A stretch of 33,969 bases of DNA from a virus. This document shows positions 1 through 33,969 of this stretch, in pieces. A program made the translations under genes and the position numbers. The stretch covers positions 1-33,969 of IMG/VR virus record IMGVR_UViG_3300045107_000309, one strand, 5' to 3'. Below the pieces are notes generated by a model. It saw only the letters and a list, made by a program, of their open reading frames with translations. It was not told the origin of the DNA and made no database searches. How positions within the stretch are numbered: position 1 is the first letter of the stretch; each line of letters starts with the position of its first letter.

Positions 1-419
1 ACAATTTCCCGCCGGCCGTCTCTCGGCCGGCCACTCCCAACGCGGACTGGCACTCCGTACCGGGCACGGAGAGCGGCGGCGGCGCCTGCGTCGGCAGGGT
101 GTAAGGTGATGCTAACTATTTCCATCCTCTCGCAGCGCAGGCCGCGAGTGGAAAACGCGGCTCTGCCGTCGCACAAGACATGTACTACTGCCTCTCCCGA
201 ACGATCGGGCGCGGCATGCGGCGTGTAGCACACCGCATGCAGCCCACACTCTCCGAGCACGGCGGCCGAGTCCGTCCAGGAGTCGGTCGTCATGACGGCC
301 GACTCCCAGGGGGTGTGGCGATGCGGCGAGCGGAGCAAGTCCCCGCCCAACCGACAAACGCGGGTAGCCATGACGCGGCCGTCAGGGGCGACGGCGTGGG
401 GTTCGGGGATGGGGGTCAC
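1..419 (-). CDS. MORN_2/YwqK-type repeat protein, copy 1 (partial, 3' end outside window)
   Basis: N-terminal 139 codons of a protein paralogous to the two complete copies to its right. It starts at GTG 419-417, whose GTGA overlaps the stop of the small KRPA-repeat ORF upstream, and it is open to the left edge. The visible part is the roughly 130-residue non-repeat domain seen in the other copies (PEPHAVAPDGRVMATR, DSWTDSAAVLGECGLHAVCY) plus the beginning of the GRRE repeat array. Bases 212-407 read identical to the matching part of copy 3, whereas bases 1-205 match copy 2 with few differences, so this gene is a mosaic. The function is unknown. MORN_2 repeat proteins are often labelled YwqK-family antitoxins in databases, but no toxin is recognisable here. 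Confidence 0.8.
   Translation of the reverse strand, partial: MTPIPEPHAVAPDGRVMATRVCRLGGDLLRSPHRHTPWESAVMTTDSWTDSAAVLGECGLHAVCYTPHAAPDRSGEAVVHVLCDGRAAFSTRGLRCERMEIVSITLHPADAGAAAALRARYGVPVRVGSGRPRDGRREI
212..407. repeat. 196-bp tract identical to 2387-2582 (recombination tract)
   Basis: By eye these 196 bases of MORN copy 1 are identical to 2387-2582 of copy 3, while the corresponding part of copy 2 (about 1376-1570) has many substitutions. The identity ends abruptly on both sides. This is what a gene conversion or recent unequal crossover leaves. Confidence 0.75.
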
Positions 420-532
420 GACGCCACCCCCGCGGCCGCTGGCCGCTTCGCTGGCCGCTTCGCTGGCCGCTTCGCTGGCCGCTTCGCTGGCCGGCGAACT
501 ACCGTCGTCACGCGGATGATTTTTAGTTTCAT
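416..532 (-). CDS. 38-residue basic KRPA-repeat leader ORF upstream of copy 1
   Basis: ATG 532-530 is preceded by GAGAGGGCAAGCA, a plausible ribosome binding site. The ORF reads MKLKIIRVTTVV, then about four KRPA units, then PAAAGVAS and TGA. The stop overlaps the GTG start of MORN copy 1 as GTGA, the classic layout of translational coupling. The KRPA units are encoded by a 12-bp tandem repeat (GCGAAGCGGCCA on the minus strand), so copy-number change keeps frame. The second copy of this ORF has one unit fewer. It could be a real basic micro-protein, a leader peptide that opens the downstream start, or a decayed gene end. Conservation of frame and overlap in both copies favours translation. 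Confidence 0.6.
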   Translation of the reverse strand: MKLKIIRVTTVVRRPAKRPAKRPAKRPAKRPAAAGVAS

Positions 533-584
533 TGCTTGCCCTCTCTAGGTTTGCCGCGAGCGATCGGGCCGCGGCGCCCGCTGG
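533..584 (-). repeat. intergenic hairpin cassette (copy A)
   Basis: Space between MORN copy 2 and the leader ORF of copy 1. It holds GCCGCG (553-558) and CGCGGC (570-575) as arms of a hairpin around CGATCGGG, followed on the minus strand by the ribosome-binding leader GAGAGGGCAAGCA. The same cassette recurs at 1685-1736 and, in part, at 2904-2956. It may be a terminator, RNA processing site or promoter-carrying spacer. Confidence 0.6.
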
Positions 585-1583
585 TCATGTGGTCCGCGAT
601 TCGTCAGCGCGAATCTCTTTACGCCGGCCGAGCAACTGGCCGTGGCGATACTTCGCGACGAATCGCGTACCATCGGCGCAAACTGTTTCCCGCCGGCCGT
701 GCAACTTGCCGGCGCGGTATCGCTCGACAATGCGCGTGCCGTCGGCGTGAACCTCTTCCCGCCGGCCGTGCAACTGACCGGCGCGGTATCGCTCGACAAT
801 GCGCGTGCCGTCGGCGCACACCTCTTCCCGCCGGCCGTGCAACTGGTTATCGCGATAGTTCTCCGTGATTCGCGTGCCGTCGGCGCGCACCTCTTCCCGC
901 CGGCCGTGCCGCTGGTCATCGCGATAGTTCTCCGTGATTCGCGTGCCGTTGGCGTAAACTGTTTCCCGCCGGCCGTGCAACTGACCGGCGCGGTAGTGCG
1001 CTGTGATCCGCTTGCCGTTGGCGAAAACTGTTTCCCGCCGGCCGTGTGGCTTGCCGGCGCGGTAATGCGCTACGGTCCGCTCGCCGCTGGCGTAAACCTC
1101 TTCCCGCCGGCCGTGGCACTTGCCGTCGCGGCATCGCTCGACAACCCGCGTGCCATCGGCCCAGACTACTTCCCGCCGGCCGTTTCTCGGCCAGTCACTC
1201 CCAACGCGGACTGGCACTCCGTACCGGGCACGGAGAGCGGCGGCGGCGCCTGCGTCGGCAGGGTGTAAGGTGATGCTAACTATTTCCATCCGCTCGCAGC
1301 GCAGGCCGCGAGTGGAAAACGCAGCTCTACCGTCGCACAAGACATGTACTACTGCCTCTCCCGAACGATCGGGCACGGCACGAGGCGCGTAGCATACCGC
1401 GTGTAGTCCGCACTCTCCGAGCACGGCGGCCGAGTCCGTCCAGGAATCGGTCGTCATGACGGCCGACTCCCAGGGGGTGAGGCGATGCGGCGAGCGGAGC
1501 AAGTCCCCGATCAGCCGGCAGATTCGCGTAGCCATTACGCGGCCGTCAGGCGCGACAGCGTGGGGTTCGGGGATGGGGGTCAC
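585..1583 (-). CDS. MORN_2/YwqK-type repeat protein, copy 2
   Basis: A 332-residue protein starting at GTG 1583-1581, which overlaps the stop of the KRPA leader ORF (GTGA). Residues 1-130 are a non-repeat domain shared with copies 1 and 3, including WTDSAAVLGECGLHAVCY and RCERMEI. From residue 135 there are nine units beginning GRRE at exactly 23-residue spacing (135, 158, 181, 204, 227, 250, 273, 296, 319), consensus GRREEVxADGTRIxExYRAGQLH. This is the MORN_2 repeat of YwqK-family proteins, which forms a beta-hairpin solenoid. There is no signal peptide or membrane segment. The family function is not established; roles as antitoxin, immunity or binding scaffold are proposed. The near-perfect periodicity points to recent unit expansion. 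Confidence 0.85.
   Translation of the reverse strand: MTPIPEPHAVAPDGRVMATRICRLIGDLLRSPHRLTPWESAVMTTDSWTDSAAVLGECGLHAVCYAPRAVPDRSGEAVVHVLCDGRAAFSTRGLRCERMEIVSITLHPADAGAAAALRARYGVPVRVGSDWPRNGRREVVWADGTRVVERCRDGKCHGRREEVYASGERTVAHYRAGKPHGRRETVFANGKRITAHYRAGQLHGRRETVYANGTRITENYRDDQRHGRREEVRADGTRITENYRDNQLHGRREEVCADGTRIVERYRAGQLHGRREEVHADGTRIVERYRAGKLHGRRETVCADGTRFVAKYRHGQLLGRRKEIRADESRTT
588..1181 (-). repeat. 69-bp tandem repeat array (nine units) encoding MORN_2 units
   Basis: Nine consecutive 69-bp units in the coding strand of MORN copy 2. Each carries a TTCCCGCCGGCCGTG-type block on the plus strand. The units are highly alike at the DNA level, so slippage or unequal recombination can change copy number by whole 23-residue units. 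Confidence 0.85.
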
Positions 1584-1684
1584 GACGCCACCCCCGCGGC
1601 CGCTGGCCGCTTCACTGGCCGCTTCGCTGGCCGCTTCACTGGCCGACGAACTACCGTCGTCACGCGGATGATTTTCAGTTTCAT
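1580..1684 (-). CDS. 34-residue basic KRPA/KRPV-repeat leader ORF upstream of copy 2
   Basis: ATG 1684-1682 follows GAGAGGGCAAGCA. The product begins MKLKIIRVTTVV and continues with three KRP(A/V) units before AAAGVAS. TGA 1582-1580 overlaps the GTG start of MORN copy 2. It is the same design as the ORF at 416-532 but one 12-bp unit shorter, with some GTGAAG variants in place of GCGAAG. The right-hand MORN copy 3 lacks such a leader and has its own ATG with a strong GGAGG. Confidence 0.6.
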   Translation of the reverse strand: MKLKIIRVTTVVRRPVKRPAKRPVKRPAAAGVAS

Positions 1685-1736
1685 TGCTTGCCCTCTCTAG
1701 GTTTGCCGCGAGCGATCGGGCCGCGGCGCCCGCTGG
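1685..1736 (-). repeat. intergenic hairpin cassette (copy B)
   Basis: Spacer between MORN copy 3 and the leader ORF of copy 2, nearly identical to 533-584. Arms GCCGCG (1705-1710) and CGCGGC (1722-1727) can pair. It lies immediately upstream of the GAGAGGGCAAGCA-ATG leader on the minus strand. Confidence 0.6.
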
Positions 1737-2594
1737 TCATGTGGTCCGCGATTCGTCAGCGCGAATCTCTTTACGCTGGCCGTGTAACAGGCCGTGGCGA
1801 TACTCCGCGATGAATCGCGTGCCGTCGGCGCAGACCAGTTCCCAGGCGCCGTGCCGCCGGTCATCGCGGTAGTGCGACACTACCTTTGTGCCGTCAGCTC
1901 GGGTCTCCTCGCGCCGACCGTGCAACTTGCCGGCGCGGTAGTGCGACACTACCTTTGTGCCGTCGTCATAGACCGCCTCGTACTGGCCGTGTAACTGACC
2001 GTCGCGGTAGTGCGCTGTGACACGCCCCATGCCAATACGAATTTCTTCGTATCCGTGCAAATCGCCGTTGCAGTATTCCGAAATAACTCGTGTTCCGTCA
2101 GCATAAAGCACATCGCGGATGCCGTGCAGGCGGCCGGCCTGGAAACGCTCTATAGTCACTGCCCCGTCAGCGTCCAGCGATTCGCACTCCCCGTCTCGGG
2201 GCAGCATCGGAGCAACATCTACTGGCACTCCGTACCGGGCACGGAGAGCGGCGGCGGCGCTTGCATCGGCGGGGTGCAGTACGATACGGTCAATCTCCAT
2301 GAACTCGCAGCGCAGCCGGCGGGCGAAAACAGCGCGCTTGCCGCTACAGATTACATGCACGATTGCTTCGCCGCGATTGCCCGGCACGGCATGCGGCGTG
2401 TAGCACACCGCATGCAGCCCACACTCTCCGAGCACGGCGGCCGAGTCCGTCCAGGAGTCGGTCGTCATGACGGCCGACTCCCAGGGGGTGTGGCGATGCG
2501 GCGAGCGGAGCAAGTCCCCGCCCAACCGACAAACGCGGGTAGCCATGACGCGGCCGTCAGGGGCGACGGCGTGGGGTTCGGGTATAGTGTTCAT
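1737..2594 (-). CDS. MORN_2/YwqK-type repeat protein, copy 3
   Basis: A 285-residue protein with ATG 2594-2592 preceded by GGAGGGAAAAG, a strong ribosome binding site. The N-terminal domain (1-130) is nearly the same as in copies 1 and 2. The repeat region has seven units starting at residues 135, 158, 181, 203, 226, 249 and 272. They are more diverged than in copy 2, and one unit is 22 residues long. The last residues (RKEIRADESRTT) are identical to those of copy 2. The two-unit length difference between copies 2 and 3 accounts for nearly all of the size difference. This is the most upstream and the least homogenised complete repeat array, so it may be the older form. Function unknown; MORN_2 proteins are commonly annotated as YwqK-family antitoxins. 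Confidence 0.85.
   Translation of the reverse strand: MNTIPEPHAVAPDGRVMATRVCRLGGDLLRSPHRHTPWESAVMTTDSWTDSAAVLGECGLHAVCYTPHAVPGNRGEAIVHVICSGKRAVFARRLRCEFMEIDRIVLHPADASAAAALRARYGVPVDVAPMLPRDGECESLDADGAVTIERFQAGRLHGIRDVLYADGTRVISEYCNGDLHGYEEIRIGMGRVTAHYRDGQLHGQYEAVYDDGTKVVSHYRAGKLHGRREETRADGTKVVSHYRDDRRHGAWELVCADGTRFIAEYRHGLLHGQRKEIRADESRTT
2387..2582. repeat. 196-bp tract identical to 212-407
   Basis: Partner of the identical tract in MORN copy 1. It covers the start region and the first part of the N-terminal domain of copy 3. Confidence 0.75.
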
Positions 2595-2631
2595 CTTTTC
2601 CCTCCTGCGCCCTAGTTCGGCTTGTTGCCGG

Positions 2632-2684
2632 CCGCGATAGATCGGGCCGCGGCTCCCGGTTCAGTTCAGTTTTGCCGCGCGGCA
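2632..2684 (-). repeat. intergenic hairpin cassette (copy C) with GCCGCGCGGC palindrome
   Basis: Holds CGATAGATCGGGCCGCGGCTCCCGG-like sequence and the run CAGTTCAGTTTTGCCGCGCGGC, both repeated at 2929-2976. The perfect palindrome GCCGCGCGGC is at 2674-2683. In the second location the same bases form the last codons and stop of the 162-residue gene, so this copy may be a duplicated 3' flank with a terminator role. Confidence 0.55.
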
Positions 2685-2903
2685 TTAATGCGGCGGTACG
2701 CCGTCACCGGCTCTCCCTGGGGAGTGTACCGCCGCGTCGTGAATTTCCTCGATCCCGCCGTCTGCGAACAACTCGCAGATATGCAGTGAGCGAATGTCGC
2801 CCTGCTGATCTTCGAGAAAGCGGCAACACACCCAGCCGCTTTTTTCGTAATCCGGATGCCGCCCGACGATTTCGACGAGCATCCCTAAACGCGTGTAAAT
2901 CAT
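2685..2903 (-). CDS. small hypothetical protein (72 aa)
   Basis: ATG 2903-2901 follows GAGGGCAAGCA, the same leader as used by the KRPA ORFs, which supports real translation. The product is mildly acidic, with no signal peptide or membrane helix. The middle part (GWVCCRFLEDQQGDIRSLHICELF) looks like a compact beta-rich domain. I do not recognise the family. It sits between the 162-residue gene and MORN copy 3 in the minus-strand operon. Confidence 0.6.
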   Translation of the reverse strand: MIYTRLGMLVEIVGRHPDYEKSGWVCCRFLEDQQGDIRSLHICELFADGGIEEIHDAAVHSPGRAGDGVPPH

Positions 2904-2956
2904 TGCTTGCCCTCACTGTAGGTTCGCCGCGATCGGGCCGCGGCTCCCGGTCCAGT
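2904..2956 (-). repeat. intergenic hairpin cassette (copy D)
   Basis: Arms GCCGCG (2926-2931) and CGCGGC (2939-2944) with a 7-base loop, then on the minus strand the GAGGGCAAGCA-ATG leader. It shares the GATCGGGCCGCGG core with the spacers at 533-584, 1685-1736 and 2632-2684. Confidence 0.6.
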
Positions 2957-3445
2957 TCAGTTTTGCCGCGCGGCTTTCAGCGCGGCGCGAAACTCGCGAA
3001 TGTCTTTCCCGGCCCAGGCCCTGGCCAGGGCCATTTCGGCTGGCGTCAGTGATTCAAACTCCTTCAGTTTGCGGCTGGCGGCCTCGTCGCCCTCGAAGAC
3101 GGCGACTGTGGGGATAAAGCGCTTGCGGCCGTAAGGGCCGTCATAGACGGCGGCCCACTTGAGGTAGACCCCGGAGACTTGCGGGCGGTCGCCAGCGTCA
3201 AAGGCTCGCATGGCCGCGAGCTGTTCGGCCGTTGGTTCCGTGGCCGCATCAATCACTGGCGTCAGCCGGCTTTTGCCGCGCCGGCCAGTGCCGGTATGGT
3301 GCGCCTCGGTGGGCCGCATCACCGCCACGGCCGCAGCGGCGCTCACCTTGAACCGCCTGGCCCAGCGGCCGATCGTTACCATGCCGCGCGACTCGGCCTC
3401 TACCATGTTGTTTGAGCGGCCGGCCGCGTAGTCGAAACCTGCCAT
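2957..3445 (-). CDS. hypothetical protein with N-terminal helix-turn-helix-like segment (162 aa)
   Basis: I chose ATG 3445-3443 because GGGGGGCGAACA precedes it. A TTG at 3469-3467, overlapping the stop of the upstream gene as TTGA, would add eight residues but has no clear ribosome binding site. The N-terminal 60 residues (GRSNNMVEAESRGMVTIGRWARRFKVS) resemble a short helix-turn-helix in which a wing follows GRWARRFKVS. The C-terminal half has a beta-like stretch (YDGPYGRKRFIPTVAVFEG) and an alpha-helical tail. It could be a small regulator or DNA-binding protein of the operon. That is inference from residue pattern only; I do not recognise a named family. Confidence 0.6.
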   Translation of the reverse strand: MAGFDYAAGRSNNMVEAESRGMVTIGRWARRFKVSAAAAVAVMRPTEAHHTGTGRRGKSRLTPVIDAATEPTAEQLAAMRAFDAGDRPQVSGVYLKWAAVYDGPYGRKRFIPTVAVFEGDEAASRKLKEFESLTPAEMALARAWAGKDIREFRAALKAARQN

Positions 3446-3465
3446 TGTTCGCCCCCCTAGGATGG

Positions 3466-3681
3466 TCAATCGTACAGAAAATCGCCGACTTCAGCGGCGG
3501 CGATAGCCTGGTCGAGTAGCCGGTCGAATCGGGCGGCCGTGGCCGGGTAAATCCCGCGCACACTGACCACACTCCGGAAGTTCCGGCGCGACATAGCCAC
3601 GACCCCTTCATCTTTAAGCCGGCTTACAGCGGCTTTCACGTTTTCGACCATCATCGCCAGTTGTTCGTCCCACTCCAGCAT
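3466..3681 (-). CDS. small hypothetical protein (71 aa)
   Basis: ATG 3681-3679 is preceded by GGGGGAAGCC. The product is largely helical, starting MLEWDEQLAMMVENVKAAVSRLKDEG and continuing with a basic middle (MSRRNFRSVVSVRGIYPATAARFDRLL). There is no signal peptide. The sequence suggests a short helical nucleic-acid-binding or adaptor protein but supports no specific assignment. It ends about 20 bases before the next gene in the same direction. Confidence 0.6.
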   Translation of the reverse strand: MLEWDEQLAMMVENVKAAVSRLKDEGVVAMSRRNFRSVVSVRGIYPATAARFDRLLDQAIAAAEVGDFLYD

Positions 3682-3705
3682 GGCTTCCCCCTGGTTAGTT
3701 CAGGC

Positions 3706-3797
3706 GCCCTGGTTCGGCCAGGGCGGCCGGCCGCGCGGGTCTGGGCGCGGCTCCCGGTTCAGGCGACCAGGTTCAGGCGCCCTGGTTCGACCAGGGC
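3706..3797 (-). repeat. two tandem intergenic hairpins (GCCCTGG-TTCGR-CCAGGGC)
   Basis: The spacer between the 71- and 61-residue genes holds two copies, about 73 bp apart, of a hairpin with seven-base arms GCCCTGG and CCAGGGC: 3706-3724 and 3779-3797. Both are followed by GGCCGGCCGCG-like or AACCGGCCGCG sequence. The duplication is imperfect. The role may be termination, RNA protection or processing. Confidence 0.6.
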
Positions 3798-3834
3798 AAC
3801 CGGCCGCGATGGCCGGCGCCACGGCTCCCCTTTG

Positions 3835-4020
3835 TTATTTCGCGCCGCCCGGCGGTACGGGTGTGCGGACCACAATAGTACATCTCCATTCGGGCAAAAT
3901 GTTGCCCCAACCGCCCATGCGGCTAAAGCGGCATCCATTCACGACACGTTTGTACTCCGCCGGTATGGCATTCCAAGTCTCCTCGTGTAGCCATAGTCGG
4001 GGCGGCAGCTTCTTTTTCAC
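3835..4020 (-). CDS. small hypothetical protein (61 aa)
   Basis: GTG 4020-4018 lies 5 bases after AGAAGGGCATG, which supplies GAAGG as ribosome binding site. The start overlaps the stop of a possible upstream ORF as GTGA. The product begins MKKKLPPRLWLHEETWNAIP and has single cysteines in NGCRFSRM and EWRCTIVV. It is Trp- and Pro-rich for its size. I do not recognise it. Confidence 0.55.
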   Translation of the reverse strand: MKKKLPPRLWLHEETWNAIPAEYKRVVNGCRFSRMGGWGNILPEWRCTIVVRTPVPPGGAK

Positions 4021-4211
4021 GGCATGCCCTTCTGGTTGAAGTTGCGGGCGAGTCTGTATGTAAATCCGCGAAGCGCCAACTTTTCGCCCGCCGGGCAGTT
4101 TGCCCGCCCTTTCGCGCGTTTTTTTTTTGCTTTGGCGTGGCGTTGGGGCGGCTTTCGGGCTGTTTTTGGGCCGCTTTGGGGCGGCTTCCGGCCCGCCCAG
4201 GCCAACCGCAC
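4017..4211 (-). CDS. possible basic protein (64 aa), tentative
   Basis: A GTG at 4211-4209 follows CGAGGGGG and opens a 64-residue frame that is very rich in Lys, Arg and Pro (KTARKPPQRHAKAKKK) and ends ATGCCGTGA, overlapping the GTG of the next gene by four bases. A candidate promoter lies about 60 bases upstream. The composition recalls the KRPA leader ORFs in front of the MORN genes. Against it: the region is extremely G+C-biased and any frame can stay open. A much longer frame (to 5723) is clearly antisense to the terminase genes. Confidence 0.3.
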   Translation of the reverse strand: MRLAWAGRKPPQSGPKTARKPPQRHAKAKKKRAKGRANCPAGEKLALRGFTYRLARNFNQKGMP

Positions 4212-4267
4212 CCCCCCCTCGCGTGCGTGGGCGTGCGGGAGGGGCTTATCCTGGCCGGACTCCCGAA

Positions 4268-4296
4268 AAAATATACCACAAAGCGAGTTACGGCAA
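4268..4296 (-). promoter_or_regulatory. candidate sigma-70-type promoter for the minus-strand operon
   Basis: On the minus strand TTGCCG (4296-4291) and TATTTT (4273-4268) are 17 bases apart, in the only AT-rich island of the divergent region. An alternative -10 is TATATT at 4275-4270 with a 15-base spacer. It points toward 4211 and the small genes beyond. Confidence 0.4.
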
Positions 4297-4310
4297 GTGT
4301 TGGGGGGCAG

Positions 4311-4350
4311 TGGGCGCAGCGCCCAGAGGGGTCTGGGCGCAGCGCCCAGA
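4311..4350. repeat. two copies of the TGGGCGCAGCGCCCA palindrome
   Basis: First copy 4311-4325; second 4332-4350 with arms TCTGGGCGC and GCGCCCAGA around a central A. They are separated by a few G-rich bases. Confidence 0.85.
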
Positions 4351-4509
4351 GGGTGGTGGGGGGTGGTTGGTGGTTTTGGTTGGCTGGGTGAGAGTGGAGG
4401 TGAGAGGCCTGGCGGTCTTGTGTTGGGGGGGGTCGGTGGGATAGGGTATGTGGGGCTTGGTGGCCGGTGGTGAGTGATTTGGGTGGAGCGGAAGGCGAAG
4501 GCGTCGCCC

Positions 4510-4625
4510 GCGGGGGATGCGGGGGATTGCGGGGGATCGTACGACGAGGCCGGTGCTGGCGCGCACACGGGCGTGCGTCCCGCGGGAGGAGCTGAAACAT
4601 CCCCCGCATCCCCCGCATCACCCGC
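4510..4625. repeat. facing GCGGGGGAT repeats (three direct, three inverted)
   Basis: GCGGGGGAT occurs at 4510-4518, 4519-4527 and 4529-4537. Its complement ATCCCCCGC occurs at 4599-4607 and 4608-4616, with a one-mismatch third copy at 4617-4625. An 18-base arm can pair exactly across about 80 bases. The position, about 50 bp before the putative small terminase gene, would suit a packaging (pac) site, an operator or an origin-like iteron set. Confidence 0.6.
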
Positions 4626-4672
4626 AGTGACACCAGCCAGGTTCCAGATGGATTTCTGTTGGGGGTGTAGGG

Positions 4673-5122
4673 ATGAGCGAGGAAGGGGCGACGGGCCGGT
4701 TTGGGGATGGGAAGTGCAAGCGGTGCAAGCAGGCGCGAATGAACCGGGAGGGGGGGTTGTGTGTGAGGTGCTGGCGGGCGGAGCACCCATATTACCGCCA
4801 GCCGCGGATACCGCAATTACTGAAGGACTTACGTTACGTGTACAAGGACGTTCGGGAGGCGGAGAGGGAGACGGCGGCGGTAAAGAGCCTGCGGGCGGCG
4901 TTGGAGCAATCGCCGATGAAGGTGCTGGAGTTGCTGGAGCGGGAGGAGGTGCGGTATCGGGAGCGGGTACAAGAGGCGTGGGCGAAGAGCGATCTGAAGG
5001 AGGCGGAGGCGAAGGCGGCGGCGGAGCCGGCGAGTCGAGAGGCGGCGGGGGAGGAATTGCTGCCGGAAGAGCCGGTGCAGGAATTGATCCGGGAGTTGCT
5101 TGATCGGGTGAGGGGGAAATAG
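4673..5122 (+). CDS. zinc-finger protein in the small-terminase position
   Basis: A 149-residue protein starting at ATG 4673 just after GGGGGTGTAGGG. The N-terminus has a four-cysteine knuckle, Cys15-x2-Cys18 and Cys30-x2-Cys33, surrounded by basic residues. The rest is predicted helical, with a long charged coiled-coil-like stretch (about 48-115) and an acidic C-terminus (GEELLPEEPVQELIRELLDRV). Small terminase subunits recognise packaging DNA, oligomerise by helical regions and sit directly upstream of the large subunit. Size, charge layout and position fit this, but there is no recognisable TerS signature and a zinc knuckle is not usual. An overlapping frame from 4474 to 5103 is a shadow. 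Confidence 0.55.
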   Translation: MSEEGATGRFGDGKCKRCKQARMNREGGLCVRCWRAEHPYYRQPRIPQLLKDLRYVYKDVREAERETAAVKSLRAALEQSPMKVLELLEREEVRYRERVQEAWAKSDLKEAEAKAAAEPASREAAGEELLPEEPVQELIRELLDRVRGK

Positions 5123-5149
5123 GGGATTGGGGGTTAGAGGGGAGGGAAG

Positions 5150-5341
5150 ATGGCTGATCCGGTGTTGATGCAGACGGGGTGTGAGGGGGGGGAGATGCTG
5201 CGGGTGGATGGGCTGGCGGGCAAGAAGGTTCGGATTCTGATGGCGCATGGGATGGATCTAGCGGCGTCGGTGATCCTGGACCGGGAGCGGGCGCAGTTGC
5301 TGTTGATGGCTCTGGTCGAGTTTCTGAAGGGCGATGGATGA
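5150..5341 (+). CDS. small hypothetical protein (63 aa) coupled to large terminase
   Basis: ATG 5150 follows GGGGAGGGAAG. The stop (5339-5341) overlaps the start of the large terminase as ATGA, so translation is probably coupled. The sequence (MLRVDGLAGKKVRILMAHGMDLAASVILDRERAQLLLMALVEFLKG) looks like a small alpha/beta fold ending in a helix. I do not recognise it. It could be a packaging accessory protein. Confidence 0.6.
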   Translation: MADPVLMQTGCEGGEMLRVDGLAGKKVRILMAHGMDLAASVILDRERAQLLLMALVEFLKGDG

Positions 5342-7194
5342 ATTTGTTTGAGGAAGTGCCGACTGATCTGGCCGCCAACCTGGAATGGCGGCAACGAATC
5401 CACTTCGAGTGCCAGCGTAAGTCGGGTCGGTTCCGGAAGGCGGTTCTTTGGGCCTGTGAGGAGGACCCGCTGTTCTGGATCAACGGGTTCGTGTTCCAGT
5501 ACAACCCGCTGCTGCGCGGGTCGGAAGCGGGTCCGTTCATCCTTTGGGAGTCGCAACGGCGAGCGTTGAAGGATGAGCCGGGCATTTTTGACGCGATGAA
5601 CAAGGGGTATGACCTGACGGTGCAGAAGTCGCGTGAGGAAGGGGGCTCGTACCTGGTGCTGTTGGCGTTCATGCACCGGTGGCGGTTCCGGCGTCGGCAG
5701 AAGTTTCTGTGCATCAGCCACAAAGAGGAGTTGGTGGAGAATCCGGGCGATCACGACGCGTTATTCACGAAGGTGGAGTACGTGCTGGAGAATCTGCCCA
5801 AGTGGATGCGTGGCGGGTGGGAGAAGGACAACTTCGACACGCGGCGGAAGCGGTTTTTCTTCTGCCCGGAGTCACGGGGGGTGTGGACCGGTCTGGCGAC
5901 GACGAAGAAAGTGACGATTGGGGGCCGGTACGCGGCGGTGATGCTGGACGAGTTCGCTCACATTGAGTTTGGGTCGGCGATTCGGCACCGGACGGCAGCG
6001 ACGACCCGGTGCCGCATCTTTGTATCGACGCATGCTGGGGCCGGGACGGAGTTCAACCTGCTGTGCGAGAATCCTCGGATCGCGAAGGTGGTGCTGCACT
6101 GGACGGATCATCCGCGGAAGCGGGCGGGTCTTTATCGGCTGGGCGAGGGCGGCCAGGTGGAGGTGCTGGACAAGCAGTACCAGTTCCCGCCGGATTACCG
6201 GTTTGTGACAAGTGGGGAGCCAACTGGGGGCCATATGCCGGGCGTGCGGAGCCCGTTCTATGACCTCGAATGCGAGCGGATCGGCGACCCGGCGGCCGTG
6301 GCGGAGGAGCTGGACATCAACCCCTCGGGGTCGGTAAAGCAGGCGTTCGACCCGGTTCTGATCGGCCAGTTGATGCTGCGAACGGATGATCCGTGGTGGC
6401 GTGGGGATATCGCGTTCGACCCGGAAACGGGCGTGCCGCAGGGGTTGGTCGAACAGCCGCAGGGGCGAATCAAGCTGTGGGGCGTCAAGCCGACGCATAA
6501 GGGCTTGATTCCGGGGGGGGTGTACGCCGGCGGGTGCGACATTTCCCAGGGGACTGGGGCCACGCCGTCGAGCCTGTCGATCGGGGACGTGGACCGTCGG
6601 CAAAAGGTGCTGGAACTATGCCGTTCGGACCTCGACCCTCGCGAGTTCGCGGCGTTGGTCGTCGCCATTTGCCGGGCGTTTGCGACGGTTGACGGAACGC
6701 CGGCGTTGTTGTGTTTCGAGTCGGCCGGCTCGGTGGGCGGGGCATTCGAGAAGCGTTGCATCGAGCTGCGATTTTTTCGCCTATGGGAGCGGGCGACCTC
6801 AACCAAGTTCCTATCAACTAGCGGCGTGCGACGTTACGGCTGGATGCCGACGGGGAACGAAAAGGATCTGCTGCTGTTGGAGTATCATCTAGCGTTGAAA
6901 CGGCGGGAGTATTACAATCCTTCCAAGTCGGCGCTGAAGCAGTGCTTGAACTTCCGCGTGAACAAGAGGGGCCGGATCGAGCATCCGAGGGAGGTGCCGG
7001 CTCCGGAGGGGTACGAAAGCCGGTTTGTGCATGGGGACATTGTGATGGCGGATGCGCTGTTGTGTAAGATGTTCACGCACGTGGGGGGCGCGGCCGAGCC
7101 GCTGCGTGAGACGGCGCCGGTGAACGAGTGCGACCCAATGGATTTGAACTGGCGACGGCGGTACGCCGAGCTCCAGGAAGTCGATGCGGACTAA
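5338..7194 (+). CDS. terminase large subunit (TerL), ATPase and nuclease
   Basis: A 618-residue packaging motor that translocates DNA into the prohead and cuts it. The ATPase domain shows a deviant Walker A, KSREEGGS (97-104), of the R-x-x-G-x-S type seen in TerL proteins; a Walker B with catalytic acid, VMLDEFA (201-207, D204/E205); and a coupling motif STH (230-232). The nuclease domain shows the expected three acidic positions: D401 in AGGCDISQG, E461 in LLCFESAG, and D567 in FVHGDIVMADALL. Length is normal to slightly long. The start overlaps the preceding small gene by four bases. The assignment is firm from the motif order. The packaging type (headful or cohesive ends) cannot be told without the genome ends. 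Confidence 0.9.
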   Translation: MNLFEEVPTDLAANLEWRQRIHFECQRKSGRFRKAVLWACEEDPLFWINGFVFQYNPLLRGSEAGPFILWESQRRALKDEPGIFDAMNKGYDLTVQKSREEGGSYLVLLAFMHRWRFRRRQKFLCISHKEELVENPGDHDALFTKVEYVLENLPKWMRGGWEKDNFDTRRKRFFFCPESRGVWTGLATTKKVTIGGRYAAVMLDEFAHIEFGSAIRHRTAATTRCRIFVSTHAGAGTEFNLLCENPRIAKVVLHWTDHPRKRAGLYRLGEGGQVEVLDKQYQFPPDYRFVTSGEPTGGHMPGVRSPFYDLECERIGDPAAVAEELDINPSGSVKQAFDPVLIGQLMLRTDDPWWRGDIAFDPETGVPQGLVEQPQGRIKLWGVKPTHKGLIPGGVYAGGCDISQGTGATPSSLSIGDVDRRQKVLELCRSDLDPREFAALVVAICRAFATVDGTPALLCFESAGSVGGAFEKRCIELRFFRLWERATSTKFLSTSGVRRYGWMPTGNEKDLLLLEYHLALKRREYYNPSKSALKQCLNFRVNKRGRIEHPREVPAPEGYESRFVHGDIVMADALLCKMFTHVGGAAEPLRETAPVNECDPMDLNWRRRYAELQEVDAD

Positions 7195-7200
7195 CAGTCG

Positions 7201-7215
7201 TGGGCGCAGCGCCCA
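7201..7215. repeat. TGGGCGCAGCGCCCA palindrome
   Basis: Perfect seven-base arms around a central A, between the TerL stop and the portal start. Confidence 0.85.
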
Positions 7216-7250
7216 GATGACCCTGAAGGACCGGGGGGCCTGAGCGAAGG

Positions 7251-8993
7251 ATGCCGAAGATCGACTACCAGCGGCTCGTCGAAGGCGTCCGCTCGGCGCG
7301 TCTGGTCGGCAGAGCGGATCGGGAATACCGCCTTCGGGCAATCCAGCGATTCCGCGGCCTCGATTCTCCCGTGAACCTCATCGAACAATACGTTCGCATC
7401 GTCACCCGGGCGCTGGTCGCCAAAGAGCCGCGCATTCATCTTTCGAGCTTCAACCCGGCGTACACGTCGCAGGCGCACACGGCCCAGGCCTGGTACAACC
7501 AGGAAGTTCAGAAGCAAGAGCTAGCCCGCGTCTTTCAGCGGTGCGTGTACGACGCCTTCATCAAGCTTGGCGTTTGCAAGGTGGCGCTGGCCACGCCCGG
7601 GGATCTTGCGACGCGGGGTTATGCGGCCGAGATTGCGGAGCCGCTGTGCTCCTACGTCAGCTTCGATGACTTCGTTTACGACTCACGAACGACGGACCTG
7701 TACACGGGGACGTTCGTCGGCCACCGCTTCCGGCTGCCGCTGGAAGTGGTTCGCAACATGAAGATGTACGGGCCTGATCGCAAGACGCTCCAACCGGCGA
7801 CGGACGGCCGATTCAATCAGGAAGGCGACTTGCGAGCCTCGGCCCTGCAACTGGAGCCCTACTACAAGGACTTCGAGGACTGGGTGGAACTGTGGGAACT
7901 GTACCTTCCGAGGCATGGGGTTGTCGTCACCCTCGCCGATGAGCAGCTGGCGGGCGTGAGCCTGGGCGGCAGCGGCGATCCGCTTCGAGTGCAGAAGTGG
8001 CTTGGGCCGGCATGCGGTCCCTACGTCTATTGGCGGTTCAACCCGGTCCCCGATCAGGCGCTCCCCAACGGAACCCTCACGTCGTTGTTGATCCTGGACG
8101 AAGACCTCAACGAGCTTTACCGCAAGCTCATTCGCCAGGCCAAGCGGCAGAAGTCGAACACGCTCGTGGACGCCAACAACGACAAGGACAACAAAACGTA
8201 CAAGGCCGCGCAGGATGGCGACCTGGTTCCCGTCGGCAACCCGGCCGCATTCAGCCAGGTCGAGCGTGGCGGCCCGAACAAGATCAACAACGCCTTCGCG
8301 ATGGAACTTCGTGACATCTTCAACCGGCTGGGCGGCAACCTCGAAACGCTCGGCGGCGTGTCGCCGCAGGCGAAGACGCTCGGCCAGGAACGGTTGCTCA
8401 ATCAGAATTCGAGCGCGACGTTGGCGGATATGCAAAACGAGGTGAACTCGAGCGCGGCGAAGGTGTGCCGCAACATGCTTTGGTACTACTGGTATCACCC
8501 CACCAAAGCGATGCAGAGCAGCTACACCGTGCCGGGCACGCCGATCTCGGCGCCGCTCACACTCTCGGCCCAACAACGGCATTCGATCAGGTTTGAAGAC
8601 CTCGACTTGAAGCTGGACCCGTACTCGATGCCGTACCGCGATCCGGCCCAGATTCTCGACACGCTGGTAACGGCGATCGTGCAAGTGTTCCTGCCGATGG
8701 GGCCGATGCTGAGGCAGGCCGGGGTGACGATCGACCTGGAGCGGCTGGCCCAAATGTTCGGCGAGCTTCAGGATATGCCGGAGTTCGCCGAGATTCTCCA
8801 GACGGCCGGCCCGTCGATCACGGGGAGCCAGGACGACTTCGACCAGGCGCCCGGGCCTGGCGGGGCGAGACAGAGCGAGCGAATCAATCGCAGCGAGGCC
8901 ACGCAGCCGGGCCAGGACGGCGCGATTCGGCAGGCGCTCCTCGGACAAGACGCCGGCGGGGCGCAGAGCTACAGTGCAGGAGCAATGGCATGA
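7251..8993 (+). CDS. portal protein
   Basis: A 580-residue protein directly after TerL. It starts at ATG 7251 with GCGAAGG just before it. The N-terminal third (NLIEQYVRIVTRALVAKEPRI) and the mixed alpha/beta core with IPD-like decision points (GPYVYWRFNPVPDQALPNG) resemble portals of short-tailed phages. The segment around residues 360-390 (LGGNLETLGGVSPQAKTLGQERLLNQNSSATLADMQ) matches the helical stem/tunnel-loop region, where portals typically have a G-x-S-x-x-A-x-T pattern. The tail is Gln/Ala/Gly-rich. The portal forms the dodecameric DNA gate at one capsid vertex. Position and length support the call; no enzymatic residues are expected. A long antisense frame over it is a shadow. Confidence 0.8.
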   Translation: MPKIDYQRLVEGVRSARLVGRADREYRLRAIQRFRGLDSPVNLIEQYVRIVTRALVAKEPRIHLSSFNPAYTSQAHTAQAWYNQEVQKQELARVFQRCVYDAFIKLGVCKVALATPGDLATRGYAAEIAEPLCSYVSFDDFVYDSRTTDLYTGTFVGHRFRLPLEVVRNMKMYGPDRKTLQPATDGRFNQEGDLRASALQLEPYYKDFEDWVELWELYLPRHGVVVTLADEQLAGVSLGGSGDPLRVQKWLGPACGPYVYWRFNPVPDQALPNGTLTSLLILDEDLNELYRKLIRQAKRQKSNTLVDANNDKDNKTYKAAQDGDLVPVGNPAAFSQVERGGPNKINNAFAMELRDIFNRLGGNLETLGGVSPQAKTLGQERLLNQNSSATLADMQNEVNSSAAKVCRNMLWYYWYHPTKAMQSSYTVPGTPISAPLTLSAQQRHSIRFEDLDLKLDPYSMPYRDPAQILDTLVTAIVQVFLPMGPMLRQAGVTIDLERLAQMFGELQDMPEFAEILQTAGPSITGSQDDFDQAPGPGGARQSERINRSEATQPGQDGAIRQALLGQDAGGAQSYSAGAMA

Positions 8994-9334
8994 AAATGTA
9001 CGACGGCATGAAGCTGGACGGCGAGAAGTGGGTATTTCTGCTCGACGGCAAAGAGGTCACGGAAGAGGAGTACCGTCGCCGCTATCCGTTGCCTGAGTCT
9101 CGGCCCGGGGATATAGTGGGCGGAACGCCGACTCGCGGTTGGCCGATCCGATCGACGGCGCTCGCTGTTCATCCGGAGCAGGTGGACGAGGCGAACGCTC
9201 GCAACAAGCAGGCCGGCATTAATGTCCGATATGAACCGGGAACCGGGGTGGCGATCATTCCCGACCGGCAGGAGCGCCGCAAGCTCCTCAAGGAAGAACG
9301 AGTCGTGGACCGCGACAGTTATACCGGCTATTGA
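8990..9334 (+). CDS. hypothetical head protein (114 aa)
   Basis: It overlaps the portal stop as ATGA, so it is translationally coupled. The N-terminus is a small beta unit (MKMYDGMKLDGEKWVFLLDGKEVTEEEYRRRYP). The C-terminal half has the pattern EANARNKQAGINVRYEPGTGVAIIPDRQERRKLLKEERVVDRDSYTGY, which I associate with small conserved proteins next to portal genes in other phages: asparagine-rich helix, hairpin, then a basic segment and VDRDSYxGY. The role is unproven; it could be a portal-associated or scaffolding accessory protein. Confidence 0.65.
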   Translation: MKMYDGMKLDGEKWVFLLDGKEVTEEEYRRRYPLPESRPGDIVGGTPTRGWPIRSTALAVHPEQVDEANARNKQAGINVRYEPGTGVAIIPDRQERRKLLKEERVVDRDSYTGY

Positions 9335-9362
9335 CGTGGGCGCGGCCGAGTGAGACGGACGC

Positions 9363-9569
9363 ATGGATCGCGCACAAAGGCTTCTTGGTTGCCTTCGCGT
9401 GCGGCAGGTGTACAACCGCGAGGTCGCCGAGTTCTTCGCCGACCGGCTCAGGGAGCCGGAGCTGCCTGAGAAATTCGCCGAGATTTGCCGGCGCGAGCTG
9501 GACAGTCTCGATGTCCAGGCCTGGTGGCTGGAGGGGGCAATCCTCGAACTGACACGGAGGTTAGAGTGA
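9363..9569 (+). CDS. small hypothetical protein (68 aa)
   Basis: ATG 9363 is the first start after an in-frame TGA at 9351. The ribosome binding site is weak. The product is wholly helical and charged (REVAEFFADRLREPELPEKFAEICRRELDSLDVQAWWLEGAILELTRRLE). Its stop overlaps the next gene's start as GTGA. It is probably real because of this coupling. Function unknown. Confidence 0.55.
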   Translation: MDRAQRLLGCLRVRQVYNREVAEFFADRLREPELPEKFAEICRRELDSLDVQAWWLEGAILELTRRLE

Positions 9570-10015
9570 GCGCCGTCCTCAATGTCATCAACAGCTTCAC
9601 CGTCACCATCAACGGCCAGACCTTCAGCGGCAGCCAGGGCGTCGCCGGCGCGGCCCCGACTGACCCGCTGCAAATCACGCTGCTTGGCGAGTGCGTCTAC
9701 CAAGCGAACCAGCTTGCCACCGCCGACGCCGACATCGCCTGGCAGTCGGCCGATGATGAGCCCGCGGTGATCTCGTACCTGTTCTTTTGGTGCGACCAGC
9801 CGATGTTCCTCCAGCTCCTCACGGCTGGCGGCCAGTTTGTTGTTCTCGTCCCGGCGTTCACGCCGATGATCCTGCCCGCGGGCTCGATTCTGGTCAACGC
9901 CAGCACGGCGGCGCTCGACGGCACGGCAACGCCGACCGTCGTGCCGCTCACCAAGGCGGTCGTTTGCAACCGTTCGGGCAACACGGGCAATTACCTGCTC
10001 GCCGTCTTTGAGTAG
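9566..10015 (+). CDS. hypothetical virion structural protein (149 aa)
   Basis: I place the start at GTG 9566, nine bases after GGAGG and overlapping the preceding stop as GTGA. An ATG at 9485 would extend it through the previous gene and is less likely. The product has alternating beta-strand patterns throughout (SFTVTINGQTF, QFVVLVPAFTPMILPAGSILVNA) and few charges, like small decoration or head-fibre proteins. No enzymatic motif and no signal peptide. Family not recognised. Confidence 0.65.
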   Translation: MSAVLNVINSFTVTINGQTFSGSQGVAGAAPTDPLQITLLGECVYQANQLATADADIAWQSADDEPAVISYLFFWCDQPMFLQLLTAGGQFVVLVPAFTPMILPAGSILVNASTAALDGTATPTVVPLTKAVVCNRSGNTGNYLLAVFE

Positions 10016-10018
10016 TCC

Positions 10019-10399
10019 ATGTCCTGGCAGACGAAATGGAAGGTCCCGAAAGGCCGGCGTTCTCGCAAGGCGCCGAGGCGGCGGCGGGCGTTCCAGCATG
10101 CCGCCGACTATGACGGCATGCCGGATGGCTGCTTGCCTGACCTGTTCGGCATCCCGCTCAAGTCGATGGCCCGTCCGACTGAAACCGAGAAGGCGGCCCG
10201 GTGCGTCCTCTACGCCGCGCGCTATGCGGCCATCGAAGAGAACCGGCGGCGCTGTCATGGGATCAACTCGACGGACGACCTTTTCAACCCGCCGCTTACC
10301 CCGGCCGATGTTGACGCGGTGACGGAAGAACAAATTGCCGATTTTCTGGCTTGCCGAGCAGGCCGAGGGTCGATAGATCAATCAACCGTTAAAAGGTGA
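10019..10399 (+). CDS. hypothetical basic protein (126 aa)
   Basis: It starts at ATG 10019, three bases after the previous stop; the ribosome binding site is weak, so coupling is likely. The first 25 residues are highly basic (KWKVPKGRRSRKAPRRRRAF), which suggests nucleic-acid contact. The rest is acidic and helical. It is the last gene before the 440-bp gap, and a strong hairpin begins at its stop codon. Function unknown. Confidence 0.6.
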   Translation: MSWQTKWKVPKGRRSRKAPRRRRAFQHAADYDGMPDGCLPDLFGIPLKSMARPTETEKAARCVLYAARYAAIEENRRRCHGINSTDDLFNPPLTPADVDAVTEEQIADFLACRAGRGSIDQSTVKR

Positions 10400-10427
10400 A
10401 GGCCGCTGGATGAGAACCAGCGGCCTT
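10399..10427 (+). terminator. strong hairpin at the end of the packaging/portal block
   Basis: AAGGCCGCTGG (10399-10409) pairs perfectly with CCAGCGGCCTT (10417-10427) over a seven-base loop, directly at the stop codon of the 126-residue gene. No T-run follows, so it is a weak intrinsic terminator by E. coli rules, or an RNA-end protecting hairpin. Confidence 0.55.
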
Positions 10428-10628
10428 CGGGTGTGCTTCCTGCACCAAACCAGAGCAGCAAGCATATCCTAACTCGCCGGCGTAGGCGGGGCAATACCTA
10501 GACCGGAAAATTTCCGAAAAAACGGCTAGGGCCACTGCCGGGGCGCTGCGGCGCGAGTGTGGCGATTACCCAGGCCGACAGGCGCCAAAGCAGGGGCAGA
10601 GTCGGCGGAAGTCCCCCGCCCGGCCTGG

Positions 10629-10649
10629 CTCTGGGCGCTGCGCCCAGAG
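10629..10649. repeat. GGGCGCTGCGCCC palindrome with ten-base arms
   Basis: Arms CTCTGGGCGC and GCGCCCAGAG are perfect around a central T. Confidence 0.85.
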
Positions 10650-10764
10650 GGTCCGCGAGGAACCCGGCAGTGGGGCCGGCATGGGGCCATGAGGCCGTTG
10701 CGGTGGACCTTAAATTAAACAGCGGGGCCAGGCCGGGGCTGCGCGCGTGTAGGTGTGACACCAC

Positions 10765-10802
10765 TTGACAGCTGCCGGGCACGCCTTGTAGATTACCCGG
10801 CA
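10765..10802 (+). promoter_or_regulatory. sigma-70-type promoter with overlapping inverted repeat
   Basis: TTGACA (10765-10770) is a consensus -35. TAGATT (10789-10794) lies 18 bases downstream as -10. TGCCGGG (10773-10779) and CCCGGCA (10796-10802) are perfect inverted arms that enclose the -10, a typical operator position. The transcript would start about 40 bases before the scaffold gene ATG. Confidence 0.6.
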
Positions 10803-10840
10803 AGCAATGGATTGTCCTCTCTCCCCCGGGACGGACCCCT

Positions 10841-11890
10841 ATGGCTGAGCCAGCCGCCTCCACGCCCGCTACGCCGACGGGATTCGAGCTTTACGACCCG
10901 ACCACTGACCCGGCGGTTAAAGCGTCGAACGATCACACAGCGGCCGGGCTGGCGGCTGCCACGAAGCCTCCCCTGGCGACGGGCCAAGCGCCGCCAGCTG
11001 CCCCCAGCGCTGCAACGGAGTCGGCGACGCCTGCCAAGCCGAAGCACTCCCCCATTCTCGTCAGCCGAGCCAAGCGATTCGGGTTCACGGAAGAAGAGGT
11101 GAATGACCTCTCGCCGGACGAATTGAAGGAGCTGCTGCGGGATACCGCGGTCGCCGCCCTGGTCGATCGGGCTGCTCCCGAACCGGACGTGTCAGTTCCA
11201 AGCCACGCGGCTGCTCCCGAACCGGCGGCCGCCCCGCCGATTGCCGAGGCTCCTGCGGGAGACGATGAGCTGGTGAAGGCCCTGAAGGAGGACGTTGACC
11301 CGGCAGTCGCCGACGCGATCGCCGCCTTTATCAACAAGAAGTTGCAGGGCCACGGTGAGCGGCTCGGTAAAGTGGAAGAGGCCACGAAGTACGCCTTAAG
11401 CTTTGTCGAGAGCAAACGAGCGGAAGAGAGCGACAACCAAATCGACCAGGGATTCAGCGACCTCGGGGCCGGCTTCGAGAAGGTGTTCGGGGCTGGCAAC
11501 GCCCAAACGCTGGACCGCAACTCGCCAGCCTTCAAGCGCCGAGTGGCCATTGTCCGCGAGCTGCGCGCGAACCCGCCGAAGGATGGGAACATCCGCAAGG
11601 CGATTGCCGAGCTGGGCAAGAAGCACTTCGGCGATCTGGCGGCCGGCGCGCCGTCTGGCGCGCCGTCGCCGGCTTCCGACGAGCGGCCGCGCAAGCAACC
11701 TCGGGCGTCCAACGGCCGATTCAGCGAGCAGGATTACCAGGACGCGACGATGGCGGTGCCGACCAGCCGTCTACCGGCCGAAGAGCCGGCCGGGCGAGAG
11801 AAAGCGATCAAGACGGTCAGGGAGATTCAGTCCCGGAACGGGCGGGTCTCCGACGACGACATCAATCAGGGCGAAGACAAGTTCCTGTAG
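10841..11890 (+). CDS. scaffolding protein (predicted)
   Basis: A 349-residue protein, ATG 10841. Residues 1-70 are Ala/Pro/Thr-rich and disordered. A helix-forming segment (SRAKRFGFTEEEVNDLSPDELKELL) follows, then a second Ala/Pro linker (about 107-140), then a long charged helical region (about 145-250) and a basic, polar C-terminus (RPRKQPRASNGRFSEQDYQD). There are no cysteines and no catalytic motif. Scaffolds guide prohead assembly and are highly helical, charged and poorly conserved, and are usually encoded directly before the capsid gene, as here. The call rests on composition and position. Confidence 0.7.
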   Translation: MAEPAASTPATPTGFELYDPTTDPAVKASNDHTAAGLAAATKPPLATGQAPPAAPSAATESATPAKPKHSPILVSRAKRFGFTEEEVNDLSPDELKELLRDTAVAALVDRAAPEPDVSVPSHAAAPEPAAAPPIAEAPAGDDELVKALKEDVDPAVADAIAAFINKKLQGHGERLGKVEEATKYALSFVESKRAEESDNQIDQGFSDLGAGFEKVFGAGNAQTLDRNSPAFKRRVAIVRELRANPPKDGNIRKAIAELGKKHFGDLAAGAPSGAPSPASDERPRKQPRASNGRFSEQDYQDATMAVPTSRLPAEEPAGREKAIKTVREIQSRNGRVSDDDINQGEDKFL

Positions 11891-11897
11891 GAGCCCA

Positions 11898-11915
11898 AGG
11901 CTCCGGGCGGAGCCT
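11898..11915 (+). other. stem-loop between scaffold and capsid genes
   Basis: AGGCTCC (11898-11904) and GGAGCCT (11909-11915) pair perfectly over a four-base loop. It may protect the capsid mRNA or modulate read-through. No T-run follows. Confidence 0.5.
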
Positions 11916-11966
11916 GGAGCCTCGTGAACGCGGGGGGCGTGTCCGGGGGGCTGTGAGAGGATTCCT

Positions 11967-13007
11967 GTGGAACCAACGGTAGCCACGCAGCTCCACGATC
12001 TTGTCAACGCGACCCTTCGTGATCTCGGCAAGCCGAATTTCACCGAAATCGCGACCGATACGCAGGAGCATATCGCTTGGCACAATCTGCTCCAGAAGAA
12101 CCGTGTCGAGATGCAGAGCGGGGTTGGCGTTCAGTGGGACGTGATGGTAAATCACTCCCAAAGCGCCAGCAACACCGGGTTTGGCGGCCGCGACAACGTG
12201 GATATCGTGGACACGTTGACCCAGGCGACGGCCGACTGGCGCGGGACGGTCGTGAACTGGGCCTTCCTGGGACCGGAAATCGACATGAACGCCGAACCGG
12301 CCCGCATCGTGGACCTGGTTCGGCAACGGGAAGGCGCGGCCATGATCGCGATGGCCGAGCGCATGGAGAACAACTTCTGGGGACCGCCGGTTGACGTTTC
12401 CGACCAGGTGACCCCTTGGGGCCTGAAGACCTGGATCGTGAAGAACGCCACCGAGGGCTTCAACGGCGGCGCTCCTGCCGGCTACACGACGATCGGCCTG
12501 AACCCGACGACCTTCCCGCGGTGGAAGAACTGGACTGCCTCCTACTCGGAGGTGACGCCCGACGACTTGTTGGCCCGCTGGTCGAAGGCGGCCACGTTCA
12601 CGAAGTTCAAGCCGGCCGTCAAGCTGCCGACCTTCCACACCGGCGACCAGTTCGGCTACTACACGAACTACGGCGTGTACGGCCCGCTTGAGCAGCAACT
12701 GCGTGCTCAGAACGAGAACCTGGGGCCGGACGTGGCCAAGTTCGACGGCGAGGTCATGTTTCGCCGCGTGCCGGTGACGTGGGTTCCCAAGCTCGAAGCC
12801 GACTCGACGAACCCTGTTTACGGCATCAACTGGGGCTCGTTCAAAACGATCTACCTGCGGAACTGGTGGCTGCGCCGGACTCGCGTGCCGATTTACCCGG
12901 GCCAGCACACGATGAACGCCACCTTCCTGGATTGCATTTACCAGTGGGTGCCGAAGAACCGGCGATGCCACTTCGTTATCTCCAACGGAGTCTCGGAGCC
13001 AGCGTAG
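11967..13007 (+). CDS. major capsid protein
   Basis: A 346-residue protein starting at GTG 11967 after GAGAGG. It has an N-terminal helical segment (VATQLHDLVNATLRDLG), an extended E-loop-like part (QWDVMVNHSQSASNTGFGG), and a helical spine (RIVDLVRQREGAAMIAMAERMENNFWG) typical of HK97-fold capsids. The C-terminal half contains FDGEVMFRRVPVTWVPKLEADSTNPVYGINWG, a pattern I know from podophage-like major capsid proteins, with a beta-hairpin and the final P-domain strands. It assembles the icosahedral shell around the scaffold. Position after the scaffold and before small accessory head genes agrees. It is of moderate size with no visible prohead protease site. Confidence 0.8.
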   Translation: MEPTVATQLHDLVNATLRDLGKPNFTEIATDTQEHIAWHNLLQKNRVEMQSGVGVQWDVMVNHSQSASNTGFGGRDNVDIVDTLTQATADWRGTVVNWAFLGPEIDMNAEPARIVDLVRQREGAAMIAMAERMENNFWGPPVDVSDQVTPWGLKTWIVKNATEGFNGGAPAGYTTIGLNPTTFPRWKNWTASYSEVTPDDLLARWSKAATFTKFKPAVKLPTFHTGDQFGYYTNYGVYGPLEQQLRAQNENLGPDVAKFDGEVMFRRVPVTWVPKLEADSTNPVYGINWGSFKTIYLRNWWLRRTRVPIYPGQHTMNATFLDCIYQWVPKNRRCHFVISNGVSEPA

Positions 13008-13012
13008 TGAAC

Positions 13013-13039
13013 CCGCTCTGGGCGCAGCGCCCAGAGCGG
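13013..13039. repeat. palindrome with 13-base perfect arms around GGGCGCAGCGCCC
   Basis: CCGCTCTGGGCGC (13013-13025) and GCGCCCAGAGCGG (13027-13039) flank a single A. It is the longest version of the interspersed palindrome and lies just after the capsid stop, where it could act as terminator or RNA-protecting hairpin. Confidence 0.9.
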
Positions 13040-13067
13040 CCTTGAAACGAGGAGGGAGGCTGAGCGG

Positions 13068-13415
13068 ATGGCGGTGCAAGAAGTCAAACATGGTCCTCGC
13101 GGCGGCAAGAGCGCCAACCTCTCGCCGCTGATGGCGGCCCTTAACTCGGCCACCGATGGCGAAGTTGTCAATGCCTGCCCCTTCGGCTGCGAAACCGAAG
13201 ACCTCAGCGACAAGGGGCACTGCCGGCACCTGATCGGATTCACCTTGCCGCAGGACGCCGGCCGCTTTGAGGTGCTGGAGCCGCCGGATGAGAACGGCTC
13301 GCGCCGGGTGAACGGCCGGAAGATCGAAAAGGTGCGGCCCGGCGACAAGCTGATGCGGGTGACGATCTGCCACCGCGTTTACCGGAAGTCGCCGGACGAC
13401 GCGAAGCCGGAATAG
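13068..13415 (+). CDS. small Cys/His protein after capsid (115 aa)
   Basis: ATG 13068, downstream of GAGGAGGGAGG. A Cys37-x3-Cys41 pair and Cys52/His51/His54 (ACPFGCETEDLSDKGHCRHLIGF) could bind a metal ion. The remaining sequence is beta-rich with a basic hinge (NGRKIEKVRPGDKLMRVTICHRVYRK). Position after the capsid suggests a decoration or head-completion protein. Family not recognised. Confidence 0.6.
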   Translation: MAVQEVKHGPRGGKSANLSPLMAALNSATDGEVVNACPFGCETEDLSDKGHCRHLIGFTLPQDAGRFEVLEPPDENGSRRVNGRKIEKVRPGDKLMRVTICHRVYRKSPDDAKPE

Positions 13416-13450
13416 GGAACTCACTCACACGGGGGGGGCGGGAGAAACGG

Positions 13451-14314
13451 ATGAACGCGATTGGTCTGCTCCAGAACCTTCAAACCGCTGCCGACCAGCG
13501 CAACGCCCCCTCGGGTTTCATGGCCGACATCCCGGTGCTTGATATGCTGGAGGACCCGGGCATCGGCATTTACTGGCACCGCCGGTTCCACTCTTTCAAG
13601 AGCGGCACGGTCAACGCCGCCAATGCGTATTGGGCGCAGGGCCTAAACGCCTTCGGCTCGGCCGACGGCACCATCACCAACCTGACCACTCAGGAAGGCG
13701 GCGTGGCGCTGGCATCGACCGCGACCGACAACGCCGGGGCGTCCATCTCGCAGGCCTGCCCTCCGTTTCGCATCAGTCGGGCCGCGAAGACGCTGTGGTT
13801 TGAGGCGCGGGTGAAGACCTCGACCATTGCCGACACGAAGCACGACCTGTTCGTCGGCCTGATGGACACGAACACGGCCCTGAGCGCCACGGTGCCCATC
13901 ACGGCCGCCGGCGCGGTCGCCGACGTGAGCTGCGTTGGCTTCTTCCGGCCGGAGTCGGCCAAGGCCGGGGCAGGCACCGGCGGCGCGACCTTGAACGTCA
14001 CGTACAAGGCGGCCGGCGTAGCGGCGGTGGTTGTGGCCAACGATGTCGCGACGCTTCTGGCCGACACCTACGTCAAACTCGGCATGCGGTTCGATCAGCG
14101 GGCCGGCAAGTTCAGCAACAACGACAACGCCCTGTCGTTCTTCGTGGACGGCGTGAAGGTGGCTGAGAAGGTAATCCCGGTCGCGGCCGGCACGGACTTC
14201 CCCAACAACATCAACCTCGGCTTCTTCATGGCCGTGTTGAACGCCACGGCCACCACGCCCGGCAACTCCTCAATCAGCAGCGTAACGGTCGCCCAGCTTC
14301 TCATCGGCCTGTAA
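13451..14314 (+). CDS. virion structural protein with jelly-roll/LamG-like fold (287 aa)
   Basis: ATG 13451 after GGGAGAAAC. The N-terminal 40 residues are short and helical (IGLLQNLQTAADQRNAPSGFMADIPVLDMLEDPG), as if docking to the capsid. The rest follows the alternation of concanavalin-like jelly rolls: KTLWFEARVKTSTI, DLFVGLMDT, YVKLGMRFDQRAGKF, LSFFVDGVKVAEKV. That pattern is common in phage head fibres and decoration proteins. No enzymatic residues. The call is structural only. Confidence 0.65.
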   Translation: MNAIGLLQNLQTAADQRNAPSGFMADIPVLDMLEDPGIGIYWHRRFHSFKSGTVNAANAYWAQGLNAFGSADGTITNLTTQEGGVALASTATDNAGASISQACPPFRISRAAKTLWFEARVKTSTIADTKHDLFVGLMDTNTALSATVPITAAGAVADVSCVGFFRPESAKAGAGTGGATLNVTYKAAGVAAVVVANDVATLLADTYVKLGMRFDQRAGKFSNNDNALSFFVDGVKVAEKVIPVAAGTDFPNNINLGFFMAVLNATATTPGNSSISSVTVAQLLIGL

Positions 14315-14331
14315 GTGTGAGCAAGGAGGCA

Positions 14332-14368
14332 GAGTCGGCGGATAGAACGGGATGCTTTCCGCCGACTC
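14332..14368 (+). terminator. perfect 11-bp hairpin between head-fibre and adaptor genes
   Basis: GAGTCGGCGGA (14332-14342) pairs with TCCGCCGACTC (14358-14368) over a 15-base loop. No T-run follows. It may be a partial terminator or a processing site separating capsid-level from lower expression. Confidence 0.5.
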
Positions 14369-14396
14369 ACCTGGTTGACCACCCACGGACGCGCTC

Positions 14397-15191
14397 ATGA
14401 CGATGCTTCTCAAAAAAGCTGACCTGGAGCGCGAACTCGGACTTTACCTTGGTTGGGGGCCGGGCAAGGACGGCGGGGCCGAGGCGTGGGACGCCGAGCA
14501 GACCCAACTGCTCAAGAGCTTTGTCGATTCGGGCTATTCCCGCTTCATCAACACCCCGCCGATCCCCAATGGCGTGCATCCCGGGGGCCACGACTGGACC
14601 TTCCTCCGGCCGGTGATTCAGCTTCAGGTGCCGGCCGGCGTAACGCAAACCCTGCTGCCGGACGACTTCGGCGGGTTCACGTCGCCGGAACTGACGCTGG
14701 TGAGCGATGCTCAGACCAGTTCCAGCCTGACGGTGAAACTCGGCCACGAGTTACAGTTGCGGATCGAACGGCAGAAGTACCCGTCGCGCACGAGCCGGCC
14801 GTTGCTCGCCGTGGTCATGCCTCGCAAAGAGCAGCCGCAACGGTTCGAGCTTCAGATTTACCCGATTCCCGACCGGAGCTACACGCTCCAGGGCTCGTAC
14901 AACCTGGTGCCCGAGGCCCTGTCGGACTCGTGGCCCTACGCCTACGGCGGGATTACGCACCGGGAGACGCTCCTTGAGTCATGCCTGGCCGTCGCGGAAG
15001 AGCGATGGGACCGGGTGACAGAAGGCCCGCACTACCTGGCGTTCATGCGATGCTTGGCGGCCTCGATTCGCAAGGACCGGGAAATGCGGCCGCAGTGGTA
15101 CGGCTACGACTCCGATCACAGCGACCGGATGCATCACCACTACTGGCGGGACTTTCCGCCGATCAAGGTCAACGGAGTCGTCCCCTTGTAG
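14397..15191 (+). CDS. head-tail adaptor (podovirus-type, T7 gp11/P22 gp4-like role)
   Basis: A 264-residue protein, ATG 14397. The first half has a pattern I know from phage adaptors: ELGLYLGWG, WDAEQTQLLKSFVDSGYSRFINTPP, HDWTFLRPV, then a beta sandwich (GVTQTLLPDDFGGF, RFELQIYPIPDRSYTLQGSYNLVP) and a helical end that packs on the portal (LLESCLAVAEERWDRVTEGPHYLAFMRCLAASIRKDREM). Such adaptors extend the portal and carry the tail nozzle. The position between capsid and tail genes agrees. The longer frame that starts at 14981 inside this gene is not real. Confidence 0.7.
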   Translation: MTMLLKKADLERELGLYLGWGPGKDGGAEAWDAEQTQLLKSFVDSGYSRFINTPPIPNGVHPGGHDWTFLRPVIQLQVPAGVTQTLLPDDFGGFTSPELTLVSDAQTSSSLTVKLGHELQLRIERQKYPSRTSRPLLAVVMPRKEQPQRFELQIYPIPDRSYTLQGSYNLVPEALSDSWPYAYGGITHRETLLESCLAVAEERWDRVTEGPHYLAFMRCLAASIRKDREMRPQWYGYDSDHSDRMHHHYWRDFPPIKVNGVVPL

Positions 15192-15194
15192 CAC

Positions 15195-15209
15195 TGGGCG
15201 CAGCGCCCA
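15195..15209. repeat. TGGGCGCAGCGCCCA palindrome
   Basis: Directly between the adaptor stop and the ribosome binding site AGGAG of the next gene. Confidence 0.85.
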
Positions 15210-15220
15210 CAGGAGAAGCC

Positions 15221-16246
15221 ATGTCGAAGCGTTACGACATTCAGTCCGCAGACCAGCTCGGTTCCCTCGTCCGCGGCCCGACCAAGCTGACGATGCTGGC
15301 CCAGGGGAACGGGCCGCCGACCAGCGGCATTCCCGGCTACGCCAAGGGCTGCATCTACATCGACCGCCTGAACGGCGTCGATTACACAAACATCGGCACG
15401 ACGCTAGTGAGCGCGTGGGGCGCTTCGCTGGGCGGCAACGTGACGATCGCCGGCCAGCTGTTCGAGTCGGCCACGGACGGCATTACGGCCTTCGCCGGCG
15501 GCGGCCAGGCGAGCGCCACGCCGCTAACAACGCAACTCAACCGGCTCGTCACGGTCGCGGCCGACGGAGACTCCGTGGCGCTGCCTCAGAGCGTTCCCGG
15601 CATGGCGGTGACGGTGGTTAATACGGGAGCCAAGTCGGCCGACGTGTTCCCCGTGAACGGCGGCACGGACGCGATCAATGGCCAGGCCGCCAACGTCGCT
15701 GTGCGGGTGAAGGCCGGCGCTGTCGCCACTTTCTATTGCGAAGTCGCCGGCAAGTGGGAGTCGCAGCTTCCGCATCTGCGGTTTGCTTCCGTTGGCGCGT
15801 CCGGCTCGGTTGCCGCGCAGGCGGAAACGGCCTTTGGCACGAACCACTACGTTATCCCGGCCAACAACCTGAAGATCGGCTCCAAACTGCGGGTTCGCGG
15901 CGGCGGCACAATCACGACCGCGAACGGCACGCTGCAAATCCGCGTTCGGCTCGGCGGCGTCGGCGGCGTCCTCGTCATGGACACGGGCAACGCCATCACG
16001 CCGGCCAACGGCGACCAGTTCCACTTCGACTTGAGCTTGTCGGTGATTGACACCGGAGCCACTGGCCACGTCTACGGCGTGTTTTCCTGGGGCATCGGCA
16101 CCGGCAACACCGCGACTCTCCGGTTCAATAAGACGGCTTCCGTCGCCGTGGACACCACGTCGTCGCAGGATTTGGTCGTCACCCAGCAGAACGGCACGGG
16201 CAATGGCGCGATCACGCTCGACTACCTGGACGTGGAGATGCCATGA
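15221..16246 (+). CDS. virion structural protein with C-terminal jelly roll (341 aa)
   Basis: I place the start at ATG 15221 because AGGAGAAGCC precedes it. The frame is open back to 14981, but that part overlaps the adaptor gene. Residues 1-60 (LTMLAQGNGPPTSGIPGYAKGCIYID) are a docking segment common in phage head-fibre proteins. A beta domain follows (VTVVNTGAKSADVFPVNGGTDAINGQ). The C-terminal 130 residues (HYVIPANNLKIGSKLRVRGGGTITTANG to ITLDYLDVEM) form a jelly-roll pattern of the head-fibre type. It is likely a capsid-surface fibre; receptor or sugar binding is possible but unproven. Confidence 0.7.
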   Translation: MSKRYDIQSADQLGSLVRGPTKLTMLAQGNGPPTSGIPGYAKGCIYIDRLNGVDYTNIGTTLVSAWGASLGGNVTIAGQLFESATDGITAFAGGGQASATPLTTQLNRLVTVAADGDSVALPQSVPGMAVTVVNTGAKSADVFPVNGGTDAINGQAANVAVRVKAGAVATFYCEVAGKWESQLPHLRFASVGASGSVAAQAETAFGTNHYVIPANNLKIGSKLRVRGGGTITTANGTLQIRVRLGGVGGVLVMDTGNAITPANGDQFHFDLSLSVIDTGATGHVYGVFSWGIGTGNTATLRFNKTASVAVDTTSSQDLVVTQQNGTGNGAITLDYLDVEMP

Positions 16247-16428
16247 GCCCAGACGAGCGGGCCTCCCTGATCTACGCGGACGTGCGCGGCGTGCGTCAGG
16301 GAGAGCCCGGCTCGTGGGTTGTGCCAGAGGACGTTCTGGTCGAGCTCCTGCTCGAACGACGGATGCGAAGGGGGCTGCGGCTCGACCCCCCGCACGTTCC
16401 GCCTGGGCCGCACGGAGTCGGGCAATGA
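16243..16428 (+). CDS. small hypothetical protein (61 aa)
   Basis: It overlaps the preceding stop as ATGA and the following start as ATGA, so it is embedded in a coupled chain. The product is charged, with a helical middle (EDVLVELLLERRMRRGL) and a Pro/His-rich tail. Function unknown. Being immediately before the holin candidate, it could be a lysis-timing partner, but nothing in the sequence shows it. Confidence 0.6.
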   Translation: MSPDERASLIYADVRGVRQGEPGSWVVPEDVLVELLLERRMRRGLRLDPPHVPPGPHGVGQ

Positions 16429-16643
16429 GTTGGCGAGAGGCAACTGCCGTCGTGATCCTCGCCATGATCCTGCTCGGCGTCGTGTACGATCTGGTTGCTT
16501 ACTCGGTGTCGGGGAACGAAGCGACTATCTCACGGTTGTGCCTGGAGACGGCCGACCGTTGCCGCGGTTTCGCGGTTGGATTTGTCTTTCTGCTTGGCGT
16601 GTTGTGCGGGTGCCTGTTCGTTCCGCAGCGCGTTGGGCCATAA
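16425..16643 (+). CDS. two-helix small membrane protein, holin candidate (72 aa)
   Basis: ATG 16425 overlaps the previous stop by four bases. The frame is open upstream, but that part shadows the two preceding genes. Two hydrophobic segments, about 6-26 (ATAVVILAMILLGVVYDLVAY) and 48-66 (GFAVGFVFLLGVLCGCLFV), are joined by a polar linker with NEATISRLCLETADR. Linkers of the form ATIS-R-x-x-x-A are frequent in small phage membrane proteins that end in G-x-L-x-G-x-x-F. Holins open the inner membrane to release the lysis enzyme. The presence of a secreted peptidase and secreted proteins directly downstream agrees. No experimental basis. Confidence 0.6.
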   Translation: MSWREATAVVILAMILLGVVYDLVAYSVSGNEATISRLCLETADRCRGFAVGFVFLLGVLCGCLFVPQRVGP

Positions 16644-16654
16644 CGGAGGGACCG

Positions 16655-16837
16655 ATGGCGAACTGGATCCAAGGGGCGATCAACCCCGCCCACAGGGGGT
16701 ACTGCACCCCGATGTCCAAGAAAACCTGCACCCCGAGGCGCAAGGCGCTGGCCAGGACGCTGAAGAAGATGGCCAGGCGCCGCGGGGCCGGCCACGGGAT
16801 GCACAAGAACGCCAAGCACGTCGGCCGGCACTCCTGA
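16655..16837 (+). CDS. small very basic protein (60 aa)
   Basis: ATG 16655 follows GGAGGGACCG, an excellent ribosome binding site. The sequence starts MANWIQGAINPAHRGYCTPM and continues into a Lys/Arg-rich helix (RRKALARTLKKMARRRGAG) with several histidines. It resembles small phage proteins that begin with W-I-x-x-A-I-x-x-P/H-x-G and carry basic tails. It probably contacts nucleic acid or membrane, or is a minor virion protein. Function unknown. Confidence 0.65.
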   Translation: MANWIQGAINPAHRGYCTPMSKKTCTPRRKALARTLKKMARRRGAGHGMHKNAKHVGRHS

Positions 16838-16884
16838 GAGTTGCTGGAGAGGTTTAGGCCGCCGGTCGGCAGCTGATTCGTTCC

Positions 16885-16907
16885 GCTCTGCGCACCGCGC
16901 CCAGAGC
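16885..16907. repeat. degenerate copy of the GGGCGCAGCGCCC palindrome
   Basis: GCTCTG...CAGAGC arms with a decayed core (CGCACCGCGCC). It lies in the space between the 60-residue gene and the secreted coiled-coil gene. Confidence 0.5.
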
Positions 16908-16932
16908 ATCGTTTCCAGGACAGGGAGACCCT

Positions 16933-17493
16933 ATGCTTCTCGGCCTTGTACTGTTGGCGGCCTTTGTCGGCCAAGCTGCGCCAACCGAGCCCCTCGACGT
17001 TCTGCTCGACAAGATCGCCAAGCTCCGGGCTCAGCGCGCTGATCTGCAAAAGCAGGAAGACGAGCTGGTGGCCCAAGCGAAGGCCAGGTTCAAGGAGCTG
17101 GCTGACAAGATCGACAAGCTGGGCGCTACGCCGGCTCCGCCGACGCCGACGGATAAGTTGGCGGCCGACATCGCGAAACTCTACGCCGACGAGCCCAGCA
17201 AGGACAAGAAGGTCCAGGCGCTCACTTTGGCCAACCTCTACAAGCAGATGGCCAAGGAGAGCCAGTCGCCGACCTGCGAGACCTGTGAAGAACTCGCGGC
17301 GATCCTCCTCACCTTCGTTGAAAACACAGTCGGCCTTGGCGCGGACGCCTTGAAGCCGATCCGTGGCCGGGTGCTGACCGAGGTCCACGGAGTAGCGCCG
17401 AGTCTCACCGCAAAGCTTGACGACGGCCTCCGCGCCGGGATCGGCGGCGTCTATAGCCGCGCGGCGGCGATTCTTGAGGGGGTGGCTAAGTGA
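16933..17493 (+). CDS. secreted coiled-coil protein (186 aa)
   Basis: ATG 16933 after AGGGAGA. Residues 1-16 (MLLGLVLLAAFVGQAA) look like a short signal peptide or membrane anchor. Residues 20-65 are a Lys/Leu/Asp coiled coil. A Pro/Thr linker (66-74) leads to a second helical domain, with Cys115 and Cys118 (SPTCETCEEL) and a Gly/Ala C-terminus. Secreted or periplasmic location is likely. The gene is coupled to the peptidase gene (GTGA overlap). A spanin-like role in envelope disruption or a partner of the peptidase is possible; this is inference from context. Confidence 0.6.
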   Translation: MLLGLVLLAAFVGQAAPTEPLDVLLDKIAKLRAQRADLQKQEDELVAQAKARFKELADKIDKLGATPAPPTPTDKLAADIAKLYADEPSKDKKVQALTLANLYKQMAKESQSPTCETCEELAAILLTFVENTVGLGADALKPIRGRVLTEVHGVAPSLTAKLDDGLRAGIGGVYSRAAAILEGVAK

Positions 17494-18599
17494 GGCAGTT
17501 TATTGCCGACGCTATCGCCAACAAGGCGGTGCAGCAGGCGGCGATCGGCTTCGTGGTCGCGCTGCTGACGTTCATCGCGACCTACTTCGGCGCTCGGCCT
17601 AGTCCGGTTGTCGTTGAGGTCGAGAAGAAAGTGCCGGTCAACTGGCCGACCGAGACGATCGGCGCACAGGGCTGGATCGAGGACAAGGACGCCGTGGCCC
17701 AGGTCGTCGCCGGCCTGGCGGTCAAGAGCTTCGGCACGACCGAGGCCGGTCTGGTGGCCGAGGACCAGCTCCCCGATCACGTTTACACCTGGCAGCATTG
17801 GCCGAAGGTGACGGGCGGCGAGATTCCCAACAAGAACCAGGGATCGGTCGGGGACTGCACCGGGTTCGGGACCGCGACGGCGATCGAAACCACGATGGTG
17901 GGCGCGATTGCCAACGGCAAACCCGAGCGGTTTAAGCGCGTCTGTGAGGAGGCGCTATACGCTGGCGCCCGCGTGCAGATCGGGCATAACCAGATTCGCG
18001 GCGACGGCGCCGTCGGCGCGTGGGTGGCGAGATACGTCCAGCAGTGGGGCATCACGCCGCGCGAGCCGGTGGCGGGAATTGATCTGACGCTGTATTCGGA
18101 GGCGCGGGCCCGCGACTGGGGCCGCACTGGCGCTCCGGGCGGCGTTTTGATCGACGCCAAGGAGCATCCCGTTCGCGACATTACGCAGGTCTTGAACTGG
18201 GGCGAGGCGAAGAGGGCACTGGCGAGCCACTACGGCGTCGCCGTCTGCTCGAACCAGGGCTTCACGATGACTCGCGATTCCAGCGGCGTCTGTCGGCCGA
18301 GCGGACAATGGGCTCACTGCATGGCCTTGATCGGCTACCACGTCGAAGGCGGCCGCGAGTACGGCTTCATCATGAACTCCTGGGGCCCGACTGCGTTCTC
18401 CGGCCCGACCGGCTGGGGGAATGCTCCGGCTGGCGGCTTCTGGGCCGAGTCCGGCGTCATTGATCGAATGCTGAAGCAAAACGACTCCTGGACCTTCAGC
18501 GACGTGAAGGGGTTCCCTCGCAAAGTGATCGACTGGCCTGTCCGAGCCAAGCCAAAACAGCCTGCCTTCGTCGGGCCGCTGTTCGCGACGGCTCTGTAA
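17490..18599 (+). CDS. membrane-anchored papain-family (C1) cysteine peptidase
   Basis: A 369-residue protein, GTG 17490, with GAGGGGG upstream. Residues 13-34 (AVQQAAIGFVVALLTFIATYF) form one membrane-spanning anchor, so the enzyme should sit outside the cytoplasm. The C1 fold is shown by the oxyanion Gln117 and catalytic Cys123 in NKNQGSVGDCTGFG, the catalytic His276 in GQWAHCMALIGYH, and the Asn296 of IMNSWG. All four key residues are in the right order and spacing, so activity is likely. A substrate-groove insertion lies between 140 and 240. Papain-like enzymes are unusual in a phage lysis position, where a peptidoglycan hydrolase is expected, and no such hydrolase is seen in the window. 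It may cut an envelope or host surface protein. Confidence 0.85.
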   Translation: MRQFIADAIANKAVQQAAIGFVVALLTFIATYFGARPSPVVVEVEKKVPVNWPTETIGAQGWIEDKDAVAQVVAGLAVKSFGTTEAGLVAEDQLPDHVYTWQHWPKVTGGEIPNKNQGSVGDCTGFGTATAIETTMVGAIANGKPERFKRVCEEALYAGARVQIGHNQIRGDGAVGAWVARYVQQWGITPREPVAGIDLTLYSEARARDWGRTGAPGGVLIDAKEHPVRDITQVLNWGEAKRALASHYGVAVCSNQGFTMTRDSSGVCRPSGQWAHCMALIGYHVEGGREYGFIMNSWGPTAFSGPTGWGNAPAGGFWAESGVIDRMLKQNDSWTFSDVKGFPRKVIDWPVRAKPKQPAFVGPLFATAL

Positions 18600-18613
18600 C
18601 ATCTGGAGGCGAT

Positions 18614-19669
18614 GTGAAAAAGTTTCTCGCAGCGGTCTTGATGGCCGCGAGTTTGGCGGCGTCGTCGTTCGCCGATGAGCCGTCCAAAAACAAGGACCAA
18701 GAACTCGCGTGGGCGCGAGCTCAAGCGGCGATTGCGGTGGTGAAGTCCAAGCAGCCAAGCGTCGTGGCGCGAACCAGGGAGGTTCCTTACAACGATGCCG
18801 TCAAGGTAGCTCGGACGGAGCACAAGCCGCTGCTCGTTTGTGTCGGCCTTCGCTGTGATGACGTGTGCCGCGAATTGCGGCCGGCGTTCGTCACCTGCCA
18901 CGAGACGAGTTTCGACGGCAGCTCCCAGCCGCGGCTGATCCTCTTGATGCATGCCCTCGACGGCACGCTGTACAAGATGTTCAGTTGGGACAAGGCGCCG
19001 ACTGTCCCGGAAATCAAGGCGAAGGCAGCGGAGTGTGCCCAGCGTGTCCATGGGGCCGTCCTCGACGCCGCGATCGCCAGTGCCATCTGCCTGGAGTCCG
19101 ACCCGGCGACGCCCGGCTACCAATCTGGCACGGTCTGCGTCGGCCCGAATTGCCCGAACCGGCCCACGGCCCAGGTTCCGGAGCCCTACCGCTCCGCTGG
19201 CTATCAGTGGATGCCGTTGGGTGATGGCCCGGTGACGGCCTACGCGGCCCACCCGATGGCGAGTCGCGTGAAGCGGCGGTTCTGTCTCTTCCGCCGCCGC
19301 GTCCGGTGCGCCCTCGGCTTTGAGCAGACCGTGGAGCCGGAACTAGCTGCGACTTCGCAGTCGCCGCAGGCCGTCGGCGCGGGTTTGATCGAACGGGCAG
19401 CCATTCACCGCCAGCTTAAGGTGGCTCTTCGCTCAGCCGCCTTGACGCCGGCCGAGAAGGCGATTGCCGAGAACGTGCTGAGCGACCCAGACGTGTACTC
19501 GGCGTGCTGCGTGGCGACCCACAAGGCGCTGGCCAAAAAGGTTGCCAGCCAGCCGACGAACGTCGTCGGGACGCTCGGCGATGGCCACTTGCTGCAACTG
19601 ATTGTTCAAAACCTTCCCCAGCTGCTCGCGGCCTTCGCAGAAATCTGGAAGTTAATCCACGGCGGCTAA
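18614..19669 (+). CDS. secreted thioredoxin-like protein (351 aa)
   Basis: GTG 18614 follows TGGAGG. The signal peptide is clear (KKFLAAVLMAASLAASSFA, cleavage after about residue 20). Residues 56-125 fit the start of a thioredoxin fold: YNDAVKVARTEHKPLLVCVG, then RCDDVC with Cys81 and Cys85, and strand PRLILLMHALDGTLY; Cys76 and Cys95 are nearby. The CxxxC spacing is not the usual CxxC. The rest has further cysteines (Cys175, Cys180), a Tyr/Pro linker and a helical C-terminus. It may form or reduce disulfides in exported proteins, or be a structural remnant of that fold. It ends the secreted cassette begun at 16933. Confidence 0.6.
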   Translation: MKKFLAAVLMAASLAASSFADEPSKNKDQELAWARAQAAIAVVKSKQPSVVARTREVPYNDAVKVARTEHKPLLVCVGLRCDDVCRELRPAFVTCHETSFDGSSQPRLILLMHALDGTLYKMFSWDKAPTVPEIKAKAAECAQRVHGAVLDAAIASAICLESDPATPGYQSGTVCVGPNCPNRPTAQVPEPYRSAGYQWMPLGDGPVTAYAAHPMASRVKRRFCLFRRRVRCALGFEQTVEPELAATSQSPQAVGAGLIERAAIHRQLKVALRSAALTPAEKAIAENVLSDPDVYSACCVATHKALAKKVASQPTNVVGTLGDGHLLQLIVQNLPQLLAAFAEIWKLIHGG

Positions 19670-19673
19670 GGCG

Positions 19674-19688
19674 TGGGCGCAGCGCCCA
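19674..19688. repeat. TGGGCGCAGCGCCCA palindrome
   Basis: Perfect arms around a central A, directly after the stop of the thioredoxin-like gene. Confidence 0.85.
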
Positions 19689-19708
19689 TGCGGGCCAGGC
19701 CGGCATTC

Positions 19709-19722
19709 AGCCGCTTGCGGCT
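19709..19722 (+). other. short hairpin AGCCGC-TT-GCGGCT
   Basis: Six-base arms with a two-base loop in the 127-bp space before the next gene. Too short to be a confident terminator. Confidence 0.35.
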
Positions 19723-19796
19723 CAGCCAAGGTAGTATGCCCCCCATACTTCAGGCTGACCCAGGCGGCTGATTTTCCATCCCACACGGAGGTTCTC

Positions 19797-20351
19797 ATGC
19801 AATCCATCATCCGGGGCTCGGCGACCGATCTTAAGCCAACGCCGCCCGCCGTTCTCACCGACAACGGCTTCCCGGTCAAAATTCCGACGCTCACCGCCCC
19901 GACCGGCGCGGCGGTTCTCGACCTCGAAAGTGCGGGCAGCGAAGCTCCGCTGGAGGCGCTCATCGTCCCGTTCGGCACCGGGAACGACGACACGACCTTT
20001 AATCTTCGCTGCATCGGCTGGACGCGCATCGCCGGCGACGGCAACACCGGCATCAGCGATCTGTGGGCGCCAACCATTTTGTGCGACTTCCTCTGCACGC
20101 TTGGGACGGTTGTCGGCGTGGACAACACGCCGCTCGGCCACACGATCAGATTCGCAGACACTATCGCCGTCAACACCGAGCCGACCATCACGGCCGCGAC
20201 GACTCGCCAGGGGACCGAGCAGATTTACTCGCCGGCTAACAACACGATTGCCTGGGCCAAGATTCGCTTGCACGGGGTCCAGCGGCTGGAAATCAGCGTG
20301 GACATCAACGCGAGCGCGACGGGCGGCGCGGCCCTGGTCGCCTTGCGGTAG
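19797..20351 (+). CDS. virion structural protein (184 aa)
   Basis: ATG 19797 after CGGAGG. It is beta-rich throughout and low in Lys (GFPVKIPTLTAPTGAAVLDLE, TIRFADTIAVNTEPTITAATT, RLHGVQRLEISVDINASATGGAALVAL). No helices of note, no signal peptide. The end pattern, AWAKIRLHGVQRLEISVD, is common in small phage head or tail proteins that form a beta sandwich. It sits just before the three tail paralogues. Family name not recognised. Confidence 0.6.
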   Translation: MQSIIRGSATDLKPTPPAVLTDNGFPVKIPTLTAPTGAAVLDLESAGSEAPLEALIVPFGTGNDDTTFNLRCIGWTRIAGDGNTGISDLWAPTILCDFLCTLGTVVGVDNTPLGHTIRFADTIAVNTEPTITAATTRQGTEQIYSPANNTIAWAKIRLHGVQRLEISVDINASATGGAALVALR

Positions 20352-20372
20352 GCGTTGCGCCCAGAGGCGTTC

Positions 20373-21710
20373 ATGGACGACGTTCCGGTCCAGTTCCCGC
20401 TTTCTGGCCTGGACGCCAGCCGCGCTTTCGCGAGGCAGGCGCCCGAGACGACCGCCCACGCGCAGAATATCCGCTCTTACGACCGGCTGGAGGATCGCAA
20501 GCGGGGCGGTTCGAGGCCCGGCCTGACGCGGTGGATCAACGGGGCGATGCCCGGCGGGGTTCAGGGCCTCGGCTCCGTGGCTGCGACCGGCGAACAATTC
20601 GTCATCGGCTACTTCCCCTTCGAGTGGCCTGACTTTGTGCTCGATCCAGTGAACTTCGGCAACGTCCGCTCCGGCGGCTCGGGCTTCCCCAGCATCCCAG
20701 GCCGGGTGGTGCCCGCCATCACCTGGTCGCCGAGCCAGACGGAGCTTTACGAGGACGAAGCCTTCGGCGGAGCCGAGCTGAATCCCGTGGCGAAGGACCC
20801 TCGGGACAACTCAGTAGTGCCCGGCACATTCGTGTTCGACCCGCCTTCTGGCACGGTCTTCGGGCACGTTGACCAGCGGACGGTGACGGCGACCTTCACG
20901 CCGGACTCTCCCAGCTTCCGAACGGCCAGGAAGACGAACGTCTTCACCCGCAAGCTGACGCCGACCAAAGTGGTGTGGGCCCCTCCGACGACGGTCAAGC
21001 ACGATACCGTCATCGACGGCAGCATCCTCAACGCCGTGGGCCAGGTGAAATCAGACGGATCGGCCCTGCCGGGCACGGTGACGTATGACATCTGGTATTT
21101 CGACCCGGATACCGGAGCGAAGGTGTACCTGTTCGCGGGAGCCACGATGCATATCGTGACGGTCTACTATTTCCTGGCCCACTTCACGCCGGACAACCGC
21201 GTGCGGTACAAGGATTCGAGTCAGCTCAGCCTGATCGAAGCGACCAACAAGCTCACCGAACGCCGGTTCTTTATCGGTAAGCGGACGGTCTACGGGGTCG
21301 AGTTAATCACTCGCCACACGCTGCGCCGGTTCCAGAGCCCGCCCGACTATACGACCTGGTGCGAGTTTGCCGCGCCCGGGTACGACACCTGGCAACTGCT
21401 TCGCGGCGTCTCGACGGTGCCTCCGTTCACCAACGTCGCGTCCTGGACCGTGGTCCTCAGCGGCACGATCGCAGCGAACGGCACGCTCAATGGCCTGCCG
21501 CTGACGCGCGACGAACCAATCGGCGCGGCAGAGATTCCCTTCTGCTTGCAGTGGAAGAAGAAGAGCGAGTCGTACCCCGACGCGCCCTTGTTCGCTCCGT
21601 TTGCTGGCGGCATCACGTCGAACGGCTACTGGACGAACCTCGGAGATGACCCGCCGCTGGATTGCTCGGCGGGGTCCCAAACGAATGACCCGGCGGGGCC
21701 TGGTGACTAA
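20373..21710 (+). CDS. tail protein A: shared N-terminal module plus Ig-like domains (445 aa)
   Basis: ATG 20373, downstream of CCAGAGG supplied by a decayed palindrome. Residues 1-65 (VQFPLSGLDASRAFARQ, NIRSYDRLEDRKRGGSRPGL) are shared with the next gene and with the gene at 22858. Residues 66-200 are shared with the next gene only and contain an Ig-like unit of the MBG/cadherin type: PGTFVFDPPSGTVFGHVDQ followed by TATFTPDSPSFRTA. The C-terminal half (200-445) is unique, beta-rich, and ends in a Gly/Asp-rich tail. The shared module probably docks to the tail hub. The stop TAA overlaps the next ATG by one base. Confidence 0.7.
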   Translation: MDDVPVQFPLSGLDASRAFARQAPETTAHAQNIRSYDRLEDRKRGGSRPGLTRWINGAMPGGVQGLGSVAATGEQFVIGYFPFEWPDFVLDPVNFGNVRSGGSGFPSIPGRVVPAITWSPSQTELYEDEAFGGAELNPVAKDPRDNSVVPGTFVFDPPSGTVFGHVDQRTVTATFTPDSPSFRTARKTNVFTRKLTPTKVVWAPPTTVKHDTVIDGSILNAVGQVKSDGSALPGTVTYDIWYFDPDTGAKVYLFAGATMHIVTVYYFLAHFTPDNRVRYKDSSQLSLIEATNKLTERRFFIGKRTVYGVELITRHTLRRFQSPPDYTTWCEFAAPGYDTWQLLRGVSTVPPFTNVASWTVVLSGTIAANGTLNGLPLTRDEPIGAAEIPFCLQWKKKSESYPDAPLFAPFAGGITSNGYWTNLGDDPPLDCSAGSQTNDPAGPGD

Positions 21711-22591
21711 TGGATGAAGCGACGCTCGAATTCCCGTTGCGAGGGATTGACCGGTCGAAAGCGTTCGTCCGCCAGACCGGCGAGACGACCTCGGTTGGCT
21801 CCAACATTCGCAGCTTCGAGCGGCTGGAAGACCGCCGGCGCGGCGGTTCGAGGCCGGGCCTGATCCGCTGGCTTGACAGCCTCTTGCCCGGCAGCATTCA
21901 GGGGCTTGGGAGCGTGGCGGCGACAGGCGAGCAGTTCGCTCTCGGCTACTTCCCCTTCCAGTGGCCGGACTTTGTGCTCGATCCGGTCAGCTTCGGGCCG
22001 GTGCGGAACGGTGGGACCGGGCATTCGAGCTTGCCGAAGATCACGCCGCGGCTGGACTGGACGCCGGCCCACAAGGAACTGCTCGAGGACCAGGCTTTCG
22101 TCGCTGGCGACTTCAATGCGGCGGCTCATGACCCGCGCGACAACTCGGTCATTGCCGGCACTTACTCGTACAGCCTGCCCCTGGGCACGATCTTTGGGCA
22201 CAGGACGCAGCGAGTCGTCAACCTGACCTTCACTCCGACCGATACTTCGACCTTCCGGGTTGCTCAGGCATCGTTCACGTTTAAGCGCAACGCCGCCAAG
22301 CGCACGCGGGACGAGACGCCGCCGGTCGGCCAGGCGGCCTTGACGGTGTTTCCAGACTGCATCGTGGGCGGATATGTTGATGGCACGGCGGCCTACATCG
22401 ACAGCGGGAACTCAGCATCGGGCACGTGGTCGTATAGTCCACCGGCGGGGTCGCACACGACGGCGATCGACGGCAGCACGCTCAACCCGCCCGTGCCAGG
22501 CCTTGTGTTCCTGTTCGACGCGACGTTTACGCCGACGATTGGCGTGGGCTTCACCATGACCGGGCTTATTGGGACGGTGCTCGGAGCTTAA
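21710..22591 (+). CDS. tail protein B: shared N-terminal module plus two Ig-like domains (293 aa)
   Basis: ATG 21710 overlaps the previous stop (TAATG). The N-terminal 65 residues (LEFPLRGIDRSKAFVRQ, NIRSFERLEDRRRGGSRPGL) and about 130 more match protein A, so A and B are tandem duplicates. It has one MBG-type Ig-like unit (IAGTYSYSLPLGTIFGH, NLTFTPTDTSTFRVA) and a second shorter one (SGTWSYSPPAG, DATFTPT). It lacks the long unique C-terminus of protein A. Such domains on phage tails often give weak surface adhesion. Confidence 0.7.
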   Translation: MDEATLEFPLRGIDRSKAFVRQTGETTSVGSNIRSFERLEDRRRGGSRPGLIRWLDSLLPGSIQGLGSVAATGEQFALGYFPFQWPDFVLDPVSFGPVRNGGTGHSSLPKITPRLDWTPAHKELLEDQAFVAGDFNAAAHDPRDNSVIAGTYSYSLPLGTIFGHRTQRVVNLTFTPTDTSTFRVAQASFTFKRNAAKRTRDETPPVGQAALTVFPDCIVGGYVDGTAAYIDSGNSASGTWSYSPPAGSHTTAIDGSTLNPPVPGLVFLFDATFTPTIGVGFTMTGLIGTVLGA

Positions 22592-22595
22592 TGAA

Positions 22596-22871
22596 ATGCT
22601 GAAAGCGCACTACAGGTGTTCGCTCTGTGAACTGGACGATGTCTCGGTGCGGGTCCGCGAACGCAACGCGGGCGAGGGCATCGAGGAGTACGTCGAGCAC
22701 GTGATGTCGGTGTGCGGCCAGGAGCATGATCGCCGAACTCCGTGGTGTCCAACACGAACGCTCCACATTGACCTGCCTATAACTCTGACCGAAGAGGACA
22801 AGAAGTCGCTGGCAGAGCGACTCAAGGGACCAGCGGGCGCAGCGCCCAGAGGGCAGGATGCCGCAGGCTGA
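22596..22871 (+). CDS. small Cys/His zinc-binding-like protein (91 aa)
   Basis: ATG 22596 lies nine bases after GGAG. A frame from 22569 would add nine residues over the end of the previous gene. Cys8-x2-Cys11 (RCSLCEL) and Cys40, His44, Cys51 (SVCGQEHDRRTPWC) look like metal ligands. The last residues (GPAGAAPRGQDAAG) are encoded by the interspersed palindrome, so the gene end was probably extended by insertion of that element. It overlaps the next start by 14 bases. Function unknown. Confidence 0.6.
   Translation: MLKAHYRCSLCELDDVSVRVRERNAGEGIEEYVEHVMSVCGQEHDRRTPWCPTRTLHIDLPITLTEEDKKSLAERLKGPAGAAPRGQDAAG
22835..22847. repeat. GGGCGCAGCGCCC palindrome inside a coding end
   Basis: It lies in the last codons of the 91-residue gene and eleven bases before the next ATG; its CCAGAGGGCAGG continuation supplies the ribosome binding site. 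Confidence 0.8.
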
Positions 22872-24468
22872 AAGGCCGGACACCGAGCTGCGATTCCCCC
22901 TCGGCGGGATGGACCGGGCTGACGCCTTCGGCAAACAGCCGGCGCGGCCGATTGGCACTGACCCGATAACCGGCAAGAAGGTCTACGTCGCCACCAGCCG
23001 CTTCGGCCAGAATGTGCGTGCCTTTGAGCCTCTGACGAACCGGGCACGCGGCGGGTCTCGGCAGGGGCTCGGCCGCACGAAGGCCGGGGCCGTCGTCGCC
23101 GGCTGGCTCGTGCAGGGACTGGGCACGCTCTCGAACACGGAGGTCAACGTGCAATCCATCAGCGGCCGATTCGTTACTGTCGTCGCCGTCTCCAAGGGCG
23201 TCGTCTACTACGCTCGGCCCGACGATACTGTCTGGACGCAGGCGACGAATTTAACCGGCAACACGCCGCCCTTGGTCTTTACCGGCATTGTCCGCATGGC
23301 GTCATGCGTCCAGAAGCTCTGGTTCGCCGACGGCGCGAACGCGGCTTACTTCGACCCCGTGGACAACTCCGTGCATACCTGGACGGCGACGGCCGGCACG
23401 CTGCCGGCGTCGGGCGCCAACCGGCCGCGATTGATCTGCACCTGGCGAGGCCGGGTCGTGCAGTCCGGGCTCCTGGGCGACCCGCAAAACTGGTTCATGA
23501 GCCGGGTGAACGTGCCGACCGATTACGACTATGCCCCGCTCTCGCCGAGCGCCACGCAAGCCGTCGCCGGCAACAACTCGAAGCAAGGACAGCTGGGCGA
23601 CGTGATCCAGGCCCTGGCTCCGTACAACGACGACTTGCTGGTCATGGGCGGCAGCCAGAGCTTGTGGCAGATGCGCGGCGACCCGATGGACAACGGCTCG
23701 CTCGACCTCATCACCGACGCGATTGGCATGGCGTGGGGCGACAGTTGGTGCCTTGATCCTGGCGGCGCGATGTACTTCGTCGCCAGTCGGCCGGCGATCT
23801 ACCGCATGGAGCCGGGGAGCAAGCCGGTCCGCATCAGCCAGCCGGTCGAACGGCTGCTGGCCGGAATCGACACGGGCGCGAATTCGCTGACCATGAAGTG
23901 GGACGACCGAGAGCAGGCGCTTAAGCTGTTCGTCACTCCGCTTGCGGCTCCGGCGGTTACGACTCACTTCACTTGGGAGGCGCGAACCGGGGCGTGGTGG
24001 ACCGACGCCTTCGCCAACAACAACCATAACCCGCTCGTTGCGACGGTCCTTGAGGGCAACACCGCCGCCCAGCGGCTCTTGCTCATCGGCTCGTGGGACG
24101 GCTACGTTCGGTCCTATCAGGACGGGCAAACGACGGACGACGGGACTAACATTGAGAGTGAAGTCGTGATCGGGCCGATCTTAACTTCCGGTCTGGATGA
24201 TGTTATGTTCAACGAAATCCAGGGCGTCTTGGCCGAGGAGGGCGGCACGGTGGATTATGAAGTTCGGGTGGGCAAGACAGCCGAGGCTGCTCTGGCCAGC
24301 GACCCCGTGGTGAAGGGCACCTGGAAGCCCGGCCGCAACTTTACCCGCCCGGTGCGCCGCGCCGCGCACGCGCTCTATGTTACCCTTCGGTCAACGAATG
24401 CTTGGGCGATCGAAGCGATTCGGGCGACCGTGGAACCGCGGGGCATGGTGAGGCGACGCAACCGGTAG
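22858..24468 (+). CDS. tail protein C: nozzle/hub beta-propeller-like protein (536 aa)
   Basis: ATG 22858 after GGGCAGG. The N-terminus (LRFPLGGMDRADAFGKQ, NVRAFEPLTNRARGGSRQGL) is the module shared with A and B. The body has repeated propeller-like blades: VNVQSISGRFVTVVAVSKGVVYY, KLWFADGANAAYFDPVDN, RLICTWRGRVVQSGLLGDPQNWFMSRVNVPTDYDY, DDLLVMGGSQSLWQMRGDP, GAMYFVASRPAIYRMEPGSKP. Blades of this kind, with DPQNWFMSR and SLWxxRGDP, are typical of short-tail nozzle or hub proteins (T7 gp12-like role) that close the DNA channel. The C-terminus (LYVTLRSTNAWAIEAIRATVEPRG) resembles the end of such proteins. Call by pattern; family name not certain. Confidence 0.7.
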   Translation: MPQAERPDTELRFPLGGMDRADAFGKQPARPIGTDPITGKKVYVATSRFGQNVRAFEPLTNRARGGSRQGLGRTKAGAVVAGWLVQGLGTLSNTEVNVQSISGRFVTVVAVSKGVVYYARPDDTVWTQATNLTGNTPPLVFTGIVRMASCVQKLWFADGANAAYFDPVDNSVHTWTATAGTLPASGANRPRLICTWRGRVVQSGLLGDPQNWFMSRVNVPTDYDYAPLSPSATQAVAGNNSKQGQLGDVIQALAPYNDDLLVMGGSQSLWQMRGDPMDNGSLDLITDAIGMAWGDSWCLDPGGAMYFVASRPAIYRMEPGSKPVRISQPVERLLAGIDTGANSLTMKWDDREQALKLFVTPLAAPAVTTHFTWEARTGAWWTDAFANNNHNPLVATVLEGNTAAQRLLLIGSWDGYVRSYQDGQTTDDGTNIESEVVIGPILTSGLDDVMFNEIQGVLAEEGGTVDYEVRVGKTAEAALASDPVVKGTWKPGRNFTRPVRRAAHALYVTLRSTNAWAIEAIRATVEPRGMVRRRNR

Positions 24469-24501
24469 TTCGAGCAACCACCCCGCAACAAGGAGGCTAG
24501 C

Positions 24502-25209
24502 ATGGATTCGAGTTCCAGTTCTTACTCGGCCTACGGGTCCGTGGTGAAGCAGAACCAGGCCCTTTACGATCGGTATCTCGGCGCCTACAGGGACGTGCTC
24601 GCGGGCATTCAAAACATCGGCAACGCCCAGCGGCAGGCAATCACCGACTTTTACGCTCAGCGGCAGGGGCAGGCCGACCAGGCCCTCATCTCTCGCGGTC
24701 TGGGCAACACGACCGTCCAATCCGCCGTCAACCGCGGCCTCACGCTCGATGAGGCGAAGGCCCAAAGCGACCTGGCCGAGAAGGTCAGCCGCATGCGGGC
24801 TGACTACGGCTCGCAGATGGCGCAGGGTATTCGCGGTTTCCTCGGCGGCTACAGCCAGGGCCAGAGCCAGAGTTTCCGGCCAAGCGGAGCCCCGGCGTCA
24901 AACTCAAGCTTGGATCGGCCGTGGATGTTCGCCCCGATGGGGGGCAGGGGCTACGGCAATAACCAACCGATTTATGGCTACGGGCCGGCAGTCGCCGGCA
25001 CGTTCGACGCGCCGCAGAGCACGTATGTGCCGCCGTACTACGGCGACGCAAGCTTAAGTGGTCTCGGCACATTGGGGCCGGGCGGCAGCATGCTTAATTA
25101 CATCGGAGAGCCGGGCATGTCCAGCGAGGGGCCCTACGGCGGCGGCGGATGGGGAGAGGACTTGCCGCCAATGACTGGCGATTATCTAGGTAACTACGGC
25201 TTTGCGTAA
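24502..25209 (+). CDS. virion internal/ejection-like protein (235 aa)
   Basis: ATG 24502 after AGGAGG. Residues 15-115 are a long helix (YDRYLGAYRDVLAGIQNIGNAQRQAITDFYAQRQGQADQALISRGLGNTTVQSAVNRGLTLDEAKAQSDLAEKVSRM); the run RGLGNTT is a marker I associate with small podophage internal virion proteins. The second half is Gly/Tyr/Pro/Ser-rich and disordered (GGRGYGNNQPIYGYGP). No signal peptide. The gene follows the nozzle gene, where ejection proteins are usual. Function unproven. Confidence 0.65.
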   Translation: MDSSSSSYSAYGSVVKQNQALYDRYLGAYRDVLAGIQNIGNAQRQAITDFYAQRQGQADQALISRGLGNTTVQSAVNRGLTLDEAKAQSDLAEKVSRMRADYGSQMAQGIRGFLGGYSQGQSQSFRPSGAPASNSSLDRPWMFAPMGGRGYGNNQPIYGYGPAVAGTFDAPQSTYVPPYYGDASLSGLGTLGPGGSMLNYIGEPGMSSEGPYGGGGWGEDLPPMTGDYLGNYGFA

Positions 25210-25210
25210 C

Positions 25211-25230
25211 GCGGCGGGCGCAGCGCGCAG
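25211..25230. repeat. degenerate palindrome (GGCGGGCGCAGCGCGCAG)
   Basis: A copy with one base changed in the right arm, between two genes. Confidence 0.6.
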
Positions 25231-25250
25231 AATAGCCAGGGAGGGCCGGC

Positions 25251-25514
25251 ATGTCGAGCCAGACGCTTCTTCATCGCGTTCCCGACCCGGTAGACAAAAA
25301 CCGGATGGCTCGGTTTACGGAAATCGTTGCCGGGATCTTCAACAGCCTCTTCCGCCAGGGTCTCTTGGTCTACAAGGGTGGCCAGACGGAATTCGCGATT
25401 ACCATTGAAGCCCTCTCGGGCGTCGGGCCGCCGGCGGCCGCGCTCGGGCAACCGGGGGCGATCTACTTCGATGTCACTGACCCGAACAATCTGCTTTTTT
25501 ACTTCAAGACTTAG
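25251..25514 (+). CDS. small hypothetical virion protein (87 aa)
   Basis: ATG 25251 after AGGGAGGG. The first part has a helical segment (DKNRMARFTEIVAGIFNSLFRQGLLVYKG), the second half a beta unit (TEFAITIEAL, PGAIYFDVTDPNNLLFYFKT). The C-terminus looks like a small tail-fibre docking or chaperone-type protein. It sits between the ejection-like gene and the fibre genes. Family unknown. Confidence 0.6.
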   Translation: MSSQTLLHRVPDPVDKNRMARFTEIVAGIFNSLFRQGLLVYKGGQTEFAITIEALSGVGPPAAALGQPGAIYFDVTDPNNLLFYFKT

Positions 25515-25526
25515 GAAGGGATACCC

Positions 25527-25898
25527 ATGCAAAACAAGCCGTTTCGGTTCGGGCCGGTCGCTCTGACCAATGCCGCGGCCAACTACCTGAACCCCGGTAC
25601 GACGACCGGCGGCGTGAACGCCTCAGCCGCGCCCTACGACAAGACTCGGATTATCCTCACGCACATCCGTGTCGTCAACAAGACGGCAGCGGCGCACACG
25701 GTCAGCCTCTACATCGGGGCGACCGGCGGCTCGGCGGCCGGCACCGAGTTCGCTTTCAACGCCACGTCGATCCCGGCCAACAGCTACGTCGATTGGTACG
25801 GCCGCATGCCGCTCGACACGGTGGACTTTCTCACCGGTCTGGCGGACGCCAACACGGCCTTGACCATTGAAGGCGAGGGCGAAATCGGCATCGCGTAG
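25527..25898 (+). CDS. small head/tail beta-sandwich protein (123 aa)
   Basis: ATG 25527 after AGGAAGGG. The sequence has a pattern I know from small phage structural proteins: PFRFGPVALTNAAANYL, TRIILTHIRVVNKTAAAHTVSLYIGATGGSAAGTEF, SIPANSYVDWYGRMPLDTVDFLTGLA, ALTIEGEGEIGIA. It is a single beta sandwich with no charge clusters. Likely a tail or fibre component. The stop overlaps a GTG, but the next gene probably starts 27 bases later. Confidence 0.7.
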   Translation: MQNKPFRFGPVALTNAAANYLNPGTTTGGVNASAAPYDKTRIILTHIRVVNKTAAAHTVSLYIGATGGSAAGTEFAFNATSIPANSYVDWYGRMPLDTVDFLTGLADANTALTIEGEGEIGIA

Positions 25899-25913
25899 TG
25901 GGCGCTGCGCCCA
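25899..25913. repeat. TGGGCGCTGCGCCCA palindrome
   Basis: Perfect arms around a central T. Directly after it, AGGGGG serves as ribosome binding site for the collagen-like gene. Confidence 0.85.
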
Positions 25914-25924
25914 GGGGGTTTGCA

Positions 25925-26755
25925 GTGGGATGGCACGGACCATTTCCGTTCCGGGGCCTGACCGGCCCGCAGGGCCTTCCTGGCGAGGACGGCAGGGACG
26001 CCGAGCCGATCCCCGGGCCAGCGGGTCCGGCTGGTGCGCCGGGGCCGGCCGGCGCACCGGGGCCGGCTGGTGCGGCCGGGCAGCCTGGCGCTGACGGCCA
26101 GGACGGCGAAGACCCGCTGGTCATTCCTGGGCCAGCGGGGCCAGCGGGGGCGACCGGAGCCACGGGACCGCCCGGCGCTGCTGGCGCTGCTGGCGCTGCT
26201 GGCGCTGCTGGCGCTGCCGGCGCTCCGGGCGTCCCCGGCATGGACGGCGAAGATGGCGACACGGGCCTGTTCTACGTCTCCACCTCCGCCGGCGGCACGT
26301 ACCAGGCCGACGAGACCACCCTGCACTTGTCCGGAACAACCTTCAGCATCAAGGCCCTGGGGGTGACGGACTCGCAGGTGGCGACGGCGAACAAAGACGG
26401 AACGGCCGGCACGCCGTCGATGCGCACGCTCGGCGCCGGATCGACGCAAGCGTGCGCCGGGGACGACTCGCGACTGTCGGACTCGCGCACCCCGAAGGCG
26501 CATGCAACGACTCACCAGAACGGCGGCTCTGACGAGGTGGCCACGGTCAGCCCCGGAGTCGGCGCCATTCCCAAGGCGGGCTCCAACGCGCGGTTGGCCT
26601 ACGGCTGGCTGCCGGAGTTCCCGGTCTGCCTCAACCGCCTGTCGACCGTGAAGGTGATGGACGCTGGCACGTCGAGCTACGTTCCGGGCGGTTTGGAAAT
26701 TGACAGCCTTGCCAGCTTGGAGATTCTCTCAACCTCTTACCTGGAGATTGGCTAA
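25925..26755 (+). CDS. collagen-like fibre protein (276 aa)
   Basis: I place the start at GTG 25925, eight bases after AGGGGG. A GTG at 25898 is inside the palindrome and less likely. Residues 12-115 are Gly-x-Y triplets with two short breaks (GPAGPAGAPGPAGAPGPAG, GATGATGPPGAAGAAG), so the region should form a collagen-like triple helix, that is, a trimeric fibre. The C-terminal 160 residues are beta-rich (YVSTSAGGTYQADETTLHLSGTTFSIKAL, SLEILSTSYLEIG) and likely trimerise. The stop overlaps the next start (TAATG). Such fibres on phages reach the host surface. Confidence 0.8.
   Translation: MGWHGPFPFRGLTGPQGLPGEDGRDAEPIPGPAGPAGAPGPAGAPGPAGAAGQPGADGQDGEDPLVIPGPAGPAGATGATGPPGAAGAAGAAGAAGAAGAPGVPGMDGEDGDTGLFYVSTSAGGTYQADETTLHLSGTTFSIKALGVTDSQVATANKDGTAGTPSMRTLGAGSTQACAGDDSRLSDSRTPKAHATTHQNGGSDEVATVSPGVGAIPKAGSNARLAYGWLPEFPVCLNRLSTVKVMDAGTSSYVPGGLEIDSLASLEILSTSYLEIG
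26174..26218 (+). repeat. 9-bp tandem repeat GGCGCTGCT in the collagen-like gene
   Basis: Four perfect copies (26174-26209) and a fifth with one change encode GAA-type Gly-Ala-Ala triplets. Slippage would change the stalk length by whole triplets without a frameshift. Confidence 0.8.
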
Positions 26756-27954
26756 TGGCCGGTGAATTGACGATGGCCGAAGTGAACGCGCCAAGCGCCG
26801 GGGCTACGGGCAAGCACAAGATTTTTCTGGATATCGCCGATAGCCGACTGAAAGTGCTCAGCTCCGCGGGTGTGTTGCGCACGCTAGACGAGCGGCTGAA
26901 CCTCGGCAACTTCCTTCGCAACGGCGAGTGGACGCTGGCCCAGCGGCAGACGCCAGCCACGCCGACGACCTACTCGAACACGACCGGCCGGTCGTACACG
27001 GCGGACGGCTGGACCGTAACCAACGAGAACGCTTCGGTCCAGTATTTCCGAACCGGCACCACTAACGCGCCGGAGTCCGGGCTCCAAGCCTTCGCCTATG
27101 GCAATTTCACCAAGATCACCAACCAGGGTAAGATCGTTGTCTCGCAGGTGATTGAAGCGGCCGAGACTCTGCCGCTGCGAGGCCGCATTGCCCGCTTCCA
27201 GGTGCTTCTCAAAGCAAGCGCATCGAAGACATTGAAGATCGCCGTGGCGCAGCTCACCTCGGCGGGAACGGCTAACACATTACCCGCGACCTTCATCTCG
27301 GCCTTTGGCGGCAATGGCGTCGATCCGACCTTGGGAACGAACCTGGCCTTTGTCGCGCCGCTGGCTGGTGTGAGCGGCGACGGCTGCACGGCCGACACTA
27401 ACTCATTCATCTGTTCGGTCACGACCTCCTGGGGGCGCTTCGGCGGCTGTGTGACGGTCCCCACCAATTGCTTGAATATCATCGTGCTGGTGTGGACCGA
27501 CACTCAGTTTCTGGCCAACGATCAATTCAGCATCAGCCAGGCCAGCCTCACGGACGGTTACGAAATCCAAGACTACGCGCCTGTGCCGTTAAGCGTCGAG
27601 CTGCTTCGCTGCCAACGCTATTATGCCAAGTCGTTCGCCATAGACACGGGGCCGGCGCAGGCGGTGGGCCTCGGCACGGGCGAGGTGCGCGCGATTACCG
27701 GCAAGACGACGACTAGCACGGGCTACATCCCGATTCGCTGGCCCGTGCAGATGCGTGCCGCGCCCACAGTCACGACATTTAGCCCGGTCAGCGCAAATGC
27801 GACCGCCCGCGACATCACTGGCAGTCTGGACTCGGGCGCGGTGACGGTTAACCGGACCGACGCAAGCGGCTGCGACATTTCGTTCGCCGGCAACGCGAGT
27901 TCTGCGGTCGGCAACCTCTTCGGCATCCATTACACGGCCGACGCCGAAATCTAA
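26755..27954 (+). CDS. tail fibre/receptor-binding protein (399 aa)
   Basis: ATG 26755 overlaps the previous stop. Residues 1-48 (HKIFLDIADSRLKVLSSAGVLRTLDE) are a short docking segment seen at the start of other phage fibre proteins. Residues 50-65 (NFLRNGEWTLAQRQTP) match the usual start of a carbohydrate-binding-like beta sandwich, which runs to about 280 (GYEIQDYAPVPL). The C-terminal domain begins with SVELLRCQRYYAKSF, a pattern common in the last domain of phage fibres, followed by RWPVQMRAAPTVTTFSP. Cys-rich turns (GDGCTADTNSFICSV) are present. Host-surface binding is the likely role. Confidence 0.75.
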   Translation: MAGELTMAEVNAPSAGATGKHKIFLDIADSRLKVLSSAGVLRTLDERLNLGNFLRNGEWTLAQRQTPATPTTYSNTTGRSYTADGWTVTNENASVQYFRTGTTNAPESGLQAFAYGNFTKITNQGKIVVSQVIEAAETLPLRGRIARFQVLLKASASKTLKIAVAQLTSAGTANTLPATFISAFGGNGVDPTLGTNLAFVAPLAGVSGDGCTADTNSFICSVTTSWGRFGGCVTVPTNCLNIIVLVWTDTQFLANDQFSISQASLTDGYEIQDYAPVPLSVELLRCQRYYAKSFAIDTGPAQAVGLGTGEVRAITGKTTTSTGYIPIRWPVQMRAAPTVTTFSPVSANATARDITGSLDSGAVTVNRTDASGCDISFAGNASSAVGNLFGIHYTADAEI

Positions 27955-27965
27955 GGAGAGCAGCG

Positions 27966-29309
27966 ATGGCCAGCGTTTACGACCCTACGGCTGACGAGGA
28001 CCTCGAAGTCAACGGCGCTCTGCCGGACGAGGAGACCGACGCGCCGCCGGACGAGCAGACCGAAGAGCCGCCCATGGCGCGAGCCGACCGCGCGCCGCCG
28101 CTTCCCGCTGAGCCCAGCGCCCAGGTCGGCGCGGACGAGGGCGACAACTCGCCGCAAGCGATGGCGGCGCGACGGGCGGCCTACCAGGAGCGAGTCCGCC
28201 AAGCTGGCGGTCGGCACGTCATGGTCATTCAGGCGGGCGACCGACCGCCGCAATACGCCGCTTACGGGCCGGGCGGCCTCGAACAGTTCGGCTACACCCG
28301 GCCTGGCCCGATCTCGGAGGACGAGTACCTGGCTCGCGTGCAGCAGGGACTCCCCATGAGCCAGCGGGAAATCAACCAGCTTGAGCATCAGCAAATGGAG
28401 CTGGCTCGTGTGCTGCAAGACCCGCGGTTTGACGATCGCACCCGCAGGCAGCTGGCCCTGGCCCTCGACGCCAGCATCCGAGTGGGGCAGGCGCGGCTGG
28501 CGCGCCAGCAGGGCGAGCTGCGACAGAAGGTCCTCCAACAGCAGCTCGACCTGCGGAAGCAGGCGGCCGGCGCTCGCCTGGCCGATGGGTCCCTCAACCA
28601 CAAATGGGTCGAGGAGAATACGCACACCTTGCCCAACGGCGACTTACTCGTGCCGGAAATCACTGCGGACGGCGGCCTGCGGATGCAACACGTCAGGAGC
28701 AGTACGGCCGGCGCTAAAGCCGGGGCGACCCCGCAGCAGATTGTCGATGAGGCGTACAAGCGGATGCTGGCCGACCAAAAGGCTTACGCTTCGATGGACC
28801 CAATCTCGAAGGCGAAGGCGAGCGCTCCCGGTGGATTGAAGGAGTACGTGGACAAGGTGAAGGCCGAGCACGAGGAGAAAGCGAAAGCCGTCCGCGAGTT
28901 GCAGGGCGCTATGCCGCCGGATCAACCGGCTGCGCCCACAGCTGGACCTGGTGCGGGCGCTGGGTCCGCGGGCGCACGATCGCCAGGCGGTGGCCAGCCG
29001 CAGTCGCCAGGCGAGCAACTCACGGCTCACGTACTTCATATCAATGGCTACGCTGCTTCGTTGGCAAAGGACATTGATGGCATCGAGAATCCGGTGGAGC
29101 GAGAGAGTAAGCGGAGCGACCTGCGGCGATTGGTGGGACTGCTTCACAGCTACGGTGGCCCAGGCGCGGCTCAGCGTACCCCGGCGATCGCAACGGAGAT
29201 TGAGAGTTTACGCTCGCGACTCAAGACGAAGTGGCCGGCAGAAGGGAAGCCTCGCGCGGCAGACCCTAACAATCCAGAACGCTTCCGCTTGAATGCCAAG
29301 TTCGAGTAG
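27966..29309 (+). CDS. internal virion/ejection-like coiled-coil protein (447 aa)
   Basis: ATG 27966 after AAGGAGAG. Residues 1-60 are acidic, Pro/Glu-rich and disordered. The middle (about 120-210) is a strongly charged coiled coil (INQLEHQQMELARVLQDPRFDDRTRRQLALALDASIRVGQARLARQQGELRQKVLQQQLDLRKQ). A short beta segment (ADGGLRMQHVRSS) and further helix follow, then a Pro/Gly/Ala linker (about 315-345) and a helical end. No signal peptide or metal motif. Large helical proteins between fibre genes and the giant ejected protein are usual in short-tailed phages; they line the ejection channel. Role by context only. Confidence 0.65.
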   Translation: MASVYDPTADEDLEVNGALPDEETDAPPDEQTEEPPMARADRAPPLPAEPSAQVGADEGDNSPQAMAARRAAYQERVRQAGGRHVMVIQAGDRPPQYAAYGPGGLEQFGYTRPGPISEDEYLARVQQGLPMSQREINQLEHQQMELARVLQDPRFDDRTRRQLALALDASIRVGQARLARQQGELRQKVLQQQLDLRKQAAGARLADGSLNHKWVEENTHTLPNGDLLVPEITADGGLRMQHVRSSTAGAKAGATPQQIVDEAYKRMLADQKAYASMDPISKAKASAPGGLKEYVDKVKAEHEEKAKAVRELQGAMPPDQPAAPTAGPGAGAGSAGARSPGGGQPQSPGEQLTAHVLHINGYAASLAKDIDGIENPVERESKRSDLRRLVGLLHSYGGPGAAQRTPAIATEIESLRSRLKTKWPAEGKPRAADPNNPERFRLNAKFE

Positions 29310-29316
29310 GTAAGTC

Positions 29317-32300
29317 ATGGATGACAAAATCGACCAGCTCGTAGACGGCGCCGCACCTGGAGTAGCGGAGCAGGCGGCCACCATCGGGCCGAGCGATAAG
29401 GTGGACGCCCTAATCGACGGCTTCGCCTCGCCGCTTCAGGCCCGACAGCGGCGGTACGCTCAGGCCCGCGAAGAAGCACAGCAGCGCTTCGAGAACCGCG
29501 GCCCCTGGGCACAGTTCAGCCAGTTTGTGACGGACAACGCTATTGCGCCCTTCTGGTCCGTTCCGAACGCCAAGTGGCAGTCGATGGTGGACGAGTCGCG
29601 AAAGCGGATCGCTTCGGGCGACTATACCGATGAAGACCTCGGGCGCGCGGCGTACCAGGATGTCCGCGACGAAGCAGAGGGCAAGCAGAGCTTCGGCCGG
29701 AAGCTCCTTGGCTCCGCCGGGCGTGCGGTCGGCATGGCCGGTGAAGCGTACCTGACCGGGCCGCTCGGCCGAGTCATCCCTGGGGGAACGGCTGCCCTGC
29801 CGGCGATCGCCTCTGGCGGCGGCCGTCTGGCGCTTCGGACGGCCGCCATGCCGTCGCTGTACGCGGAAGCCGCCCAGCAGCGGGCGCAGTCGCAGGGTGG
29901 AGAGGCGACGGACTTCCAGAACGCCGGGCCTGCATTCGTGCAGGGCATGATTCTCAACAAGATTCTCGGGTCGATGGGCAAGGCCGGCGAGGGGCTGGCT
30001 GCTCGTGTGCCGACCGCCGCCGGCCGCGCCGCTGCGAGGCTCGGCATCGGCGCCGTCCAGTTCCCAGCCGAACAGCAATTGGCCGAGGTCGCGACCTCGG
30101 TAACCGACAACTTCCTGCCGGAGGCCCTCAAGTTCAACACCCACTACGGAGTTATGGGCGACTTGCTTAACGGCAAGAAGGGGGAAGCTGGTCAGCAATT
30201 CGCCATGCAAGCGGTAATGGGGGCGATCTTCGCCGCCGTCCACGCCCCCGAACAGGAGCGGCAATTCATCGTCCGCCGCCAGTTGGAACAGTCCCAGGCG
30301 CGGCTGAGGGAACTGGCTGGCCAGGGCATGAGCAGCGATCTGGCCTTCGAGAAGGCGACCAAGGAACTGGTCGGGCAGCATCAGGAGGCCCAAAACACCG
30401 CTTCCGAACCGGCCGAAACCGCCCAGCCCCCTTCCCAGGGCGTTGAGCCTGCCACGATCTCGGAGCCTGCCGCGTCTCCTGCCGACCCAAACGCTCCTGG
30501 GGCCTCCCAGGCGGCTGCTGCCAATTTGGCAGAGCCAGGTGTGGGCGCGCGCCCAGAGGGGGCGGTCTACCGCGTGCCGGACCACAAGAACCCGGACAAC
30601 AGCTTTGAAGCTGGGTGGCGGGAGTTAACCAGCGGTGTCCGCGGCCGGGCGTGGGCCAACCGGGAACGGGATGCGTCGGACGGCTTCTTCCTGCCCGGCA
30701 CGCTCCAGTTCGAGCTTTACGGTTCCTTCCCCGGCGAGGGGAAAGTGGCGTTCATCGACCCCCACCAGGTCGGGGAGGGCCTCGCCATCGATCCGCGGCT
30801 CCGCGCGGTGCGGTACAAAGCCGAGCCCGGGGGCGAAGAGTTCGACCGGCTGAAGTCGCTCATCGACGCCGCGAATGAAGCCAGGCGCGGCCGCGGCCTC
30901 CCCCCGGTCCAGTTGGAAGTCGGCACCGGTGCCGAAGGGCGAGTTGCCCCGGAGGAGGCGCTGGCCGCCTTTGGTCTGCCCAAGGAGGAAGTCGATGCAG
31001 CCCGTGCCCATCAGGACGCCGTTGACAGGGCCATTGCCGACGCAAAGCGGCAGGGTCACTCGCCCGCCGGCATTGCAGAAGCTTTATCAAGCGGCCTTCG
31101 CGATGCATCTGCACAGGTTGAGGCTGAGCGACGTTCAAACTCCGAGGTTCCGGAGAGCCCCGAACCCGACGCCGGTGCAGATCAGGCGGGACGCGATTCG
31201 ACCATAGCCAGGCTCGACGCGCTCGACCGCGAGTCGCTCAGCAGCTCGGAGCGGGAGGTGCTCGAGTCGATGATTAACCGCCTAGCCGGCAACGAACCAG
31301 ATGAGGGCCTGGCCGCGGTCGGCAAACGCCTTGGCATGAGCGACGAGGGGCTGCGGCAAGCGCAGATCCGGCTTCTCGAGAAGGCCGGCTCCGACTTCGC
31401 CACGCTGGACGAGGTTCGCAGCGCCGAAGCCGAACAGCGGGCAGGCTTACGCAGCCCGGAGGCCACCGGTCTCCACGAGCAGAGCGATGACGCCGGCATC
31501 CACGGAGAGAGCCGAGAAGGCGGCCTCTCCGACAAGAGATACCAGCGGCTCAAGGACAGGATGCGCAGGGGAAAGCCGATCAGCCCCCGCGATCGGGACA
31601 AACTCCTTCAACGCCTCGGCGACGAGTTGGCCGAACGCCAAGCTGCCGGCGAGAAGATCAGCCCCGCCGAGCTGGCCGACTACCAGCGGCTGGATAAGGG
31701 CAGTGTGCGATATTGGCTCGGAGGCGCGAGCGGCGCCTTCGTGTTCGGCGATGCGCAGCTGGCTCGAATCTATGACGCCGCTGGGCGCATTGCCCAGGCC
31801 AAGCGGGACTTCTTCTTCCACGTTACCGAGCTGGGCGGAACGTCCTATCCGCGTGCCCATGCCCTTGATCGCGGCGCGGGCGAAGCGATGGCACGCAACG
31901 CCAGCGCACGCGAATATGCGCCAGCCATCGCCAAGGAAATCCTTAGCAAGGTACTGCCGGCGGACCTGTCGGAAGCGGACGCCAACCGCTTCGGAGCGGC
32001 ACTTAACGAGATGCGCCTGCGACACGCCCAGAACGCTCGCCGCGATCTGGCCACGAAACTGCGCAATGAGGCGGAGACGGCGGCCGCCTCGGCACGGCCC
32101 AACCTCGAACGCCGGCTGCTGAAAGAGGCTCGCCGCCTCGATCGCCTGGCGAAGAAGACGACGACGATGGTGGGCAAGGAGCACCTGCCCGATGAGCGGG
32201 CCTATTTCAACACCCTCGCCGATCCAACTTTCCGCAAGATCATTGACGACTGGAGGACGCACGGCGCGCCGCTAGCCGAGGACGCTTCCCGGCGATACCG

Positions 32301-33969
32301 CGGGCCGGATGTCGTCCCCAACCTCACGCAAATTCCGGACCTGCCATTCTCGATGATCGGTGCGAGCCATGCGAGGGGCCCGACCACGACCTCGCCGACT
32401 GGAGGCGCGCCGATTCTGGCGACGGCCACGCCCCGCCGGATGGGCGCCGCCAAGCGGGCAAGCCTGACCGCCAAGGACTACGTCACAGACATCCGCGAGA
32501 TTCTGCGGCGGTCGATTGAGGACCGAATGGTTCCAGCCGCCCAGGCCGAAGCCAACCGGGCGATCGTGGACGCCGGGCTTGGCCTGCGTGGCGTGCCAGG
32601 CCGACAGCTTGAAGGCTACACCGAGTTCAAGAAGGTGTTCGACCCCGGCCAGGGCAAGACTCAGGTGCTCAAACAACTCTTCGGCCGCGGCCAGGCCGTC
32701 GCCGACCAGCCCGGCCTCCAGAAGCCGGGCATGGTGGAAATCGCGAACGTGTTCAAGCCGAAGGGCGTGAAGGGCCAGAGCGCTCGCACGTCGCTCTATG
32801 TGCAGACGGCGGCCGAAACCAGGGTCCGCGACGCACTCAATCCGCACAACGCGGGCACGTCGCTGTACGTCAAGGACGAGATTGCCGCCGAGTACCGCAA
32901 GATGCTTGGCCCGGAGTCGGCCAAATTGCCGATCGTCACCCCCGTCATGCAGCTCTTCAACCGGGCCACTCTCGCGTCGTTGCAAGAACCGGTCTGGCAC
33001 AGCAAGAACCTCTTGGGCGCGGTTTTTGAGCCCAACTTCAGCCCGGCAGACGCCGCCAGAAACATCGCCGCCATGCTCCGCAAGGACCCCGCCTTCAATG
33101 CCAAACTCACGGAGCTAACCCGCATCGGCGCCCAGAAGCCGGGCGAGCCGACCGGCCTGCTGTGGGGCGGCAAGGACAAGCCGGCACTCGACCGATGGAC
33201 CGATCCGACATACGCCACGTCGAAGCTCTTGCACGCTATGAATGATGTCATTCGGACGACGTTGATGGATGGGTACAAGAAGCTCGCCGCCAAGGGGCTG
33301 GTCCCGGATACAGAGTCCGGGCTGCGGGATGCCATCAACCGCGTCGCTGGCAACTACAACCGGCGAATGCAGCACGATTGGGTGCGGATGGCCAAGGACA
33401 CCGGCGTCGGTCCCTTCGCCGTCTTCGGGACGACGGCCTGGGGTCAGGGCCTACGGAATGTTCTGGGCGCGCGCCCAGCCGCCGAGGCGACAACCACGCT
33501 TGCGTCGGCTAGGCTCCGATTGAATAAGGCCGCGCGTCTGATGGCGCTGCCGGCGGCCGCCGCCCTCGTCAACATGCTCGCCTGGGGACGGCCCGACGGC
33601 GCCGACGATGTTCCGCTCGGCGCCATGAAGGTCGGAGAGGACAAGCAGGGCCGGTCGCAGTACCTCGACCTGGCCGGCATGAGCCCGGTCAAGCGGACAC
33701 TGCGACAATTCGGGGCGGTCGATTATGCGGAAGCCCGACGGGAGGGAATGACACACGAGGAGTCGATCGACCGAGCGGTTGCCAGCGCCGCCCGATCCGC
33801 CGTCCACCCGTTCGCGGGGCCTGCCGCCGAAACCATCGACACCGCAGCGACGGGCAAAGACAACCTCGGCCGCCAGGTCGCCCCGAAGGCCGGCGAAAAC
33901 GAGACGCAAACCGTCCAAAATCTGAAGAGCGCTCTACTGCGTGCACACCCCCTAACTCGGGCCTTCGAG
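29317..33969 (+). CDS. giant internal virion / polyvalent-type protein (partial, at least 1551 codons)
   Basis: ATG 29317 opens one frame with no stop to the right edge; I read it codon by codon. The N-terminus is acidic and helical, with a short motif seen twice (DDKIDQLVDG, DKVDALIDGF). Residues 125-210 are Gly/Ala-rich and moderately hydrophobic. About 350-410 is a Pro/Ala linker. A globular segment follows (FFLPGTLQFELYGSFPGEGKVAFIDPHQV, about 460), then long charged helices (640-960). About residues 1210-1235 carry FNRATLASLQEPVWHSKNLLG, a pattern I associate with large polyvalent phage proteins (LPD38-like), and a hydrophobic stretch (LMALPAAAALVNML) lies near 1408. It is probably injected with the DNA or forms the ejection channel. 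No polymerase or lysozyme motif is visible in the part shown. Confidence 0.75.
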   Translation, partial: MDDKIDQLVDGAAPGVAEQAATIGPSDKVDALIDGFASPLQARQRRYAQAREEAQQRFENRGPWAQFSQFVTDNAIAPFWSVPNAKWQSMVDESRKRIASGDYTDEDLGRAAYQDVRDEAEGKQSFGRKLLGSAGRAVGMAGEAYLTGPLGRVIPGGTAALPAIASGGGRLALRTAAMPSLYAEAAQQRAQSQGGEATDFQNAGPAFVQGMILNKILGSMGKAGEGLAARVPTAAGRAAARLGIGAVQFPAEQQLAEVATSVTDNFLPEALKFNTHYGVMGDLLNGKKGEAGQQFAMQAVMGAIFAAVHAPEQERQFIVRRQLEQSQARLRELAGQGMSSDLAFEKATKELVGQHQEAQNTASEPAETAQPPSQGVEPATISEPAASPADPNAPGASQAAAANLAEPGVGARPEGAVYRVPDHKNPDNSFEAGWRELTSGVRGRAWANRERDASDGFFLPGTLQFELYGSFPGEGKVAFIDPHQVGEGLAIDPRLRAVRYKAEPGGEEFDRLKSLIDAANEARRGRGLPPVQLEVGTGAEGRVAPEEALAAFGLPKEEVDAARAHQDAVDRAIADAKRQGHSPAGIAEALSSGLRDASAQVEAERRSNSEVPESPEPDAGADQAGRDSTIARLDALDRESLSSSEREVLESMINRLAGNEPDEGLAAVGKRLGMSDEGLRQAQIRLLEKAGSDFATLDEVRSAEAEQRAGLRSPEATGLHEQSDDAGIHGESREGGLSDKRYQRLKDRMRRGKPISPRDRDKLLQRLGDELAERQAAGEKISPAELADYQRLDKGSVRYWLGGASGAFVFGDAQLARIYDAAGRIAQAKRDFFFHVTELGGTSYPRAHALDRGAGEAMARNASAREYAPAIAKEILSKVLPADLSEADANRFGAALNEMRLRHAQNARRDLATKLRNEAETAAASARPNLERRLLKEARRLDRLAKKTTTMVGKEHLPDERAYFNTLADPTFRKIIDDWRTHGAPLAEDASRRYRGPDVVPNLTQIPDLPFSMIGASHARGPTTTSPTGGAPILATATPRRMGAAKRASLTAKDYVTDIREILRRSIEDRMVPAAQAEANRAIVDAGLGLRGVPGRQLEGYTEFKKVFDPGQGKTQVLKQLFGRGQAVADQPGLQKPGMVEIANVFKPKGVKGQSARTSLYVQTAAETRVRDALNPHNAGTSLYVKDEIAAEYRKMLGPESAKLPIVTPVMQLFNRATLASLQEPVWHSKNLLGAVFEPNFSPADAARNIAAMLRKDPAFNAKLTELTRIGAQKPGEPTGLLWGGKDKPALDRWTDPTYATSKLLHAMNDVIRTTLMDGYKKLAAKGLVPDTESGLRDAINRVAGNYNRRMQHDWVRMAKDTGVGPFAVFGTTAWGQGLRNVLGARPAAEATTTLASARLRLNKAARLMALPAAAALVNMLAWGRPDGADDVPLGAMKVGEDKQGRSQYLDLAGMSPVKRTLRQFGAVDYAEARREGMTHEESIDRAVASAARSAVHPFAGPAAETIDTAATGKDNLGRQVAPKAGENETQTVQNLKSALLRAHPLTRAFE
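30542..30555. repeat. TGGGCGCGCGCCCA palindrome inside the giant ORF
   Basis: A perfect 14-base palindrome with core GCGC in place of GCAGC, in the Pro/Ala linker region, so its insertion would be tolerated. Confidence 0.7.
33473..33488. repeat. CTGGGCGCGCGCCCAG palindrome inside the giant ORF
   Basis: A perfect 16-base palindrome, reading LGARP in frame. Confidence 0.7.

What the first reader, a model, noticed from the sequence alone, without database searches (positions are those of the whole stretch)
1..2594. Tandem MORN_2/YwqK paralogues are recombination mosaics
Copy 1 reads identical to copy 3 over 196 bp (212-407 and 2387-2582) but follows copy 2 over 1-205, with a sharp switch near base 205-212. 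Copy 2 differs from both in the first tract. Repeat number also differs by whole 23-residue units (9 in copy 2, 7 in copy 3). This is the signature of gene conversion plus unit expansion in a small family that keeps changing, as seen in surface, immunity or toxin-antitoxin repeat proteins. A diversifying repeat-protein cassette beside a phage packaging module is not something I know as described.
Basis: partly seen in the sequence, partly recalled or inferred. Interest (0 to 1): 0.72.

Follow-up and report, generated by a model that had tools for sequence, protein, structure and literature searches.

The report
Gene-converted phage MORN-repeat gene trio
A phage, probably of Planctomycetota bacteria, carries three tandem copies of a MORN-repeat gene, one of which has a 196-base patch copied from its neighbour, most likely by the phage's own sloppy recombination enzymes; it is a clean example of ordinary gene-family evolution rather than a diversity-generating machine.

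Summary
Copy 1 is identical to copy 3 over exactly 196 bp (212-407 = 2387-2582), while on both sides it follows copy 2 (13/379 differences in flanks, 21/196 in the tract). Twenty-one consecutive variable sites group copy 1 with copy 3; none of 100,000 shuffles matched that. A second IMG/VR contig of the same virus reproduces the arrangement with one difference in 33,969 bases and completes copy 1, which lies at the window's edge. An assembly artefact is unlikely. The C-terminal halves are MORN-type arrays of about 3, 8.6 and 6.6 units. Differences inside the tract are mostly synonymous, so conversion homogenises rather than diversifies; no variant arrays were seen; nothing links the genes to toxins, surface or defence. 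They lie not in the packaging module but at the start of the opposite, leftward operon, upstream of a clamp loader, an Erf annealing protein, a YqaJ exonuclease and a helicase. Six relatives with the same TerL and YqaJ genes lack them. Best reading: a lineage-specific accessory gene amplified by unequal exchange and patched by phage Erf/YqaJ recombination (inferred). Protein function is unproven; the N-terminal domain is an orphan.

The parts
1..419 (-). Copy 1, 5' part (GTG at 419); complete as L004:2164-2847, 227 aa, in the second contig
585..1583 (-). Copy 2, 332 aa (GTG at 1583), 8 full MORN-type units + terminal partial
1737..2594 (-). Copy 3, 285 aa (ATG at 2594, AGGAGGG upstream), 6 full MORN-type units + terminal partial
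212..407 (-). Conversion tract R in copy 1 (recipient), codons 5-69
   Evidence: identical to 2387-2582
2387..2582 (-). Tract R in copy 3 (likely donor)
1376..1571 (-). Equivalent stretch in copy 2, 21 differences from R, 14 of 19 affected codons synonymous
46..85 (-). Short block (about 40 bp) identical in all three copies (also 1210-1249, 2221-2260) inside diverged flank; possible second, shorter homogenised patch
588..1178 (-). MORN-type array of copy 2, 69-nt units
1740..2189 (-). MORN-type array of copy 3
420..584 (-). Leader between copies 2 and 1, with 12-bp repeat (437-493, 4.8 units)
1584..1736 (-). Leader between copies 3 and 2, near-identical to the previous one, one 12-bp unit fewer (1603-1645)

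Best explanation
A lineage-specific accessory gene of the leftward (probably early) operon, made of an orphan N-terminal domain and a MORN-type beta-hairpin array, was duplicated in tandem in a phage whose host is probably a planctomycete. Shown: copies 1 and 2 (with their leaders) are the youngest pair, differ in array length by about five units, and copy 1 carries in codons 5-69 the exact sequence of copy 3. Inferred: the transfer was non-reciprocal, from copy 3 to copy 1, and stopped where homology stops. Inferred: it was carried out by the phage's own Erf-type annealing protein and YqaJ exonuclease, encoded about 1.9 kb downstream of copy 1, a class known to recombine diverged repeats within one phage genome. 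Inferred, weaker: the products are binding scaffolds acting early in infection; the conserved N-terminal domain is kept alike by conversion while the array length drifts.
For: Two-sided breakpoint pattern and permutation test; exact tract limits. Direction: copies 1 and 2 differ by 3% in flanks but 10.7% in the tract, whereas copies 1 and 3 differ by 34% in the 3' flank and 0% in the tract, so the copy 1 tract is the foreign piece. Copies 2 and 3 also have dS 0.37 in the tract against about 1.3 in the adjacent flank, which suggests earlier homogenisation of the same segment. Unit map: copy 1 units 1, 2, 3 best match copy 2 units 1, 7, 8. The same structure appears in a second contig with one difference in 33,969 bases. 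Erf (Pfam ERF 6e-10), YqaJ (5e-16), helicase and clamp loader follow in the same direction. Erf/Exo of phage D3 recombines 78%-identical repeats inside lambda about 100-fold better than RecA (PMC3945230); Red recombination is mainly non-reciprocal (PMC2327257). MORN fold: profile match to MORN1 (3.5e-9), Foldseek to MORN1 crystals (1.4e-10), pLDDT above 80 over most of the array. Six relatives share TerL/portal and YqaJ (five with Erf detected) but have no MORN gene in the stretch held.
Against: Donor direction rests on three sequences and no outgroup. RecA-type host recombination would leave the same trace. No expression or function data. The fold of the N-terminal domain is not predicted with confidence (mean pLDDT 50). 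The two contigs may come from one study or site, so they are not fully independent.
Confidence: 0.7

Rival explanations
1. Assembly artefact: the assembler merged copy 1 and copy 3 over a shared stretch and stitched wrong flanks.
For: The second contig's ends overlap by exactly 127 bp inside R, so R was a collapsed repeat in what looks like a k=127 graph; the window begins inside copy 1.
Against: At the borders the three copies share only about 14 bp and 5 bp, too little for k-mer mis-joins. With R visited twice, a single genome can only be X-R-Y-R, which forces copy 1 = (2-type)-R-(2-type) and copy 3 = (3-type)-R-(3-type). The window contains the copy 3 junction unbroken. Two contigs agree.
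Confidence: 0.05
2. Several unequal crossovers during expansion of the tandem array, rather than gene conversion, produced the mosaic.
For: Copies clearly expanded by unequal exchange: copy 2 and copy 3 share a near-identical 3' end plus leader starting in the last MORN unit, and unit numbers differ.
Against: A short internal patch with the same partner on both sides needs two crossovers at the two homology edges; one non-reciprocal event is simpler.
Confidence: 0.15
3. A dedicated diversifying cassette (surface, immunity or counter-defence protein under selection to vary).
For: Array length varies between copies; the only difference between the two contigs (base 128) lies in copy 1, and the other contig carries the copy-2 letter there.
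Against: Differences in the tract are mostly silent; no variants of array length in the two contigs; no defence, toxin or adhesin family above cut-off; a single difference falls in this 2.6-kb stretch by chance about 8% of the time.
Confidence: 0.1
4. Identity of copies 1 and 3 in the tract reflects protein or DNA-level constraint, not exchange.
For: The domain is the most conserved part of the protein.
Against: Copy 2 keeps nearly the same protein with 14 silent codon changes, so silent sites are free to vary; 0 of 196 for copies 1-3 with sharp edges is not constraint.
Confidence: 0.03

Closest known systems
Phage mosaicism by Rad52-like/Red recombinases (PMC2327257, PMC3945230)
   Same: Homology-limited, mainly non-reciprocal exchange between diverged sequences inside one phage genome; an Erf + exonuclease pair is present here
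   Different: Here between natural tandem paralogues of one genome; the enzyme was not tested
MORN-repeat proteins (MORN1, radial spoke head 1, junctophilin; viral MORN proteins of pandoraviruses and a 'MORN variant' of an uncultured Caudovirales phage)
   Same: 23-residue beta-hairpin units, profile and fold matches
   Different: Fused to an orphan N-terminal domain of about 130 residues; no kinase, SET or other known domain
YwqK / MORN_2 family (PF07661)
   Same: Name given to bacterial MORN arrays; one fold match is so named
   Different: No PF07661 match in any copy; no partner toxin gene recognised
phrog_7324 (unknown function)
   Same: Matches the arrays of copies 2 and 3 (2.2e-9, 9.8e-6)
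   Different: Does not match copy 1 or the N-terminal domain

Membership tests
MORN-repeat protein | Tandem units of about 23 residues forming beta-hairpins with the G/Y/G pattern | tested here: met
   Unit consensus RREEVxADGTRIVExYRAGKLHG; MORN1 profile match 3.5e-9; predicted hairpin array and Foldseek matches
MORN_2 / YwqK antitoxin-like (PF07661) | PF07661 match above curated cut-off | tested here: not met
   No hit; instead Tcp10_C PF07202 above cut-off in copy 2 only
MORN_2 / YwqK antitoxin-like (PF07661) | Adjacent cognate toxin gene | tested here: inconclusive
   Next recognisable gene is a clamp loader; small ORFs upstream of copy 3 were tested only partly and match nothing
Gene-conversion tract | Internal tract matching donor, both flanks matching sister copy | tested here: met
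Gene-conversion tract | Donor unchanged by the event | tested here: inconclusive
   No outgroup; direction inferred from divergence
Diversity-generating / antigenic variation cassette | Excess of amino-acid changing differences or many alleles in the population | tested here: not met
   dN 0.043 against dS 0.37 in the tract; one base differs between two contigs; read-level population data not available
Erf/YqaJ-driven recombination | Recombinase and exonuclease encoded in the same genome | tested here: met
Erf/YqaJ-driven recombination | Loss of exchange when the enzymes are removed | not testable with these tools
   needs an experiment

The most novel reading that the evidence does not exclude
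The orphan N-terminal domain is a new early phage effector domain whose copies are kept in concert by Erf-driven conversion, while its MORN array is a length-tunable arm that adapts the phage to host targets by gain and loss of whole units.
Probability: 0.1. Interest if true: 0.6.

Novelty: new member of a known kind. Interest (0 to 1): 0.3.

Why it matters
It is a compact natural record of within-genome gene conversion between tandem paralogues in a phage that encodes an Erf/YqaJ pair, i.e. a natural counterpart to the laboratory assays with lambda. It also warns that end-overlap 'circular' calls in viral contigs can sit in such a converted repeat. The MORN-array protein with an unknown N-terminal domain is a candidate early phage effector in Planctomycetota phages, which are little studied (own knowledge).

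Tried and rejected
Relatives of the N-terminal domain: none in INPHARED, plasmids, IMG/VR or GTDB-derived contigs beyond the same virus; 392 Planctomycetota genomes gave four hits at E 0.002-0.009, as many as chance gives. A control search rang in the second contig. PDB profile hits to PriB (E 0.28-0.66) are not significant. AlphaFold of the N-terminal domain alone was poor (pLDDT 50). NCBIfam LIC20035 adhesin hit (18.8 bits against a cut-off of 250) rejected. Read-through of the single TGA codons that separate the three copies, which share one frame, was considered; other genes of the phage use TGA as a normal stop and I have no evidence for it.

Full report
What is there. The window is a complete IMG/VR record of 33,969 bases. 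On the minus strand its first 2.6 kb hold three tandem genes: copy 3 (1737-2594, 285 aa), copy 2 (585-1583, 332 aa) and the start of copy 1 (1-419). Each begins with about 130 residues of a domain without known relatives, followed by 23-residue repeats.

The mosaic. In a gap-free register (copy 1 position p, copy 2 p+1164, copy 3 p+2175) nearly every variable site below 208 and every one from 408 to 435 joins copies 1 and 2. All 21 variable sites from 217 to 393 join copies 1 and 3. The 196-bp string 212-407 recurs only at 2387 and ends sharply at both sides. Shuffling the variable sites never produced such a run in 100,000 trials. Copies 1 and 2 differ at 13 of 379 flank bases but 21 of 196 tract bases (p=0.0011). 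So copy 1 is a copy-2 type gene with a patch from copy 3, not a gene with a single switch.

Not an assembly fault. A second contig, IMGVR_UViG_3300045256_000323 (45,537 bp), contains the same virus. It agrees with the window at all but one of 33,969 bases (base 128). Its ends overlap by exactly 127 bp inside the tract, as expected if the tract was a collapsed repeat in a k=127 graph (inference). A genome that passes twice through one collapsed segment has only one single-molecule solution, and it is the mosaic one. The window itself reads unbroken through the copy 3 junction. At the borders the copies share too little sequence for a mis-join.

Direction and age. Copy 1 is close to copy 2 on both sides of the patch, so the patch is the newcomer, and copy 3 is the likely donor. 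Copies 2 and 3 have dS 0.37 in the same segment but about 1.3 in the flank behind it, and a block of about 40 bp (46-85) is identical in all three. This suggests repeated homogenisation. Fourteen of the 19 affected codons in the tract are synonymous. The process looks conservative, not diversifying.

The arrays. Copy 2 has 8 full units and a stub, copy 3 has 6 and a stub, copy 1 has 3 and a different tail. Copy 1 units match copy 2 units 1, 7 and 8, so about five units were lost from one or gained in the other. Copy 2 and copy 3 share a nearly identical end that starts in the last unit and runs through the leader, the mark of unequal exchange within the repeats (inference). Fold evidence for MORN: sequence profile to MORN1, predicted hairpin array with pLDDT mostly above 80, Foldseek to MORN1 crystals and to viral MORN proteins. 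The Pfam MORN_2 model itself does not match.

Surroundings. Leftward of copy 1, in the same direction, the second contig encodes a clamp loader, an Erf annealing protein, a YqaJ exonuclease and a helicase. The rightward packaging genes start at about 4.7 kb. A TIGR02996 protein, a family named after Gemmata (own knowledge), and clamp-loader relatives mostly in Planctomycetota assemblies point to a planctomycete host. Related viruses found through the terminase share TerL and portal; six of them also show the YqaJ gene, five of these Erf, and none has the MORN genes in the stretch held. A search of 43 whole records also found none. The cassette is therefore most likely a local acquisition.

Mechanism. 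Erf-type enzymes with their exonuclease recombine repeats of 78% identity within a phage genome about 100 times better than the RecA path (PMC3945230), and Red-type exchange is mainly non-reciprocal (PMC2327257). Copies 2 and 3 are 89% identical over the tract and far less outside, so a strand exchange between a copy-2 type gene and copy 3 would end where it ends here. That the phage's own enzymes did it is an inference. The function of the proteins is not shown. A binding scaffold used early in infection is my best guess, from operon position and fold, at low confidence.

Verdict. A real, well-supported gene-conversion mosaic in a small phage gene family; ordinary in kind. The idea of a diversifying cassette is not supported by the data at hand.

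Noticed in passing
window 2931-2944, 2640-2653, 1714-1727, 562-575 (- strand): An exact 14-mer GCCGCGGCCCGATC inside a GC-rich hairpin precedes four genes of the cluster; leaders of copies 1 and 2 share the ribosome-site string GAGGGCAAGCAATG with the small gene starting at 2903.
   Followed up: partly
window 420-584 and 1584-1736: Copies 3, 2 and 1 lie in one reading frame, separated by single TGA codons and an open linker with a 12-bp repeat (ASEA); in other frames the leaders hold chained overlapping ATGA/GTGA mini-ORFs.
   Followed up: partly
window 128: The only base that differs between the two contigs of this virus; the other contig carries the copy-2 letter at this site of copy 1.
   Followed up: partly
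second contig ends (L004:1-127 and L006:1-127): Its 127-bp terminal overlap lies in the converted repeat, so an end-overlap call of circularity rests on a dispersed repeat; the window confirms the junction independently.
   Followed up: yes
window 17490-18599: Papain-family cysteine protease (PF00112, 1.7e-5, above cut-off) among the putative structural genes.
   Followed up: no
L004:9964-10662: TIGR02996 domain protein in the phage; one relative (L067:4171-4473) carries a 61%-identical stretch near its Erf gene.
   Followed up: partly
window 26022-26231: Short-period GC-rich repeats (9, 18, 27 bp) inside ORF 25898-26755, perhaps a collagen-like tail protein.
   Followed up: no
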